A DNA stretch of 64,000 bases from an uncultured Victivallales bacterium (lineage in GTDB: Bacteria; Verrucomicrobiota; Lentisphaeria; Victivallales; UBA1829): assembly GCA_944391115.1 (NCBI GenBank), contig CALXSJ010000009.1:62001-126000 (forward strand), in the 5' to 3' direction. This document shows, piece by piece, positions 1-64,000 of the stretch. The notes beneath the pieces were generated by a model. It did not search any database. It saw nothing but the letters and a program-made list of their open reading frames with translations, and was not told the DNA's origin. Within the stretch, counting starts at the first letter, position 1, and each line of letters opens with the position of its first letter. The translations under genes and the position numbers were made by a program.

Positions 1-1397
1 TCCGTTCCCGGAACTGAAACGGAAATATCACGGCTCTCCCCTCCAAAAACAATCCGTGCGTCATCCGCGTAGAAACGGTCATACAGCACGCGCGGCATCC
101 TCACTTCCACACGCCCGTTTTCCAGCAGATGCGAACTCACCTTCAGGATCGCTCCCGGATTGCTCACGCGATAATGGAAGCGGGAGGCGAGCTCGTCGAA
201 CGCCGTCATTCCGCGCACGTCGCTGGCGGTCGTCACGACCGCCTTTCCGCCCGTGATCCGCGCAACATCCGAAGCCAGACGGTTTGCGCCGCCGATGTGA
301 CCGCTCAGCAGACTGACCGCATAGTCCCCGCGCTCGTCGCAGACCACCACCGCCGGATCCGATGTCTTGCTTCCGCACAACGGCGCGATATGCCTGACCA
401 CAATGCCCGCCGCCATCACCATGACAAATCCGCGGTAAATCCCCCACGCCTGCGCAATCGCCTGTTTCGACCTTCCGTCCGGATAAATGACGCGGCGGTG
501 TTCCGGAACAAGCGACGCATATTTTTCCGGCACGAACACATCGGCTTCCGTGAGCCCGGAAGCAATCTCCAGCGCCTTGGCGATTCCTTCGCGCGTCATG
601 CCGAACACCGCGCATTTCCCCCGGAACGGCTCCGTTCCGGCAGCGGCGCGGTAACCGTGCGCAAAGTTGCGGTCGTAAAGAGACGAGAGTCCGCCCTGTT
701 CGCGGTTCAGCGCCTTCCCGACCACGATCATCGCCTGACGCTTGATCCCGGCTTCCGCGACGCGTTCGGCAATATCCGCCAGCGTGCCGCGCACGATTTT
801 CTCATTCTCCCAGCTTGCGCGGTAGACGACGGCAACCGGTGTATCCTCCGGACGGCCCGCCGCGCGCAGTTTTCCGATCAGCGCACGCATGTTCCCCGCG
901 CTCAGGAAGATGCACATCGTGCAGTCATGCGCGGCAAGGGAGGGAAGCGCCTCCTTCTCCGGCACCGGCGTGCGGCCCGCGTCGCGGGTCATGATGACGC
1001 TCATGCTCAGTCCCGGCATCGTGTATTCCGTCTTCAGCGCGGCGGCCGCGGCGAACGCGCTGCTCACGCCGGGCACGACTTCATAGGGTATATCCTGTTT
1101 ATCCAGTTCGCGGTACTGCTCGGACACCGCCCCGTACATCGCGGGATCTCCGGTATGCAGACGCACCACACTCTTCCCCGCATGATACCCATTGCACAAC
1201 AGCGCAAGCACCTCATCCAGGGAAAGTTTCGCACTGTTGACCAGTTCCGCGTTCCGCGCGTAGTCCAGCAGTTTCTCATTCACCAGCGAACCGGCGTAAA
1301 CCACCAGGTCCGCACGCTTCAGCGCCTCCGCCCCGCGGACCGTAATCAGATCCGGCGCGCCGGGACCCGCGCCGACAAATGTAATTTTTCCGTTCAT
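1..1397 (-). CDS. cobM-cbiG: CobM-CbiG fusion, partial (precorrin-4 C11-methyltransferase + CbiG)
   Basis: Two consecutive steps of corrin-ring synthesis appear on one polypeptide. Residues about 1-252 are a tetrapyrrole methylase of the CobM/CbiF type: a glycine-rich start VGAGPGAPDLITVRG at residues 7-21 and a TGDPAMYGA motif near residue 90. From about residue 258 the chain continues without a stop into CbiG, which opens the precorrin-5A lactone in the anaerobic route, with TREGIAKALEIA, AAGIVVRHIAPL and SGHIGGANRLA as recognisable CbiG stretches. About 465 codons are visible and the 3' end lies beyond base 1. The ATG at 1397-1395 overlaps the TGA of cbiET (ATGA), so translation is probably coupled. 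The methylase acts on C11 using SAM in the cytosol. I translated the reverse strand directly; no frame break was seen at the domain junction. Confidence 0.88.
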   Translation of the reverse strand, partial: MNGKITFVGAGPGAPDLITVRGAEALKRADLVVYAGSLVNEKLLDYARNAELVNSAKLSLDEVLALLCNGYHAGKSVVRLHTGDPAMYGAVSEQYRELDKQDIPYEVVPGVSSAFAAAAALKTEYTMPGLSMSVIMTRDAGRTPVPEKEALPSLAAHDCTMCIFLSAGNMRALIGKLRAAGRPEDTPVAVVYRASWENEKIVRGTLADIAERVAEAGIKRQAMIVVGKALNREQGGLSSLYDRNFAHGYRAAAGTEPFRGKCAVFGMTREGIAKALEIASGLTEADVFVPEKYASLVPEHRRVIYPDGRSKQAIAQAWGIYRGFVMVMAAGIVVRHIAPLCGSKTSDPAVVVCDERGDYAVSLLSGHIGGANRLASDVARITGGKAVVTTASDVRGMTAFDELASRFHYRVSNPGAILKVSSHLLENGRVEVRMPRVLYDRFYADDARIVFGGESRDISVSVPGT

Positions 1398-2608
1398 AAA
1401 TCCCCTTTCTTCGCAAAAACCGCAAGCGTGACCGGATTCTCCGCCCTGCAGCAGAAGCTTCCGGCAAGCGGAAGAGCGCGGGCGACATTCAGCGTCAGAA
1501 GCTCGCGCCGGTATTCCTGCAATACGCTCGACAGGACGCAGACGCTCCCGACAAGAACCGCCGTCGCGGCAAGGACCCCTCCGGGAGCCAGGCGCGCAAA
1601 GGATTGTTTCAGAATCTCTTCCAGCTCCGCCCCGCCGCCTCCGGCAAAGACGAAATCCGGGTCGGGAAGCTCTTTTTCCTTTTCGGAAAACGCCCCTTCG
1701 CAGAGATGATAGTTTTCGAGATTCTCCCGCTCGGCGTTGCAGCGGATATTCGCCGCGCGGGAGCCGGAGCGTTCGACGGCGTAAACCTGAAGCGCGGGAC
1801 ACAGCCCCGCCGCCTCCAGTCCGACCGAACCGCTGCCCGCGCCGACATCCCACATCACGCCGGCATGCAGGCGCAGTTTGGAGAGAATGACTGCGCGCAC
1901 CTCCGGATGCGTAATCACATTGCCGTCATGCACATACGACGCATCATCCAGTCCAAGAGGCAGCTCCGGCGCGTTGGAAGAGGGAAACAGGACGAGAATC
2001 GAAAGCGAACGGTCCGCGCGCGTGTCGTCGGCAAGCGCCCCTAGTGTGGAGGTTTCCACCCATTCGGATGCCGTCCCGAGGTCGCATCCGGCGGCGGCGC
2101 GCCGTGCAGCGCTTCCGGGATATGCCGCAATCAGTTCCGAAGCAATGCGCTGCGCGGAGCGTTTCGCGTCGCAGTAAATGACGGCGAGTCCGGAAGAAAG
2201 CATCCGCCGCCAAGGAAGAGTCTCTTTCCCGTGCACGCTGAAATGCGACGCCTTCTCCCACGGAATTCCCAGTTTTGCAGACAAAACCTGAAACGCCGTC
2301 ACCTGCGGGTGAAACCGCAGGCTCTCCCGGGGGAAATACTGGAGGAGCGTCCCTCCGATCCCGTTGTAAAGCGGATCGCCGGAAGCCAGAACAAGCGCAC
2401 GCCTTCCCTTCAGACGTTCCGCAAGCGCACCGGGATCGCGCAGAGCTGTTCCGTCCAGTTCGATTTTCCGCGCGGAACACTCGCCAAGGAGCGCAAGAAC
2501 GCGGCGTCCTCCGGCGATCACTTCCGCCTGCGCGGCAAGCGTCCGCACTTCCGGACTCAATCCCGAAGCGGACACTCCCGCCACATCAATCCATGGTTCC
2601 TTCTTCAT
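1394..2608 (-). CDS. cobL: Bifunctional precorrin-6Y methylase/decarboxylase (CbiET, CobL)
   Basis: A 404-residue fused CbiE-CbiT enzyme of the CobL type. It methylates C5 and C15 of the corrin ring and decarboxylates the C12 acetate side chain. The N-terminal half is CbiE, with VLASGDPLYNGIGGTL as its GDP-type methylase motif. The C-terminal half is CbiT, with THPEVRAVILSKL followed by a class I SAM motif, DVGAGSGSVGLE. The length matches the family. I start it at the ATG MKKEPWIDV, because that codon overlaps the cbiD stop as ATGA; a longer reading extending back through cbiD in another frame is only a shadow. It ends in another ATGA overlap with the CobM-CbiG gene, so all three are probably translated in a coupled manner. 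Confidence 0.93.
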   Translation of the reverse strand: MKKEPWIDVAGVSASGLSPEVRTLAAQAEVIAGGRRVLALLGECSARKIELDGTALRDPGALAERLKGRRALVLASGDPLYNGIGGTLLQYFPRESLRFHPQVTAFQVLSAKLGIPWEKASHFSVHGKETLPWRRMLSSGLAVIYCDAKRSAQRIASELIAAYPGSAARRAAAGCDLGTASEWVETSTLGALADDTRADRSLSILVLFPSSNAPELPLGLDDASYVHDGNVITHPEVRAVILSKLRLHAGVMWDVGAGSGSVGLEAAGLCPALQVYAVERSGSRAANIRCNAERENLENYHLCEGAFSEKEKELPDPDFVFAGGGGAELEEILKQSFARLAPGGVLAATAVLVGSVCVLSSVLQEYRRELLTLNVARALPLAGSFCCRAENPVTLAVFAKKGDL

Positions 2609-3684
2609 AAGATTCTCTCTCCCGAGTCCTGGTAAAGCGCAATTTCCGTTTTCATATCGTTTCCGCCCCATGCTGCAAGATATTCCATCGCCCTGTCGCG
2701 GCACCGGAGCAGAATCGTCCGGTAAAGGTCCGGCGGCAGCGCGGAAGCAAGTTCCCCCATGGACGAAAAATGTTCCAGCTCCACATCGGCGGGAAGCTCC
2801 GGGACGATTTCGCGGAGACGCGGAAGCATCATCACAGCCTTGTGCGCATGCGTATTGCGCTCGCCGCAGGCATATTTGAAGAGCTTCCCCGCCATGCAGC
2901 CGACGATCAGGCGTTTCAATCCCGCCTTCTTTGCCGCGTTTACGGCCGTGTAAATAAAGTCGCCGATCCGGATGATCTCCCGTTCGCCGAGGAACGGAAA
3001 ATCCCCTGCCAGCGCGGCGGCCGTGCGTCCCCCCGTCGCCAGCGCCGCGCAACTGCCCCCCTCCGCCGCGATGCAACGGAGCTGAAGCGCAATCGAGGCG
3101 GCATAGGCGGCGTTGGAATACGGATACACGATCCCCGAATTGCCGAGAATGGAGATGCCGCCCGTAATTCCGAGCACGGGATTGAGCGTCTTTTCCGCGA
3201 GAACCTCTCCTTCCGGCACCTCGATCCGGACAACCAGACGCTCCGCAGTGCGCCCGAATCCGGCAAGCGCGAGATTCTCCGCAATCATGCGGCGCGGCCC
3301 CGGATTCACGGCATAGTGTCCGGGCGGCACATCGAGTCCGGGACGGGTCACGGTTCCGACCCCGCGCCCGCCGCGCAGAAACAGCGTCCCCTTCCCGCAC
3401 GGAACCTCGAATTCGCGCGGATCCGGTTTGTCCGGCGGGAAAAGCGTGACAACAATATGCGCGCCCGTCGTTACATCCGGATCGTCCCCGCCGTCCTTCC
3501 GCACGACCGCGCGGAAGGGCGCAGCTTCCAGAACAGGCACTTCGAGAAAGGAACCGTCCGGCAGGCGGAGCGAAATCCTTTCGCATTTCGCCCCGGTCCC
3601 GCAGCAGAGATACGCGGCGCACGCGGCCGCAGCGGCGGCGCTTCCCGTCGTATATCCGCATCGCAATGACACCGTTTCCGTCAT
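2605..3684 (-). CDS. cbiD: Cobalt-precorrin-5B C1-methyltransferase CbiD
   Basis: A 359-residue CbiD protein. It carries the family hallmark GYTTGSAAAAAACAAYL near the N terminus, a conserved N-P-R-R segment (VNPGPRRMIAENLA) and a glycine-rich central part (GITGGISILGNSG). CbiD methylates C1 after the CbiG step and is specific to the early-cobalt, oxygen-independent route, so together with CbiG it marks this pathway as anaerobic. The start at MTETVSLRCGYTTGS is chosen because GGAG lies 10 bases upstream and the family normally begins just before GYTTG. The gap to cbiC is one base, and its stop overlaps the cbiET start. Confidence 0.94.
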   Translation of the reverse strand: MTETVSLRCGYTTGSAAAAAACAAYLCCGTGAKCERISLRLPDGSFLEVPVLEAAPFRAVVRKDGGDDPDVTTGAHIVVTLFPPDKPDPREFEVPCGKGTLFLRGGRGVGTVTRPGLDVPPGHYAVNPGPRRMIAENLALAGFGRTAERLVVRIEVPEGEVLAEKTLNPVLGITGGISILGNSGIVYPYSNAAYAASIALQLRCIAAEGGSCAALATGGRTAAALAGDFPFLGEREIIRIGDFIYTAVNAAKKAGLKRLIVGCMAGKLFKYACGERNTHAHKAVMMLPRLREIVPELPADVELEHFSSMGELASALPPDLYRTILLRCRDRAMEYLAAWGGNDMKTEIALYQDSGERIL

Positions 3685-3685
3685 A

Positions 3686-4351
3686 TCAGGCGTTCTCCAT
3701 GATTCCGTGAAGCGCGGCGACCGCAAGCGGACTCCCCCCGCGGCGGCCTTCCAGAACGATATGCGGCACATCCGTCAGGCGCAGAAGCTCCTTTGATTCC
3801 GTCACGTTCACAAATCCGACCGGCATTCCGACAATCAGCGCGGGACGGACAACTCCGTCAGCAATCAGTTCCATCAGCCCCGCAAGCGCAAGCGGCGCGT
3901 TGCCGCAGAGGAAAATCGCGCCGTCAAGCTCGCGTGCCGAAAGACGCACCGACGCCAGTGCGCGGGTGATCCCTTCGCGCGCGGCGAATTCCGCTACGGC
4001 GGGCTCCGCAACCGGGCAGAGGATCGACTCGCGCGAATACGCCGCGTGAAAGCGTTTCAGCTTCGGAACCGAGAGCCCCGCGCGGATCATGTTCGAATCC
4101 GAATAAATGCACGCCCCGGCGCGGAGCGCCGCAAGTCCCGCCTCAACGGGATCGTTCCGGAAGACAAGCGAGTCCAGAATCGAAAAATCGGCGCTCGTAT
4201 GCACCAGGCGCCGGGCGACATGCCATTCCGCCTCCGAAAAACGCTCCCGCGCCTCCGGACGCACTTCCGCATCGATTCTGCGGAAGCTTTCGCGCTCGAT
4301 TCCGGCGCCGTCGCTGTTCCATGCAATCGCGTCAAACAAAGGGTTTCTCAT
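3686..4351 (-). CDS. cbiC: Precorrin-8X methylmutase (CbiC/CobH)
   Basis: A 221-residue methylmutase that moves the C11 methyl group to C12 to give hydrogenobyrinate or cobyrinate. The segment RRLVHTSADFSI holds the histidine expected for catalysis in this family. The middle part, with GACIYSDSNMIRAGLS, and the C-terminal IVGMPVGFVNVTESKELL are typical, the latter close to the substrate-binding region. Length is normal. It lies two bases after the cobO stop and one base before cbiD, so it is clearly part of the riboswitch-controlled run of genes. The two-base gaps imply that ribosomes reinitiate from the upstream genes. Confidence 0.95.
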   Translation of the reverse strand: MRNPLFDAIAWNSDGAGIERESFRRIDAEVRPEARERFSEAEWHVARRLVHTSADFSILDSLVFRNDPVEAGLAALRAGACIYSDSNMIRAGLSVPKLKRFHAAYSRESILCPVAEPAVAEFAAREGITRALASVRLSARELDGAIFLCGNAPLALAGLMELIADGVVRPALIVGMPVGFVNVTESKELLRLTDVPHIVLEGRRGGSPLAVAALHGIMENA

Positions 4352-4353
4352 TT

Positions 4354-4875
4354 TCAGAAGTCCAGTCCTTTCAATGCCGGGACGCCGTTCCGGTACGGGT
4401 GCCGCACTTCGCCGATCTCCGAAACGAGATCGCAGAGGTTCAGCACGTCTTCCGGCGCATGGCGTCCGGTGATGACGACATGCAGTCCGGGTCTTTTCTC
4501 TTTCAGGGCGCGGGAAACCTCCTCCGCGCCAACCATCCCGTGCGACAGCGCAATATTGAGTTCGTCGAGAATCAGAAGCTCTCCGTCGAAATCTTTCAGA
4601 AGCTCTTCTGCACGCTTCCAGCCTTTCCGAGCGGCCGCCGCGTGGTCGCCTGGCTGATTCGTGCGCCCGATCCCGTGCTGTTCAAAAATCATATCGGGGA
4701 AATATTTATGGAAAAAGCGCATCTCCCCGGTCTCGCGCGGTCCTTTCACGAACTGCACGACGGCAACGCGCCAGTCCCATCCGAGCGCGCGGAGCGCAAC
4801 CCCGAGCGCGGCGGAAGTCTTTCCCTTGCCGTTTCCGGTGAAATTGAGAATCAGACCTTTTTCCGCATCTTCCAT
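4354..4875 (-). CDS. cobO: Cob(I)yrinic acid a,c-diamide adenosyltransferase (CobO/BtuR)
   Basis: A 173-residue CobA/CobO/BtuR-type corrinoid adenosyltransferase. It has a P-loop GNGKGKTSAALG near residue 13, a VVQFVKGPRETGE segment, and LLILDELNIALSHG as the Walker B-like region. It transfers the 5'-deoxyadenosyl group from ATP to reduced corrinoid, which both builds AdoCbl and salvages imported corrinoid. I place the start at ATG 4875 (MEDAEKG). A TTG six bases upstream would overlap the preceding stop and is less likely. It is two bases after the CobD-CobQ gene and two bases before cbiC. Confidence 0.94.
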   Translation of the reverse strand: MEDAEKGLILNFTGNGKGKTSAALGVALRALGWDWRVAVVQFVKGPRETGEMRFFHKYFPDMIFEQHGIGRTNQPGDHAAAARKGWKRAEELLKDFDGELLILDELNIALSHGMVGAEEVSRALKEKRPGLHVVITGRHAPEDVLNLCDLVSEIGEVRHPYRNGVPALKGLDF

Positions 4876-4877
4876 GC

Positions 4878-7439
4878 TCAAAGCCCCATCATTCTGTAAA
4901 TTGTCTTCATATCGACACGCGAGCGGACATGATCGGCAAGACGGTTCAGCGACTCCTCGATCCCGTAGTGCACCTGCACCGTCCCGAGCGGCGCAAGGGA
5001 GCGCGAAACGCGCACGCGGTCCAGGAAGAAACGCCGGAACGCGTCATCGTCGAACACGCCGTGCAGATAGGTTGTGAAAATCCGTCCGCGCGTGTAGCCG
5101 ATCACCGCTCCGGTGTCGGAACAATGCTCCTCGACCTCATCCCCCACGGGGTGCGTCACGCCGTGATGAATCTCGTAGCCGGAAACGGGCATGCCGAAAC
5201 AGGTTCCGCGCGTCCGCCGCAGAATCTTTTCCCGCTTCATCTCCGTCACCAGCGGAAGGAGCCCCAGGCAGGGCGTATCGGAAGAGTCCGACTCCACGCC
5301 GAGCGGATCGAGCAGACTTTTCCCCGCCATCTGAAGACCGCCGCAGATCCCGACATACCATGCGCCGTTCCCGACGGCCTCGCGGATCTTCCGCGCCAGG
5401 CCCCGACGCTCCAGATCCGCCATGTCGGAGGCCGTCCCCTTGCTTCCGGGAACGATCACGATGTCCGGGCATCCGAACGCGTCGGCGGAACCGATCTTCC
5501 GGACAGTCACGTCCGGTTCAAGCTCAAACGGAACGAAGTCCGTAAAGTTCGCGATGTGTCCGGTATGAATCAGGACGGCATCCAGGGTTTTCGCGTGTTT
5601 CGGCACGTCCCGGACAAAGGAGAAATTCACGGAATCCTCCTCGGGAAGTCCCAGATCGCGCTGAAAGTCGATCACGCCGAGAACGGGCCGTCCCGTATAG
5701 GCGGCGACCTCCCGATGGGCGGAATCCAGAAGGGAGGGATCGCCGCGGAACTTGTTCACAAGGAAGCCCCTGAGAAGCCCGCGCTCCCAGGGTTCAAGCG
5801 TCGCGTAAGTTCCGATAAAGGAAGCGTATACGCCGCCGCGGTCGATGTCACCGACAAGCAGGACCGGACTCCCGGCATACTGCGCCATGCGCATATTCAC
5901 GATGTCATTTGCCTTGAGATTGATCTCTCCCGGACTCCCCGCACCCTCCAGCACAATCGCCTGATATTCGTTCCGGAGCGAATCATAACTGGATTTCACA
6001 ATTTCCAGGAATTCCGGTTTGCGGGCGTAAAACTCCCGGACGCGCAGATTTCCGACGGGCTTTCCCAGCACAATCACCTGACTTCCCGTATCGCTGTTCG
6101 GCTTGAGGAGAACCGGATTCATGCGGACGTCGGGATCCAGCCGGCACGCCTCCGCCTGCACCGCCTGCGCCCGGCCGATTTCGCCGCCGGAGAGCGTGAC
6201 AAACGAATTCAGCGCCATATTCTGCGCCTTGAACGGCGCAACGTGGATTCCGTCCTGAAGCAGAATCCGGCAGAAGGCTGCAACCAGCACGCTCTTGCCC
6301 GCGTTCGAACTCGTTCCCTGAAGCATCAGGGCGGGCGTGATCCGCTTCCGGGGGATGAATGCGGACGGGTTCGCGCTCTTCCGCTCCCCTTCCCCGGAGA
6401 GAGAGGAAAGCGCGGAAAGAAAACGGAGATTGTCCGCTTCGGAACGGACAGCGACGCGGACATGACGGGCGGAAAGTCCCGGATAGTCCGCACACCTGCG
6501 CACCGCGATGCGATGTTCGGTCAGCAGACGGTCCGCCAGTTCCGGAGAGGGTATGCGCAGAAGAAGATAGTTCGCCTGCGACGGATAAACCTTCACGCGC
6601 GGAATCCTCCGGAGCTCCGAGGCGAACGCCTCGCGCAGACGCGCAGTCTCCTTCCGGCTTGATTCGGCAAACGCGCCGTCCAGCGAAAAGACCGCCTCCA
6701 TCAGCGCACAGGAAACCGCTCCGAGCGCCCAGCAGGGCTGGAGCTCCTTCAGGCGGGTGATTATGGATGGATCGCCAAGCGCGTATCCCATGCGCACGCC
6801 GCCGAGCGAATAGAATTTCGTCAGCGAACGCGTCACAACCAGATTCGGCAGAATCGTGTTTCCGAGGGAATATTCCGGACAGAAATCCACGAAGGCCTCA
6901 TCCATCACGAAAACAACCTCCATCCGGCGCGCAATCAGCTCCCGGAGCACGGAGGGCGCAACCGCGTTTCCCGCGGGATTCCCCGGATTGCCGAGCATCA
7001 GGAGATCGCCGGGGCGCAGAAACGCGTCGAGCGCGGAAATGTCAAGCCGGAACCCCTCCTCCTCGCACAGCGGGAAGTGAACGACCGGAAGTTCCGCCGC
7101 ACGGCATGCCGTCTCGTAATCCAGATACCCCGGCGTCACGATCACCGCGCGGGAGGCATTCAACGCGCGCGGCAGAAGATTCAGCAATTCCGAGGAACCG
7201 TTTCCCGGAAGCACACAGGTCTCCGGGCAGCCGAGTTTCGCGGCGATGCGCTCCGACACGCGCTCGCCATGCGGATCGGGATATGGGGAAACGGAATCGA
7301 ACGTGCGGAACCAGGTTTTGAAAAGCCCCTGCGGCATTCCGCACGGATTCAGGTTCACGCTGAAGTCGCAGATCTCCTCCGGCGCGCAGCGGGCAAGCGC
7401 GGCAAGTTTCCGGAGATTTCCGCCGTGTTCCGCGCTCAT
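4878..7439 (-). CDS. CobD-CobQ fusion: threonine-phosphate decarboxylase-like + adenosylcobyric acid synthase
   Basis: An 853-residue protein joining two cobalamin enzymes. Residues 1 to about 350 are a fold-type I PLP enzyme like CobD/CobC, which makes aminopropanol phosphate; LTKFYSLGG places the PLP lysine at K208 and VMDEAF gives the cofactor aspartate D180. After a short linker, residues about 364-853 form CobQ/CbiP, the amidase making adenosylcobyric acid. This half has a P-loop-like QGTSSNAGKS at 374-383, the glutaminase nucleophile C699 in GICGGLQMAG and H793 in TTYLHGVFDD. Both halves look intact, so the fusion could couple side-chain amidation with supply of the nucleotide-loop linker. 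It overlaps the ATPase gene by ATGA. The two functions are usually separate proteins. Confidence 0.92.
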   Translation of the reverse strand: MSAEHGGNLRKLAALARCAPEEICDFSVNLNPCGMPQGLFKTWFRTFDSVSPYPDPHGERVSERIAAKLGCPETCVLPGNGSSELLNLLPRALNASRAVIVTPGYLDYETACRAAELPVVHFPLCEEEGFRLDISALDAFLRPGDLLMLGNPGNPAGNAVAPSVLRELIARRMEVVFVMDEAFVDFCPEYSLGNTILPNLVVTRSLTKFYSLGGVRMGYALGDPSIITRLKELQPCWALGAVSCALMEAVFSLDGAFAESSRKETARLREAFASELRRIPRVKVYPSQANYLLLRIPSPELADRLLTEHRIAVRRCADYPGLSARHVRVAVRSEADNLRFLSALSSLSGEGERKSANPSAFIPRKRITPALMLQGTSSNAGKSVLVAAFCRILLQDGIHVAPFKAQNMALNSFVTLSGGEIGRAQAVQAEACRLDPDVRMNPVLLKPNSDTGSQVIVLGKPVGNLRVREFYARKPEFLEIVKSSYDSLRNEYQAIVLEGAGSPGEINLKANDIVNMRMAQYAGSPVLLVGDIDRGGVYASFIGTYATLEPWERGLLRGFLVNKFRGDPSLLDSAHREVAAYTGRPVLGVIDFQRDLGLPEEDSVNFSFVRDVPKHAKTLDAVLIHTGHIANFTDFVPFELEPDVTVRKIGSADAFGCPDIVIVPGSKGTASDMADLERRGLARKIREAVGNGAWYVGICGGLQMAGKSLLDPLGVESDSSDTPCLGLLPLVTEMKREKILRRTRGTCFGMPVSGYEIHHGVTHPVGDEVEEHCSDTGAVIGYTRGRIFTTYLHGVFDDDAFRRFFLDRVRVSRSLAPLGTVQVHYGIEESLNRLADHVRSRVDMKTIYRMMGL

Positions 7440-8233
7440 GGAAGCACCTCTTTCCCGCGGCAGGAGCCGGACGGCAGAATAAAGGGAATGCCGCCGTCAT
7501 CCAGCATCACCCGCGCCTCGATATGGAACACCTCGCGCAGAAACGCGGGCGTGAGAATCTCCCGGGGCGTCCCGACACGGAATACACGACTGTCCCGGAT
7601 TGCCGCGAGACGGTCCGAGCAGCGCGCGGCAAGATTCAAGTCGTGCAGCACCATCAGCACGGTAATTCCAAGTTCGGCGTTCAAACGCCGCACCAGTTCG
7701 ATCACTTCGAACTGGCAGCAGACATCCAGAAAAGTCGTCGGTTCGTCGAGAAGCAGAACCTTCGGCTCCTGCGCAAGCGTCATCGCGATCCATGCACGCT
7801 GCCGTTCCCCGCCGGAAAGGTTCGCGATTCTGCGCGAGGCCAGATCCGCAAGACGCGTCATCGACAGAATGCGCTCGACCACCTCGCGGTCATGCGCGGA
7901 AGGCGCGCGCCAGTTTCCATGGTGCGGAAAGCGCCCGCACTCCACCAGACTCCGCACGGTCGCGTCCTCCGGCGCAGAGTGAATCTGCGGAAGCACGGCA
8001 AGCTGTTTCGCCAGAAGCGCGGTGTTCATCGCATGGACGCTTTTCCCGTCCAGCAGGACCGCCCCGCCCTGCGGTTTCAGAATGCGCGCAACGGTTTTGA
8101 GAAGCGTGGACTTTCCGCACCCGTTCGGCCCGATGAACGTCAGAATCTCCCCCGAAGCGACGGAGAGACTCAGCTGATCGATCACGCGGTTCGAAGCGTA
8201 TCCCGCGCACAGTTCCGCAATGTCAAGCTTCAT
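7436..8233 (-). CDS. ABC transporter ATPase, corrinoid/iron-chelate type (BtuD/FecE-like)
   Basis: A 265-residue ABC ATPase. It shows Walker A GPNGCGKST near residue 36, the signature NLSGGERQRAW, Walker B VLLLDEPTTFLD and the switch histidine in MVLHDLNLA. These proteins power FecCD-type importers for vitamin B12, haem and siderophores. Sequence alone does not set the substrate, but position between a riboswitch, a permease, a binding protein and cobalamin synthesis genes points to a corrinoid. Its start overlaps the permease end by 11 bases and its end overlaps the CobD-CobQ start by ATGA. Confidence 0.92.
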   Translation of the reverse strand: MKLDIAELCAGYASNRVIDQLSLSVASGEILTFIGPNGCGKSTLLKTVARILKPQGGAVLLDGKSVHAMNTALLAKQLAVLPQIHSAPEDATVRSLVECGRFPHHGNWRAPSAHDREVVERILSMTRLADLASRRIANLSGGERQRAWIAMTLAQEPKVLLLDEPTTFLDVCCQFEVIELVRRLNAELGITVLMVLHDLNLAARCSDRLAAIRDSRVFRVGTPREILTPAFLREVFHIEARVMLDDGGIPFILPSGSCRGKEVLP

Positions 8234-9233
8234 GATCCGCGCTCCTTCTCAGAAGATAGAGGAAAAACGGCGGTCCCAGCAGGGCGAGAATGATCCCGGC
8301 AGGCAGTTCGACGGGGTCCATCGCGATCCGCCCGACCGTGTCGCAGCAGACCAGCATCCCCGCCCCGAAAAGCGCCGCGCCCGGCAGGAGGTAACGGCAG
8401 TCGGAACCGATCATCAGGCGCACGACATGCGGCGCGATCAGCCCGACAAAGCCGAGAAGCCCGACGACGCTCACGGACGCCGCCGCCAGAAGCGCGCTCA
8501 AGGCAAGCAGGATCACGCGCATGAGCTCCACGCGGAGCCCGAGCCCGGCCGCCACCTCGTCCCCGAGCGCCAGAATGTTCAGGGACCGCGCCAGAAGAAA
8601 CGACGCAAAAGCGCCGCAGACAATGTACGGCCAGATCAGACGCACCTGCGTCCAGGACTTCGCGGAAAGACTCCCGATCATGAAATCCAGCACCACCACC
8701 GCACGCTCTGAATTGAACAGAAGCAGCATGCTCACCAGCGCGCTCAGCATGCTTGCGACCGCCACGCCGGAGAGGATCAGCCGCACCGGCTGAATCCCCC
8801 CCTTCCAGGCAAGCGCGTAAACCAGCACCGCCGTCGCCAGCGCCCCCAGAAACGCCGCGGGGACAAGGAGTTCCGAGAATTGCGGCAGGAGAAGCAGGAT
8901 CCCCACGGCCGTCAGCGCGCCGCCGGAAGATACCCCGATGATTCCCGGCGCGGCAAGCGGATTGCGCATGACGCCCTGCAGAATCGCGCCGGAAAGGGCG
9001 AGCGCCGCGCCGACCAGTCCCCCGAGCAGCACACGCGGAAGACGGATATGATACAGAATCAGCCATTCAGTCGAACCGTCCGCCGCCAGGAGTTTTTCCA
9101 GAATCGAAATGCAGGAAAGGTTCAGCGAGCCGCAGCGCATGGAAAACAGGAATGCCGCCAGACAGAAACATCCCAGCAGGATCAAAACCGCAATCCGGAA
9201 TCCGGTGCGCTGTCTGATGTCCGATCCGCTCAT
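8223..9233 (-). CDS. FecCD-family corrinoid transporter permease (BtuC-like)
   Basis: A 336-residue, strongly hydrophobic inner-membrane permease of the BtuC/FecCD family, of normal length for the roughly ten-helix fold. It has the family pattern LPRVLLGGLVGAALALSGA after the first extracytoplasmic segment, GIIGVSSGGAL, and the coupling-helix region GDEVAAGLGLRVE that contacts the ATPase. The C terminus contains LLGFVGLIAPHVVRL, also diagnostic. A long alternative reading of the same bases in another frame is a GC shadow. It overlaps the binding-protein stop by ATGA and the ATPase start by 11 bases. Confidence 0.93.
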   Translation of the reverse strand: MSGSDIRQRTGFRIAVLILLGCFCLAAFLFSMRCGSLNLSCISILEKLLAADGSTEWLILYHIRLPRVLLGGLVGAALALSGAILQGVMRNPLAAPGIIGVSSGGALTAVGILLLLPQFSELLVPAAFLGALATAVLVYALAWKGGIQPVRLILSGVAVASMLSALVSMLLLFNSERAVVVLDFMIGSLSAKSWTQVRLIWPYIVCGAFASFLLARSLNILALGDEVAAGLGLRVELMRVILLALSALLAAASVSVVGLLGFVGLIAPHVVRLMIGSDCRYLLPGAALFGAGMLVCCDTVGRIAMDPVELPAGIILALLGPPFFLYLLRRSADHEA

Positions 9234-10168
9234 TTTCCGTTTTTCTCCGTTCTCATTTCCGGATAAAGAAGTTCCGCAAGCTTCCGGAATGCATCGGGAT
9301 ACCGTTTCCCCGGCAGATACAGAAACATTTCCGGCTCCAGCATATAAACGCGACCGCTTCTCACCGCCTTCAAATTACGCCATTCCATCCGTTTGTCAAG
9401 ATCCGCGCGCACACTTGCGGCACTTTTTCCCTCCGGTCCGGTGCGGAGGAGAAAAATCACATCCGGATCCGCAAGCATCAGCTGCTCCATGCTGAATTTC
9501 ACACGGACGGGTGACGCCCCCGGAACAACATTGCGCGCACCGAGACGGGCCGCCATGTTCGCGGTATTGCCGTGCGGCGTCTCGGAAAGGAAACCGTCCC
9601 CCGCCGCAATCATGCAGAGGAAAGAGGGTTTCGCATGCGCTTCGGCGGCGCGGCACAGCGCATCCACCTCGTCCGCAATGCACTTGCGCAGCGCGAAAGC
9701 TTCGGGAGGATTGCCGTTCAGACGGGCGAAGAAGTCGAGCAGGCGCAGGAAGTCGTCATAGTTCGCATAATCGACGCAGACGCTCTCCACGCCGGCGGCG
9801 CGGAGCAGTTTCTGAATCTCCCAGTGCTTTCCTCTTTTACTGTGGAGAAGAACCAGATCGGGATTCAGCGAAAGGAGTTTTTCCATATCCGGATTGTAGT
9901 AGTTCCCGACATCGGGCAGGTCCCGCGCCGCTTCGGGAAGCACGCGGAGACGCGGCGCATGGGGCCGGGCGACGGCCTTTCCTCCTGCCGCATACCAGAT
10001 TCCTGTCAATGAGATGTGCAGCACGACGGCGCGTTTCGGGCGTTTGTGAACCGTCACGGTTTCGCCGTTGCGCTGCCGGAAGGAGAGCGTTTCCGCCGTC
10101 TCGGAGATCATTTCAGCGGAGAGCAGCAGAGGAAGCAGCCATAAAACAGCGAACGGGATTCCCTTCAT
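9230..10168 (-). CDS. Periplasmic corrinoid-binding protein (BtuF-like)
   Basis: A 312-residue substrate-binding protein of the BtuF/FhuD class (type III, two lobes joined by a helix). It begins with a signal peptide, [19 protein letters not shown]. Typical signs are the repeated pattern [12 protein letters not shown] in the first lobe and [15 protein letters not shown] in the second. It would hand corrinoid from the periplasm to the permease. I start at ATG 10168, which overlaps the pseudopilin stop as ATGA, rather than at an upstream codon inside that gene. The operon shows no TonB-dependent BtuB receptor, so the outer-membrane step is unexplained here. Confidence 0.88.
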
Positions 10169-11115
10169 TCTGAGATGCTCCACGGATCATAGTACAGATT
10201 GTTGTCCGGACCGAATGTCCCGATCCTGCGCAGACGCAGAAACGCAATGGCGCCTGCCTCCTTTTCGTTGACATGCGAGAGATTCTTTTCCGAAGAGGCA
10301 TGCCCGTCCGCCCACAGGACATTCGCCGCACCGGCATGCCGGAAATGAATGCCGCAGCCGTTGGTCGCAAGATCCCCCTTCTCCGAGTCGAACGGCCCGA
10401 GCTGGCGGGTGTCCGAAGCGCTGCTTCCGACGGAATAAACTCCGTACATGTCCGGATAGGCAACGACCTCGCCGAGGGCAAAGGAGATCGGAGGACTCGC
10501 GTAATCGCCGAAAACAATGGTCTGCGACGGCTGTTCAATCTGGGAATCCTTCAATCCGAATCCCCGGTACATGGAACGGCTCCCCGTCTGATAATACAGA
10601 GAGGAACCGATATTCACATTGTAGGCGTATCCGCCGGAACCGGTCACGGTCAGCCCGTCACCGGGAACGGCGTTCTGCTCCATGGATGGGCATTTGAGCG
10701 AATGAAGCGTTTCCCGGGAAAGATAATCCCCGAGATATCCCCGCTTCAGATCCCATTCATACACGGAATTGTCTCCGTATTTTCCGCCGGCCTTGCTTCC
10801 CTTGTATCCCATCCAGGATTTTTTGGACTTCGTCACACCCCCGGATTCATAGATCGGCATATTGTAATCCCAGTCGCCGGAATAGAACTTCCACGCCGTC
10901 CCGATCTGCTTCAGATTCGAGGCGCACTGAATCCCCTTCGCCTTCTCCCGCGCAATCGCGAGCGCAGGCAGAAGCATTCCCGCGAGAATCGCGATCATCG
11001 CAATCACGACGAGGAGCTCCACGAGGGTGAAAAAGCGTTTTTCCTTTTCTTTCACGATTCGCCCGGCGGGAACATCCGCGGGCCGGCAGGAGGGGGAGAT
11101 CGAACGATGCGGCAT
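10165..11115 (-). CDS. Pseudopilin-like (type II secretion/H-X9-DG) protein, first gene of the B12 operon
   Basis: A 316-residue exported protein with a class III (prepilin) signal: a basic leader ending KEKEKRF, then [24 protein letters not shown] with Glu at +5. The residue before the expected cleavage site is Phe, not the usual Gly. The C-terminal half contains [16 protein letters not shown], the H-X9-DG motif of the large PVC pseudopilin family (DUF1559-like). It starts 35 bases after the terminal hairpin of a cobalamin riboswitch, with AAAGGA eight bases before the ATG, and its stop overlaps the BtuF gene by ATGA. Context therefore ties it to corrinoid supply. A GTG at 11055 is an alternative start with a shorter leader. 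Confidence 0.85.
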
Positions 11116-11149
11116 GATGTTTCATCCTTTGTGTTACGCGCACAATCCG

Positions 11150-11177
11150 GGCCGGCATCCGCTTTGCAACACCGGCC
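11150..11177 (-). promoter_or_regulatory. Riboswitch regulatory hairpin with loop complementary to the aptamer
   Basis: GGCCGG (11177-11172) pairs with CCGGCC (11155-11150) around a 16-nt loop. The loop contains GTTGC (11170-11166), the exact complement of GCAAC (11220-11216) in the aptamer. In known cobalamin riboswitches a kissing interaction between loop L5 and the loop of the regulatory hairpin is how ligand binding is sensed, so this fits L5-L13. No U-run follows the hairpin, and the ribosome-binding site lies about 20 bases on, which suggests control of translation rather than termination. Confidence 0.75.
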
Positions 11178-11189
11178 ATAAAACAAATC

Positions 11190-11261
11190 GACCGCACCAG
11201 GACCCGACTATAACGGTTGCGCGACAGCTTCGGACTCACACCGAATTCACTGCATGCGGTC
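11190..11261 (-). ncRNA. Cobalamin riboswitch aptamer (compact)
   Basis: On the minus strand, the segment has the cobalamin riboswitch core GGTGTGAGTCCG at about 11242-11231, then a CGCGCAACCGT block and a B12-box-like AGTCGGGTCCTGG at about 11209-11197. The ends pair as P1: GACCGCA (11261-11255) with TGCGGTC (11196-11190), seven perfect pairs. It sits directly upstream of genes for B12 import and synthesis, exactly as expected for feedback control. The core of about 72 nt is short, resembling the compact class II form. A covariance-model search with the Rfam cobalamin families would confirm it. Confidence 0.9.
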
Positions 11262-11274
11262 AACAACTTTTCTT

Positions 11275-11302
11275 AATATAACAGGAAAATCCTTTTTTGC
11301 CA
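11275..11302 (-). promoter_or_regulatory. Probable promoter of the cobalamin operon
   Basis: Reading the minus strand, TATATT at 11280-11275 is a good -10 element placed about 14 bases before P1 of the riboswitch. Sixteen bases further upstream is TGGCAA, a weak -35. The -10 position relative to the riboswitch is the main support. Confidence 0.5.
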
Positions 11303-11324
11303 GTCTCCGCGCCGCCGAAAACAC

Positions 11325-11364
11325 AAAAAAACGCGCAACCCCGGCAATATCCGGAAATTGCGCG
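11325..11364 (-). terminator. Intrinsic terminator of the LacI-pseudopilin-DUF4838-M20 operon
   Basis: On the minus strand CGCGCAA (11364-11358) pairs with TTGCGCG (11338-11332), with further CCGG/CCGG pairing inside the loop, and is followed at once by seven T (11331-11325). It lies just after the M20 stop and before the cobalamin promoter, separating the two operons. Confidence 0.85.
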
Positions 11365-11392
11365 GAACAGAAACGAAACGACGCACGGGCGC

Positions 11393-12559
11393 TTATGAGA
11401 AACGGCAGTTCAGTGCGCAGGCGCACATCTGCGCGGCCCCGAGGGGAAGAATCGCCTCGTCAAAATCGAACACGGGAGTGTGCGCAATCGGAAAATCCTC
11501 CCCCTTGCGGATTCCGAACGTCATGTAATAGGCGGGAACCTTTTCGGCATACCACGCGAAGTCGTCGGATCCCATGCTTGGCACGATGCGGACGGTCTCC
11601 AGTCCGAGCTGCTCAGCGGATGGCAGCACAACGCGCCGTCCGAGCTCAGGCGCGTTCCAGGTGATCGGATATTTCGGGATCAGTTCCAGTTCGCACTGCG
11701 CGCCGTTTTTCCTGGCGCATCCGTCCACCAGCGCCGCTATTCTCTCACGGAACACGGCCTCGGCCTTCCCGTCGAGAAATTTGAAGCGCCCTTCGACAAG
11801 CGCCGTGTCCGGAATCTTGTTGTCATACTCGTCGGCAACGCATTTCACAGGCACGATGTTGCAGGGATAGAAAGGATGGATGGCATCCCGGATGCCGGGA
11901 AGAGAGGATATGATGTCGCATGCTGTGAAAATCGGATTCACACACTTCTCCGGATAAGCCGAATGGCCGCCCCTGCCCCGGATGGAGACCCGGAAAGCAA
12001 CCCCACCCGCCATGACGGCGCCGTCATACCAGCCGACTTTTCCGAAATCGGATGTCGCGTTCAGATGAAACCCGAAGACGGCCTCCACCTGGTCCAGCGC
12101 GCCCTCCCGGAGGAAAACCGGCGCGCCGCTCGGAACGATCTCCTCGGCGGGCTGAAAAAGAAAACGGACGGTCCAGGGACGTTTCCGTTCCCCGAGCAGC
12201 AGCGCAGCCCCGAGCAGCAGCGCCACATGTCCGTCATGACCGCACGCGTGCATGACTCCCGGCGTTTCCGAAACGTAAGCGTGCGAATTGGTCTCCGTAA
12301 TCGCCAGCGCGTCGATATCCGCGCGCAGGGCGACCGTCCGTTCCGATTCGCCCGGGAGCTCGGCGATCACGCCGGTCGGACACTGCTGCGGAAGAAATTT
12401 CATTCCCGGAATGGAGCCCAGGCATTCGCGGATTTTCTCCGTCGTGCGGAACTCCTGGAATCCCAGCTCCGGGTGGCGGTGCAGGTCGCGCCGGATCTCC
12501 CGGAGAAGCTCCGCGTATTTTTCCGCCGCGGAAAGCAGATCGTTTTCATCATGTTTCAT
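11393..12559 (-). CDS. M20-family amidohydrolase (IAA-amino-acid hydrolase/HipO-like)
   Basis: A 388-residue metal-dependent amidohydrolase of the M20D group, which cleaves N-acyl amino acids or related amides in the cytosol. Metal-binding signs are VALRADIDAL, MHACGHDGH and QPAEE, with a GRGGHSAYPE dimerisation/catalytic-domain stretch and MGSDDFAWYAE near the C terminus. There is no signal peptide. I choose ATG 12559 (MKHDEND), which has AAGGAG ten bases upstream, over an earlier TTG. It is the last gene of a LacI-led operon whose other enzyme is a secreted glycan-type protein, so its substrate may be an amide released from an acylated sugar or a peptidoglycan-like polymer; that is inference. 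Confidence 0.9.
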   Translation of the reverse strand: MKHDENDLLSAAEKYAELLREIRRDLHRHPELGFQEFRTTEKIRECLGSIPGMKFLPQQCPTGVIAELPGESERTVALRADIDALAITETNSHAYVSETPGVMHACGHDGHVALLLGAALLLGERKRPWTVRFLFQPAEEIVPSGAPVFLREGALDQVEAVFGFHLNATSDFGKVGWYDGAVMAGGVAFRVSIRGRGGHSAYPEKCVNPIFTACDIISSLPGIRDAIHPFYPCNIVPVKCVADEYDNKIPDTALVEGRFKFLDGKAEAVFRERIAALVDGCARKNGAQCELELIPKYPITWNAPELGRRVVLPSAEQLGLETVRIVPSMGSDDFAWYAEKVPAYYMTFGIRKGEDFPIAHTPVFDFDEAILPLGAAQMCACALNCRFS

Positions 12560-12622
12560 TCGAATGCAACTCCTTCTTGTTCTTTTGTCCAATCCGGAAT
12601 CCGGATCGTTTTCTGTTCTGCA

Positions 12623-15589
12623 TCAGTCATGTTTCATCGCATTGGGCATATCCTCCCCGCTGTCCATGGGAAGAATGCGAATGTCGTCAATGTCAACCGT
12701 TCCGGAAATTCTCATGTAGAAGGTCAGGTTCTTCCCTTCGGGGCATTCGATTTCATTGGAAAGCGTGATCCATGCGCCGGGGGAATCAAAACTTTTCCGC
12801 TTCTGATCTCCGCGAAAATATCCGCCGTTCCGGTAAAGCAGCAGAAGCACCTCCCCCTTGCCGCGCACCCGGGCGGTGATCCGGAAGCGGCCCGGCATCT
12901 TCTCGGGAAGCGTAAGCACCTGCCCGATGAAGGCATTGAGTCCGCTCACGCGCATATACTGCCTGCCGGACGCGGGAGAATCGCTCCGCATTTCGATCGT
13001 TCCGGTGTTGTTCTCGTTGAAATACCAGAAGTTCGGCACGCTTCCCGATCCATAAACCCACTCTTTCTTCGCGGGATTCTTTTTCTTCCGGATTTTCGGC
13101 CTGACCAGATCCTCCAGATCACCGTTCCGCAGGATCGCGCCCAGTTTGCCGAATGCCACGCTCCGGTGCACATCCGAACCGTGGAAAACGCCCGCGCTCC
13201 AGCTGGAACCCTGCATCCGGCCGGAATCGGCAAGAGCAAAACGCCCGACGTTGATCCGCCAGACAAGACCGTCGCGGAGATTGACCTTCAACGGCCCGAC
13301 GGGGACACGCGCTTCCAGAATCCAGCGGTCGGGAAGTTCCCGCACCTTGTATTCCGGATTCAGGCGGACGGTTTCATCCCGGGACGAGCCGGAGGTTGTC
13401 AGCGCCTGATAGAGTCGGCCGTTGACGCTGAATCCCAGATGATAATAGTAGCCTTTCAGCTCCGGCGGCGTCAGAAAGATTTCAATATGACTTCCATTCA
13501 ATGCGGAGATTCCGTCGCTCTTCGCCTCAGCGTTCACCCGGCCGTTCCGGGCCTTCATCGCCTCGACGGCAAAATAGAGGCTGGAATCGTCATACAGCAT
13601 CCGGACGAACGTTTCCGGATCGGCTTTCACATCGGTCGGATTGCCCTGAATGAAGACCTTGAAGTCGGAACAGAATTCGGATTCCTTCCAGTCCATCTCG
13701 TCCAGTCGCCCGTCAATCGAAATCCTGCCGGTTCGGCGCCGCGCGTTGTACTCCTTCTGCCGGGAGGCAAGATATTCCCGGTGCGCGGCCTCCCAATTCA
13801 CCTTGAAATATTCGCGGTCCAGCGCAATGCGCTTGAGGATCACGGGATCGCTTCCTGCGGCTTTCTCCGCCTCGGCAAGAAGACGCATGGCGTTCTGCGG
13901 AATCCCGGGACGGTCGTAGCATTTCCCAAGCACGCTGTTCGGGGTCCCGTATCCCATGTGGAGGCGGGAATCCTGGACCGCGTCGGCAAGAAGCTTCCGG
14001 TATTCCCGCATCACCTTCCATGCGGGTCCGTAATAAAGGGAGTTGATCTTCTCGGAAACGGCGTCGTAATCCGCGTCGATATTCCAGGAGAAATATCCGG
14101 TCATCCAGTGTCTCTGCCAGGAACTCATCCAGCGGTTGCGGCACTGATACTGGCGCGGCGGATTCTTCCTGTAGTGGTTGTAAGGAGCGTTCGGGGCATT
14201 CGTGACCATCCCGTAGCCCGCCATGCCGAGCCGGCGGTAGAAACGCAGATCCTCCACCCAGGTCTTCTCGTTGAAGAGATAATTCGTCGCACCCGGCATT
14301 TCGGGGTGGTATTCAAAGGTGAAAAGACGCATTCCGGCCTTGTGCCACGCCTCGAACATGCCGCGGAACTTGTCCGCATTGATCGGACAGGAGGGATCGG
14401 TCAGCGGGTGAATGTAGCAGCGCTGATGCGGCGCCAGTCCGACAAGCACACGCGGATCGGGCTTGATCCCGAGCGGCGGCATCCGGAAATTCTGATAGGC
14501 AAGCGTCGTCACGGTCGTATTCGGAAACTTTCCCGAATCCAGAATCTCATGCGCCATATGATTCACAAAATGCCACCAGCGCGTGGAACGGCGGTTCATG
14601 CTGTTCGTCTCCAGAGGAGAATCCAGTTTCCGGCACGCCTCGCACTGACACCAGACGGTATGGTCGTCATTGCAGAAGTTGCGATGATGCTCACGCCCCC
14701 CGTAAATCCGGCTGCGTTCGAGACAATAGTCGAGCATCCGTTTCAGCACTTCCGGATTCGAGGTGCAGGGCTGGCAGCACCCGGCGTAATTTCCGGCGGG
14801 CAGCCGTTTGCCGTCCACAAGCCCGAAATACTCGGGATGCTCCTTCAGAAGCGACGCGGTCTTCTCCCGGTATTCCCGGTTGCTTTTCGTCGATCCGATC
14901 AGCATGACGCCCATTGTATGGCCGCCTTCCTGAAAAACGGTTCCGCGCTCTTCCAGAAAAGCGCAGTGCCTGTTCGACGGCGAAAAATTCACCGGACCGG
15001 AATAGAGGACCAGCCCGTTCCGCAGAAGCCAGTCGTAAGTTTCAGGGGTCCACCCGGAGCCGCCGTTCAGATGGAATTTCCGGTAGGAAAACACAGGATT
15101 GCGCACTTCGCTCCCGTCCGGAATGGAAAAGTCCGGACGCTTCGGGACCACTTCCCCCTCCTCGCCCGGATAAAGGAAGTAAACGCCGCCGTATTTCCGC
15201 AGGACATGGTAAACGCCGTAAAGGAGTCCGCGCCCGACATTCGCGAACAGGAAAACGCCATCTTTCCCTGCGGCCACTCCGAAGCCGTCCTCCCGGATCC
15301 GGCCGGCGAGCGTCTTCCACTCCGGAGGCGGATTTCCCGCGCCGGTTTTTCCGATCCGGACCGCAAGTCTGCCGGGAAGGGCCTTTTCGGAAACAGGAAG
15401 CCGGACGCCCGTCATTTTCTCCACATACTTGGAAAATTCCCGCGCCGCATGTTTTTCAACCGGACCGGCGGAGGGATCCAGTACAATCACGGCCTGCGCT
15501 TTTCCATCCTTGACAAGATCCGCGCCCGGCAATGCGCAGCATGCCGCCGCAGCAAAACAGGCGAACAGGCATTTCCACAGATTCATCAT
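12623..15589 (-). CDS. Secreted DUF4838-type glycoside hydrolase-like protein with CBM9-like domain
   Basis: A 988-residue protein with a signal peptide (MMNLWKCLFACFAAAACCALPGA) and a long N-terminal half of the DUF4838 type: an alpha-glucuronidase-like N domain (GLLYGVYHVLRKYGGV), then a barrel with the paired-cysteine stretch HTVWCQCEACRKL. Residues about 615-800 resemble family 9 carbohydrate-binding modules (GRISIDGRLDEMDW). The last 150 residues look like another beta-sandwich binding module (FYMRISGTVDIDDIRIL). Such proteins are abundant in Lentisphaerota and Bacteroidetes glycan loci, but the reaction is not known. Start at ATG 15589, with AAGGAG eight bases upstream. Part of the operon driven from the LacI gene at 17451. 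Confidence 0.82.
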   Translation of the reverse strand: MMNLWKCLFACFAAAACCALPGADLVKDGKAQAVIVLDPSAGPVEKHAAREFSKYVEKMTGVRLPVSEKALPGRLAVRIGKTGAGNPPPEWKTLAGRIREDGFGVAAGKDGVFLFANVGRGLLYGVYHVLRKYGGVYFLYPGEEGEVVPKRPDFSIPDGSEVRNPVFSYRKFHLNGGSGWTPETYDWLLRNGLVLYSGPVNFSPSNRHCAFLEERGTVFQEGGHTMGVMLIGSTKSNREYREKTASLLKEHPEYFGLVDGKRLPAGNYAGCCQPCTSNPEVLKRMLDYCLERSRIYGGREHHRNFCNDDHTVWCQCEACRKLDSPLETNSMNRRSTRWWHFVNHMAHEILDSGKFPNTTVTTLAYQNFRMPPLGIKPDPRVLVGLAPHQRCYIHPLTDPSCPINADKFRGMFEAWHKAGMRLFTFEYHPEMPGATNYLFNEKTWVEDLRFYRRLGMAGYGMVTNAPNAPYNHYRKNPPRQYQCRNRWMSSWQRHWMTGYFSWNIDADYDAVSEKINSLYYGPAWKVMREYRKLLADAVQDSRLHMGYGTPNSVLGKCYDRPGIPQNAMRLLAEAEKAAGSDPVILKRIALDREYFKVNWEAAHREYLASRQKEYNARRRTGRISIDGRLDEMDWKESEFCSDFKVFIQGNPTDVKADPETFVRMLYDDSSLYFAVEAMKARNGRVNAEAKSDGISALNGSHIEIFLTPPELKGYYYHLGFSVNGRLYQALTTSGSSRDETVRLNPEYKVRELPDRWILEARVPVGPLKVNLRDGLVWRINVGRFALADSGRMQGSSWSAGVFHGSDVHRSVAFGKLGAILRNGDLEDLVRPKIRKKKNPAKKEWVYGSGSVPNFWYFNENNTGTIEMRSDSPASGRQYMRVSGLNAFIGQVLTLPEKMPGRFRITARVRGKGEVLLLLYRNGGYFRGDQKRKSFDSPGAWITLSNEIECPEGKNLTFYMRISGTVDIDDIRILPMDSGEDMPNAMKHD

Positions 15590-15634
15590 TTGCAAATCTC
15601 CTTATTTGTCATTGAACGTTGCAGACAGAAGAAT

Positions 15635-16411
15635 TCACTGGACCAGCCGGAACGGATAACGGTTCCAGTTGCTTCCGCCGATCGAGGCAGTCTGAATCAT
15701 TCCGGGATTGGCGGGAGCCGGATCGGTCGTGCTTCTGCGATCCGTGGAAAACTTGAAAAAAGATCCCAGCACACGGTAACTGACATTTTCCACATGGAGG
15801 TCCAGAAAGAGCATGCAGCTTCTCCTCGCATGGGGGAAGTACATGGGATAATCCGCCATCCGGGGACCGTCCGCCGCCCAGGCGAGGAGGGAAGTCCCGG
15901 CGGGCACTGAGCCGGGCTTGAAAAAGGAAACCTCCTCCGCCCCCTGCCTGTAAACATAGCCGTAATGGTAATTTGTGGTTCCCATGAGATTTCCGTCGCC
16001 GACATTGGGGTTCATTGCCGTCGTCACATGGTAGGGCTGGCCCTCGACACCATTAATGGAAGGGCATTTCAAAAGACTGGAGTCCCGTTTGGAGAAATCC
16101 GCCGGCGCTCTCAGATATCCCTCATTCTGCAGGAAGGAATAGATCAGTCTTCCCTTGTAGGGATAGGGCGCTCCGGTGCTCCAGCCTTTGTTGTCCGAGG
16201 CATACAGCATGAAAACCACTCCCAGCTGTTTCCGCTTGTTCTGGCAGGATGCGGAGTATGCCATGTCGCGTGCCTTGCTCAACGCGGGAAGAAGCATCCC
16301 GGCAAGAATCGCGATGACAGCAATCACGACCAGAAGCTCGATCAAGGTAAAATCGAGTCTGTCCGCGCCTCTTGCGGAAGACGCCGCGGAAAATGCGGAT
16401 GCATGTTTCAT
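15635..16411 (-). CDS. Pseudopilin-like prepilin-type N-methylation protein
   Basis: A 258-residue exported protein with a 20-residue leader ending GADRLD, followed by [24 protein letters not shown], the class III signal plus N-terminal helix. The residue before the expected cut is Asp rather than Gly. The globular part is small and contains an Ala-Arg-Arg-Ser-Cys block (FPHARRSCMLFLDLHVEN) that looks like a decayed H-X9-DG motif. Its ATG has GGAG about ten bases upstream and overlaps the LacI stop as ATGA. Placement between a LacI regulator and a secreted glycan-active protein suggests a role in displaying or exporting the enzyme or capturing its substrate. Confidence 0.85.
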   Translation of the reverse strand: MKHASAFSAASSARGADRLDFTLIELLVVIAVIAILAGMLLPALSKARDMAYSASCQNKRKQLGVVFMLYASDNKGWSTGAPYPYKGRLIYSFLQNEGYLRAPADFSKRDSSLLKCPSINGVEGQPYHVTTAMNPNVGDGNLMGTTNYHYGYVYRQGAEEVSFFKPGSVPAGTSLLAWAADGPRMADYPMYFPHARRSCMLFLDLHVENVSYRVLGSFFKFSTDRRSTTDPAPANPGMIQTASIGGSNWNRYPFRLVQ

Positions 16412-17451
16412 TGATTCCGAGCTCCTCTCTCCTTTGTGCCGCGGTATGCGGCGGTTGATTCCATCGGAACAAAAACGGATTTCACAAGATATGTTCCAGG
16501 AGGATCCGCTTCCAGGGCGCATTTCCCGTTCAGGAGCAGCGAGGCGGCATTGACGCCGATCTCCACGGGACGGTATCTGGAATGGGAAAAGGGCACCAGA
16601 GAGTAAGCGGCCGTCTGGGAATCCTCGCAGAATCCGGCGAGGGACAGATCGCGCGGAATGGAAAAGCCGTTCCGGAGCATGAAGCGGGCAATGTCGCAGA
16701 TCCAGGCGGGGGCGACAGCCGCAACGGCGGAAACCTTCTTGTCTTCCGGAAGCGTCAGGAGAGTGTGCAGGCCCTCCCGGTTCGGGTATTCGCCGCATGT
16801 CTGCCATTCGGGAAAAACAGGAAGCCCCGCGTCCCGCATCGCCTGCTCGTATCCCCGGTGACGCTCCCGGTTGACGTAGCGCGTATGCGGCGAACAGACC
16901 AGACCGATTGCGCGGTGCCCCAGACGGATCAGGTGCGAAACGATTTCATACATCGCCGAGAAATTGTCCATCAGAACGCCGGGAAAGCCGAACCCTGCGG
17001 GACTGTTTGCAAAAACCAGGGAAAAGGACATTTTCCTGCAGTATGCGGCAGTCTCCCGGCAGACAGACTCGTCCACGGAAATCAGAATCACGCGTTCAAT
17101 CCTCTGGGAAGCTATCCCGGCAAAGGTTTTTTCCAGATTTTCCGCGCCGTAAAGATGAACACAGTATCCTTCCGATGCGGCCGTCTGCTGGATGCCATAC
17201 AGAATTTCGCTGCCATTGCGCATGGAGGCGTAATCGCCCCAGTTCGTAATCACGGCGATGGTTTTCACGATACCCGTCCGGATGGAGCTCGCCAGCAGAT
17301 TCGGATGATAGTTCAGCTCGCGCGCGATGTTCTCGATTCTCCGCCGCGTGGCGGCGGACACCCCGGAATTCCCGCGGTGGTTCAGAACGGTGGAAACAGC
17401 CATGACGGAGACTCCCGCCCGTTCCGCAATCATTTTCAAAGTCACCGCCAT
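16408..17451 (-). CDS. LacI/GalR-family transcriptional regulator
   Basis: A 347-residue regulator. Residues 1-55 form a LacI helix-turn-helix (TLKMIAERAGVSVMAVSTVL, then hinge-helix region YHPNLLASSIRT). The rest is a periplasmic-binding-like effector domain with typical RVILISVDES and GHRAIGLVCSPHTRY segments. It heads the pseudopilin, DUF4838 and M20 operon and overlaps the next gene by ATGA. A near-palindromic TAACGTTA operator lies between its own -10 element and its start, so it probably represses itself and the operon until a sugar-like inducer appears. Confidence 0.93.
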   Translation of the reverse strand: MAVTLKMIAERAGVSVMAVSTVLNHRGNSGVSAATRRRIENIARELNYHPNLLASSIRTGIVKTIAVITNWGDYASMRNGSEILYGIQQTAASEGYCVHLYGAENLEKTFAGIASQRIERVILISVDESVCRETAAYCRKMSFSLVFANSPAGFGFPGVLMDNFSAMYEIVSHLIRLGHRAIGLVCSPHTRYVNRERHRGYEQAMRDAGLPVFPEWQTCGEYPNREGLHTLLTLPEDKKVSAVAAVAPAWICDIARFMLRNGFSIPRDLSLAGFCEDSQTAAYSLVPFSHSRYRPVEIGVNAASLLLNGKCALEADPPGTYLVKSVFVPMESTAAYRGTKERGARNQ

Positions 17452-17470
17452 GCGCTCTCCGGAAAATTGA

Positions 17471-17484
17471 TATAACGTTAAATC
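17471..17484. promoter_or_regulatory. Candidate LacI-family operator
   Basis: TATAACGTTAAATC contains the perfect eight-base palindrome TAACGTTA (17473-17480) with the central CG usual for LacI-family sites. It lies just downstream of the -10 element and 20 bases before the LacI start, where a bound repressor would block transcription. Confidence 0.6.
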
Positions 17485-17494
17485 TTTTTTTTAC

Positions 17495-17522
17495 ATTATA
17501 TGCGGAGAAGGAAAAAAAACAA
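17495..17522 (-). promoter_or_regulatory. Promoter of the lacI-pseudopilin-DUF4838-M20 operon
   Basis: On the minus strand TTGTTT (17522-17517) and TATAAT (17500-17495) are separated by 16 bases, a good sigma-70-type pair. It is followed directly by the operator-like palindrome. Confidence 0.65.
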
Positions 17523-17535
17523 GAGGGGAAACGGA

Positions 17536-17560
17536 AAATCCGCCGAATTTTCCCCGGCGG
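17536..17560 (-). terminator. Probable terminator after the CNNM/CBS gene
   Basis: On the minus strand CCGCCG (17560-17555) pairs with CGGCGG (17545-17540), followed by ATTTTCC. It lies about 35 bases after the stop of the membrane-protein gene. The U-run is short, so the call is moderate. Confidence 0.5.
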
Positions 17561-17593
17561 CGGAACGTTCGCACCGGGAAATGGAGGAGCGGC

Positions 17594-18841
17594 TTATTCA
17601 GACGCTTTTTCCTCGCAGCGGATCTCCAGCAGCGAAACATAACGGTGCTCCGTCGCCAGAACAGTGACGGTCAGATGCTCATAGCGGAAGGAATCCCCCT
17701 TCTGCGGAATATCCTGGAAATTCTCGAGCACCCAGCCATTGAGAGACGCCATTTTCGAATTGAGCTTGACATTGAAGAACTTGGCGAAATCGGCAAGGGA
17801 AACGAAAGCGTCCACCTGAAACACGCCCTTTGCGACCTTCCGGAAAGGATTGACGATCTGCTCGTGCTCATCCCAGATGTCGCCGACCAGCGTCTCAAGC
17901 ACATCCTCCATGGTCACGATGCCCAGGGTTCCGCCGAATTCGTCCAGAACCACGGCGACCTGCACGCGCTGCTGCTGAAGTTTCCGCATGATGGCGCTGA
18001 TTTTCTCCCCCGCGAACGTGAATGCGACCGGCGCAATGATCTCTTTGAGGGACTGCCCGCTTTTCGCATTCGCATAGAAATTCTTCAGATGAATGACACC
18101 GATGATATTGTCGATGTTCTCCTCGTAGATCAGAAGGCGGGAGAATTTCTTTTCATAAAAAATCTGCGCGACCTCCTCTTTCGTCGCGGTCACGGGAAGC
18201 GCCACAAGATTCACGCGGGGCGTCAGAATGTCTTTCGCCTCAAAATCGGAAAATTCGATTGCATTGCGCAGGAGTTCCCCCTCGTTCCGGTTCAATGTGC
18301 CGTCCTGTTCCACCTCGTCGACAATCATGAGCAGTTCCTCCTGGGAGATGCGGGAATCGCTCTGCAGGCGGAAGATTTTGGCAAGGAACTTTTTCCAGCA
18401 TGTGAAAAGGAAGTTCACCGGCGCCAGAATCCAGATCAGCAGCTGGAGCAGCGGCGCGGAAAAGATGGAAAAATGCTCCGGACAGTCCTTCGCAATGCTT
18501 TTGGGGGAGATTTCCCCGAAGACAAGCACGACGACAGTAATCACAAGCGTGGAGAGCATGGCTCCCTTTTCCGCATTGCCGGAAACGAATTTCGTGAACA
18601 GCACCGTGCTGATGGAGGCCATTGCAATGTTGACGATGTTGTTGCCGATCAGGACGGTGGAGAGCAGCCGGTCGTAATGTTCGGACAGCTTGTAGGCCAG
18701 GGACGATCCGCGCACCCCCTTTTCGATGTAAGCTTTCATGCGCGTGCGGTTCAAAGTGGAAAACGCGGTTTCCGACGCCGAAAAGTAGGCGGACATGGCA
18801 AGCAGGAAAAGGATGCTTGCGATCTCTGTAAGATAATCCAT
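17594..18841 (-). CDS. CNNM-domain/CBS-pair membrane protein (hemolysin/CorC family)
   Basis: A 415-residue inner-membrane protein with a four-helix CNNM (DUF21) domain at about residues 1-190: a first helix with SAYFSASETAFSTLNRTR, and LVITVVVLVFGEISPKSIAKD. It is followed by a CBS pair (residues about 200-330: ILTPRVNLVALPVTATKEEV and QVAVVLDEFGGTLGIVTMEDVLE) and a C-terminal CorC_HlyC domain (GVFQVDAFVSLADFAKFFN). Related proteins export or sense Mg2+ or Co2+. The hemolysin name is historical. It is a single gene with a strong promoter, transcribed away from the prepilin peptidase. Confidence 0.92.
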   Translation of the reverse strand: MDYLTEIASILFLLAMSAYFSASETAFSTLNRTRMKAYIEKGVRGSSLAYKLSEHYDRLLSTVLIGNNIVNIAMASISTVLFTKFVSGNAEKGAMLSTLVITVVVLVFGEISPKSIAKDCPEHFSIFSAPLLQLLIWILAPVNFLFTCWKKFLAKIFRLQSDSRISQEELLMIVDEVEQDGTLNRNEGELLRNAIEFSDFEAKDILTPRVNLVALPVTATKEEVAQIFYEKKFSRLLIYEENIDNIIGVIHLKNFYANAKSGQSLKEIIAPVAFTFAGEKISAIMRKLQQQRVQVAVVLDEFGGTLGIVTMEDVLETLVGDIWDEHEQIVNPFRKVAKGVFQVDAFVSLADFAKFFNVKLNSKMASLNGWVLENFQDIPQKGDSFRYEHLTVTVLATEHRYVSLLEIRCEEKASE

Positions 18842-18926
18842 AAGCTGGAAATAAAACTCCCGGGCGGTATTGTTTTGCCGAGACGTGCCCTGCGTCCGGA
18901 CCCCGGCATGGAGTCCTTTGGAAAGT

Positions 18927-18954
18927 AGTATAACACGCCGGGGACGTTTGTCAA
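18927..18954 (-). promoter_or_regulatory. Promoter of the CNNM/CBS gene
   Basis: On the minus strand a perfect TTGACA (18954-18949), a 16-base spacer and TATACT (18932-18927). It is placed 85 bases before the ATG of the membrane-protein gene. Confidence 0.75.
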
Positions 18955-19092
18955 GAAAAAAAGACGGGAAAGGAACCGGAAAGACGGAAACAAGAGAATG
19001 AAAACGGTTGAAAAACGCTTGAAAGAGAGTACATTATCCGTCGCCTTCGTGCGGCGGACGCGCCGCTTAACCGGCAGAAAGAGAATCATTCC

Positions 19093-19947
19093 ATGCAGAA
19101 TCCAGCAGATGCCGTCGAGTATTTCCGGATGTATCCGCAGCTCTTCACTTTCTGGTGTGCCATTGTTTTTGTGTTCGGATGCTGCATCGGCAGTTTTCTG
19201 AATGTCTGCATCTGGCGGGTTCCGCGCGGGATGTCCGTGGTGTCGCCGCCGTCGCACTGCCCGAAATGCGGCCACGAAATCACGCCGCTGGAAAACATTC
19301 CGCTTCTGAGCTGGATTTTTCTCCGGGGCAGATGCCGGTCCTGCCGCGAGCCCATCACGATCCGTTATTTTCTTGTGGAGCTCGTCACGGGGCTCCTGTT
19401 CGCGCTGATTTTCCTGAAGACCGCCGCATCGGGAGAACCGCTGACACTGCTGATCCCCTGTTTCATCATGACGGCGATACTGATCTGCAGCGCGTTCACG
19501 GACTGTGAACTGGGAATCATTCCGGATGAATTCACTTATCTGGGAATGGCCGGCGGCATTCTGTCGGCCCTGCTGTTCCCGTCTGCCTGGCATCTGGAAT
19601 CCCGCATCACGGCGTTTCTGCTGAGTCTGGGGTCTCTGGCCGCGGCGGGAGGGCTGATGGCGCTCTGCGCGGTCGCGGGCAGAAAGATTTTCCGCCGCGA
19701 GGCGCTCGGCTGGGGCGATGTGAAGTTCATTGCGGCGGCAGGCGCGCTGACCGGACTGCCCGGGGCGCTGTTCAGCGTGGTGGCGGGATCCCTGGCGGGG
19801 CTTCTTGCCGCGCCATTCCTGCGCCTGATCCCCAAATACAGGAAACGCAGGACGCTCCGCTTCGGTCCCTTTCTGGCGTTCGGGATGCTGCTCTGGATTT
19901 TTTTCGGGAAAGAGCTTGTCGGAATGTATCTTCGAATTTTGAATTGA
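19093..19947 (+). CDS. pilD: Prepilin peptidase/N-methyltransferase (PilD/GspO)
   Basis: A 284-residue polytopic aspartyl peptidase that cleaves class III leaders and methylates the new N terminus of pilins and pseudopilins. The two catalytic aspartates are visible: D137 in FTDCELGIIPDE and D209 in GWGDVKF. A zinc-type cytoplasmic loop carries two CxxC pairs (C56/C59, C81/C84), and NVCIWRVPRG is typical of the N-terminal domain. About eight membrane helices are expected. It is the only processing enzyme in the window for the three pseudopilins here, all of which have a non-glycine residue before the cut. No pilus or secretion assembly genes sit beside it. Confidence 0.95.
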   Translation: MQNPADAVEYFRMYPQLFTFWCAIVFVFGCCIGSFLNVCIWRVPRGMSVVSPPSHCPKCGHEITPLENIPLLSWIFLRGRCRSCREPITIRYFLVELVTGLLFALIFLKTAASGEPLTLLIPCFIMTAILICSAFTDCELGIIPDEFTYLGMAGGILSALLFPSAWHLESRITAFLLSLGSLAAAGGLMALCAVAGRKIFRREALGWGDVKFIAAAGALTGLPGALFSVVAGSLAGLLAAPFLRLIPKYRKRRTLRFGPFLAFGMLLWIFFGKELVGMYLRILN

Positions 19948-19972
19948 CAAAGCGGCAAAGGCGTGATATTTT
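19944..19972 (+). promoter_or_regulatory. Promoter of yebC-ruvC operon
   Basis: TTGACA (19944-19949), a 17-base spacer and TATTTT (19967-19972). The -35 overlaps the end of the prepilin peptidase gene. About 95 bases of leader follow before the yebC ATG. Confidence 0.65.
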
Positions 19973-20068
19973 AAAGGCCGTTGCATGTACCGGAGGGTTC
20001 CGGATACGGTTTGCGGGAATAATTTTCAGATGAAATAACTCAGAGAAAGAAAAAAGGAAGGTCAGCCG

Positions 20069-20830
20069 ATGTCAGGTCACAGCAAATGGGCGAACATCAA
20101 GCACAAGAAGGAAGCTTCGGATAAGAAGAAAGGCAAGATTTTCTCAAAGCTCGCCAAGGAAATCATGGTCTGCGTGAAGCAGAGCGGAAAGGATCCGAAC
20201 TCGAATCCCCGTCTGAGAATGGCTCTGATCGAAGCGCGCTCGGCCAACATGCCGCGGGAAAACATCGACCGCGCCATCAAAAAGGGCGCGGGTGAACTCG
20301 GCAATGTGGTTTATGAGGAAATTGTATACGAGGGATACGGGCCGCAGGGCACCGCGATCATCGTCGAATGCCTGACCGACAACAAGAACCGGACCATCGG
20401 CGACGTGCGCATGACCTTCGACCGCAACAACGGCAATCTCGCGGCCAGCGGCGCGGTCGGCTGGATGTTCCAGCGCAAGGCGCATTTCGTCATCACCGAC
20501 GAGGCAAACGCCGACGAGGAGAAACTGATGGACATCGTGCTCGACGCGGGCGCGGAGGACATTGAAGTGGAAGACGGCATCGCGGAAATCTGGGGGGCGC
20601 CGGAGGCGTTCACCGATATCGCCAAGGCGCTGGAGGACGCGGGAATCGAAACCTCCGAATCCGGCATCGTGCGCCGTCCGGACAACACGGTCGGCGTGAA
20701 CGATCTCTCCACCGCGCAGCAGATTCTGCGCCTCGTGGACAGACTGGACGACCTGGAGGACGTGCAGGCGGTGCATCACAACGCAAACATCGCAAGCGAA
20801 GTCCTGGATGAAATCGACGCGCAGGAGTGA
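20069..20830 (+). CDS. yebC: YebC/TACO1-family regulator
   Basis: A 253-residue YebC-family protein beginning with the invariant MSGHSKWANIKHKK. The family has been described as DNA-binding regulators (PmpR) and as factors helping ribosomes at polyproline stretches. The three-domain layout is complete, and RSANMPRENIDRAIKKG is a signature segment. Length is normal. AAGGAAGG precedes the ATG by about eight bases. It is followed after 21 bases by ruvC, the usual yebC-ruvC arrangement in many bacteria. Confidence 0.96.
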   Translation: MSGHSKWANIKHKKEASDKKKGKIFSKLAKEIMVCVKQSGKDPNSNPRLRMALIEARSANMPRENIDRAIKKGAGELGNVVYEEIVYEGYGPQGTAIIVECLTDNKNRTIGDVRMTFDRNNGNLAASGAVGWMFQRKAHFVITDEANADEEKLMDIVLDAGAEDIEVEDGIAEIWGAPEAFTDIAKALEDAGIETSESGIVRRPDNTVGVNDLSTAQQILRLVDRLDDLEDVQAVHHNANIASEVLDEIDAQE

Positions 20831-20851
20831 TTCTGCGGAAATCATGATGAA

Positions 20852-21358
20852 ATGGTCATTCTCGGAATAGATACGGCGATCCGGCGGACCGGGTACGGCG
20901 TGGTGCGCATGGAGGGAAACAGCATCAGCGTTCTGGACTGCGGGGTCATCCGGAATGCCCCGTCGCTGAAGCACAGCGAATGCCTGCGCCGGATCTATCT
21001 GGGAATCGGCGAGCTGATTGAAATGTTCCGCCCGGACGCGGCGTCCATTGAAATGGCGTTCGTAGGAAAAAACGTCCGGACGACAATGATTCTGAGCATG
21101 GCGCGCGGTGCGGCGATCGCCTCCGCGGCAAACGCCGGCGTGCCGGTTTACGAATATTCGCCGAAAACGGCGAAACGGTCTGCGGTCGGCATCGGAGGCG
21201 CCTCCAAGGAACAGGTCGCATCGGTGCTGGCGGCGCTCTGCCGCCTGGAAGTCTCGGGAATTCCGGACGACTCCACCGATGCGCTGGCGCTGGCGGTCTG
21301 CCATGGAAACGTCGCGGCAAGACCGGAACTGGCGGCGTTTCTCACGCAGCCGATTTGA
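20852..21358 (+). CDS. ruvC: Holliday junction resolvase RuvC
   Basis: A 168-residue RuvC endonuclease that resolves four-way DNA junctions as a dimer with RuvAB. It has the first catalytic Asp in ILGIDTAIRRTGYG (D7), the Glu in ASIEMAFVGKNVRT, and the C-terminal Asp pair in IPDDSTDALALAVCH. Length fits the family. RuvA and RuvB are not in this window. Start ATG 20852 gives MVILGID, the family-typical N terminus. Confidence 0.95.
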   Translation: MVILGIDTAIRRTGYGVVRMEGNSISVLDCGVIRNAPSLKHSECLRRIYLGIGELIEMFRPDAASIEMAFVGKNVRTTMILSMARGAAIASAANAGVPVYEYSPKTAKRSAVGIGGASKEQVASVLAALCRLEVSGIPDDSTDALALAVCHGNVAARPELAAFLTQPI

Positions 21359-21394
21359 ACGCAATGCACAACAACTACTGAGAGAGAAATTTTA

Positions 21395-22147
21395 ATGAAA
21401 CTGACGAACTATGGCAGAAAAGAATGGCTCCGCGCAACGGTATGCGCGGCGGTGCTCCTGATCCTGTGCGCGGTGCTGGCTGTCATTGTCAACGGACGTG
21501 CCGGAATCTGTCTCGCCGTTTTTGTCGTTGTTCTGTGGACGGCTTTCGCGGCGTTTTTCCGCGATCCCGAACGTCAGGTCCCGTCAGACGGACGGGTTCT
21601 CACCTCGCCCGCCGACGGCGTCGTGCGCGACATCGAGCTGATCCCGAACAGCAACTGCGGCAACGAGGAGCTTGCAAAGCTCTTCGACGGCAAAGACATG
21701 CTGCGCATCGGAATATTCCTGTCCGTTTTCGATGTGCATCTGAACCGGGCGCCCTGCAGAATGACCGTCCGGTTCACGTCCTACAAGGAAGGCTCTTTCC
21801 ATGACGCCCGCGACGGACGCGCCGCGAAAGAGAACGAATCCCTCATCATGGGAGGCACCGGGGAAATGGAAGGCAATGAATTTCCGGTCGCGGTGAAACA
21901 GATCTCCGGCGCGGTCGCAAGACGCATCGTCTGTCCGGTCGAACCCGGCGCGGTTCTGGAAAAAGGGGAACGCTACGGAATGATCAAGTTCGGCTCCAGA
22001 ACGGAGCTTTACCTCCCTGTAAAAAGCAATTTCACTCCCGCTGTCAGCGTCGGAGACCGGGTATTCGGCGGCGTCACCGTGATCGCCCGTTTCAGCGTGA
22101 AGCAGGATACCGTGATCCCGGGGCAGAAAACCCAGAACCCTTCCTGA
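21395..22147 (+). CDS. psd: Phosphatidylserine decarboxylase
   Basis: A 250-residue proenzyme of the short Psd group. It cleaves itself at a Gly-Ser bond to make the pyruvoyl cofactor; here that is FGSRTE near residue 204. Typical features are an N-terminal hydrophobic region, FFRDPER, SPADGVV and SVFDVHLNRAP. It converts phosphatidylserine to phosphatidylethanolamine at the membrane. It is followed 14 bases later by pssA, so the two steps of PE synthesis are co-transcribed. GAGAGAAA precedes the ATG. Confidence 0.95.
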   Translation: MKLTNYGRKEWLRATVCAAVLLILCAVLAVIVNGRAGICLAVFVVVLWTAFAAFFRDPERQVPSDGRVLTSPADGVVRDIELIPNSNCGNEELAKLFDGKDMLRIGIFLSVFDVHLNRAPCRMTVRFTSYKEGSFHDARDGRAAKENESLIMGGTGEMEGNEFPVAVKQISGAVARRIVCPVEPGAVLEKGERYGMIKFGSRTELYLPVKSNFTPAVSVGDRVFGGVTVIARFSVKQDTVIPGQKTQNPS

Positions 22148-22161
22148 AACGCGGAGCCGAC

Positions 22162-22998
22162 ATGAAACAGCACTTCAAGGATCTGATCAAACGCAACCGC
22201 TGGATCAAATGGGTTCCGAACGCGCTGACTCTCGGCAATTCGCTCTGCGGCTTCGCGGCGATTCTCTACACGCTTCAGGTTTACGAGAAGATGATGCACC
22301 GTGACGGCTCGGAAGGCATTGAGACAATCTTCGCCATCAGCGCATGCATGATTCTCTTCGCCATGGTGTTTGACGCGTTCGACGGATACGCCGCACGGCT
22401 TCTGAACGCGGCGAGTCTGCACGGCATCCAGATGGACTCCCTGGCGGATATGGTGACATTCGGCGTGGCGCCGGCCACGCTTGTCGCGGTGATGGCCCAT
22501 TCCATGCGCTCTCTTGCGGGCAATCAGTTCCGCCTGGTCTGGTGTCTCTGCGCAATCTATCTCGGATGCGCCGCCCTGCGCCTGGCCAAGTACAATGTCC
22601 ATGCAATGCTGGAAAAGAAAAGCAGCGACAAATTTTCCGGCCTGCCCTCCCCCGGCGCGGCGGGCGCGATCTGCAGCGTGACGATCTTCTATGCGCTGGA
22701 ACAGCCGCTGGACAACTCCGCCATGGCGAACCTGATCTCCTTTCTGCCGTATTACACGGCGATTCTCGGTTTCCTGATGGTCAGTTCGATTCCCTATCAG
22801 CATTTCGGAAAATGGCTCTTCTCCATTCCCCGGCACAAGAAACGGATGCTGATTGCCTTTCTCGTGCTTGTCGCACTCTGCATCGAGCCAGCCTGGACCG
22901 GCGTGATCCTGATCAACGGATACATCATCTGGGGGCCCGTTGCATGGTTTCTGGTGAAAATCGGCGTTTTCCGGAATACCGAGGAAACCCGGATCTGA
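22162..22998 (+). CDS. pssA: CDP-diacylglycerol-serine O-phosphatidyltransferase
   Basis: A 278-residue integral membrane enzyme of the CDP-alcohol phosphatidyltransferase family. The signature D-x2-D-G-x2-A-R-x8-G-x3-D-x3-D is complete, starting in MVFDAFDGYAARLL and ending in GIQMDSLAD. The WVPNALTLGNSLCGF start is typical of PssA. It makes phosphatidylserine from CDP-diacylglycerol and serine, the substrate for the psd gene 14 bases upstream. A GGAG lies before the ATG. Confidence 0.95.
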   Translation: MKQHFKDLIKRNRWIKWVPNALTLGNSLCGFAAILYTLQVYEKMMHRDGSEGIETIFAISACMILFAMVFDAFDGYAARLLNAASLHGIQMDSLADMVTFGVAPATLVAVMAHSMRSLAGNQFRLVWCLCAIYLGCAALRLAKYNVHAMLEKKSSDKFSGLPSPGAAGAICSVTIFYALEQPLDNSAMANLISFLPYYTAILGFLMVSSIPYQHFGKWLFSIPRHKKRMLIAFLVLVALCIEPAWTGVILINGYIIWGPVAWFLVKIGVFRNTEETRI

Positions 22999-23016
22999 CG
23001 GGGAAAGGCGGATCTT

Positions 23017-23688
23017 ATGCCGGCATCTGCGAAAAAGTCCGTTGCGCTGAAGCGGAAACTGGCGGCAATTTACGACCGTCTTCTCGCCGTTTACGGTCCC
23101 CAGAAATGTTTTCTGAATCATGAAACGCCCTTCCAGCTTCTGGTCGCCACGATTCTCTCCGCGCAGTGCACCGACAAAATGGTGAACCGTGTAACGGAAT
23201 CCCTGTTCCGGGACTATCCGGAGCCCGCCGATTTCGCGAAGATGGATCCGGAACAGCTGGAGAAGCTGATTCATTCCTGCGGCTATTACCGCGCCAAGGC
23301 GAAAAACATCATTGCGGCCTCCCGCGCCATTGTGGAACGCTTCCATTCGAAAATCCCGAATACGATGGAGGAGCTCACCTCCCTGCCCGGTGTCGGGCGC
23401 AAAACCGCGAATGTGGTGCTTGCGGACGCTTTCGGCGTTCCAGGGCTTCCTGTTGACACGCACGTGAAACGGATCATGAATCTGGCGGGAATCGCCGGAA
23501 CGGAGGACCCGGAAAAGATCGAAGCGCGCCTGTCCGCCAATCTCGATCCGGAAAAATGGGGAGAGTTCTCCCATCTTGTGATCCAGCACGGACGCAGCCG
23601 CTGCCCCGCGGGTCGGCCGGACTGCGTGCACTGCGAAATCCGGACTCTCTGCGCCCGCGGTTTGAAACGGCCGGGAGGAAAGCCATGA
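23017..23688 (+). CDS. nth: Endonuclease III (DNA glycosylase/AP lyase)
   Basis: A 223-residue base-excision repair enzyme for oxidised pyrimidines. It has the helix-hairpin-helix LPGVGRKTANVV with the catalytic lysine, the catalytic aspartate in PVDTHVKR, and an iron-sulphur cluster loop with four cysteines, C-x6-C-x2-C-x5-C, in CPAGRPDCVHCEIRTLC. Length is normal. Its TGA overlaps the ATG of the next gene (ATGA), although the products have unrelated roles. Confidence 0.96.
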   Translation: MPASAKKSVALKRKLAAIYDRLLAVYGPQKCFLNHETPFQLLVATILSAQCTDKMVNRVTESLFRDYPEPADFAKMDPEQLEKLIHSCGYYRAKAKNIIAASRAIVERFHSKIPNTMEELTSLPGVGRKTANVVLADAFGVPGLPVDTHVKRIMNLAGIAGTEDPEKIEARLSANLDPEKWGEFSHLVIQHGRSRCPAGRPDCVHCEIRTLCARGLKRPGGKP

Positions 23689-24350
23689 CACTGAAGCAGC
23701 GTTTCCGCCAGATCAAGAAATTCCCGGACTGGATTTACTGGCTTCCGGCAAAACTGCTTTCGCTTCTGCGCCATGTCATGCGGACGGAAATCGTGGACCC
23801 TTACGGCGTGATTGCGGCGAAAAGTCCGCCTGCGATCACTGTAACCTGGCACAACCGCCTGCTCTTTTTTCCCGCCATGTTCGCCCGGTGGGAACGCGAA
23901 CATACCGTGGCGGTCATCAGCGCTTCGCGGGACGGCCAGTACATCGCGGATCTTGTCAAGCAGTTCGGCATTGAGAGCGTCCGCGGATCAAGCTCGCGCA
24001 AGGCGCTTCAGGTGCTCCACGGCGCCATGAAGAAGATCATCCGGGACAGGAAATACGTCAGTTTCACGCCGGACGGCCCGCGCGGCCCGAAGTACATCAT
24101 GAGCCGCGGCCCGATTCATCTTGCCAGCGAAACCGGCGTCAAAATCCTGCCCATCTCCGTCAATTACTCCTCCTACTGGGAACTGGGAAGCTGGGACCGC
24201 TTTCAGATTCCGAAACCGTGGGCGAAAATCACTCTCCGCCTTGGAGAGCCGCTCTCCATTCCGCCGGATCTGAATGAGGAGGAACTGGAGAAATGGCGTC
24301 TGGAAGTCCAGAACCGTCTGAATGAGATCTCGGATATTCCGAAGTCCTGA
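23685..24350 (+). CDS. DUF374 lysophospholipid acyltransferase-family protein
   Basis: A 221-residue protein of the DUF374 group, related to lipid acyltransferases such as LpxL. The HX4D-like motif is not canonical (TWHNRLLFFPA), but FTPDGPRGPKYIMSRGPIHLA is a clear DUF374 signature. It probably acts at the inner membrane in acylating a lipid A-like or phospholipid acceptor, which would suit the preceding psd-pssA genes. The ATG overlaps the nth stop by four bases. Substrate is not known. Confidence 0.85.
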   Translation: MTLKQRFRQIKKFPDWIYWLPAKLLSLLRHVMRTEIVDPYGVIAAKSPPAITVTWHNRLLFFPAMFARWEREHTVAVISASRDGQYIADLVKQFGIESVRGSSSRKALQVLHGAMKKIIRDRKYVSFTPDGPRGPKYIMSRGPIHLASETGVKILPISVNYSSYWELGSWDRFQIPKPWAKITLRLGEPLSIPPDLNEEELEKWRLEVQNRLNEISDIPKS

Positions 24351-24739
24351 CCCATCTCCGCATGCATCCGGGAACTCATCCGCCTCTGGCCGGACAGCCG
24401 GAATCCCGGTATCGGGCGGACAGAAAAATACAGCTTTCACAAACACAAGGAATGCAGGCGGGGATTCGCCTTTCTGACAGAAAAAGCCTCTTATTCCATG
24501 AAAATGCCCATTTATGCGATATGGTCATGATGCGGCAGTTCCTGCCGTGGGAATCCGCATTTCCTTCATGCTCCTGACCGGAGACATCGAAATATTTCCA
24601 CGCTCTTTTTTCCCTTTTTTTCTCTTTTTTTCACATCCGGAAAAATTCCGTTTTTTTTGCAATCTCCGCTTGTTTTTTCTGTTTTGCTGTTTATTGTTAA
24701 AATAAGGTTTAACGTCAAACATTTCCTAAAAAAACGAAG
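24351..24739 (+). other. Intergenic region upstream of the second lacI locus
   Basis: A 389-base gap without a supported gene. The right end is T- and A-rich and holds TTAAAAT-type -10 sequences and an operator-like palindrome at 24707-24720 in front of the LacI gene. In the rest I see no terminator with a clear U-run and no recognisable RNA family. Short readings of about 60-70 codons in this stretch lack ribosome-binding sites. Confidence 0.6.
24707..24720. promoter_or_regulatory. Candidate LacI-family operator
   Basis: GTTTAACGTCAAAC is a palindrome at 12 of 14 positions with a central ACGT. It sits 19 bases before the LacI ATG at 24740 and shares the TTAACGT core with the sites at 17471 and 34088. 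Confidence 0.6.
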
Positions 24740-25789
24740 ATGCGGACAACGATCAATGACATTGCGGAAAAAGCCGGAGTTTCCAATATGTCCGTCTCGC
24801 TGGCGTTCCGGGGAAGCCCGAAGATCAGCGAAGCGACACGGAAACGGATTCTGGCAATCGCCCGGGAGCTGAACTACGTCCCGAATCAGGCGGCACGGCA
24901 GCTGCGTTCCGGACAAACGGACATCGTCGGCTTTCTGGTGACGGATCTGGCGAATCCGTTTCATTCGCTGATGATCAAGCACGCCCAGAACGCCTTCTCC
25001 GAAATGGGGCTGACACTCTTTACCGCCGGAAGCAACTGGAACGAGGAACATGAACGCGCCTCCGTCGAGCGTCTGATCCGGATGCGGGCCCGCGGCGTGC
25101 TTCTCTGCTCCAGCGAAAAGAGCCCGGAACCCTTCGAACTCCTTGACCGGGCCGGAATTCCGTATGTCGCGCTGGACAGCGTGCCGGACACCTACGGCGG
25201 TCCCTGCGTCATCAATGATCTGGCACAGTGCGGCGCGCTGATGGCGGATCATTTCCGGGCCGTCGGGACAAGGACACCGGCCTATGTCGACGCGGCCGCG
25301 GACATGCTCTTTTTCAGCGCGTTCCGCAAAACGCGCGAAGCCTTCCGCGACACGCTGCACCGCGCCGGTATCGAATTGAACGCGGAAAACTGCATCCCGG
25401 CCGGAATGACACTCGAAGCGGGCGCGGAGGCTTTCCGCCGTCTTGCCGCGGACGGCTTCAAAGCGGACGGCGTTTTCTGCGTGAATGATCTCTGCGCGCT
25501 GGGCTTCCAGAACGAAGCCGCGAAACACGGATTGCGCGCGGGACGCGATTTTGCGCTTGCCGGAATCGACGACATGGAGATATCCGCGCTTTCGGCGCTG
25601 GCCCTGACTTCGATCCGCCAGCCGTATCAGGAGATCGCGCGCCGGGCGGTGCAGATGCTCTGCGCGCTGATGGAAAAGAAGCCTCTTCCGTCACGGCGGA
25701 TCGTGCTGGAGCAGGAACTTTGCGCACGCGCGTCAACTCTGGAAATGCAATCCGCCGGATGTGCGGTCCGGCGGCAGATAAAGACTTGA
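24740..25789 (+). CDS. LacI/GalR-family transcriptional regulator
   Basis: A 349-residue LacI-type regulator: helix-turn-helix TINDIAEKAGVSNMSVSLAF, hinge YVPNQAARQLRSG, then an effector-binding domain with TDIVGFLVTDLANPFHS. The C-terminal domain has the usual GVFCVNDLCALGF and ALAGIDDMEISA segments. It is the first gene of an operon with an M24 protein, an amidohydrolase and an ASRT-like protein, 30 bases before the M24 gene. It probably binds the palindrome just upstream of itself. The inducer cannot be read from the sequence. Confidence 0.93.
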   Translation: MRTTINDIAEKAGVSNMSVSLAFRGSPKISEATRKRILAIARELNYVPNQAARQLRSGQTDIVGFLVTDLANPFHSLMIKHAQNAFSEMGLTLFTAGSNWNEEHERASVERLIRMRARGVLLCSSEKSPEPFELLDRAGIPYVALDSVPDTYGGPCVINDLAQCGALMADHFRAVGTRTPAYVDAAADMLFFSAFRKTREAFRDTLHRAGIELNAENCIPAGMTLEAGAEAFRRLAADGFKADGVFCVNDLCALGFQNEAAKHGLRAGRDFALAGIDDMEISALSALALTSIRQPYQEIARRAVQMLCALMEKKPLPSRRIVLEQELCARASTLEMQSAGCAVRRQIKT

Positions 25790-25819
25790 AAACTCAAATT
25801 CGAAAGAGGAGGTCTAGAG

Positions 25820-26983
25820 ATGGAAGAAAGAATTCTGACGAAACAGGAGTTTGCGGACCGGATCGTCCGGGCGCAGGCGGAAATTGCCAAAACGGATCTC
25901 GACGCGGTGCTGGTCTTCTCCACGGAGTCCGAACCGGCGGGCGTCCGTTATTTCTCGGACTACTGGCCGAGCTTTGAAACGGCGGGTGTGCTGATCCCGC
26001 GGGAAGGAAGCCCCGCTCTGATTATCGGTCCGGAAAGCCTGACCTACGCGACGGCACGGACGCAGATCCCGCGCGTGATCCAGACCATGGACTTCCGCGA
26101 ATCCTCCCAGCCGGACTATCCCGGCTCGAAACACCCCGACTGGAAAGCGATCCTCGGGGAGTTCAAGGTGCGGAAGCTGGGAATCACCGGCTGGCACATG
26201 TTCCCGTATGCGATCATGACAAACATCAGCGCCGCGCTCGGCGGCATGGAGCATGTCGTCAACGCCGACGCCGTGCTGCGTCCCGTTTTCATGAAGAAGA
26301 GCCCGCTTGAGCTGGAATGCCTGCGCAGATCCGCAAAGGTGTCCGAACTCGGATTCAAGGCGATTCTCGAAGCCATCAGACCCGGCATGACGGAAGCGGA
26401 ACTCTGCGGAATCGCAACCGCGGCCATGCTGGCAAACGGCGCGGAGGCAACCGGCTATCCGGTCTGGTGCTGCTCCGGGCCGAACTCGGACCAGGCGATC
26501 AGCCGTCCGACGCTGCGCAAGGTCGGGTGCGGTGAAATCATCCACTTCAGCATCGGCGCGAAGGTCGAGGGATACAGCACGAGTCTCGGGCGTCCCGTCG
26601 TCCTCGGGCACTGTCCGGAGGAGACGCGCCGTTTTCTCCAGGTCGGACTCGACGCGCTGAACATGACCTTCGATGAAATGCGCGCGGGAAGACTGGCCTC
26701 CGACGTCGCGAAGAAGGTGCACGGCTACATCCGCGAACAGGGCTACGGCGACGCGATCCTCTACGGTCCCGCGCACGGGTGCGGACAGATGGAGTGCGAA
26801 TATCCGTTCCTCGAAACCTCCTCCACCTATCCGCTGGAGGAAAACATGACTTTCATGGCGGACATGTTCCTGCACCGCGGCGGAATGGGGTTCCGCTGGG
26901 AGGACGGCCTCATCGTGAGAAAAGACGCGCCGGCGGAACAGCTCTCCAGCCTCGGGCGTGAACTCAACATCCTGAAAGTGTGA
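25820..26983 (+). CDS. M24 (pita-bread fold) hydrolase lacking metal ligands, creatinase-like
   Basis: A 387-residue protein with a creatinase/prolidase N-terminal domain and a C-terminal M24 domain. In metal-dependent members, ligands are two Asp, a His and two Glu. Here the positions read S244 (HFSIGA), T254 (GYSTSLG), H319 (GPAHGCG), D348 (FMADMF) and E361 (RWEDGL). Both aspartates are lost, so binuclear metal binding is unlikely. Creatinase is a known metal-free member that keeps the catalytic His and hydrolyses an amidino bond, so this may be an amidinohydrolase-like enzyme rather than an aminopeptidase. AGGAGG lies before the ATG. It is followed by an amidohydrolase overlapping its end. 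Confidence 0.85.
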   Translation: MEERILTKQEFADRIVRAQAEIAKTDLDAVLVFSTESEPAGVRYFSDYWPSFETAGVLIPREGSPALIIGPESLTYATARTQIPRVIQTMDFRESSQPDYPGSKHPDWKAILGEFKVRKLGITGWHMFPYAIMTNISAALGGMEHVVNADAVLRPVFMKKSPLELECLRRSAKVSELGFKAILEAIRPGMTEAELCGIATAAMLANGAEATGYPVWCCSGPNSDQAISRPTLRKVGCGEIIHFSIGAKVEGYSTSLGRPVVLGHCPEETRRFLQVGLDALNMTFDEMRAGRLASDVAKKVHGYIREQGYGDAILYGPAHGCGQMECEYPFLETSSTYPLEENMTFMADMFLHRGGMGFRWEDGLIVRKDAPAEQLSSLGRELNILKV

Positions 26984-27777
26984 AGAAAATGATTATTGAC
27001 ATTCACGGACATCTCGGAAACATCAACATCGCCCCCTTCTGGCGCGCCGACGCCGCCAGACTGGAGGAATACTGCGAACAGTCCGGCGTGGACACGCTCT
27101 GCGTTTCCGCCTCCCGCTCGCTGATGTACGACATCCGCGAGGGCAACGCGGAAGTGGACGCAGCACTGCAGGAAACCACGAAACTGCTCGGCTACGTGGT
27201 CGTCAGTCCGACCTTCTCGGAGTCCCTCGGCGATCTGGAGCTTCTGAAACGCAACCCGAAATTCCGGGGCGTGAAAATCCATCCGGACTATCACGGCTAC
27301 GTCCTTTCGACGCCGTCGAACCGCCGCTGGGTCGAGGCGGTCGCGGACATGACGCCGATGATGATCTTCCACGTCTCCTGCATGCCGGGAACCGGATTCT
27401 CCCCCGCCGTGACAGTCGCGGAAATCGCGAAAAACCATCCCGGAACGAAATTCGTCCTCGCGCACATGGCCGGAATCTACCAGAACGGCAACTATCCCTA
27501 TTTCCCGAACATGGATTCGCTGGAGGCGGTCATGCAGATGAATCTGCCGAACGTCTACATCGACACGGCGCATTATCTGATGTACGTCTACCCCGGCGTA
27601 ATGGAGAAAATGTATGCGATCGCCGGCGCGGATCACATCGTCTACGGAACGGACGCCCCCCTGCAGGGCCCGATGCAGATGCGCTTTGCCATCGAGGTGA
27701 TCCGGGCAATGGACATCCCGGAAGAGGACAAGGCGAAGATCCTTTACAAAAACGCGCAGAAGGTTCTCGGATTATGA
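26980..27777 (+). CDS. Amidohydrolase-2 family TIM-barrel hydrolase
   Basis: A metal-dependent hydrolase of the amidohydrolase-2 (PF04909-like) group, about 262-265 residues. Metal-site features are the HxH in IIDIHGHLG, FHVSC, LAHMAG and YGTDAPLQ, with KIHPDYHGY between. Family members decarboxylate or hydrolyse small ring compounds and lactones. Two starts are possible: GTG 26980, which gives a GTGA overlap with the M24 stop, or ATG 26989. The end overlaps the next gene by ATGA, so these three genes are translationally coupled and likely to act on one substrate. Confidence 0.85.
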   Translation: MKKMIIDIHGHLGNINIAPFWRADAARLEEYCEQSGVDTLCVSASRSLMYDIREGNAEVDAALQETTKLLGYVVVSPTFSESLGDLELLKRNPKFRGVKIHPDYHGYVLSTPSNRRWVEAVADMTPMMIFHVSCMPGTGFSPAVTVAEIAKNHPGTKFVLAHMAGIYQNGNYPYFPNMDSLEAVMQMNLPNVYIDTAHYLMYVYPGVMEKMYAIAGADHIVYGTDAPLQGPMQMRFAIEVIRAMDIPEEDKAKILYKNAQKVLGL

Positions 27778-28139
27778 GCGGGCGCAGGGAATGGATCGTG
27801 CCGGACTGCTGGCTGCCTCCCGCGGGAGGCTCCGGCGACATGGTGAACCATGAATCGCTGATGATCCTCAACACGACCGACACGGACGCCGAAATCCTGA
27901 TCGATCTCTATTTCGAGGACCGGGAGCCCGTGCTCGGGCTGCGCCACCGCGTCGGGGCGCGGCGCATCCGCGCCATCCGCCTGGATCAGGAGTCCGACCT
28001 GAAATTCGACGTGCCGCGGGCGACTCAGTATGCGCTGCGCGTCCGGAGCAGCGTCCCTGTCTCCGTTCAGTATGGCAGAATGGATGTCCGCCAGCCGAAT
28101 CTGGCCTACTACTGCACGATGGCATTCCCCGCGGACTGA
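27774..28139 (+). CDS. ASRT-like small-molecule-binding protein (sensory rhodopsin transducer family)
   Basis: A 121-residue, all-beta cytosolic protein resembling the Anabaena sensory rhodopsin transducer family: REWIVPDCWLPP at the N terminus, ESLMILNTTDTDAEILIDLYFED in the middle and SVPVSVQYGRMDVRQ near the end. Published comparative analysis of ASRT domains proposed that they bind small molecules and often sit with carbohydrate genes. There is no rhodopsin gene here, so light signalling is unlikely. The ATG overlaps the amidohydrolase stop (ATGA), suggesting it binds or helps convert the same compound. Family assignment is from sequence pattern only. Confidence 0.72.
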   Translation: MSGRREWIVPDCWLPPAGGSGDMVNHESLMILNTTDTDAEILIDLYFEDREPVLGLRHRVGARRIRAIRLDQESDLKFDVPRATQYALRVRSSVPVSVQYGRMDVRQPNLAYYCTMAFPAD

Positions 28140-28152
28140 GGCGCGGACGTAA

Positions 28153-28311
28153 AAATAAATTACCGCGATGCAAGCATGCGCGGTATTGGGGATTTCGCCT
28201 CCGGCGACCAGCTTACGCAGCTGGAGCGCGGCAGGACTGAGAGTCCTGCACGAAGCAATTTTTGGCGATGCAGAGCATCGCGGTATCAACCTAAATTTTT
28301 TTGAAATGAAC
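28153..28311 (+). repeat. 159-bp structured repeat, copy 1
   Basis: Matches 44859-45017 at 158 of 159 bases; the one difference is G at 28226 versus C at 44932. The core is bounded by perfect 11-base inverted ends, TACCGCGATGC (28161-28171) and GCATCGCGGTA (28275-28285). Inside are perfect hairpins CGCC/GGCG (28196-28206), CCAGCT/AGCTGG (28208-28224) and GCAGGACT/AGTCCTGC (28231-28249), so the transcript could fold as a closed multi-branch structure. AT-rich arms flank it. No transposase is nearby. It could be a MITE-like element or a structured RNA. Confidence 0.9.
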
Positions 28312-28319
28312 TGCCCCGC

Positions 28320-28410
28320 GGCAGAACACGCGGGGTGGCGGGGAATTTCGCCTGCGGCGGCCAGCCTGTTCAGCCGGACCGACAAGGAGAGCACGAAGTT
28401 CTTTTTCAAC
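28320..28410 (+). repeat. Degenerate copy of the structured repeat
   Basis: Directly after copy 1, the stretch GGGGAATTTCGCCTGCGGCG, followed by a CCAGCC/GGCTGG-like hairpin and GAGAGCACGAAG, parallels the order of blocks in the 159-base repeat with many substitutions. The terminal inverted ends are not preserved. It is probably an old copy or a tandem remnant. Confidence 0.5.
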
Positions 28411-28442
28411 GCGGAGGAACGGCGCCGATGCCGTTCCTCCGC
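28411..28442. terminator. Strong hairpin between convergent genes
   Basis: GCGGAGGAACGGC (28411-28423) pairs perfectly with GCCGTTCCTCCGC (28430-28442) around six bases. It lies between the ends of the ASRT-like gene and the third LacI gene, so it may stop both transcripts. A U-run is weak on both strands (TGTTTC on plus). Confidence 0.6.
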
Positions 28443-28459
28443 TGTTTCAGCGCGATTCC

Positions 28460-29488
28460 TTACTTTTCTCCGATTCCGTCATCCAGCGTGAGAATCTGAC
28501 GGTCCCAGCTGATCCGGTAGGGCTTTCCGGCACGGCAGCCGCAGCTCTCCCCGATGAAAAGTTCCGGTTTGACAAGTTCGGGTTCCGGGCGGAATGCCGT
28601 TTCCCCGGATTCGATTTTCTCGAACAGAAGCCCGATGCTCCGTTCCGCAATCCGCGCGGCGGGAAACACAACAGTCGTCAGCGGACTCGGGGTCACTTCC
28701 ACAAAGGCGGAACCGTCAAACCCGATCAGCGCGGCATCTTCCGGAACGCGGTATCCGGCGGCAAGCAGATGGCGCATCAGGCGCGCGGCAAGCAGATCGT
28801 TGGTAACGCACCAGGCCCGGATCCCCTCCTTCTGAATCATTGTGTCAAGTTCCCGGGAAAACTTCGGATTCTCGGTGACTTCGAGCTTATAGGCGCCGGA
28901 AGCGCCGATCGCGGCGAGATAGCCCTCCCACTGGAGCGGCACAACGGAAAGATTCGGACAGACAAACCCGATTTTCCGGTGACCGTGCCTGCGGAAGTGC
29001 GTCACGGCAAGCTCAAAGGCGTATTTGAGATCGACGCGCAGCTCATACTGCCCCGGATAGGGCGACATGCTGACAACGGGAATTTTTGTATTGAGCTTCC
29101 TCACATCGTTCAGCGCATAGGCGATGATGATGCCGTCCGCGCCGAAAGATTCGAAATCCATCACAGCCTCCAGCTCCTGTTTGGCGGAAAGCGGCGTCAC
29201 AAGGGAGGAACTGTAGCCTCGCTCCCGGAGCAGGAAAGCGATTTTGCTGGTCAGATCACTGTAAATCGCCGACATGAAAGGGCTGGTGATGATTCCTATG
29301 CGTTTTGTCTTCTTTTTCGCCAGAATCAGCGCGGCGGGATTCGGCCGGTAGCGCAGGTCCTGCGCGATGGCAAGGATTTTTTCACGCTTTTCCAGAGAAA
29401 CCTTGTTGTAATGCCCGTTCAGAACCGCGGAAACGGCGGAGCGGGAGACGCCCGCAAGCTTTGCAATGTCCTTGGATGTAATGGCCAT
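28460..29488 (-). CDS. LacI/GalR-family transcriptional regulator
   Basis: A 342-residue LacI-type regulator with ITSKDIAKLAGVSRSAVSAVLNG as helix-turn-helix and YRPNPAALILAKKKTKRIGI as hinge. The effector domain has GADGIIIAYALNDV and HGHRKIGFVCPNL. A cysteine pair near the C terminus (GESCGCRAG) is unusual and could bind metal or form a disulphide. AAGGAG lies before the ATG. It follows the sugar-isomerase-like gene by 38 bases on the same strand and probably controls that gene and the GH20 cluster upstream. Confidence 0.92.
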   Translation of the reverse strand: MAITSKDIAKLAGVSRSAVSAVLNGHYNKVSLEKREKILAIAQDLRYRPNPAALILAKKKTKRIGIITSPFMSAIYSDLTSKIAFLLRERGYSSSLVTPLSAKQELEAVMDFESFGADGIIIAYALNDVRKLNTKIPVVSMSPYPGQYELRVDLKYAFELAVTHFRRHGHRKIGFVCPNLSVVPLQWEGYLAAIGASGAYKLEVTENPKFSRELDTMIQKEGIRAWCVTNDLLAARLMRHLLAAGYRVPEDAALIGFDGSAFVEVTPSPLTTVVFPAARIAERSIGLLFEKIESGETAFRPEPELVKPELFIGESCGCRAGKPYRISWDRQILTLDDGIGEK

Positions 29489-29526
29489 CTATTGTCTCCT
29501 TCGTGTTTCCGTGTCCTGCGGGCAGT

Positions 29527-30381
29527 TCAGCGCATCAGCGAACTTCTGAGTTCCAGCAGATACGCCATTGCGGACCGGATATCCGCATCCTGCTCCGGTC
29601 CCGGCGGAATCTCCCGCTCGATAATCAGGGGACCGCGGAACCCTTTCCGGTACAGTTTCTCCATGACTTCGCCGAATCTCGTGTCGCCCTTTCCAAGAGG
29701 AGTTTCCTTCCCCCTGAGAGCGCCGCCGACCGGACGGCACGCGTCCTTACAATGAACGCCGAGCACGTATTCGCCGAGCGATTCCACAAAATCCAGAGGC
29801 TCCGTCTTGTCGTAAATCAGAAGATTCGCGGGATCCAGATTGATCCCGACGTTGTCCAGTCCGAGCATGTCGATGCATTTTTTAACCTCGAGGTCGGTTT
29901 CCGGACCCGTTTCAAACAGGAAATACTGTCCGTTGTCCCGGGCCAGACGGCAGAATTCGCGCAGGTCGTCGATGAAATGCGCAAATTCCGTTTCGTCCTC
30001 CGGCAGAAAACCGACATGGCAGAGCAGATGCCGGATGCCGAAATGCTTCAGCCCCCAGTTCATCTGCCGTGCGGCGGATGCAAAACGGTTCGCCCGGACG
30101 GAGAGCCTGGTCATGCCGACGGTATTGACGGCACGGTCCGGACTCCAGTTCTGGGATGGAAACGAGAAGAAAAGCGAAACGGGCGTGATTTCATATTCCG
30201 CCAGCGCGTCGGCAAGACGCTTTGTGTTCTCCGCCCCTTCCGGACCGGAAAGATAATTGTCGTCGATTCCGCAGAACTGGCAGGCATTCATGCCGACTTC
30301 ATGCAGAAAGGCAAGGCGTTCCGGTTTGAACTGCGTCAGCCGGAACAAAGTCCCCAGCGGTAAAATCTTTTCGTTTTCCAT
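29527..30381 (-). CDS. Sugar phosphate isomerase/epimerase-like TIM barrel (xylose isomerase-like)
   Basis: A protein of about 284 residues of the xylose isomerase-like barrel (AP-endonuclease-2) superfamily. Metal-site residues expected along the barrel are visible: LLCHVGF, the Glu in YFLFETG, NVGINLDPANLL, GVHCKDA and IIERE near the end. It resembles sugar epimerases/isomerases in PVC genomes. I prefer ATG 30381 (MENEKILP), eight bases after AAGG; ATG 30387 is also possible. It has its own promoter and operator-like site and is followed by the LacI gene. Confidence 0.82.
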   Translation of the reverse strand: MENEKILPLGTLFRLTQFKPERLAFLHEVGMNACQFCGIDDNYLSGPEGAENTKRLADALAEYEITPVSLFFSFPSQNWSPDRAVNTVGMTRLSVRANRFASAARQMNWGLKHFGIRHLLCHVGFLPEDETEFAHFIDDLREFCRLARDNGQYFLFETGPETDLEVKKCIDMLGLDNVGINLDPANLLIYDKTEPLDFVESLGEYVLGVHCKDACRPVGGALRGKETPLGKGDTRFGEVMEKLYRKGFRGPLIIEREIPPGPEQDADIRSAMAYLLELRSSLMR

Positions 30382-30420
30382 GCGCATGGCACCTTTTTTT
30401 GTGTGTAAAAATCAACATTG

Positions 30421-30468
30421 GTAACGCGTGACACCTATTAATGATAACACACAAAAAGACAATTTCAA
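30421..30468 (-). promoter_or_regulatory. Promoter and operator-like palindrome before the isomerase gene
   Basis: On the minus strand TTGAAA (30468-30463), a 16-base spacer and TATCAT (30446-30441). Downstream, at 30432-30421, is GTCACGCGTTAC, a palindrome at 10 of 12 positions, in the position of a LacI-type operator. Its centre differs from the AACGTT sites. Confidence 0.55.
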
Positions 30469-30508
30469 CCCCTCCGGAATGGAAAATGCGTTTTTTCCGG
30501 AAGGCATC

Positions 30509-31159
30509 TCACTCGAACAGCAGTTCCCCGAAGTGATCGGGCTGATGGAAATCACATTTGGGCAGCGCCTGCCAGGAGATCCAGTGCGGATGTGAAGTAT
30601 GATCGGCGCATTTCGTGAAATTGGCCGTCCATTTCTGCCCGGAAAGATCCGGATTGATCTTCGAGTATTTCACAAAGAACGCGATCGGGATCCGGAAGCC
30701 GAGACGCCATGTGACCGGCTCGGTGATCTCCTCGGGGACTCTTTCCGGGAGCGTGTGAAAGCGCTCTATCGTCGCCAGGTCAGATTCCGGAATCGGAGTG
30801 TAGTCGCCCGCGCGGCAGTTTCTGACATGATACAGCAGGATCGTTCCGCCGCAGTTCATTTCGAAGTTGAAGTAAAGCTCCGCCCCGGCGGGTTTGACAA
30901 AAAATTCCACACAGCTGTCCAGGCAGACCTGGGCCTGATTTTTCTCCGCAAGGGCCTTGACATACCGGTCATGAACCTGAAAAAGACCGTAGATGTTCCG
31001 ATCGTCATACAGCATTTTGACCCGGGTGTCGGGATGGTGATCGCTGCTTCTGCTGAAAACGTAATCCAGTTTCAGCTCCACGGCTCCGTTCCACACGGGG
31101 GAATCCCATGCGGCGTCAAGAGCGGCGGGAACAGGCGTTTTCTTCACAAGGTAACTCAT
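30509..31159 (-). CDS. CBM9-like carbohydrate-binding protein, no signal peptide
   Basis: A 216-residue single-domain protein resembling the family 9 carbohydrate-binding module (CBM9_2 type), with the pattern PVPAALDAAWDSPVWNGA at the start, VKMLYDDRNIYGLFQVHD, CVEFFVKPAG and WRLGFRIPIAFF. There is no export signal, and AAGGAG lies close before the ATG. It is in the same direction as the NagA-like and GH20 genes (gap 110 bases). A cytosolic stand-alone binding module beside cytosolic hydrolases suggests it handles an imported oligosaccharide, or that it is exported by an unrecognised route. Confidence 0.75.
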   Translation of the reverse strand: MSYLVKKTPVPAALDAAWDSPVWNGAVELKLDYVFSRSSDHHPDTRVKMLYDDRNIYGLFQVHDRYVKALAEKNQAQVCLDSCVEFFVKPAGAELYFNFEMNCGGTILLYHVRNCRAGDYTPIPESDLATIERFHTLPERVPEEITEPVTWRLGFRIPIAFFVKYSKINPDLSGQKWTANFTKCADHTSHPHWISWQALPKCDFHQPDHFGELLFE

Positions 31160-31269
31160 AATAAATCACTCCTTATTCTTTCTCAGTCATCCGGCCGCAA
31201 AGCGGAAGACGCTTCCGGACGTTGAAAATTATCGTATTTCGTTCTTGTCTGCGAAGCGGGAACACCGTT

Positions 31270-32184
31270 TCAGAGCATTCCGAGAAGTTTCACGGCATTG
31301 TAGTAACCGACTTTCTCCAGCCCCTCGCGATCCAGAAGATCCAGCGATTCCAGATACTTCATGCAGTCGCTCATGCTTGCGGAGGAGCCGACGAGACAGC
31401 CTTTCTCCGGATTGTGGAAGAGTCCGTTCTCCTCCAGAACGGCGTCGTTTCCAAGCATGTGGTAGCGTCCCGGCGGCAGTCCCGCGACCGGCGACGCGTC
31501 GCTGATGACGATGACCTTGTCCGGTCCCTTCATCCGGATGACGCATTTGATGAGTTCCGGCGGCAGATGATGCCCGTCCGTAATGATCGTGGCGGTCAGA
31601 TCGTCGCAGGCAAGTCCGGACCAGATCGGATTCTTGTGGCGGTGGATCATGTTCGGAATGCCGTTTCCGAGATGCGTAAGAGTGCGCGCTCCCGCTTTCT
31701 GGGCGTTCTGAAGCTGTTCGTAATTCGCGAGCTGGTGCCCGCAGCCGACCGCGATCCCCAGGGAAACGGCATGGCGGATCAGCTCTTCCGCGCCGTCATT
31801 TTCCGCCGCGACGGTCATCAGCTTGATGAATCCGCCGGTCCGGTCCATGATCTTGTCCAGAAACGCGCAGGAGGGTTTCCGGACCCACGCCGGATTGTGG
31901 CAGCCGACCGCGCCGGGCTGGTCGGAAAGGAACGGGCCTTCCGCGTGAATGCCGGGGATCTGTTTCTGAAGCCCCTCTTTTTCCACAGCATCGTGCATCA
32001 GCCGGATGTTGCGCAGATAAACCTCCTCGCTGCTCGTGATGACCGTCGGGAGAAAGAGATATGTTCCGCTCTCGAAAATCCGTTCCGCCGTGCGCAGGAA
32101 ATCCGCCTCCGTCAGAGCGGGATCTGAAAAATCCACGTTCCGATAACCATTAATCTGAATGTCGGCATATCCCGGTATGGACAT
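31270..32184 (-). CDS. N-acetylglucosamine-6-phosphate deacetylase-like amidohydrolase
   Basis: A 304-residue amidohydrolase barrel similar to NagA. Motifs in order are GIHAEGPFLSD (metal Glu), GCGHQLA, LTHLGNGIPNM, IITDGHHLPPE and VISDASPV (catalytic Asp). It is shorter than usual NagA (about 380) because the small N-terminal beta domain is missing: the protein begins at the first barrel strand, GYADIQINGY. It would deacetylate an amino sugar or a related substrate in the cytosol. AGAAGGAGG precedes the ATG, and it lies 24 bases after the GH20-like gene. Confidence 0.8.
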   Translation of the reverse strand: MSIPGYADIQINGYRNVDFSDPALTEADFLRTAERIFESGTYLFLPTVITSSEEVYLRNIRLMHDAVEKEGLQKQIPGIHAEGPFLSDQPGAVGCHNPAWVRKPSCAFLDKIMDRTGGFIKLMTVAAENDGAEELIRHAVSLGIAVGCGHQLANYEQLQNAQKAGARTLTHLGNGIPNMIHRHKNPIWSGLACDDLTATIITDGHHLPPELIKCVIRMKGPDKVIVISDASPVAGLPPGRYHMLGNDAVLEENGLFHNPEKGCLVGSSASMSDCMKYLESLDLLDREGLEKVGYYNAVKLLGML

Positions 32185-32208
32185 TGCAACCTCCTTCTGA
32201 GTCTTATT

Positions 32209-34071
32209 TCAAAATGATTCCGTTTTCTTCATTGCGATTTCAATCCAGCTGGTCATTTTCCCCATGGAACGGTCCTGAAACGCGCCGATGATGCGCTGCG
32301 ACCCCAGATAACAGAAATTGGCGTCCGCCGCAAGCACGTGTTCCGGATGTTCCGCGATGCCGCCCGCGCCCAGCAGTGCGGCAGGTGTGAAATTCCCGCG
32401 GCGCGTTGCGGCGGAAACATGGCAGACGCCCTGCCCTCCGAATCCGGACGCTTCGATCCGCACCGCATCAATTTCCATGTTTTCCGGCAGGAAGAAGCAG
32501 CGGTAAAACAAGGCGTCATGACCATGCTTGAACACGCCGGCGGCAATCTCCTGCATTTTTCCGCCGCTCCGGACGGAAATCCGGATCCCTTCCGCGCCGT
32601 AGCTGTCCGGCAGACAGAAAAGAACTTTCAGAACCCCTTTTCTTTTCTTCAGCGCTCCCGCGAAATCCGACAATGCGGAGCGTGCCTGCTCAAACATGGC
32701 CCGGAAAGACGCGGCGGCGGCGCGTCCGCGATGCCGTGTGCAGGCTTCGGTCCGGCTCACAGCCAGCGTGTCCAGTTCGCGGAGGATACCGTCCATGGAT
32801 TCGGCCTCCTGCCCGTTCAGAAGCTGCCAGGCGGCCAGCTGCGCGCGGAAGGAAAGGACTTTCATGACGGCATCGTCAATCATGTCGTCCAGCACGACTT
32901 CAGCGCGGGAATCCCGGAGCTTTCCGGAAAAACGCATCAGAAGCATGGCCGCGGTCTTCCAGGCCTCCAGGGCATGACGGTCGGGACCGAAGAAAGCGAA
33001 TCCCGTCAAATCCGCGCAGGAAGGCGGCGCGAAGCGCTCCGGAGCTGAAACATACTGGCGGACGGCCTGCAGAAAAAGTTCATCCTCCACGCCGAAAAGC
33101 CGTTTCGCCGCAACGGCCGCGGCGTCATCGCCGGAGCGCACGGTTCCGCTCCAGAGCCAGCCGGCGGCGGCAATCAGCGGGTAGGATCTGTAAAGCAGGG
33201 AAGTGGATTTTTCCCAGGTCGTCAGGAGTCCGCCGAGCACTCTGCGCTTCCGGGAGCATCCGGTCAGGGATTCCGTATTGGACCAGAAATAGTCCGCGGG
33301 TGCGATCAGGCAGTCGAATCCGAGTCTCTCATACATGGAAAGCTGATCGCGGAACACCAGGTTTGCGAAATGCCCCTGATAACCGGAAACATTCTGCTGA
33401 TACTGCCAGCTGACCATCACGATGTCGCGCGGCATTTCCGGAAGAATATCCGGATAATATTCGAACATGTCGTCCCACATCATCATGCGCCGGCCGAGTT
33501 TCCTCGTCACAACCTGATGACAGAATTTGAAATGATCGCGGTAAAGCTCCTGCTCGCCGCGATAGACCGCGGCTTTCTCCGCGCATTGCGCGCAGAATCC
33601 GATATCCCATGCCTCGTCGCCGCCGACATGGATGTATTCCGACTCGAAAATTCCGGCGACTTCCGTAAAATAGGCCTCCAGGAATTTGCGAACTTCCGGG
33701 TGCGACGGGCAGAAATCCCGTTTGCCCGCAGTTTGAAAACGCCCGCGGATTCCGTCGCGCAGTTCGGCATAGGAGGCAAATTTTTTTCTGTTGAGAATGA
33801 GTTCCGCATGACCGAGCGCTGCAAGTCCGGGAATGATATCGATTCCGCGCGTTTCGGCATACGCGATCAGCTCCTGAAGTTCCTCCGCGGAGTATCCGTC
33901 CTTTCTTCCGATGTCAAACGTCTTCGTCCGGACGCGCCATTCCAGATACAGAAACAACGTATTGTAATGATTCTCCGCAATGAAATCAACGAAACTCTTC
34001 AGAAACTCCATCGACTCCATCTGACGCGCCAGATCAAGCTGGACAGCGCGGATCCGATATTTTATATTCAT
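32209..34071 (-). CDS. GH20-family beta-N-acetylhexosaminidase-like enzyme, cytosolic
   Basis: A 620-residue enzyme with a GH20-type catalytic barrel. The Asp-Glu pair that assists and protonates the glycosidic bond is at D152-E153 in IHVGGDEAW, preceded by DIIPGLAALGHAELIL. The C-terminal third is helical plus a beta region. There is no signal peptide. ATG 34071 has GGAAGG seven bases upstream and is preferred over ATG 34086, which forms part of that ribosome-binding site. With the NagA-like gene downstream it suggests breakdown of imported N-acetylated disaccharides. A perfect 14-base operator-like palindrome lies just upstream. Confidence 0.82.
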   Translation of the reverse strand: MNIKYRIRAVQLDLARQMESMEFLKSFVDFIAENHYNTLFLYLEWRVRTKTFDIGRKDGYSAEELQELIAYAETRGIDIIPGLAALGHAELILNRKKFASYAELRDGIRGRFQTAGKRDFCPSHPEVRKFLEAYFTEVAGIFESEYIHVGGDEAWDIGFCAQCAEKAAVYRGEQELYRDHFKFCHQVVTRKLGRRMMMWDDMFEYYPDILPEMPRDIVMVSWQYQQNVSGYQGHFANLVFRDQLSMYERLGFDCLIAPADYFWSNTESLTGCSRKRRVLGGLLTTWEKSTSLLYRSYPLIAAAGWLWSGTVRSGDDAAAVAAKRLFGVEDELFLQAVRQYVSAPERFAPPSCADLTGFAFFGPDRHALEAWKTAAMLLMRFSGKLRDSRAEVVLDDMIDDAVMKVLSFRAQLAAWQLLNGQEAESMDGILRELDTLAVSRTEACTRHRGRAAAASFRAMFEQARSALSDFAGALKKRKGVLKVLFCLPDSYGAEGIRISVRSGGKMQEIAAGVFKHGHDALFYRCFFLPENMEIDAVRIEASGFGGQGVCHVSAATRRGNFTPAALLGAGGIAEHPEHVLAADANFCYLGSQRIIGAFQDRSMGKMTSWIEIAMKKTESF

Positions 34072-34087
34072 TCCGGCACCTTCCATA

Positions 34088-34101
34088 TATTAACGTTAAT
34101 A
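34088..34101. promoter_or_regulatory. Candidate LacI-family operator, perfect palindrome
   Basis: TATTAACGTTAATA is a perfect 14-base palindrome centred on CG, ending 17 bases before the GH20 ATG at 34071. It matches the TAACGTTA core found upstream of the LacI gene at 17451. Confidence 0.65.
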
Positions 34102-34240
34102 CAAGGCAGATATAAAAACTTAAGCTTTCTTTTTCTGAATTCAAGTCAAGTTTTCCGAAAAGATTTGATTTCCGGCCGTTTGGACATATCTTACCATGAA
34201 AAAGATGATGATTTTATAAAAATCCGGAATATTCCGAGGG

Positions 34241-36160
34241 ATGAAACAATTTTTTCTGGTGGCTTTTCTGATTTTCTCCGCTCTTCTGTCCGGAGCGGAA
34301 CGCCGGACGGTCGTCCTGCCGCCCGGCACGCCTGTTTTCCGTACAATCGACCTGCAGAAGCCTCCCGCGCTCGTGACAAACAAGGAAACCGAATGCCAGG
34401 TTGAAGGAACCATTCTGCACCGTCACCAGCGGGTGCCGCTCATGCAGGACATCACCTTTTACCGCTTCCGGATTCCGGGACAGGGCGATTTCTGGGCCGC
34501 GCCGCAGATCGCGGTCCGTGTCGATCCGGAAAAACACACACTCTCCTATGAGTTCGAAAAATACCCCCTTCTGATGCTTCTCGGCGGTTTGTGCGCCCTC
34601 TGCGCCGCCGTTCTGACCGTATTCTTCTTCCGGAATCAGACATTTCGACACAGGGGAACACTGCCGTATGCCGCAGTCATTCTCTTCTTTTACGGGATCA
34701 TGCTTTATCTGATCGGGGGAAGCGGAAACATCATTCAGTATCAGGCGGATGATTTCTTCTATTTCCGGGCGGCAAAAGACATGGCGGCAGGAAATTTCAC
34801 CGGTCCCTGGAGCTACACCGTCGGGCTCTCCCTGTTTTATCTGCCGTTTCAACTGTTCATGCAGGCGGAGACACTGCAGGAATTCTACCCACCCTTTCTG
34901 CTCTTCAACTGTTTCATCGTGACGCCGTTCGCCCTCTGCATAAGCTATCGCGCAATCCGGAAACTCTCCTCGTCCGTCCCGGCCTTCTGCACCATCCTGC
35001 TCTGGCTGGTCATGACACTGCTGTATCATCACCGCTACTCCTGGACCGCGGCGCCGGATTCCTATGCGCAATATGTCTACCGTTCCCTCCCCGCCCTGCC
35101 GGAACTGACCTATTCCTATTCCCTGTATGAGCTTTACACCTTTTACGGATACAACTGCGTCAGCGACACTGTGAGCATGGCGCTTGTATTCGCCTGCATC
35201 GCCTCGGCCTTATGCATGAAACCCGGTCTGCGGAATCTCGCGCTGTTTTCGGCGCTTTACGGACTGGCCTGCCTGGTGAGGGTCAACAATCTTCTCTTCA
35301 CTCCGCTGCTGATGCTCATCCTGTATCTGCGCTATGCCGGAGACGGGCTCCTGTCCGGATTCCGTCCTTTGCTGCGCATGGCGGCAACAGGCGCAGCGGC
35401 TTTCCTGGCGATTTTCTCCATTCAGCTTGCCGTGGACTGGCTGCACTTCGGCAATCCGTTCACGCTTCCGTATATCCTGCATGCGGAAGGCGCGCGCAAA
35501 GGATTTTCCTTTTCCATGGTGCCTTACGGAATGCAGCTGCTCTGCATCTCCAATCACGCATGGTTCGTTACGGGAACGCTTGCATGGTTTTTCATTTCCT
35601 CGCGGATGATCCGGGCTCTGCTTGCCTGGTGGATTTTCCCGCTGGTCTTTTTCTTTTTCGGTTATCCGATGGTCTTCAATCATGCGGCGCGTTTCATCCT
35701 GCCAGTCTTCCCTGCGCTTGCCGCGTCGTTTGTGCTGATGGATTTCTGGAAAAGCGCTTCTCGTTCGCTGAAGCTCCGGATCGGGGGAGTCGTGTCTGCC
35801 TCGGTGTTCCTGACTGCCCCCGCCGGATCTCCGGAACTGGCGCGTCTTCTGCCGTGGAATCTTCAGAAATACGGGGTATCACCGGTCGTCACGCAATTTC
35901 TTCAATGGGGCGTTCTGGCGCTGTCGCTTCTTGTCCTTCTGACCTTTCTTGCTGAATTATGGAAAAACAGGATGGGCTGCAACTTTTCCCAGCGCCTCAA
36001 ACCGGTCTTTTTTCTCGGCCTCTTTCTTCTCACATTTTACTGGGCGAATCCGTATGTGACCGCATTCCTCATGCTGTGCGCATTTCTGAAGGCATGTCAG
36101 GATACGGTATCATTGATCCGGAACGCCAGTCCTTCAATGACGGAGATTTCCACATGCTGA
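34241..36160 (+). CDS. Polytopic membrane protein, putative GT-C glycosyltransferase (paralogue A)
   Basis: A 639-residue inner-membrane protein. It begins with a signal-like segment, MKQFFLVAFLIFSALLSGAE, a periplasmic region of about 85 residues, then about ten membrane helices. The first large extracytoplasmic loop has an acidic pair, D170-D171, in QADDFFYFRAAKD, followed by FTGPWSYTVGLSLFYLP, a layout typical of GT-C enzymes that use polyprenyl-phosphate sugars. No close family was recognised. It ends in a seven-base overlap with a paralogue of the same design, so the pair arose by tandem duplication. It likely modifies a surface glycan or protein. Confidence 0.68.
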   Translation: MKQFFLVAFLIFSALLSGAERRTVVLPPGTPVFRTIDLQKPPALVTNKETECQVEGTILHRHQRVPLMQDITFYRFRIPGQGDFWAAPQIAVRVDPEKHTLSYEFEKYPLLMLLGGLCALCAAVLTVFFFRNQTFRHRGTLPYAAVILFFYGIMLYLIGGSGNIIQYQADDFFYFRAAKDMAAGNFTGPWSYTVGLSLFYLPFQLFMQAETLQEFYPPFLLFNCFIVTPFALCISYRAIRKLSSSVPAFCTILLWLVMTLLYHHRYSWTAAPDSYAQYVYRSLPALPELTYSYSLYELYTFYGYNCVSDTVSMALVFACIASALCMKPGLRNLALFSALYGLACLVRVNNLLFTPLLMLILYLRYAGDGLLSGFRPLLRMAATGAAAFLAIFSIQLAVDWLHFGNPFTLPYILHAEGARKGFSFSMVPYGMQLLCISNHAWFVTGTLAWFFISSRMIRALLAWWIFPLVFFFFGYPMVFNHAARFILPVFPALAASFVLMDFWKSASRSLKLRIGGVVSASVFLTAPAGSPELARLLPWNLQKYGVSPVVTQFLQWGVLALSLLVLLTFLAELWKNRMGCNFSQRLKPVFFLGLFLLTFYWANPYVTAFLMLCAFLKACQDTVSLIRNASPSMTEISTC

Positions 36161-38091
36161 AACACATCCTTTCCTGTGCTGCCATTCTTTTTCCGATCCT
36201 CCTGTGCTTCGGGACGGAAAACGTGGAAATATTCCTGCCGCAAGGCTCTCCATTGTTTCATACGACAAAAATCAGCGGTCCTCCCGACGCCTTTGTCCCG
36301 CAGGACACCCTGGCAGCCGTTCACGAGACGTCCACAGGCAATTTCAAACTGGGCGCCCTGGATAAGGACACGCGCATTCTGAAAATCACTTATCCGGGAT
36401 CAGCTCGCGCCTATTGGACCTTCAGTGATATCAGACTTCAAGTCGATCCGGATACCAAAAAAGTATCTTTCGAATTTCTGCCCTATGCAATTCCGATGGC
36501 AGCTGGAATTCTCTGCATTGCCCTCGCCATCGGAACTCTCTTTCTCTGCATCCGGGGAAAGGGGAATCGTTTTCAGGATTATCTTCCCTTCGGATTCATT
36601 GTCCTGCTTCAATACGGAATTCTCCTTTATCTGATCGGTATCACGGCAAACATCATGCTGTTTGCATATGATGAGGTTTACTATCATGCGATTGCCAAAG
36701 ATATTGCGCACATGGATTTTACCGGCCCATGGAGATACACGATCGGACTACCGGTCCTTTATCTGCCGATCGTCATGTTTTGCGGAGACTCGTTTCATGC
36801 TGCAAGATTGCCGCTCACCGTTTTCAACGCCTTCTTCGCCATGCCGCTGCTTCTCTGCATGGCATATCAGGCAATCCGGAAAATCTCATCCGCCCGTGCG
36901 GCCTTATGGATGATCCTGCTTTGGATTGTCATGATTCTCTTTTATCACCATCGCTATTATTACATCGGAGACCACACGGCGCTGGAAACCTATATGATGA
37001 AGTCATTTCCCCGCCTCCCCGCCCTGTCCTTCTCCTATTCCTATTTGGAACTGCTTGTCCTCCTGGGCTACAACGCCGTCAGCGACACCATGAGCTGCAC
37101 GCTTGTTTTCTGCTGCATTGCGGCATCCCTTTGCATGAAACCCACCACCCGGAATCTGGCATTGTTTTCCGCATTGTATGCCCTGACCTGCCTGGTGCGC
37201 ATCAATAACGTCATATTCATCCCCCTGCTGGCTTTTTCTCTTTATCTGCGCTATGCAGAGAATCTCCGGAATCCGCGACAGTGGATTCGCTTCCTGCTGA
37301 CCGGCGCAATTCCCTTCCTTCTCGTCTTCTCCGTTCAGCTTGCCATTAACGCCATACAGCTGGGAAGCCCTTTTACCCTGCCGTATGTCCTTCACCAGAA
37401 ACCGGACATGATGAAAGGCTTCACGATGAAAACCCTTCCTTTCGGAATCCGTTTCCTGGGGATCAACAACTTCGCATATTTTGTAATCGGGACCCTGTCG
37501 CTCTTCTTCATCGCCGATCGGAAAAGCAGAGTGATTCTTTCACTCTGGACTTTGCCGCTGACAATCTTTTTCTTTGGATATCCCGAGGTGTTCAACAACG
37601 GAACGCGTTTCATTCTGCCGGTATATGCGGGATTTGTCGCAGCAGTGGTTCTGGCGGACATCTGGAAGGGAGTGTTTTCGGAAAAAATCCGCTGTGCCGC
37701 GGTTCTGCTGGCGGGGGTCTTCCTGACCGCTCCGGCGGGAACGGAAAGAATGGAGCAGTATCTGCCGTGGGACTGGGGATCCTGCGGAATGACGCCGCAT
37801 ACCGCATTCCGGATTCAAATCGCGGTGATTGCCGTTTCCATCATCATTCTTCTGTCTTTCCTTGTGGATTTCCGGCGTGCAAATGAAAGGTTTGAACGCC
37901 GACGCATTCTCTCAGTCATGCTTTACCTTGCGCTTTTTCTCCTCTTCTTCCACTGGGGCAATCCCTATGCCGTCGCCGTGCTCATGCTGTGCGCATTCCT
38001 GCGGGCGTGTTATGATGCGGTGATCCTGATCCGGGAGAAAATCAGAACAGTTCCGGCTGAATGTGTGTCGGAGGATGCAGAATCGACTTGA
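36154..38091 (+). CDS. Polytopic membrane protein, putative GT-C glycosyltransferase (paralogue B)
   Basis: A 645-residue paralogue of the preceding gene, aligned over its whole length: signal-like start MLKHILSCAAILFPILL, acidic pair D173-E174 in YDEVYYHAIAKD, then FTGPWRYTIGLPVLYLP, and shared blocks SDTMSCTLVFCCIAASLCMK and FGYPEVFNNGTRFILPV. I start at ATG 36154, with GGAG eight bases upstream; earlier in-frame codons would run far back into paralogue A. The 3' end overlaps rnhB on the other strand by 50 bases. Function is probably sugar transfer at the periplasmic face; substrate unknown. Confidence 0.68.
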   Translation: MLKHILSCAAILFPILLCFGTENVEIFLPQGSPLFHTTKISGPPDAFVPQDTLAAVHETSTGNFKLGALDKDTRILKITYPGSARAYWTFSDIRLQVDPDTKKVSFEFLPYAIPMAAGILCIALAIGTLFLCIRGKGNRFQDYLPFGFIVLLQYGILLYLIGITANIMLFAYDEVYYHAIAKDIAHMDFTGPWRYTIGLPVLYLPIVMFCGDSFHAARLPLTVFNAFFAMPLLLCMAYQAIRKISSARAALWMILLWIVMILFYHHRYYYIGDHTALETYMMKSFPRLPALSFSYSYLELLVLLGYNAVSDTMSCTLVFCCIAASLCMKPTTRNLALFSALYALTCLVRINNVIFIPLLAFSLYLRYAENLRNPRQWIRFLLTGAIPFLLVFSVQLAINAIQLGSPFTLPYVLHQKPDMMKGFTMKTLPFGIRFLGINNFAYFVIGTLSLFFIADRKSRVILSLWTLPLTIFFFGYPEVFNNGTRFILPVYAGFVAAVVLADIWKGVFSEKIRCAAVLLAGVFLTAPAGTERMEQYLPWDWGSCGMTPHTAFRIQIAVIAVSIIILLSFLVDFRRANERFERRRILSVMLYLALFLLFFHWGNPYAVAVLMLCAFLRACYDAVILIREKIRTVPAECVSEDAEST

Positions 38092-38740
38092 CCGGCTCGA
38101 AGGTCAGGCGGTGAATCGGACAGGGACCGTATTTCCGGACGGCCGCGATATGAAGTTCCGTGCAGTATCCCTTGTGAATCTCAAAATGGTATTCCGGATA
38201 GGTTTCCGCAATCCTCTCCATGTAGAGATCGCGGTGGGTCTTCGCAAGAATGCTCGCCGCCGCGATGGATGCGGATTTCGCATCGCCCTTCACAATCGAC
38301 AGCGAGGGGATGGAAAGCCCTCTGACCGGATTGCCGTCAATAAGGGCGAACTGCGCATTTTTCAGCTGCGCAAGCGCCATTCCCATGGCCTTCCATGTGG
38401 CGCGCAGAATATTGATTCTGTCGATCTCCTCCGGAAACACCTCCCCGACGGCGGAAAGGACGGAAGGTTCCCCGAGAAGACGTTCCCGCATCCGCATGCG
38501 CTCGGCATGGGTCAGCTGCTTGGAATCGAAGACACCTGCCGGAACGCGTTCCGGATCGGTGAAAATCACGGCGGCGGCAACCACGGGTCCGGCCATGCAG
38601 CCGCGCCCGGCCTCGTCGACCCCCGCGACAAAAGAAAACCCCTCGGCCCACTTTGCAGTTTCGCAGGCGAGGAGTTCATCCCGCACGGACAGAAAAGCTT
38701 CCGGAGAAGCATTTCCCGCAGCGGTGTTTTTTCTTGACAT
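38042..38740 (-). CDS. rnhB: Ribonuclease HII
   Basis: A 232-residue RNase HII that removes ribonucleotides from DNA. Catalytic residues begin at D42-E43 in AGVDEAGRGCMAGPVV, with the third Asp in ALIDGNPV and a C-terminal carboxylate region after SIAAASILAKTHRD. The protein ends QPELF, which fits the QxxLF sliding-clamp-binding pattern. I choose ATG 38740 (MSRKNTAAG); a longer reading covers rplS in another frame. It is the last gene of the rpsP operon, 16 bases after rplS. Its end overlaps the tail of the convergent membrane-protein gene by 50 bases. Confidence 0.95.
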   Translation of the reverse strand: MSRKNTAAGNASPEAFLSVRDELLACETAKWAEGFSFVAGVDEAGRGCMAGPVVAAAVIFTDPERVPAGVFDSKQLTHAERMRMRERLLGEPSVLSAVGEVFPEEIDRINILRATWKAMGMALAQLKNAQFALIDGNPVRGLSIPSLSIVKGDAKSASIAAASILAKTHRDLYMERIAETYPEYHFEIHKGYCTELHIAAVRKYGPCPIHRLTFEPVKSILHPPTHIQPELF

Positions 38741-38756
38741 GTCCGCGGACGGAGGA

Positions 38757-39107
38757 TCAGGCGTTGAACTTCTTTTCCTTGACCTTCGCGGCCTTGCCGA
38801 CCTTGTCTCTGAGATAGTAGAGCTTGGCGCGTCTGACATGGCCCCTGCGCTCAACTTCGATCCGGTCGATTCTGGGGGTGTGAAGCGGGAAAATCTTTTC
38901 CACGCCGACGCCGAACGAAACGCGTCTGACCGTAAAGGTCTCGCGGATTCCGCTGCCTCTGCGGGCGATGACGACACCGGAGAAGAGCTGAATGCGCTCG
39001 TTGTCGCCTTCGACGATCTTGTTGTAGACCTTCACCGTGTCTCCGATGTTGAAGTCAGGAATATCCTGCTTGCACTGCATTTTTTCGATTTTGTCCATCA
39101 CGTTCAT
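38757..39107 (-). CDS. rplS: 50S ribosomal protein L19
   Basis: A 116-residue L19, found at the interface of the two ribosomal subunits. Signature stretches are [35 protein letters not shown] (read in parts) and [20 protein letters not shown]. The ATG at 39107 (MNVMDKIE) matches the family start and lies four bases after the trmD stop. It sits in the standard trmD-rplS order. Confidence 0.97.
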
Positions 39108-39111
39108 ATTC

Positions 39112-39816
39112 TCAATCCTCCGATTTTGATTCCTCTTTCCCGGCAAGATCGGGCCGCCTTCTCAATGTTTCAAGAAAGGCCTCGTTCCGCCTCCATTTCT
39201 CAATCAGCGCGTGATTCCCGGAGAGAAGCACGTCCGGCACCTTCCAGGAGCGGAATTCCGCGGGCCTGGTGTACTGCGGATATTCCAGAAATCCCGACTC
39301 CGTCGAAAAGGATTCATCCGCATCCGACTCGTCGCATCCCAGCGCGCCCGGCAGCAGTCGCACGACGGCATCGCACATGACCATTGCCGGAAGGTTGCCG
39401 CTTGTGAGCACATAATCGCCGATCGAAATCTCCCGGTCTGCGAGATGCAGTCTCACACGCTCGTCCACGCCCTCATAATGTCCGCATACGATCAGAAGAT
39501 GACTTTCCTGCGCCAGTTCCGTCGCGATCTTCTGAGTGAAGCGTTCGCCGCGCGGCCCTGTCAGAATAACTTTCGTGTCATCTCTTTTCAACGCCTCGAC
39601 CGCTTCGAAAAGCGGTTCCGGCTTCATCAGCATCCCCGGACCTCCGCCGAAAGGCTTGTCGTCAACCGTTTGGTGCCTGTCGTGCGTATAATCGCGCAGG
39701 TTGACGGCATGGATCTCAACGAGTCCGTTTTTCATCGCCCGCCCGACGATGCTGCTTCCGAGCGGGCCGAAGAAAATCTCCGGAAACAAAGTCAGGATGT
39801 CAATCCGCAGACTCAG
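39112..39816 (-). CDS. trmD: tRNA (guanine-N1)-methyltransferase TrmD, probable non-AUG start
   Basis: TrmD methylates G37 of tRNAs and is essential. The trefoil-knot SAM site is visible as [12 protein letters not shown] and [14 protein letters not shown], and [15 protein letters not shown] is conserved. Family members begin [11 protein letters not shown]. Here that strand reads [11 protein letters not shown], and no ATG, GTG or TTG precedes it in frame. A CTG at 39816 overlaps the khpA TGA as CTGA, just like the ATGA overlaps elsewhere, and a second CTG is at 39810. The first standard start is TTG 39789, which would delete the first beta strand. I therefore extend the gene to 39816, with that start unproven. 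Confidence 0.9.
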
Positions 39817-40151
39817 TCCATCACCTCGACACTGACTCTGTCCTGCATTCTTCCGGCCGCTCCGGCGACAAGGGCGCGCAAGGCAATGATCGTCTTGCCC
39901 TTCTTGCCGATGATTTTCCCGGTGTCTTCCTTTCTGCAGGAAATACGGATCACTTTGACTTCTCCGTCTGTCTCGGTCGCAATCCTGACCTCGTCCGGAT
40001 TGTCAACCAGCGCGCGGACCACATAATCGACGAAGCCTTCCAGATCCTTCAGCGTCACCGGGCGGGTGTTCCCCGCCGCGGGCGCCGGCTTCTTTTCTTC
40101 ACTTCCGGAATGTCCGCCGCCGAACAATTTCATTAATGCCTTGATAACCAC
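39813..40151 (-). CDS. khpA: KH-domain RNA-binding protein KhpA
   Basis: A 112-residue protein with a single KH domain of the KhpA (YlqC) type: [21 protein letters not shown], then the GxxG loop in [17 protein letters not shown]. It has an extra N-terminal stretch of about 30 residues. KhpA partners with KhpB/Jag in other bacteria, and a khpB gene is present at 44166. It starts at GTG 40151, eight bases after GGAG. Its stop overlaps the proposed trmD start. It occupies the usual place after rpsP. Confidence 0.93.
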
Positions 40152-40239
40152 GGTGCATACTCCAGGAAATCAGGCCGCCTGAAAAACAGGACGCCGCCGT
40201 ATCACGGGCAGCGCCTCAATCAAACAGTCCAGCGACTGC

Positions 40240-40545
40240 TCAGGCTTCGGCCGTTTCCTTCTTAAAATTCTTCTTCTTGGTGTAGGGATCGGCAACGCCT
40301 CTGACCTTGGATTTTCCCTCTTTGGCGCGCTTGTAGATATCCGCCACGGTCTCGCTCATCTGAGCGCCCTGGGAAAGCCAGTATTCGGTTCTTTCAACAT
40401 CAAGTTTTTCGTTGCTCTGTCTCGGATCGTAGAATCCGAGGGTTTCAAGGGTGTAGCCGTCGCGGGAGGAACGGATGTCGGTTGCAACCACGCGGAAGCT
40501 GATCCAGTTCTTCGCACCTGTTTTTTTCAGTCTGATTCTGACCAT
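40240..40545 (-). CDS. rpsP: 30S ribosomal protein S16
   Basis: A 101-residue S16 protein, needed for 30S assembly. It begins MVRIRLKKTGAKNWISFRVV and contains GFYDPRQSNEKLDVERTEYW, both typical. AAGGTG precedes the ATG. It is the first gene of the rpsP-khpA-trmD-rplS-rnhB operon, 88 bases before khpA. The commonly present rimM is missing between khpA and trmD. Confidence 0.97.
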   Translation of the reverse strand: MVRIRLKKTGAKNWISFRVVATDIRSSRDGYTLETLGFYDPRQSNEKLDVERTEYWLSQGAQMSETVADIYKRAKEGKSKVRGVADPYTKKKNFKKETAEA

Positions 40546-40859
40546 TGTGAGATCACCTTATTCTCATACTGTTTGTTGTCCGGCACGACGGATGTCCCGG
40601 CGTGCCCCTGTTTTCGCTCTTCGCCGCCCGGTCGAATGAAGTGGGGAGCGGCAAAAGTCAAATAATATACCCATTCCTTTCCCGATTGCAAATCCATTTC
40701 CCGTTTTTTTTCATACAAGGAACATTTTTTTTGCAAAAAAGTCATTTTTCAGAACTGTTTTTCCCGGAAAGGTTTGATTTCCCCGGAAAAGCCGTATACT
40801 GTATCATGTCCCGAATGACAATGCAACACAGAATAGAACAAATCAGGAGAAACTGAATC
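40546..40859. other. Divergent intergenic region between rpsP and a secreted-protein gene
   Basis: The 314 bases hold the rpsP promoter (40664-40691, minus) and a possible plus-strand promoter with TATACT at 40795-40800 preceded 16 bases upstream by TTTGAT. Runs of T and A occur near 40700-40740. No gene or RNA family is recognised. Confidence 0.6.
40664..40691 (-). promoter_or_regulatory. Promoter of the rpsP operon
   Basis: On the minus strand TTGCAA (40691-40686), a 16-base spacer and TATATT (40669-40664), about 120 bases before the rpsP ATG. Confidence 0.6.
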
Positions 40860-41354
40860 ATGCCCGCCCGCATTCTGCTTCTGGCGATCCTTGCGTTCAC
40901 TCTTGCCGCGGGGGAGGAGAAATCGGAAGAGAAAAAAGCTTCCTCCCTGCTCAAAGCCGGCACGCTGGTCTCCGCCGCGCTTCTCACGGAAAAACCCGCC
41001 ATCGACACCCCTTACGGCGCCCAGAAGAACTCATCCCCATGCTGGATTGAAGTGACCGTCAAACCGGATGCGGGGCGATCCGTCAGCATTCACGACTACG
41101 TTCTGACCGCGGACGGCACGGAATATCCGTGCGCCGCCGTCACTCTGGAGGGAGACGGCTATTCCGGCGGGATCTGGAAACTGGAACAGCTTGACGGTTC
41201 GAAAAATTTCAAGATGCTGTTCCCCGTCCCCTCAAGGGACGCCTCCTACCGAATCAAATTCAAACTGCTGCCGACTTCGCTGCCTGCGCTGAACCTGGAA
41301 ATTTCCGCTCCGGGCACGGAGGAAGCGCAGGTCTCGCAGGAGAAAAAATCATAA
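40860..41354 (+). CDS. Secreted or periplasmic protein of unknown function
   Basis: A 164-residue protein with an N-terminal signal peptide (MPARILLLAILAFTLAAGEE) followed by a charged EEKSEEKK stretch and a small beta-rich domain (WIEVTVKPDAGRSVSIHDYV and DASYRIKFKLLPTS). No family was recognised. It is a single gene with AGGAGAAAC before the ATG and divergent from rpsP. Its short length, single domain and charged linker are consistent with a periplasmic or outer-surface protein; I do not assign a function. Confidence 0.75.
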   Translation: MPARILLLAILAFTLAAGEEKSEEKKASSLLKAGTLVSAALLTEKPAIDTPYGAQKNSSPCWIEVTVKPDAGRSVSIHDYVLTADGTEYPCAAVTLEGDGYSGGIWKLEQLDGSKNFKMLFPVPSRDASYRIKFKLLPTSLPALNLEISAPGTEEAQVSQEKKS

Positions 41355-41512
41355 GGAAATTTCTTTTTCAATAAAAATCTCGTTGCGCGCCTTGAAAAAC
41401 GCTCTTCCCGCGTTATCTTATCAACTCGTTTTTTGCAGTCGCGCAATAAAAATCGTCAATTTGCAATACAAGTCGGGGAAAAGCTGTTTCCCCGGAGAAA
41501 GGAAAAAGAACC

Positions 41513-41650
41513 ATGAAGAGAACGTATCAGCCCTCAAGACTGAAAAGAGCCCGGAAATGCGGATTCAGAGCCCGGATGGCGACCCGCGGCGGACGCGCGG
41601 TCCTCAGAAGCCGCCGCGCAAAAGGCCGGAAGAGACTCGCTCTCGTGTAA
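41513..41650 (+). CDS. rpmH: 50S ribosomal protein L34
   Basis: A 45-residue L34: [20 protein letters not shown] at the start, then an Arg-rich core ([20 protein letters not shown]) and LALV at the end. This is the family's usual size and composition. CCGGAGAAAGG lies upstream of the ATG. It stands first in the rpmH-rnpA-yidD-yidC-khpB cluster, an order that in many bacteria lies near the replication origin. No dnaA or clear DnaA-box cluster is visible here. Confidence 0.95.
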
Positions 41651-41741
41651 CGTGTTGTTTCCGCCTCTCCGGACGCGCGGAGACAGACATACGCCGTGCG
41701 CCGGATAGTCATCGTTTTCCCATTGGAGCAAGAGCGCAGCC

Positions 41742-42113
41742 TTGAAACAGACATTGACGGAACAGGACAAACTGAAGCTCAAGTCCGATTTCATGCTGGT
41801 TCGCGAAAAAGGGCGCAAGGAAACCGGTCCGTATGCCGTAATGCTCTATCTGCCGCCGGAAGCGCCGGATTCGGAGGAAACGGTGAAATGCGGAATCATC
41901 TGCAGCAGAAGATTCGACCGCAGGGCGGTGAAGCGGAATCGTGCGAGGCGCCTGCTCTGGGAGTCGTTCCGCCTGATGAAGCGGAGGATTGTGCCATGCC
42001 GGATGATCTTCATCCCGAGACGGGAAATACTCAATGCGAGAATGCAGGATGTGGCCGCGCGGATGGAACTCATGTTCGCACGGGCGGGGATCCTGAAGCA
42101 TTCCCGGAAATAA
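41742..42113 (+). CDS. rnpA: Ribonuclease P protein component
   Basis: A 123-residue RnpA, the protein partner of the RNase P ribozyme in tRNA 5' maturation. The signature [19 protein letters not shown] carries the conserved basic helix. The first residues [20 protein letters not shown] align with the family start. The only suitable initiation codon is TTG 41742, with GGAG about 13 bases upstream, so initiation may be weak. The last 118 bases overlap yidD in another frame. Confidence 0.93.
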
Positions 42114-42364
42114 AACTCTCCTTTTCCCTTTCCGGACTGTGCCTCCTGCTGATCTGGTGCTACAAGAAGGCGGTTTCGCCCATGCTGCCGCGCTGCTGCC
42201 GGTTTACGCCGACCTGTTCCGCTTATGCAGCGGAAGCCATCATGACCCATGGCGTTGTGAAAGGTCTCTGCCTTGCCTCATGGCGTCTGCTGCGCTGCCA
42301 GCCCCTGTGCAGAGGGGGATATGACCCGGTGCCGCCGCGGGGATGCTGGCGGGCAAAATCATGA
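41996..42364 (+). CDS. yidD: Membrane protein insertion efficiency factor YidD
   Basis: A 122-residue protein containing a complete YidD domain: [32 protein letters not shown], then [16 protein letters not shown]. YidD is a small membrane-associated protein that helps YidC insertion. The core is preceded by about 40 residues encoded out of frame within rnpA. ATG 41996 is the only in-frame start and has GGAGG nine bases upstream, so the 118-base overlap seems real. The stop is 14 bases before the yidC start. Confidence 0.88.
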
Positions 42365-42377
42365 AAGGTTGAAACAA

Positions 42378-44144
42378 GTGAAAATAGATAAAGAGACGTG
42401 TATTGTAATCGCCATTGCCCTTGCAGTGCTGGTCGCCTGGGGCATTTACTATCCCAGACAGCAGGCGGAGGAAATGAAATCCCGTCAGCGGCAGGCGATG
42501 ATTGCGCAGGCGCAGGCGGAATACGCGGAACTGCTCCGTAAAACGGAGGAGGGGAAGACCGCGCCGCGGACTCTTCCTGCCGCGCCGGACACGCAGAGAC
42601 CTGAGACAACGCCCGTCCGGACGCCCGTTCCCGCGGCGGTTCCGCTTCAGGACCCCGTCACTTTCGGCAACGCGCTCGTCGATTTTACGATCAATCCGAA
42701 CAGCGGCACCATTGACAAAGTGGCCTTCCGGCAGTTCACCACATCCAACCGGAAAGAGCCTCTCGTCTATGATTCGGTTCATGCGCCGGACCGCACTTTC
42801 GCCATTGCCGGACTCGACGGATGGAATACCGTTGAAATCGCAAAGCCACTTCGGACGGAAGAAACGCTGACTCTCTCCCGGATTCTGGCCAAAAACGGCG
42901 ACCGGATCCGGATCACCCAGCTGTTTTCGCTGGAGAAGGACTCCTACAGTCTGAAATGCCGTGTGGCAATCCAGAATCTTTCCGCGGCGAATCTGGTCAT
43001 TCCCGCACTCAAGATCTGGACGGCGGGACTTCCTCCGCTGCGCAATTTCTCCGGCGACGTTCTGGTGCGCGATCCCCGCTATATCGAGTACGGCCCTCTC
43101 TCCGCAAAGAAAGGCGTCTCGCTCGATCCGGAAATGAAGGACGGCAAATTCAACGCCGTGAACGGCGGCATTCCAGTGGAATGGGTCGGCGTCACCAACA
43201 AATACTTCGCCTCGCTGCTCTTTGCCGCGAAACCGTTTGACGGCGGATTTGAACTCAGGCGCAACGCGGTGCCCAATGAACTCGGAAAACCCGGCGACAT
43301 CTATCATCTTCCATCGATCTGCGGCGTATACAAAAACGTGCTCCTGAACGCGGGAAGCACGCTGGAACTGGACTTCTCCTGCTTCACGGGGCCGAAATCG
43401 CTCAAGGAAGTCCGCCGCCTGCCGGAGTCCGCAATTTCCATTCTGCATCTCTCCTATTTTTCATGGATGGAATTTCTCGCACGTCCGCTGATGTGGCTGC
43501 TGGATTATCTGAAAGACCTCAGCGGTTCCTATGGAATCGCGATCATCCTTCTCACGATCATCGTCCGCGTCGTCTTCTGGCCGGTGACGCAGCGTGCGAA
43601 CAACTCGATGCGCAAAATGCAGAAGATTCAGCCGAAGATCAAGGAACTGCGGGAGAAATACAAGGAACGTCCGCAGGAGATGAACGCGAAAATGATGGAA
43701 CTCTACCGGGAGGAGAAGGTCAATCCCGTCGGAGGCTGCCTGCCGATCCTGCTTCAGCTGCCGGTCTTCTTCGCGCTGTATTCCGTGCTGGAGTCGGCGG
43801 TGGAGCTGCGGCATGTTTCATTCCTCTGGGCGACGGATCTCACGAAACCGGACCTGGTCGGCCCGCCGCTCCTGTTCGGCTACGGCATTCATCCGCTGAT
43901 TCTCGCAATGACCGCCCTGATGGTCGTGCAGCAGAAGATGACGCCGACGACAATGGAACCCATGCAGCAGAAAATGATGATGGCAATGCCGGTCATCATG
44001 CTCGTCATGCTTTACAATCTGCCGTCCGGACTGACCCTCTACTGGACCGTCAGCCAGGTGTTCAGCATTCTTCAGATGAAATACAGTCAACACATCGCAA
44101 AGAGGGAAGACGAAAAAGAGGCCCTCAAATCAAAATCCGCCTAA
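42378..44144 (+). CDS. yidC: Membrane protein insertase YidC
   Basis: A 588-residue insertase of the Gram-negative type. An N-terminal membrane helix (CIVIAIALAVLVAWGIYY) is followed by a large periplasmic beta-sandwich domain (residues about 90-340) and the conserved five-helix core, from YGIAIILLTIIVRVVFWPVT to LPSGLTLYWTVSQVFSILQ. The positively charged hairpin KMQKIQPKIKELREKYKERP is present. I start at GTG 42378, nine bases after AAAGG; a TTG nine bases upstream is an alternative. It inserts proteins into the inner membrane alone or with SecYEG. It is followed 21 bases later by khpB. Confidence 0.96.
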   Translation: MKIDKETCIVIAIALAVLVAWGIYYPRQQAEEMKSRQRQAMIAQAQAEYAELLRKTEEGKTAPRTLPAAPDTQRPETTPVRTPVPAAVPLQDPVTFGNALVDFTINPNSGTIDKVAFRQFTTSNRKEPLVYDSVHAPDRTFAIAGLDGWNTVEIAKPLRTEETLTLSRILAKNGDRIRITQLFSLEKDSYSLKCRVAIQNLSAANLVIPALKIWTAGLPPLRNFSGDVLVRDPRYIEYGPLSAKKGVSLDPEMKDGKFNAVNGGIPVEWVGVTNKYFASLLFAAKPFDGGFELRRNAVPNELGKPGDIYHLPSICGVYKNVLLNAGSTLELDFSCFTGPKSLKEVRRLPESAISILHLSYFSWMEFLARPLMWLLDYLKDLSGSYGIAIILLTIIVRVVFWPVTQRANNSMRKMQKIQPKIKELREKYKERPQEMNAKMMELYREEKVNPVGGCLPILLQLPVFFALYSVLESAVELRHVSFLWATDLTKPDLVGPPLLFGYGIHPLILAMTALMVVQQKMTPTTMEPMQQKMMMAMPVIMLVMLYNLPSGLTLYWTVSQVFSILQMKYSQHIAKREDEKEALKSKSA

Positions 44145-44165
44145 CAGAAGTGCAAGAGGTGAACC

Positions 44166-44864
44166 ATGGAAAACGAAACCGTTACCGAAACACAGGAACA
44201 GGCTCCCGCGGCGGAGACCGAAATCCAGACCCCCGTCCCCGAACAGCAGGAACCGGTGAAGGAGGCGCGCCCCCAGATCGCCGTGACGCCCGAAATGCTT
44301 GACAAATCCAAAAAGACGCTTGCCACCATGCTGGACTATCTCGGACTGGAAGCCACGGTCAAAGCGGAAGGACGCCCCTCCAAAATCAATCTCCTGGTCA
44401 GCAGCGAGGACGCGGGCCGCATCATCGGCAGAAAAGGCCAGTCTCTGGAGAGTCTCCAGATTCTGCTCAACCGAATGATGCAGAAGGAGAATATCGACTT
44501 CCCGAAAGTCTATATCGACATCGACGGCTACTCCTCCAAACGCGAACGCGGTTCGGACCGCCATGACGGCGAAGGCCGCCGCGAACGCAGGGAGAGACCG
44601 CCGCGCGGACGGCGCGACGGAAACCGGGAGGGAGGCCGCTCCTTCCGGGATGACGACGAGGGGGAAAATGACAGCAATCTCCGCCAGCAGGCGATCGACG
44701 CATCCAAGGAGGTCCGGCGCTGGGGCGAGCCCGTCACCCTCCCCCCGATGAACGCCCATGACCGGCGCATCATTCACATCACGCTCGAAGGCGAGAGCGA
44801 CCTTCAGACGGAAAGTTCCGGCGAAGGCAATTTCAAGAGCGTTGTCATCTCTCTCAAGAAATAA
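44166..44864 (+). CDS. khpB: KH-R3H RNA-binding protein KhpB (Jag)
   Basis: A 232-residue Jag/KhpB protein. It has a KH domain with AGRIIGRKGQSLESLQILLN and a C-terminal R3H domain (LPPMNAHDRRIIHITLEGE). Between them is a low-complexity stretch rich in Arg, Gly and Asp (residues about 122-170). The usual N-terminal Jag-N domain is absent and replaced by an acidic, Glu/Pro/Thr-rich start. It is probably a partner of KhpA (39813). The TAA stop lies inside the left arm of the 159-base repeat copy 2, so the repeat touches its last codons. Confidence 0.93.
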   Translation: MENETVTETQEQAPAAETEIQTPVPEQQEPVKEARPQIAVTPEMLDKSKKTLATMLDYLGLEATVKAEGRPSKINLLVSSEDAGRIIGRKGQSLESLQILLNRMMQKENIDFPKVYIDIDGYSSKRERGSDRHDGEGRRERRERPPRGRRDGNREGGRSFRDDDEGENDSNLRQQAIDASKEVRRWGEPVTLPPMNAHDRRIIHITLEGESDLQTESSGEGNFKSVVISLKK

Positions 44865-45017
44865 ATTACCGCGATGCAAGCATGCGCGGTATTGGGGATT
44901 TCGCCTCCGGCGACCAGCTTACGCAGCTGGACCGCGGCAGGACTGAGAGTCCTGCACGAAGCAATTTTTGGCGATGCAGAGCATCGCGGTATCAACCTAA
45001 ATTTTTTTGAAATGAAC
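44859..45017 (+). repeat. 159-bp structured repeat, copy 2
   Basis: 158 of 159 bases match 28153-28311. The core has the same perfect 11-base inverted ends (44867-44877 and 44981-44991) and the three internal hairpins. Its first bases, AAATAA, include the last Lys codon and the TAA stop of khpB. It is followed by unrelated sequence from 45018 and then by a terminator. The near identity of two distant copies suggests recent spread or strong constraint. Confidence 0.9.
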
Positions 45018-45097
45018 CGCGCAGCACAGCTTTTCGCGCTGCCGTCCTTCCGTGCTTCCGGAAACGCGATTCCGGAGGCGCGGACGCCGGATTCCGT

Positions 45098-45136
45098 AAA
45101 TCCCGCATGGTTTGAACCTCTGCGGGATTTTCTGTT
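45098..45136 (+). terminator. Terminator/attenuator before the methyltransferase gene
   Basis: AAATCCCGCA (45098-45107) pairs with TGCGGGATTT (45121-45130) and is followed by TCTGTT. It should end transcripts of the yidC-khpB operon. It lies only 17 bases before the next ATG, so the methyltransferase would need read-through or an internal promoter. Confidence 0.7.
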
Positions 45137-45152
45137 GTAAGGAGGAGAGCAT

Positions 45153-46139
45153 ATGAACCGTTCCGGCAGAAACAGGACTATGACGCTGACTGAAAAAGAA
45201 CGGGCGGAACTGCAATCCCGCCTTGTCCTTCCGGAAGGGCGGAAGCTGTCCGCCGGAGACATCACGGACCGCACGATCCTCGCGGATCTCAGGACCGTGC
45301 TGCCGGATCTGCCGTCCGCCTTCGTCGACCTGCTCATCCTCGACCCCCCCTACAATCTCACGAAAAATTACAATGGAACGCGTTTTCACGCCGCTTCCGA
45401 CACGGATTACGCCTCCTATGTGGAAAGCTGGTTCCGTCCGCTCCTGCGTCTGCTGAAAGAAAACGCCTCCCTCTATGTCTGCTGCGACTGGAGATCATCG
45501 CCGGTCATTTATTCGGTGCTTGCCCGGCACTGCCGCGTCCGCAACCGGATCACCTGGCAGCGGGAAAAAGGGCGTGGCGCGCAGACCAACTGGAAAAACG
45601 CCATGGAGGACATCTGGTTCGCCACAATGTCATCCGCCTATTACTTCAATGTCGAGGCGGTCAAAATGAAGCGGCGTGTGATCGCGCCCTACCGTTCGGA
45701 GGGCGGCGCACCGAAAGACTGGACGACGGAGAGCTCCGGCGCGTTCCGCCTCACGCATCCCTCGAATTTCTGGGACGACATTTCGGTCCCCTACTGGTCG
45801 ATGCCGGAAAATACGCCGCACCCGACCCAGAAACCGGAAAAGCTTCTGGCAAAACTGATCCTGGCAAGTTCCGCGCCAGGCGCTTTTGTCTTCGACCCGT
45901 TTGCCGGCTCCGGCACCACGGCAGTAACGGCCAAAAAACTCGGGCGTCATTTCGCCTCGGTCGAGATGGAACTCGAATACTGCCTGTTCACCGAAAAACG
46001 TCTGCGCAACGCGGAAAAAGATTCCCGCATCCAGGGATACACGGACGGCTGCTTCTGGGAACGCAACACCCTGAGCCATCAGAAACGGATGGAACGCGCC
46101 GCCATGCAGAAGAATAAAAGACCCGAAAGCAGCGGATGA
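45153..46139 (+). CDS. Site-specific DNA methyltransferase, beta-class N6-adenine/N4-cytosine type
   Basis: A 328-residue amino-methyltransferase. The catalytic motif LDPPYNL (D64-Y67) comes before the SAM motif FDPFAGSGTT near residue 250, the beta-class order. HPTQKPEKLLAKLILASS precedes it and is typical of this class. DPPY favours N6-adenine. No restriction enzyme, specificity subunit or mobility gene is next to it, so it may be an orphan methylase with regulatory or replication roles. AAGGAGGAG lies before the ATG. A strong hairpin ends just upstream. Target sequence cannot be read. Confidence 0.9.
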   Translation: MNRSGRNRTMTLTEKERAELQSRLVLPEGRKLSAGDITDRTILADLRTVLPDLPSAFVDLLILDPPYNLTKNYNGTRFHAASDTDYASYVESWFRPLLRLLKENASLYVCCDWRSSPVIYSVLARHCRVRNRITWQREKGRGAQTNWKNAMEDIWFATMSSAYYFNVEAVKMKRRVIAPYRSEGGAPKDWTTESSGAFRLTHPSNFWDDISVPYWSMPENTPHPTQKPEKLLAKLILASSAPGAFVFDPFAGSGTTAVTAKKLGRHFASVEMELEYCLFTEKRLRNAEKDSRIQGYTDGCFWERNTLSHQKRMERAAMQKNKRPESSG

Positions 46140-46618
46140 AGGATTCCGCGCACGGTATCGGTAAACCGGAACCCGGGACTTCTCCCCCTTTTCAGCGCTC
46201 CATCTGCCGGAGCAGGCAAAATCAAATTCCAGCCGGAAAAACTTTCTGACGCCTTCACTTCCGGAGCAATCCACCTTCTCCGGAAACAGGAAGCGTTGCA
46301 TGGAAAAAAGGGAAAAAAATTCAGATTTCCAGGAAATCCCTCCTTGACAAAGCCGTAATTTATCGTATACTTAAATATACATAAATAAAAAAAATCCTCC
46401 GCCCTGAAAGCATGCGCCAGGCGGCGGAGGGAAGAGATGGAAAATCTGCGGTACGCAATCCGAGCCTGCCCGCCGCCCGGTCAGCGCCATCCGGAATCTA
46501 CGCCGCGAAATTCCGGAAGTCTGCGGCAGGACGGCATTTGAAACAGGCGTTCAAGCATTCTTTCTCCGCAGCGGCGCCGTCAATTCCATCATCAACGCAA
46601 ATCGGGGAGAAATGCATC
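46140..46618 (+). other. Intergenic leader of the second DUF4838 operon
   Basis: 479 bases without a supported gene. It contains a strong promoter with an overlapping palindrome (46344-46380) and then a leader of about 240 bases. The leader can form a hairpin, CCTCCGCC with GGCGGCGGAGG, at about 46397-46432. An in-frame upstream ATG at 46412 would put the signal peptide inside the protein and is not used. Confidence 0.6.
46344..46380 (+). promoter_or_regulatory. Promoter with overlapping palindromic operator
   Basis: TTGACA (46344-46349), a 16-base spacer and TATACT (46366-46371). GTATACTTAAATATAC at 46365-46380 is palindromic at 14 of 16 positions and covers the -10. A repressor bound there would block polymerase. 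No regulator gene is adjacent. Confidence 0.7.
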
Positions 46619-48955
46619 ATGAAATTCTATGGTACCACAGTATTGTCATTGAGCTGCGCACTTCTTTTCTTCTGCGGCATCGGAAATGCATGGGGAAAAG
46701 CCGGCGTTCCTGTCATCGCAACGCCGGACAATCCGGAATCCTGCACGCTTGACACAGCCATGGAGCTCGCCTCGATTCTGGGGCGGGCGTATGGAGAAAA
46801 GCCGGAAGTCGTTCGGGAAAAGGAGGTCCCGGCAGGAAGGAATGCAATTTTCATCGGCGAAACAGCGGCCGCGCGAAAGGCCGGCCTGTCCGCAGAAAAG
46901 ATGGAGAATCAGGCCTTCCGCCTGAAGAGCGTGCCGGGAGGGTTGTGCATTCTCGGCGGAACGCCGCTCGGAACGCTGTACGGCATGTATGAATTCCTGC
47001 AGCGCTGCTGCGACATCTGGTATGTGGCGCCGGGCGCGGAATACATCGGAACCCGGCGGATGCCGGCTCTGTCGGGAATTGATCTGACGCTCTCTCCCGC
47101 AATCAAAAGCCGCAGAATCTACCATGCGGGATATACGTGGCGCGACCGGAAAACCCGGGAGCAGTGGTATGAATTCGACCGGCGCAACCGCATCTCGTCC
47201 GAAGGGGGGGAATGCCCTTCCATGAAACCTTATCTCAAGTATCGCGACAAAAATTATGTCGTCTCCACGGCGCCGGGCCGCGCCATCCATAATTTCTACG
47301 ATTATCTTTCTCCGGGGGACTATGCGAAAGAGCATCCGGAATATTTCTCCATGAACCGCGACGGAGTCCGCGACTGGCGCAGAAACGCGGGCGGGCAGCT
47401 CTGCCTGAGCAATCCGGAGGTTTTCAAAATCGTGCTCCGCCATCTGGAGGAAAGCATCGTCCGGGACCGCGCGGCCGATCCAACCGGATATCCGCGCGTC
47501 TATGATTTTTCCCAGGAGGACAACACCAATTACATCTGCTGCTGTCCGGAATGCGCCAAAATCATCCGGAAATACGGAGATTCCGACGCGGGACTCCTTC
47601 TCTGGTTCGTCAACCGTCTGGCGCGCGCCATACGGGAAAAATATCCGGACGTGCTCATCCGGACCTACGCCTATGTTTCCACGGAAAAAATCCCTTCCGG
47701 CATCCGGGCGGAAGACAATGTCATCATCCAGTACTGCGATCTCTATGCCAAATGCAACAATCTCCATTCCCTGACGCATCCGGTCAACCGGGAACGGATG
47801 GAACTCATGAAAGCCTGGAGCAAACATGCGGAACACCTGATGGTCTGGGATTACATTCTGCAGTCGGGCGATCTGCCGCTGAACCTGGTCGACGCCATTC
47901 CCGCTGACGCGAAATTCTTCCGTGACAACAGGATCGACTGGATTTTCATGGAGACGGAATTCCGGAACGAGGGAGCCAGTTTCGTGCATCTGAAGAACTT
48001 CGTCCTGGCGCAGTTCTATTTCAATCCGGACCAGAATCTCGAAAAGCTGATCGACGTCCACTGCCGCGCATGGTTCGGCAAAGCCCATGCGGAAATGAAA
48101 GAGTATCTCGCCTATCTCGGGCGCATGCAGGCGGAAAAACCAACCTCCGACATGGCGGCATGGCACAGGCGCGATCTCAGACACATCACTCCGGAAATGC
48201 TCCGCACCTGCCGCGCCATGATCCGCAAGGCGTTCAGCAGGGAGCGGGATCCTGTCATTCACCTCCGGATTCTGGCGGAGCAGAACGCGGTGGACCGGGC
48301 GCTGGTCAGAGCATTGCGCCCGAATCCCGCGCATGCGGAGGAGCGGAAGGCGCTGGAAAAAAATCTGACCGCAAACCGGATCCGGGTGATTGACTCCTGC
48401 GGATTCGTGAAACGCAAACGGGACGCCATCGTCAAAGGGATCCGCGATCAGGAGGCGGAGGAGAGTCTCGTCTTCCATGACCTTCCCCCGCAGCTTGCGG
48501 AGATTCCGAAGGAGCGCATCCGTTTTCTCGGTTCCTCGCGCCTTTCCTCCGGAGGGAGGAATGCAAAGCTGGCGACGGATCCGGATTCCACCATGCCCCG
48601 CGTTCTCATCTGGACGAATCCGAATCCGGAGAAGTTCACGGTAACCATCGGATGCGGCGTCTACGATCAGAAATGGAAAAAGAATTTCCCCTCCACGCTG
48701 CAGGCGGGCGGAGACGAGAAATTTCACTGGCAGCATGTCGGAAGAATCTCCCTGGGGCCGGCCTCCCGCTTCTACGCGCTGGACTGGCAGGCGGGAATCC
48801 GGCTTGACGGCTTTTTCCTGATCTCCGACGGCGCGCAGGAGGACCCGAATTCCTATGACCTCTGGGTCTCCGTGAAGTTTCAGGGACCGGCCTACCGTCC
48901 CGGCTCGAAAAAACAGAACGCGGTCCTCTTCGACCGCGCGATGCTGGTCCGCTGA
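46619..48955 (+). CDS. Secreted DUF4838-type glycoside hydrolase-like protein
   Basis: A 778-residue exported protein: signal peptide MKFYGTTVLSLSCALLFFCG, an alpha-glucuronidase-like N domain (GTLYGMYEFLQRCCDIWYV), and a DUF4838 barrel with the cysteine stretch NYICCCPECAKI. It is shorter than the paralogue at 12623-15589 and lacks the CBM9-like domain; the C terminus is a beta-rich segment. Start ATG 46619 has GGGGAG nine bases upstream. It heads a four-gene run with a large hydrolase-like protein, a pseudopilin and an FAD oxidoreductase. Polymer and reaction are unknown. Confidence 0.83.
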   Translation: MKFYGTTVLSLSCALLFFCGIGNAWGKAGVPVIATPDNPESCTLDTAMELASILGRAYGEKPEVVREKEVPAGRNAIFIGETAAARKAGLSAEKMENQAFRLKSVPGGLCILGGTPLGTLYGMYEFLQRCCDIWYVAPGAEYIGTRRMPALSGIDLTLSPAIKSRRIYHAGYTWRDRKTREQWYEFDRRNRISSEGGECPSMKPYLKYRDKNYVVSTAPGRAIHNFYDYLSPGDYAKEHPEYFSMNRDGVRDWRRNAGGQLCLSNPEVFKIVLRHLEESIVRDRAADPTGYPRVYDFSQEDNTNYICCCPECAKIIRKYGDSDAGLLLWFVNRLARAIREKYPDVLIRTYAYVSTEKIPSGIRAEDNVIIQYCDLYAKCNNLHSLTHPVNRERMELMKAWSKHAEHLMVWDYILQSGDLPLNLVDAIPADAKFFRDNRIDWIFMETEFRNEGASFVHLKNFVLAQFYFNPDQNLEKLIDVHCRAWFGKAHAEMKEYLAYLGRMQAEKPTSDMAAWHRRDLRHITPEMLRTCRAMIRKAFSRERDPVIHLRILAEQNAVDRALVRALRPNPAHAEERKALEKNLTANRIRVIDSCGFVKRKRDAIVKGIRDQEAEESLVFHDLPPQLAEIPKERIRFLGSSRLSSGGRNAKLATDPDSTMPRVLIWTNPNPEKFTVTIGCGVYDQKWKKNFPSTLQAGGDEKFHWQHVGRISLGPASRFYALDWQAGIRLDGFFLISDGAQEDPNSYDLWVSVKFQGPAYRPGSKKQNAVLFDRAMLVR

Positions 48956-48969
48956 AGGAAAGGGCAGCC

Positions 48970-51693
48970 ATGACGACGCAGGACATTCCGGAAAACATAT
49001 CCTCCGTTCCGCAGCCGCCGCGGGAGACATGGAGATTTGCGGAGGAGCTCCGCACGCGGGAAACGCGGCGTTTCCATGCGCCGCGCGGCATGCCCCGGGA
49101 GGGCGAAGCCGACCTGCGGAGGGGCGTCCGTGTCCGGATGTCGTTTCCCGATGCGCGGGATGTTCTCCGCACCGCCGTTTCCGATCTGAATGATTTTTTC
49201 CGGGAAACGGGAATCCCCGCCGGAAACGGACCGTATGAAATCCGGATGGAACAAGATTCCGGCGTCACCCCCTGGGACTCCTTTGAAATCGAGGTCGCGC
49301 CGGAACGCTGTGTCATCCGCGCGGCGCTTGCCGAAGGCGTCCGCAGGGGGATTTACCATCTGGAGGATCTGCTGCTCGGTGCGGGAGGCCCCTTCCTTCC
49401 AACCGGCCTGATCCGGCGCAGGGCATGGCTGAAAAACCGGATATCCCGCTGTTTTTTCAGTCCGGTGCGGCGCGCGCCGGATTTCCGCGGCGAGCTGGAC
49501 GATGAGACGGACTATTATCCGGAGGCCTATCTGGACCGTCTGGCGCATGAAGGAGTCAACGGGCTCTGGATTCAGGGGGAATTCAGCGACCTCTGCCGCG
49601 TTCCGGAGATTCCCGAATGGGGCGTTCATGCCGCGCCGAAACTGAAAAAGCTCTTGGGAATCGTGGAAAAATGCGCCAGTTACGGGATTCGCGTTTTTCT
49701 GCTGACGATCGAACCATGCGCCTTTTCCGCGGATTCCCCGGTCCTGAAACGGCATCCGGAACTTGACGGCGCGGTTACAGGTGCGGGAACGCACTGCTTC
49801 TGTCCGTCGAGCGGGAAGGCGCACGGGATTCTGTCCGCCGCGGTGCGGAGCATTTTCCTCGCCGTGCCGGGACTGGGCGGAATCATCAACATCAGTCTCG
49901 GAGAGCGGACGACAAGCTGTCTATCCTCTCTGTCCCCGTTTCTCGGAAGCTCCACGGAGATTCGCTGTCCGCGATGCGCATCGCTGCTGCCGGAAGAAAT
50001 TCTGTATCGCTCCGTATCCGCCATGGCGGAGGGAATGCGTTCCGTCTCTCCCGATGCGGAATTCATCAGCTGGATCTACCGCGCGCAGGACAAACCGGTC
50101 ATGCCGTGGATCACGGAACTGTCGCGGAAAGTCCCGGAAGGCGTGATTTTTCTTTACAATTTCGAATCCGGCATAGAAGCGGTCCAGCAGGGGGGAAAAC
50201 GGGTCGGCGGGGATTACTGGCTCTCGCTTCCGGGGCCGTCCGCACGGTTTGAAACTGTCGCGCGCAACCTTGCGCCGGGAGGACAGCTCGGAGCGAAAAT
50301 CCAGACCTGCTCCTCCCATGAATGCGCGACGGTTCCCTTCCTTCCGGTTCCGGGACTGCTCTATCGCAAATACGAGGCGATGCGCCGCCTGGGCGTCACC
50401 ACCTGCCTCATGTGCTGGTATTTCGGCAATTACCCGGGTCTGATGAACAAGGCCGCGGGCATGCTCGCCTTCGAGGAGTTCGCCGGCGGAGAGGAGGATT
50501 TTCTTTTCCGCCTCGCATCGGCGCAGTGGCGCGGGCAGGAATCCGGCATCGCGGAGGTCTGGAAAAAGGCCGCGGAAGCATATTCGCAGTATCCGCTGAG
50601 CAATGCAATGCAGTATTACGGCCCCTATCACGACGGCATCGTCTGGCCGCTTTATCCGACGGCGCAGTACCGGGAGCTGGCAATGACCTGGGTGCCGGAC
50701 ATGCCGGTCAGCGGGGATCATATCGGGGACTGTCTCCAGGATTTCACATTGAACGAGGCGGAGGCGCAGGCGCGTCTTCTTGCGGACCTCTGGGAGGGAG
50801 CCTTTGCAGAGATGCGCGCCCTGCGGAAGGAGACACCCGTGCAGAAACGGGAGTGGCTTCTCATGGAGGCGCTCGGAATTCTCTTCCGTTCCGCGGAACG
50901 CATTTTCCGTTTCTACCGGCTCCGCGGAGAAAACGGCCCGCGGGAAAAGATGAAACGCATCATGCGGGAAGAGGCGGCGGCCTCCGAACGCATGGCGGAA
51001 CTCTGTGCACAGCTGCCGAGTCTCGGTTTCCATTCGGAAAGCGTCTCTTTCCGCTTTTTCCCGGAAAAGCTTCATGCGAGGGCGGCGCTCCTGCGCTCCT
51101 GGCTGAAGACTCCCCCTCCCCCGCTCCGGACCGATGCGGATTACACCGCCGGAGACGGTTTCATGGAAGCGGAGGATTTTTCATGGAAAATCGACAGTGC
51201 GGAAAACAGCGTCGTCATCACGCTCCGGATGCGGGGAGACCATGAGACGGACGAAATGTTCGTCGGGCTCTCCGCGGGATGCGAAAAACCGCCGCTCTGC
51301 CTCGCCCTGAACCGCCATCGGAAGTGCGTTTCCGCGATTCCGGGAATCGGAGCGGATATTCAGCAGGGAAACGGCTTCTGGCAGGCAGCGCTCACGCTTC
51401 CTCCTGCTCTCACCGGGCACAGCTTCCGGATCGGATTTCTGCGGAGCATGAACGATCCGGGAAGCGGCGCGCGCATCACGGCATCGCCCGAAATTCCCCG
51501 TCCCGTCCGGCCGCGTCTCCGTTACGGCTATGTCAATGTCCATTGCATGTGGAATGTGAGGCTTTCCGGCGCGGAGCAGACGGCAGAGAAAAAAGGAAAC
51601 TCCACGGGCAAATCCGGCAGAAGCGCAAAAAAACCGGAAAAACATTTCAAAACAGGAAAATATGGAAACAGAAAAACAGGAGGACAGCCATGA
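48970..51693 (+). CDS. Large glycoside hydrolase-like protein (GH20/GH84/GH67-like layout)
   Basis: A 907-residue protein without a signal peptide. An N-terminal domain with [16 protein letters not shown] resembles the non-catalytic domain 2 of hexosaminidases and glucuronidases. It is followed by a barrel-like stretch ([19 protein letters not shown]). A CPRC pair occurs near residue 325. The catalytic acids cannot be named. The last 40 residues are very Lys-rich and low in complexity, and their codons contain the ribosome-binding site of the next gene, so this tail may be loosely constrained. It is 14 bases after the DUF4838 gene and overlaps the pseudopilin ATG (ATGA). Confidence 0.72.
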
Positions 51694-52496
51694 GACACCG
51701 AAACCCGGCAGATCCCGCAAACTGGACGGTTCCGCGCAATTTCACCTTGATCGAGCTCCTCATCGTGATTGCGATCATCGCAATTCTCGCGGGCATGCTT
51801 CTGCCGGCACTTCAGATGGCGCGGGAAAAGGCCAGAAGCGCCAACTGCCTCGCCAATCTCCGGCAGATCGGCTCTGCCATGCAGATGTACATCGGGGACA
51901 ACAAGGACTACATCACCCCCGGCCTGGTCTTCTATCCGGATCACAGCAAATCCCTGTACTGGGCGGCGCTCCTGCTGGATTACACGGGTTCGGGGAAAGG
52001 TGCGATTGAACCGACTGGGAACAATTACCAGGTGTCAGAAGGGCATCCTATCTCCAAAATCTTTCTCTGCCCGTCCGTCACCTCCCCCTGCTGGCGCTCC
52101 CTCACCCGGTATACCAGCCATCTGGGCTACGGCATCAATATGGCAATCGACCAGGGAGACGCCACAAAATTCACCGCCTCGAACTTTTCCAGAAAAATCA
52201 CGACGATCGTCAGACACTCCGAACAGCTGCTGATATCGGAACCCGCCGCGGAATGTGCGGACGTCTCCGCCAGTCATCACGCCTACGTCAAACCGACGCC
52301 CGTCGCGTTCGCCTCCAGTCCGCTTCCGCAGCTCGGCTACATCCATGCCCGGCACGCGGGAAAAGCCAATGTCCTTTTCCTGGGCGGCAACGTATCGGCC
52401 GTTTCGAAACAGGCTTTGTCGGATACGAACTGTTCGACGATGCTTCCCTGGAACACCCGGCAGACGAAAAATCCGGGCTCGCTTCTGCATTTGTGA
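51690..52496 (+). CDS. Pseudopilin-like prepilin-type N-methylation protein
   Basis: A 268-residue protein with a 17-residue leader ending WTVPRN, then [24 protein letters not shown], the class III signal with Glu at +5. The residue before the expected cut is Asn rather than Gly. Near the C terminus [16 protein letters not shown] is a variant of the H-X9-DG motif with Asp replaced by Gly. CAGGAGGA precedes the ATG, which overlaps the previous stop. As at 15635-17451, it lies beside a DUF4838 gene, supporting a functional pairing. Confidence 0.87.
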
Positions 52497-52512
52497 CTTC
52501 GGAGGCGGCGGA

Positions 52513-53826
52513 ATGGGCGGAAAGTTCAGGACGGAAAGCTGCGACTGTCTGGTTGCGGGAGGCGGAACGGCCGGAATCATCGCCGCGATTCAGGCGGGAC
52601 GGGCGGGCGCCGATGTCATTCTCACGGAAATGAATCCGCTTCCCGGCGGCACCATGACCTTCGGGAAAGTATCCTCGCCGGCCTATTTTTTCGCCGGAGG
52701 GCGGAGAATCGTCGGCGGAATCGGCTGGGAGCTTGTGAAGGAAACCGTGGAACTCTCCGGCGGAAAACTGCCGGATTTCCGGGTCCCGGTTCCGGGGCAT
52801 ACCGGCCATGCCGTATATGTTGATCCGAATCTCTATCCCGTTCTGGCGGAGGAGAAATGCCTGCGGGCCGGCGTGCGGCTCCGCTATCAGGAGATTCTGA
52901 CGGCCCTGAGGCCGCTCGGAAACGGCTGGGAGGCGGAAGTGACGGGAAACGGCGTGTTCCGGAAGATCAGGGCGCGCGAGGTCATCGACTGCACGGGCGA
53001 TGCTACGGCGGTCCGGCTCGCCGGCGGCCCCTGCGTCCGCGGGGAAGAGCGCCAGCCGGGCACGCTGGAATTCCAGCTTTCCGGCTATGACTGCGCCGCT
53101 CTGGATGCGGATTCGCTGGAACGGGCCTTCCGGAAAGCCCTTGCCGACGGCGAACTCCAGCCCGGCGACTACTGTGACGCGGACAGGCCCCTGATCCGCT
53201 ATCTCCGGAGCCGCGGCTACAATCTCCAGCACATCTTTCATGCGGACGCTTCGGATTCCGAAAAGCAGACCAGCGCAAGCATCACAGGAAGGCAGCGTCT
53301 TCTGGCCATGCTGCGTTTTCTCCGCCGCCAGCCGGGCCTGGAAAACTGTGTCATCGCCGACGCCGCGCCGCTGACGGCCGTCCGCGAAGGCTGGAGAATC
53401 CTCGGAGAACGGACCGTCACGGAGGAGGACTATCTTCAAGGCGTCCTGTATGACGACGCAATTGCCTGGAGCAGCTACTTCATCGACGTTCATCATGAGA
53501 CCGGGGTCCGGCGGCGCCATCTTGCGCCGGGCGTCTTTCCGACGATCCCCTTCGGCGCGCTGATTCCCCGCGGAATGAAGCGCATTCTCGCGGCCGGCCG
53601 TTCCATCTCCTCGGACCGGGGCGCGTTCTCCGCTCTGCGCGTCGGAGCCTCCTGCATGGCCATGGGACAGGCGGCGGGAGCGGCTGCCGCGCTTGCGGTC
53701 CGGACAGGCATTCCTTCGCGGGAGGTTCCGCTCGACTCGATCCGGAAACTGCTGCGGGATCACGGGGCGGCGGTGCCGCTCCCCGGCGTCGTCACCGAGC
53801 CGGAATATCCGGAGGATCCCGCCTGA
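52513..53826 (+). CDS. FAD-dependent oxidoreductase (FAD_oxidored family)
   Basis: A 437-residue flavoprotein. The N-terminal dinucleotide-binding motif is CLVAGGGTAGIIAAIQAGRAG, read here as GGGTAG, followed by an acidic residue binding FAD ribose (LTEMNPLPGG). The C-terminal FAD contact is RILAAGRSISSDRGAFSALR. It belongs to the PF12831-like group common in Planctomycetes and Lentisphaerota. There is no signal peptide. GGAGG lies before ATG 52513, 16 bases after the pseudopilin. It may oxidise a released sugar, but the substrate is not evident. Confidence 0.85.
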   Translation: MGGKFRTESCDCLVAGGGTAGIIAAIQAGRAGADVILTEMNPLPGGTMTFGKVSSPAYFFAGGRRIVGGIGWELVKETVELSGGKLPDFRVPVPGHTGHAVYVDPNLYPVLAEEKCLRAGVRLRYQEILTALRPLGNGWEAEVTGNGVFRKIRAREVIDCTGDATAVRLAGGPCVRGEERQPGTLEFQLSGYDCAALDADSLERAFRKALADGELQPGDYCDADRPLIRYLRSRGYNLQHIFHADASDSEKQTSASITGRQRLLAMLRFLRRQPGLENCVIADAAPLTAVREGWRILGERTVTEEDYLQGVLYDDAIAWSSYFIDVHHETGVRRRHLAPGVFPTIPFGALIPRGMKRILAAGRSISSDRGAFSALRVGASCMAMGQAAGAAAALAVRTGIPSREVPLDSIRKLLRDHGAAVPLPGVVTEPEYPEDPA

Positions 53827-53859
53827 CGCTTCCCCTGTCCTGTGCACGGGAAACGGATT

Positions 53860-54909
53860 TCAGCGCCCGGTTCTCCGGGAATTGAGGAATTTCTTCACGC
53901 CTTCGAATCCCTCCTTGTCGGCAATCGCCTTCACCATGCGGAATCCCCGGCCGTAGACAGGATCCGTATTGGACTCGATGCGCCGGTTCAGTTCCTCGCG
54001 CCTGTGAAGTTTGTTGTAGAGCCAGCCGACATATTCGGCAAACCCCTCCCGGATCGCGGGATCGCGGATTCCGGGAAAATAGGTCACAAGCCAGTCATGT
54101 CCCAGCTCGTGCGCCATGACATACTCCATACGCTCTTTCGGAAGTCCCTCCAGAACATAGACATGGAAACGTTCGGACGTTTTCTTCTCTTCTTCGGAAA
54201 TCTTCCGTCCCAGCAGATTGCGCTTTACGACGGTCTTCATCTCGGCAAGATATTCGAAAAGTCCCTGCTCCGTCACAATCCCGGACTCTCCGCGCGACTT
54301 CCGGTGGAGCGTTTCCTGGTCGATCAGGAAGAAACGGATCGGATGATCGGTTCCGATTCCAAGCTTATGCTTCAGATCGTTCCGCACAAGCTGAAAATAT
54401 CCGCGCGCCTCGCCTTCATCGGAAACGGCGCTTTCCGCGCACTTCGGACAGATGACGCGCCCGTCCGCAAGCCTTCTGCCGTCCGTGGGAATCTGGCAGG
54501 CGAAACAGCGCGGCTTTTTGAGACAGTCCGGACATGCGAAAAAGGAGTTGTCCGCCGCGAGAGCTCCGGCGGCGGAGCGTTTGCCGCAGACGGTGCATTG
54601 CGGAAGCTGCGATTCGTAGCACTTGCGGGAACAGAAGATTTTATCTCCGGAAGACAGATAGGCGCCCCGGATTTTTCCGCCGCAGACGGAACACTGCGGA
54701 AGAGAGCGTTCCAGACTCCGGTCCGCACAGGAACGCGAACAGTAGTTTTTATTCCTGAGAGAATAGTAAGCGCGTCCCGGCGCGATTTTCTTTCCGCACC
54801 AGGCGCATTTCATTTGCTCCGCCGCAGACAGAAGCGACGGAAACAGCAGAAGCGTGACAAGAAAGGAACAAAACCGCCCCGGAAAAAATATGGATTTTAT
54901 TCGTCTCAT
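53860..54909 (-). CDS. Secreted LIM-like zinc-module protein with DA1-like metallopeptidase domain
   Basis: A 349-residue protein with a signal peptide (MRRIKSIFFPGRFCSFLVTL and following hydrophobic residues). Four cysteine modules follow, each two CxxC- or CxxxC-spaced pairs: C35/C38-C57/C61, C73/C76-C93/C97, C105/C108-C126/C129 and C135/C138-C154/C157, like LIM-type zinc fingers. The C-terminal half has the zincin motif HELGH at 267-271 and a downstream Glu in REGFAEYVGWLYNKL, matching the layout of DA1 peptidases of plants. I start at ATG 54909, eight bases after GGGAG. It is a single gene, convergent with the FAD oxidoreductase gene. Substrate unknown. Confidence 0.75.
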   Translation of the reverse strand: MRRIKSIFFPGRFCSFLVTLLLFPSLLSAAEQMKCAWCGKKIAPGRAYYSLRNKNYCSRSCADRSLERSLPQCSVCGGKIRGAYLSSGDKIFCSRKCYESQLPQCTVCGKRSAAGALAADNSFFACPDCLKKPRCFACQIPTDGRRLADGRVICPKCAESAVSDEGEARGYFQLVRNDLKHKLGIGTDHPIRFFLIDQETLHRKSRGESGIVTEQGLFEYLAEMKTVVKRNLLGRKISEEEKKTSERFHVYVLEGLPKERMEYVMAHELGHDWLVTYFPGIRDPAIREGFAEYVGWLYNKLHRREELNRRIESNTDPVYGRGFRMVKAIADKEGFEGVKKFLNSRRTGR

Positions 54910-55023
54910 AAGCGCAACTCCCTGTTGCATTTCCGCCGAAGCGGAGTTACTGTACTGTATAATGAAAAAGACAGGAATGCAAGGGAATTTGTTCCTGCCG
55001 GAGACGATTTCGGAGTTTTACAG

Positions 55024-55305
55024 ATGAGCAAAACCGTCAGCGCCAGTTTTGAAATCAGGAATTCCTGCGGTCTTCATGCAAGACCGGCGTCGCTTTTTGT
55101 ACAGGAGGCGTCCGTCTACGACGCCGAAATTTCCGTGCAGAACGAAACGACCGGTGAAAAGGCGGACGGGAAAAGCCTGATGGGGCTCCTGATGCTGGCC
55201 GCGCCCTGCGGGACGCGCCTGAAAATCACGGCAAGCGGTTCCGACGCGGACCGGGCGCTGGAGGCGCTCGGAGCGCTCATCATGAAAGGATTCGATGAAG
55301 AATAG
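55024..55305 (+). CDS. ptsH: Phosphocarrier protein HPr
   Basis: A 93-residue HPr. The phosphorylated histidine is H18 in NSCGLHARPASLFV. The regulatory serine position is occupied by S51 in GKSLMGLLMLAA, so control by an HPr kinase is possible. GGAG lies nine bases before the ATG. It overlaps the EI gene by 11 bases. No EII permease gene is in the window, so the pair may serve regulation or components elsewhere. Confidence 0.93.
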   Translation: MSKTVSASFEIRNSCGLHARPASLFVQEASVYDAEISVQNETTGEKADGKSLMGLLMLAAPCGTRLKITASGSDADRALEALGALIMKGFDEE

Positions 55306-57112
55306 CGGCGCCAAAGCGGGACCTCCCGACAAAACAGTCAAGCGGGAGATTCTTTTTCACGGAATTCCGGCATCCCCCGGAATCGCCATCGGCACCGTGA
55401 TGCTGATAGCCGACTCGCACCGCGATCTGGTGCGGGATGTCAAAACCGCCAGAATCACTCCGGAGCAGGTGGAACCGGAAATCACGCTGTTCCGGCAGGC
55501 CGTCGACAGGACAAGAGAGGAAATCAAGGAGCTGCGCACCCGGGTGCAGTCCTCTCTGGAATCCCATGAAGCCAACATCTTCGATGCGCATTTTCTCATT
55601 GTCGACGACAAAATGCTGATGAACGAGGTCTGCTCGTCCGTGACCAAAAAACTGATCCCTGCGGACGCGGCGTTTTCCCAGACCATGCAGAAATACATCG
55701 CGGCGATTTCCGCAGTGCCGGACCCCTATCTTCGCGAACGCGCCGCGGACGTGCAGGACGTGGCGGCGCGGATTCTTTCAAATCTGTATGGCCTGGAACG
55801 TCCGAAACTGGATCATCTGCCGGGACCGCGCATCATCATCGCCAGAGACCTGACACCGTCCGACACGGCACTTCTCGACCGGTCCAACGTGCTGGCATTT
55901 GCGACGGAATCCGGCAGCAAGACCTCCCACAGCGCAATTCTGGCGCGCTCCATGCGGATTCCCGCGATCGTCGGCATGAGCCACTTCGTCGAACGGATCG
56001 AAGACGGCGACAGAATGATTATCGACGGCTTTCTCGGCATCGCGATCCTCAATCCCGAAAAACAGACCGTCGAGCTCTATGAACAGAAGGAAAACCGCAA
56101 GGCGAAACTCTACAACGAGCTTCTCCGCGAAACCCAGCTGCAGTCGGAAACCACGGACGGCTACCGGATTCATCTCGCGGCCAATGTCGAAAACGCCGAC
56201 ACGCTGGAGGACGTCAAGAAATACGGCGCATCCGGAATCGGCCTTTTCCGGACGGAATATCTTTACATGAACCGCGCCACGCTGCCGGACGAGGAGGAAC
56301 AGTTCGAAGTCTACCGGAAAGTTGCAACGGCGATGGACGGTCAGCCCGCGATCATCCGGACGCTGGACATCGGCGGCGACAAACTCTCGGAAGCGCTGGG
56401 CTCCTACCACGAGCAGAATCCCTTCCTCGGACTCCGCGCGGTGCGTCTCTGCCTGGAGAAACCGGAAATCCTGAAAACCCAGATGCGGGCGATTCTCAGG
56501 GCCGGAGTCTTCGGAAAGATCCGCATGATGTTTCCGATGGTGTCGTGCATGGACGAGCTGAACAAACTTCTGAAGCTTCTGGAAGAGGTCCGCTCGGATC
56601 TGAAAAACACCAATACGAAATTCGACGGTTCCATGGACATCGGGCTCATGATTGAAATTCCGTCCGCCGCGCTGATCGCCGACAAGCTGGCGAAAAAGGT
56701 GGACTTCTTCAGCATCGGCACCAACGACCTTGTGCAATACACGCTGGCGGTCGACCGGAACAATGAACGCGTCGCGCATCTTTACGCGCCGACGAATCCG
56801 GCGGTTCTGGAACTGATCTGGCGGACGGTGGACGCCGCGGAACGCAACGGCATCTGGGTCGGAGTCTGCGGCGAAGTGGCGGGCGATCCCCGCTACGTGC
56901 CGATTTTGATCGGGCTCGGCGTGAAGGAGCTGAGCATGTCGCCGCTCTCCATCGGACATATCCGGCGCCTGATCCGCAACGTCTCCATGTATGACGCCGA
57001 ACGCCTCGCCGAGCAGGCGCTCGCCGCGGAAACCGCGGAGGAGGCCCTTGCATGCTCCATGGAATATCTGCAGAAAAAAGTGCCTGAAGTTCTGCATCAG
57101 CACGAGCTCTGA
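55295..57112 (+). CDS. ptsI: Phosphoenolpyruvate-protein phosphotransferase (enzyme I)
   Basis: A 605-residue enzyme I that moves phosphate from PEP to HPr. The phospho-histidine is H212 in [12 protein letters not shown]. The PEP-binding barrel has [35 protein letters not shown] and the cysteine in [10 protein letters not shown]. It is slightly longer at the N terminus than usual by about 15 residues. There is no GAF domain, so it is the sugar-PTS type rather than PtsP. It overlaps ptsH by 11 bases. Confidence 0.96.
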
Positions 57113-57296
57113 CCACGCGAAGGGAAAAACGTCCTCCCCCGCCCGGAGCAGCACTCCCGCGTTCCGGAATCGCTTTCACTCCTGCCGCACGGGCGGTACA
57201 AATTTCGCATTTCCTTTGGAAAAAAGCTGGAAAAAAAGCGGAAAACGGAGTCTATTAATAGGATCAGAATCAATCATCAAACAAAGAGAAACATTT

Positions 57297-58841
57297 ATGT
57301 TGAAAAGCGAAACCATACTGGTCCTGGATTTCGGCTCCCAGTACAGCCAGCTGATCGCGCGCAGGATCCGCGAATGCAGTGTTTACAGCCGGATTGTCCC
57401 GTTCCGGATCAGCGCCGATGACATTCGGAAAGAAGCGCCCGCAGGCATCATCCTGAGCGGCGGTCCCGCAAGCGTCTATCAGGAGGGGGCGCCGCAGTGC
57501 GATCCCCGGATTTTCGATCTCGGGATTCCGGTTCTCGGCATCTGCTACGGGATGCAGCTCACGGTGCGGACGCTCGGCGGCGAGGTTGCGCGGGGGAAGG
57601 CGCGCGAATACGGGAAAGCCGAAATCGAAGTCTGTGCGGAATCCCCCCTGTTCGCCGGATTCCCGGACAGGGGACAGGTCTGGATGTCGCACGGTGACAA
57701 GGTCACGCGGATTCCGGCCGGCTTCTCCCGCTTTGCCCGGACGGCCAACACGGAATTTGCCGGAATTCAGAATCCGGAAGGGAAAATCTACGGCATCCAG
57801 TTCCATCCGGAAGTCGTTCACACGCCGAAAGGGCAGACCATCATCACGAACTTCTGCCGGCACATCTGCGGCTGCTCCGGCAGCTGGAACATGGAGTCGT
57901 TCATAGAAACAAGCATCCGCGACATCCGTGAAAAAGTCGGAAATGAAAAGGTGATCCTCGGACTCAGCGGAGGGGTCGATTCCTCCGTGGCCGCGGCGCT
58001 GATCCACAAGGCGGTCGGCGATCAGCTCACCTGCATCTTCGTGAACAACGGAGGCCTGCGCAAAGGCGAACCCGAACGCGTCAAGGCGCTTTTCGGCGGG
58101 GCCTTCCGCATGACGCTCAAATATGTCGACGCGGAAGCGCGCTTTCTGGAAAAACTCAAAGGGGCGAGCGATCCCGAGCGCAAACGCAAAATCATCGGTC
58201 ACGAGTTCGTCAAAGTCTTCGACGAGGCCGCCTCCGAGATCTCCGACGTGAAATTTCTTGCGCAGGGCACGACCTATCCGGATGTCATTGAAAGCGTCTC
58301 AATCGACGGGAATCCGAGCGCGGTCATCAAAAGCCACCACAACGTCGGGGGACTTCCCGCGACAATGAACCTGAAACTCCTGGAGCCTTTGAGCCGGCTT
58401 TTCAAGGACGAAGTCCGCGAAGTGGGACGCAAGCTCGGGCTCCCCGAGGAAATGGTGATGCGCCAGCCCTTCCCCGGCCCGGGGCTGGCGGTCCGCATGC
58501 TCGGCGAAGTCAACAAGAAAGACCTGGACACGCTCCGCGACGCGGATGAAATCATCGTCGATGAGATGAAAAAGGCGGGACTCTACTACAAGACATGGCA
58601 GACGTTCGGCGTGTTCATCCCCGTCAAGACCGTCGGCGTCATGGGCGATGAGCGGACGTATGACAACGTGATTGCGCTGCGCGCGGTGGACAGCCAGGAC
58701 GGCATGACGGCGGACTGGGTTCCCCTCCCCTACGATCTTCTCGGACGGATTTCCAACCGGATCATCAACGAGGTGAACGGCGTGAACCGCGTAGTCTACG
58801 ACATCACGTCCAAGCCGCCGGGAACCATTGAATGGGAATGA
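57297..58841 (+). CDS. guaA: GMP synthase (glutamine-hydrolysing)
   Basis: A 514-residue enzyme converting XMP to GMP. The N-terminal glutaminase has C83 in GICYGMQL and the His-Glu of QFHPEVVHT. The ATP pyrophosphatase domain has the P-loop [12 protein letters not shown], and the C-terminal dimer domain ends KPPGTIEWE, a classic GuaA ending. ATG 57297 gives [20 protein letters not shown], as expected. The 184 bases upstream are A-rich with CTATTAATAG, but no riboswitch is recognised. Confidence 0.97.
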
Positions 58842-58848
58842 GCAACCG

Positions 58849-59409
58849 ATGGAAATCCTTGGAGGAACGGCAAGGGGAATGGTTCTGAAGGCGCCCTCCG
58901 GCGCGGCGGTCCGGCCGACCGCTGTGCGGGCGCGCAGAGCGTTGTTCGACAGTCTCGGAGATCTCACGGGCAGACACGCGTGCGACCTTTTTTCCGGAAC
59001 GGGAGCGGTCGGTTTCGAATTTGCAAGCCGCGGGGCGGCATCCGTCCTCTTTGTGGAGGCGGCGCAGCAGTCTCTCGCCGCAATCCGGTCAAATCTGAAG
59101 AGGATCGAACCGCACTGCCCGGATTGCAGATTCACCGTATTCGGCGGCCGTCTCCCGGAATGCGCCGCGCGCCTTGCCGGATTTCAGACGCCGGACCTTC
59201 TCTTTGCGGATCCCCCGTATGCCGAATCCCCGGAACTGCTAGACGGACTTCTGCGCGAACCGTCCTTCCGCGCATGGACCGGAAACGCGCTCCTGATCTG
59301 GGAACTCCCGGAAACGAACTTCCAGCTGAAAATATTTCCGGCCCCCTGGAAAATCCGTGCGGTCAAATCCTTCGGCGGCGCCCGTTTCCTTTTCATCGGG
59401 AAGGCATGA
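58849..59409 (+). CDS. rsmD: 16S rRNA (guanine-N2)-methyltransferase RsmD
   Basis: A 186-residue SAM-dependent methylase of the RsmD family, which modifies G966 of 16S rRNA in E. coli. It has ILGGTARGMVLKAP and PTAVRARRALFDSL at the start, the SAM motif DLFSGTGAVGFEFASRGA, and the catalytic LFADPPYAES. I take ATG 58849 rather than a TTG inside guaA. It is seven bases after guaA. The length is typical. Confidence 0.92.
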   Translation: MEILGGTARGMVLKAPSGAAVRPTAVRARRALFDSLGDLTGRHACDLFSGTGAVGFEFASRGAASVLFVEAAQQSLAAIRSNLKRIEPHCPDCRFTVFGGRLPECAARLAGFQTPDLLFADPPYAESPELLDGLLREPSFRAWTGNALLIWELPETNFQLKIFPAPWKIRAVKSFGGARFLFIGKA

Positions 59410-59487
59410 TTTCCTGCGCCATCGGGATTTTTTCATGAGAAAAGCGAAAAAAGCCGGAAAAATCCGCGCGGTTTCCCGATTTTTGAT

Positions 59488-59515
59488 TTGACAAGGAGAT
59501 TTGTGAATGTAGTGT
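59488..59515 (+). promoter_or_regulatory. Promoter of the envelope-protein cluster
   Basis: TTGACA (59488-59493), a 16-base spacer and TAGTGT (59510-59515), about 70 bases before the ATG at 59586. Confidence 0.55.
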
Positions 59516-59585
59516 AAGGGAAATCAGAACTTAAGCAAATGTGTGTTTTACTTGCAGTAACATTTTGACAGGAGAGAAACGAGTC

Positions 59586-60875
59586 ATGGGTATTTTGAAC
59601 AGAGTCATCAACATCCTGATTTTGCTTGCAGCAATTGCGGCCGTGGTGTTTTCCTATATGCTTTTCAGCAAGCGCAATGATCTGACGGACGGATGGCGGA
59701 AAATGGCGGAGGCGATCAATGCGACCGCCGCGACACTGGATGACAAAAACGCCTCCGGCACGAAGGCAGCCCAGGAACTCGCCACCGAAAAAATGAAACA
59801 CACCGAATATGCAAATCTGGATCAGGTTCTGCCGAAGCTGAAGGACAACGCATCAAAAATCGTCAAACAGCGCAATGACCTGGCCATGTCCCTCCAGAAA
59901 GCGGCAAACACCCTGGAAATCACCGGAGTGAATGCCAAAGACTTCCAGAATGTCACCACCTATGAAAGCAAGGACAAGGATCTCAGTTCGAAAATCTCGG
60001 ATTTCAAACGCAACCGGGACAACGTATTCTCCAACTACGTCCGGACCGGAAGCACCGCAGGCGTTTCCATCTCCGCCAATGACCTGAAGGATCCCTCCAA
60101 GGCGAATGCCGCCGCACAGAAAGTCAATACCCAAATCAACGACATCAAGGCGCGCCGCGACCGCTTCTCTTCGCATATTGCGGCCGTCAGCCGGACCCTG
60201 GGCCTGAAGAATCCGAATCTCGGCGGAACCAATTATGCCTCCGAACTCAATACCTCTCTTGCCGCAGTCCGGAAATACAAAGCCGATGCGGATTCCACGA
60301 AAAACGCTCTCGCAGCGGAAAAGAGAAGAACCGCTTCCTTGAACAATCAGATTGCCGCGCACCGCAAAACGATCTCCAACCATCTCGCAGACATCAAGTC
60401 AAAACAGAAAAGAATTGATGAACTTCTCCGCGTGATCTCCGACGACGGAAAATCGCGCATTCCGGAAAAACTGCTGACGAGCAGCGATCCGGAATGCTAC
60501 GGATATGTCAAGGGGAAAGTGGAATACATCGACAAGGACTACGGTTTCATTACGATCAACATCGGCAGAAAATATGAATTTGTCCAGAAATACGGCATCA
60601 AGGACAACAAGGTTCCTTTCCCGCTGACCACAGGAAAAATCATGACCGTCGCGCGCGGGCTGAACAGCAGCAGTCCGGAATTCATTGGAAAGGTTCTCGT
60701 GGCAAAAGTGGATGACTACAGCGCAATCTGCAATCTTGTCAGCGGAAAGCTTTCCGACCTCCGCCCCGGCGATGACGTTTATTTCGCCGCGGAAGACATC
60801 GCCGCCGCGACAGGAAAAGCCGCCGCACCGGCGCAGAAGACTCCGGCCGCACAGCAGGCTCCGGCAAAGAAATAA
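59586..60875 (+). CDS. Membrane-anchored coiled-coil protein of unknown function
   Basis: A 429-residue protein with one N-terminal membrane helix (VINILILLAAIAAVVFSYML). The next part to about residue 280 is mostly alpha-helical and coiled-coil-like, with heptad-rich Lys/Ala/Asn segments such as LNNQIAAHRKTISNHLADIK. A compact C-terminal domain follows (YGYVKGKVEYIDKDYGFITI), which resembles a small beta domain. It ends in an Ala/Pro/Gln-rich tail. CAGGAGAGAAAC precedes the ATG. No family was recognised. It may be an envelope scaffold, and it is followed by two very small genes in the same direction. Confidence 0.75.
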   Translation: MGILNRVINILILLAAIAAVVFSYMLFSKRNDLTDGWRKMAEAINATAATLDDKNASGTKAAQELATEKMKHTEYANLDQVLPKLKDNASKIVKQRNDLAMSLQKAANTLEITGVNAKDFQNVTTYESKDKDLSSKISDFKRNRDNVFSNYVRTGSTAGVSISANDLKDPSKANAAAQKVNTQINDIKARRDRFSSHIAAVSRTLGLKNPNLGGTNYASELNTSLAAVRKYKADADSTKNALAAEKRRTASLNNQIAAHRKTISNHLADIKSKQKRIDELLRVISDDGKSRIPEKLLTSSDPECYGYVKGKVEYIDKDYGFITINIGRKYEFVQKYGIKDNKVPFPLTTGKIMTVARGLNSSSPEFIGKVLVAKVDDYSAICNLVSGKLSDLRPGDDVYFAAEDIAAATGKAAAPAQKTPAAQQAPAKK

Positions 60876-60887
60876 GGAGACGCTCTC

Positions 60888-60995
60888 ATGTATGTTTCCA
60901 AAATTTTTACGGCGACAACAATTCTCACTTTCCTTCTTCTCGTGGCGGTCCTGGTGCTGCAGGCGCTTGAGATGAAGGCGTATGAGATGTTTTGA
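60888..60995 (+). CDS. Small single-helix membrane protein
   Basis: A 35-residue product, mainly one hydrophobic helix: FTATTILTFLLLVAVLVLQA, with a short charged tail containing EMKAYEMF. AAGGAG lies eight bases before the ATG, an excellent site, and the gene starts 12 bases after the coiled-coil gene. Size, placement and ribosome-binding site support a real gene. Function unknown. Confidence 0.65.
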   Translation: MYVSKIFTATTILTFLLLVAVLVLQALEMKAYEMF

Positions 60996-61082
60996 TTGAT
61001 CTGCATTCACGGCAAAAAATCAAATCGGAAGACCGTCCGCTCCAAGGCTGTGACGGTTTTTTTGTATGGGAAGGACTTGCGC

Positions 61083-61238
61083 ATGAAAATTCTGACCGCC
61101 GCACTGATCCTGCTGTCCGCAGGACTCCTGCTCTGCGGCTGCACCGACTACGAACGGGCGGGAGTCAATCCGCGTCCCTTCAATGAACCCAGAAGCTGGG
61201 AAATCAATCCGTATGGAACCAGTATGTTCCAGAACTGA
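61083..61238 (+). CDS. Small lipoprotein
   Basis: A 51-residue protein with a lipoprotein signal: basic start MKI, hydrophobic core and a lipobox in LLLCGC, with the modified cysteine at about residue 20, followed by TDYERAGVNPRPFNEPRSW. GGGAAGGA precedes the ATG. It lies between the small membrane protein and a secreted protein. Very short lipoproteins of this kind occur widely; no function is assigned. Confidence 0.75.
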   Translation: MKILTAALILLSAGLLLCGCTDYERAGVNPRPFNEPRSWEINPYGTSMFQN

Positions 61239-61268
61239 AGCGTTGCTGAAGCATTTTGGAATCCGGCG

Positions 61269-62174
61269 ATGAAACTCCTTTTTCTTCTCCTTGTCTTCTT
61301 CTGCAGTATTTCCCGCGGCACTGCCGCGGATGGAACTGCGGAATACACGGGAGTCATCCGGCAGGCGGAAGCTGCGGATGCGGATTTTGCCGGATACAAA
61401 CATCATGAGCTGTATGTTTTTGTGAATGAAGCAAGGGTTTATCCCCGGATCCTCCGGCAAGGCGCGCGCAATTTCAGGATCGGCGAGAAATTCCGTTTCC
61501 GCTATCGCTCCGGCGACCAGATCCGTGTGATTTTCTGCCGGAAAAACATTCTCGGAAGAGAAATTCTTCTCAATGCCGGTTCCGCGTCGCCGGACGCTTT
61601 GAACGAACTGTTCGGGAAGGTGATGAAAACGGGAAAAGCGACAGTCGAGCTCGCGCTGCATGTGCCGGAGGGGAAATACAGAATCAGCCTGAAAGAATCG
61701 TCTTTCGCACCGGAAGACGCGGTCGCCTGCGGAGGCACGGTGAAGGGAGAGGATTTCAAACGCAGGATGGCGGACTTTCTGATCCGCCTCCAGGAGTCTC
61801 CGCCTGAAGAACGGTCGCGCATCCTCAAAGAACAGACCTTCCGGGAACTGGCGGACTGCGCTGCGCAGTCGCTGGAAAAACTGGATCACCGGATCATGGT
61901 GCGGCAGAACGGGCGTGTGATTTTCGATTCCTGGACGCGGGGATGCCGGGAAACGGGACGAAGCGTGAAATGGAAAAATGTCTCTTTTGAAATCGACTGG
62001 CGGATCGGAGACTGGATTGAAGTGCATTTCCTGGATGCAGATCTGATGGACGACGATGTCGTTTTCAAGCGTCTCACGAACACACCCTTTTCCATTCAGC
62101 TGCTGAAAGGTTCCGTAAGCGGCGGAATTCTCTCGAATTCCTCGGTTGTCTTTTCCGCGGAATATCTGGAATGA
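61269..62174 (+). CDS. Secreted protein of unknown function
   Basis: A 301-residue exported protein with signal peptide MKLLFLLLVFFCSISRGTA. Two similar beta-type parts seem to flank a helical middle (ERSRILKEQTFRELADCAAQ): near the start FRIGEKFRFRYRSGDQIRVI, and near the end VSFEIDWRIGDWIEVHFLDA. The two share the sequence pattern G-D-x-I-x-V, so an internal duplication is possible. It is 30 bases after the small lipoprotein and in the same direction. No family was recognised. Confidence 0.75.
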   Translation: MKLLFLLLVFFCSISRGTAADGTAEYTGVIRQAEAADADFAGYKHHELYVFVNEARVYPRILRQGARNFRIGEKFRFRYRSGDQIRVIFCRKNILGREILLNAGSASPDALNELFGKVMKTGKATVELALHVPEGKYRISLKESSFAPEDAVACGGTVKGEDFKRRMADFLIRLQESPPEERSRILKEQTFRELADCAAQSLEKLDHRIMVRQNGRVIFDSWTRGCRETGRSVKWKNVSFEIDWRIGDWIEVHFLDADLMDDDVVFKRLTNTPFSIQLLKGSVSGGILSNSSVVFSAEYLE

Positions 62175-62294
62175 AACGCTTCGGAACGGCTGCCAGACAG
62201 GAATTCCGCCCGCAGGAGGAAAAACAGGCGGAAGAATTTACCGGAAAGCTCAGAGGAAAAAAGTTCGATCTTCCATCCTTCTTCCTTCCGGCTC

Positions 62295-62323
62295 TTGAAA
62301 CTTTGCCGCCGGGCGAGTATATT
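62295..62323 (+). promoter_or_regulatory. Promoter of the IMP cyclohydrolase-like gene
   Basis: TTGAAA (62295-62300), a 17-base spacer and TATATT (62318-62323), 40 bases before the ATG. Confidence 0.65.
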
Positions 62324-62363
62324 GCAGCCTGATTTATCCAACACCCAAAGAAAGGACTGACTC

Positions 62364-63005
62364 ATGTATATCGGCAGAATCGTCGCGGCAGGAATGACAC
62401 CGAATGGAAATGTGACAGCAGCTTACCGGGTATCCTCCCGTTCCTTCCCGAACCGGACGGCACAGCTCCGGGACGAGACCGTCGCCATCATGCCGAGACG
62501 GGGCCATGAAGCGGACCTTGCGAAGAGCCCCTACATCGCCTACAATGCCCTGCGCCTCTCCGGGTCCATCGCACTTGCGACAAACGGCTCTCAAACCGAT
62601 CCGATCATTGAAAAAATCGCAATGGGAATGCCTGTCCGCGACGCAATGGCGCTGGTGCTTCTGGCAATGGATTATGAAAAGGACACGCTCTGCACGCCGC
62701 GCATCTGCGCCGCCGTGGATGCCTCCAAAAAGATCGCGACGCTCGGAATTGTCCGCAGGGATGCCGTTCTCGTTCGAGAGTTTGAACTTGCGCCGGGGAA
62801 AATCTTCTACGTTTCCACCTATGAAAAGAACGCCCCCTGCAAACACAATCTGGACGAGGGATTCAACGTTGAACACGCGGACGACATCTGCGAATACATG
62901 ATTTCCGGCGGAGTCTTCGGCGGTTTTGAAAAACCCGTAACCGCCGCTTCGGCTGTCTGGAACGGCAAGAAATACGATCTTGCCGTCGCAGACGCGGCAG
63001 TCTGA
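62364..63005 (+). CDS. PurO-like IMP cyclohydrolase
   Basis: A 213-residue protein of the archaeal-type IMP cyclohydrolase family (PurO). MYIGRIVAAGMTPNGN and AAYRVSSRSFPNRTAQL at the N terminus, with YIAYNALRL following, are its pattern. PurO closes the purine ring in the last step of IMP synthesis; most bacteria use PurH instead. Whether this copy works in purine synthesis or another cyclisation cannot be decided here. It has its own promoter, AAAGGA before the ATG, and is 16 bases before the helicase gene. Confidence 0.85.
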   Translation: MYIGRIVAAGMTPNGNVTAAYRVSSRSFPNRTAQLRDETVAIMPRRGHEADLAKSPYIAYNALRLSGSIALATNGSQTDPIIEKIAMGMPVRDAMALVLLAMDYEKDTLCTPRICAAVDASKKIATLGIVRRDAVLVREFELAPGKIFYVSTYEKNAPCKHNLDEGFNVEHADDICEYMISGGVFGGFEKPVTAASAVWNGKKYDLAVADAAV

Positions 63006-63021
63006 GGCGGACAGCACGATC

Positions 63022-64000
63022 ATGTCGGTTATTGACACCCTGAATCCCGAGCAGCGGGCGGCCGCCTCGACGATCGAAGGTCCACTGCTCGTTCTCGCCG
63101 GCGCGGGAACCGGAAAAACCCGCGTCATCACCTGCCGCATCGCCTATATGATCGAACAGGGGATTGCGCCGTCGTCCATTCTCGGCGTAACCTTTACCAA
63201 CAAGGCGGCGCGGGAAATGCGCGAGCGCCTCAATACCCTTGTGCCGCCAGCCCTGTCCAAGCTGGTAACGCTGGGAACTTTTCATGCCTTCTGCGCACGC
63301 GTGCTTCACCGGGACATCCATCTTGCGGGAAACTACAATTCCAACTTCAGCATCTCCGATGACGCCGATCAGACCAGTATCGTCCGGCAGGCTGCCGCCG
63401 AGCTCGGATACTCGAAGGATGAAATCAACACCGCCGAGGCGCTTGCCTACATCGGCAGAATGAAAAATCAGCTCAAATGGCCAGCCGACGCACTTGCGGA
63501 GGACGGCGATTCCTATTCCGACCGCGCCCATTACGCTAAAATTTACGAACGCTACCAGCAGATGCTCGAACTCCAGAATACCCTGGACTTTGACGACATG
63601 CTTCTTCTGACGCTCAAAATCTTCGAGGAGCATCCCGAAGCTCTCAAGCACTATCAGGAAATCTACCGTTACCTGCTGGTCGACGAGTATCAGGACACGA
63701 ACATGGCGCAGTTCCGCATCCTGCGTCTGCTCGCAGGAAGAAACCGGAACATCTGCGTGGTCGGCGACGACGACCAGAGCATTTACTCCTGGCGCGGCGC
63801 GGTCGTGTCGAACATCCTGGACTTTCCAAACTATTTTCCCGGAGCAAAGGAGATCAAGCTCGAACAGAACTACCGCTCCACCAACACCATTCTGAATACG
63901 GCAAACGCGGTCATCGCCAAAAACGGGAAACGCTACGAGAAAAATCTCTGGTCGGCGAAGGGACACGGCGAGATGGTCAAGGTGTTCCGCCTCCGCAACG
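63022..64000 (+). CDS. UvrD/PcrA/Rep-family DNA helicase, partial
   Basis: The first 326 residues of a superfamily 1A helicase. It starts MSVIDTLNPEQRAAASTIEG (Q motif), then Walker A AGAGTGKTRVIT, motif Ia GVTFTNKAAREMRER, motif II LLVDEYQDTN, motif III VVGDDDQSIYSWRGA, and QNYRSTNTILNTAN. The gene continues past the window edge. It unwinds DNA 3'-5' in repair or replication restart. UvrD, PcrA and Rep cannot be told apart from this part. Confidence 0.95.
   Translation, partial: MSVIDTLNPEQRAAASTIEGPLLVLAGAGTGKTRVITCRIAYMIEQGIAPSSILGVTFTNKAAREMRERLNTLVPPALSKLVTLGTFHAFCARVLHRDIHLAGNYNSNFSISDDADQTSIVRQAAAELGYSKDEINTAEALAYIGRMKNQLKWPADALAEDGDSYSDRAHYAKIYERYQQMLELQNTLDFDDMLLLTLKIFEEHPEALKHYQEIYRYLLVDEYQDTNMAQFRILRLLAGRNRNICVVGDDDQSIYSWRGAVVSNILDFPNYFPGAKEIKLEQNYRSTNTILNTANAVIAKNGKRYEKNLWSAKGHGEMVKVFRLRN

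Follow-up and report, generated by a model that had tools for sequence, protein, structure and literature searches.

A subfamily of type IV pilin-like proteins encoded behind cobalamin riboswitches belongs, as far as sequence can tell, with corrinoid uptake in several phyla. The association was first noted in a single operon of the window analysed here (64,000 nucleotides from an uncultured Victivallales bacterium), and it is both real and larger than that preliminary description had it. The first gene of the operon encodes a pseudopilin, and we consider it likely that this protein works for corrinoid uptake at the cell surface, as a dedicated component under cobalamin control.

A cobalamin aptamer and a pseudopilin at the head of a corrinoid operon

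The operon lies on the minus strand and is headed by a cobalamin riboswitch aptamer (11190–11261) that is closest to AdoCbl-II (RF01689; 31.5 bits, E 2.2e-5 in 701 bases). The match is full-length, covering model positions 1–81, and btu, cob and cbi genes lie downstream of it. Its score is below the Rfam gathering value of 36.5, and an Rfam scan of the whole window at gathering scores gave no match, the aptamer being visible only at an E-value threshold. At E 0.1, it was the sole RF01689 match in the bacterium's own genome (genome-wide E 2.7e-5). The corresponding place in three congeners scored 36.1, 36.1 and 33.7 bits, and the counterpart in Victivallis vadensis DSM 14823 reached 39.3 bits, above gathering. 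Because of these scores in relatives, we take the window aptamer to be real; because its own score stays below gathering while that of V. vadensis passes, we keep to the wording 'closest to AdoCbl-II'. Furthermore, aptamers linked to the pilin in relatives, two of them partial, share the core letters when compared by eye. Folding of the leader gave a stability no better than that of shuffled sequences (z 0.07). Cobalamin riboswitches usually switch genes on at low cobalamin, and hence the pilin is predicted to be produced when cobalamin is scarce.

A Shine-Dalgarno-like AAAGGA, read from the sequence at 11125–11130, stands before the ATG (11115) of the first gene. This gene (10165–11115) encodes the pseudopilin, recognized by PF07596, TIGR04294 and a predicted pilin fold, with a prepilin leader, an FTLVE helix from 11031, a DUF1559 domain, an FRH...DGH core and a C-terminal tail of its own. 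Its stop and the start of btuF (10168) share ATGA. Model matches and the sequence itself thus confirm the coordinates and layout originally described, in which an H-X9-DG pseudopilin comes first after the aptamer and overlaps btuF.

Behind the pseudopilin come a BtuF-like periplasmic binding protein (9230–10168; PF01497, 69.2 bits), a BtuC-like permease (8223–9233; PF01032, 303.5 bits) and a BtuD-like ATPase (7436–8233; PF00005, 115.5 bits); a binding protein, a FecCD permease and an ATPase in a single operon have the layout of a BtuFCD importer. Corrinoid is its putative substrate, a reading supported by the riboswitch and the cob/cbi context. The equivalog cut-offs were unreached: the BtuF model NF002894 gave 30.5 bits (cut-off 234), the best NCBIfam match of the permease was a BtuC model at 268.5 bits (cut-off 461), and FecE-type and corrinoid ATPase models stayed under their cut-offs. 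Next in the operon is a CobD-CobQ fusion (4878–7439), in which a threonine-phosphate decarboxylase-like (CobD-like) domain and cobyric acid synthase form one protein of 853 residues (NF001989, 565.7 bits, cut-off 273; TIGR01140, 280 bits, just below 290.55). It is followed by a CobO/BtuR corrinoid adenosyltransferase (4354–4875; PF02572, 175 bits), the precorrin-8X methylmutase CbiC (3686–4351; PF02570, 217.8 bits), CbiD (2605–3771; TIGR00312, 272.1 bits, cut-off 200; PF01888, 241.7 bits) and an ORF with CbiE and CbiT domains (1394–3661; TIGR02467, 111 bits, and TIGR02469, 109.2 bits, both above cut-off, residues 364–702). As the N-terminal part of this ORF overlaps CbiD, its true start is probably further in. 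The operon had been described as one for a B12 importer. The importer is there, but an importer-only reading does not hold, since the CobD-CobQ, CobO, CbiC, CbiD and CbiET genes follow. With btuFCD ahead of cob and cbi genes, the operon combines import with synthesis; because the two share an operon, the import may be salvage.

A distinct pilin subfamily

The pseudopilin has both a prepilin N-terminus and a pilin fold, as judged from its prepilin segment, an AlphaFold2 model and the pilins at the top of its list of similar structures. Its only Pfam match is PF07596 (DUF1559; 30.3 bits, above the cut-off of 23.3), with a DUF4465 domain absent from the same scan. TIGR04294, the H-X9-DG domain, matches at 22.2 bits (cut-off 19), and the GspG equivalog TIGR01710 stays at 26.9 bits, below its cut-off of 88.85. 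The model is that of a confident pilin (pLDDT 82.8, pTM 0.84) with an N-terminal helix at residues 3–54. Its VIA structural neighbours, Thermus PilA4 (6xxd; Z 5.5) and GspG (3g20; Z 4.4), are modest ones, and Foldseek with the model gave no match at E 0.001. In a PDB sequence search, coverage among the matches listed was limited to the N-terminal segment. A candidate processing enzyme, an A24 prepilin peptidase, is encoded outside the operon on the plus strand of the window (19093–19947; PF06750, 125.4 bits; PF01478, 50.2 bits), and the genome contains nine secretin matches. Thus, assembly parts and outer-membrane pore parts exist, and we infer their tie to the window pilin.

The same genome contains 46 DUF1559 matches (PF07596), among which the window pilin alone adjoins the single RF01689 match. 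At 15635–17451 of the window, a LacI-type regulator gene is immediately followed by a second pseudopilin, a hint that further pilins may be linked to other nutrients. The closest named loci are those of Victivallales and Lentisphaeria, with 83–90% identity across the outer part of the pilin. For comparison within the genome we used 31 paralogues, drawn from the best 30 of the 46 PF07596 matches and from the window. Set against these, most riboswitch-linked pilins have in common a C-terminal tail of the pattern G-x-F-G...Y-D-P, and the FRH and DGH residues are invariant in all 30 riboswitch-linked pilins. A profile trained without the window's genus gave four held-out members 122–129 bits, compared with 79 for the best of the 31 paralogues. 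On a tree, the riboswitch-linked label needed 2 changes, compared with 20.6 in shuffles. Judged by profile score and C-terminal tail, the riboswitch-linked pilins are a distinct subfamily.

Pairing of aptamer and pilin in the genus, family and order

A search with RF01689 at E 0.1 in 61 genomes from the bacterium's genus, family and order gave an AdoCbl-II match in 45 of them and 64 matches in total, of which 55 were examined (54 fetched, plus the window). The pilin was the first gene after the aptamer at 30 of the 55 loci, in 15 of 19 genera; 29 were recognized by a script motif and L068 was added by eye. Three of the nine matches left out (G027:C7, G028:C4 and G029:C2) also lie just upstream of a listed pilin. 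As a control, pilins were sought after TPP riboswitches in the same genome set and followed none of 30 (Fisher p 3.7e-8), a sample that covers 30 of 54 matches and includes one (L111) with only 377 bases downstream. The other 25 of the 55 aptamers do not have the pilin first. They include ordinary B12 targets such as NrdD and CbiK, as well as large repeat proteins in the genus g5, and some weak RF01689 matches among them may be false. NrdD, the anaerobic ribonucleotide reductase, follows an AdoCbl-II aptamer at L037, L059 and L070 (the last two by Pfam, the first by eye). At L038, the gene after the pilin resembles NrdG by eye, with a radical SAM domain only.

With 46 DUF1559 matches in one genome, and with some aptamers preceding other genes, it could be supposed that an abundant type of pilin gene landed first in the operon by accident. 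However, the TPP control, the subfamily tests and the linkage across phyla described below rule out a chance neighbour, and riboswitch-pilin units without detected btu genes also argue against it, which leaves such an accident very improbable indeed. Within 6 kb and on the same strand, btu genes were found at 16 of the 30 pilin loci. The queries for them were proteins of the window itself, and a further BtuF-like gene at L080 was missed in that way (17 loci with L080). Ten other pilin loci have at least 4 kb of downstream sequence without a detected btu gene, and at five of these (L045, L057, L067, L073 and L075) the next called ORF is on the opposite strand, which argues that the pilin itself is the regulated target.

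Absence of the pilin from orthologous B12 operons had been named in the preliminary description as the outcome that would speak against its proposal. For the most part this absence was not found, as the order riboswitch, pilin, btu is kept in three congeners and in further relatives. There are exceptions. In family f8 (G042, G049 and G054), the aptamer is present and such a pilin was not found at E 1e-22; in G054 (L039), the aptamer stands ahead of btuFCD without one. What follows the aptamer at f8 loci are HlyD-like and metallophosphoesterase proteins (identified by Pfam at L039 and by eye at L046), which possibly stand in for the pilin. In genus g5, AdoCbl-II aptamers at L048 and L087 (by eye also at L060 and L086) precede very large Chlamydia Pmp/FG-GAP/RTX repeat proteins, apparently another type of surface protein under B12 control.

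Adhesion is a common role of pilins, and a pilin made at low B12 might attach the cell to particles or to B12-producing neighbours, in which case its link with uptake would be ecological rather than biochemical. The large repeat proteins beneath the same aptamer class in g5 would fit such a role. On the other hand, btu genes come after the pilin at 16 of 30 loci (17 with L080) and, elsewhere, B12-binding DUF4465 proteins adjoin it (see below). We therefore regard adhesion as a distinctly improbable explanation, and favour a part for the pilin in uptake itself.

Linkage across classes and phyla

The pairing was also approached from the protein side. A profile of the pilin's outer domain matched 158 of 387 genomes of the phylum at E 1e-22, and riboswitches were searched separately from pilins in chosen genomes (RF00174 in 40 of them, 12 of set A and 27 of set B). 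For 27 of the 36 held-out order-level genomes with a listed pilin, and for 18 of 25 such genomes at the level of class and phylum, the 4 kb ahead of the pilin contained a cobalamin riboswitch in the same orientation; the held-out counts rest on the best pilin places listed, and the omission of some aptamer matches could only lower them. When named genomes were searched, again by protein alone, 80 loci came up, among them those of V. vadensis DSM 14823, Phycisphaerae, Hydrogenedentota, Spartobacteria and Armatimonadota; 64 of the 80 were scanned for riboswitches. Among 37 hand-picked named loci, spanning Planctomycetota, Verrucomicrobiota, Armatimonadota, Hydrogenedentota and others, 28 have an upstream cobalamin riboswitch on the same strand at Rfam gathering (9/11, 11/13 and 8/13). 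Most of the 37 show the signature tail; none was seen in L238, and a looser variant occurs in L264, L286 and Armatimonadota. As for the nine without a riboswitch, eight have less than 2.3 kb of upstream sequence and one (L244) has 8 kb.

Low-scoring loci without a visible tail served as a control, and none of the 11 had a riboswitch, with five of them belonging to Lentisphaerota, where detection is weak. Indeed, gathering-level detection found a cobalamin riboswitch at only 3 of 11 Lentisphaerota loci. One control locus (L282) stops at a contig end, its tail unseen, and is nearly identical to the riboswitch-bearing L286. Another locus, L293, is labelled Alphaproteobacteria and groups with a Phycisphaerae locus on the tree; its label is probably a binning error.

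On this wide tree, the riboswitch label required 7 changes, compared with 32.4 when shuffled. The window's branch groups there with a sister subfamily (L236, L265, L269 and L270) for which no riboswitch was found even at E 0.5; its profile scores, 138–151 bits, exceed those of some riboswitch-linked pilins. This sister subfamily has its own tail, ending ...YNP in most, and in three of the four the next gene encodes a small protein (about 150 residues) whose N-terminus is hydrophobic. Furthermore, L232 has the matching tail, and no riboswitch was found in its 894 bases of upstream sequence. Given the sister subfamily, L232 and the 7 changes on the wide tree, linkage to the riboswitch was gained or lost more than once.

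Surface partners and a possible mechanism

In other classes of the phylum, one long ORF usually lies between riboswitch and pilin, and it contained a DUF4465 domain at five of eight loci scanned. These intervening DUF4465 proteins are related to solved structures such as 9fct, which the accessible part of PMC12751083 gives as BtuJ1 with bound cobalamin. The accessible part of PMC13398666 describes DUF4465 proteins as binding B12; no mention of 'pilin' was found in the paper's main text. A Sedimentisphaerales contig (L253) has, in order, a riboswitch, a DUF4465 protein, a 383-residue protein without a Pfam domain, the pilin, BtuF, BtuD and BtuC. The possibility that the intervening gene in these classes is BtuB was rejected, the scanned proteins having DUF4465, other or no domains. 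The proteins between riboswitch and pilin at L200, L201, L207, L208 and L253 (383 residues) are candidate new corrinoid binders. Those of L200 and L253 have no Pfam domain, and several of the five share, by eye, a DGPGPDFAVFENAF-like motif. PDB sequence searches with the L200, L253 and L257 proteins gave no match at the E-values set.

In the window's order, DUF4465 was found in none of the 61 genomes, the bacterium's own included, and TonB-dependent receptors were found in one (G039). A PF00593 search of the bacterium's own genome gave no match, in agreement with the earlier remark that the operon shows no BtuB. That leaves the pilin as the leading candidate for the outer, surface step in this order, given how rare TonB-dependent receptors are there and that DUF4465 did not turn up. 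A general rule that would confine the pilin to genomes without TonB-dependent receptors was discarded because 32 of 40 class and phylum genomes with such pilins have receptors. The complete chromosome of Planctomycetes bacterium syqfu (L291) has two cobalamin riboswitches near each other, with the pilin behind one and a TonB-dependent receptor behind the other. In the class-level family f10, five genomes have the aptamer-pilin pair and all are without a receptor, whereas in G127, of the same family, a receptor comes shortly after the riboswitch and the pilin is unlinked; this contrast is suggestive, with few genomes behind it.

Taken together, the gene order kept in relatives, the riboswitch linkage across phyla and the near absence of receptors mean that the pilin's tie to corrinoid uptake, as originally proposed, is well supported at the level of sequence and gene neighbourhood. 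In the mechanism that we favour, low corrinoid would lead the riboswitch to permit production of the pilin, which would be trimmed by the prepilin peptidase and would assemble through its helix into a short pseudopilus or fibre. The outward domain might then catch corrinoid directly, or hold or export a corrinoid-binding surface protein, and the captured corrinoid would be handed on to BtuF and BtuCD. That the pilin itself binds corrinoid is a guess, conceivable but on balance doubtful. A further guess, for Victivallales and relatives without TonB-dependent receptors, seems to us unlikely: a pseudopilus devoted to B12 would capture corrinoid outside the cell and pull it through a secretin-like pore towards BtuF, in place of the outer-membrane step of BtuB.

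The pilin could also work without ever touching corrinoid, by serving, within a pseudopilus resembling that of type II secretion, as the component specific for the export of corrinoid-binding surface proteins (DUF4465 proteins and others). Its GspG-like N-terminus, a fold nearest to PilA4 and GspG, the long ORFs, with DUF4465 or otherwise, immediately ahead of the pilin in other classes and the nine secretin matches in the genome all fit a role as an export adaptor. However, DUF4465 is found in 0 of 61 genomes of the window's order, and at five loci the next ORF after the pilin lies on the opposite strand. We would therefore not expect export to be the explanation, while giving it clearly more weight than adhesion, and we retain a dedicated part in corrinoid uptake as the probable role of the pilin.

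Comparison with known systems

DUF1559 pilins occur by the dozen per genome in these phyla, with 74 such genes in Rhodopirellula baltica according to the accessible part of PMC2754498, and their role is not settled. Because the riboswitch names the nutrient, one subfamily is now testable with a known ligand. A wider but unlikely reading has the many DUF1559 pilins of these phyla acting as receptors for particular nutrients, with the window pilin as the first whose ligand can be named. The proposed role would offer an answer to how a molecule the size of B12 gets past the outer membrane in bacteria seemingly without BtuB and other TonB-dependent receptors, and would bring a pilin into the set of envelope proteins that have been co-opted for scavenging vitamins. 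A literature search by title and abstract opening, which covered subscription papers sparsely and preprints not at all, found no report of a B12-controlled pilin.

The nearest known counterpart is the riboswitch-controlled corrinoid uptake of Bacteroides, for which the accessible part of PMC12751083 lists BtuB, BtuG, BtuH, BtuJ, BtuK and BtuFCD. The two systems share control by a cobalamin riboswitch and surface proteins encoded with btuFCD and, in other classes and in Planctomycetota, the DUF4465 proteins of the pilin operons recall BtuJ. In contrast to the lipoproteins and TonB-dependent receptor of Bacteroides, however, the window operon starts with a type IV pilin-like protein, and in its order DUF4465 was found in 0 of 61 genomes and such receptors in 1 of 61. 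With the DUF1559/H-X9-DG-CTERM pseudopilins of Planctomycetes and their relatives (PF07596, TIGR04294), the window pilin shares the prepilin segment, the DUF1559 domain and the H-X9-DG motif, but it differs from the others in its own tail, its invariant FRH and DGH residues and its linkage to a cobalamin riboswitch. It resembles GspG and type IV pilins in fold (PilA4 and GspG) and in the sequence of its N-terminal segment, yet scores under the pilin equivalog cut-offs and has a larger globular domain. Finally, the pseudopili of competence, which serve in DNA uptake, would be the precedent for drawing a nutrient across the outer membrane by means of a pilus; the system described here differs from them in ligand, operon and regulation.
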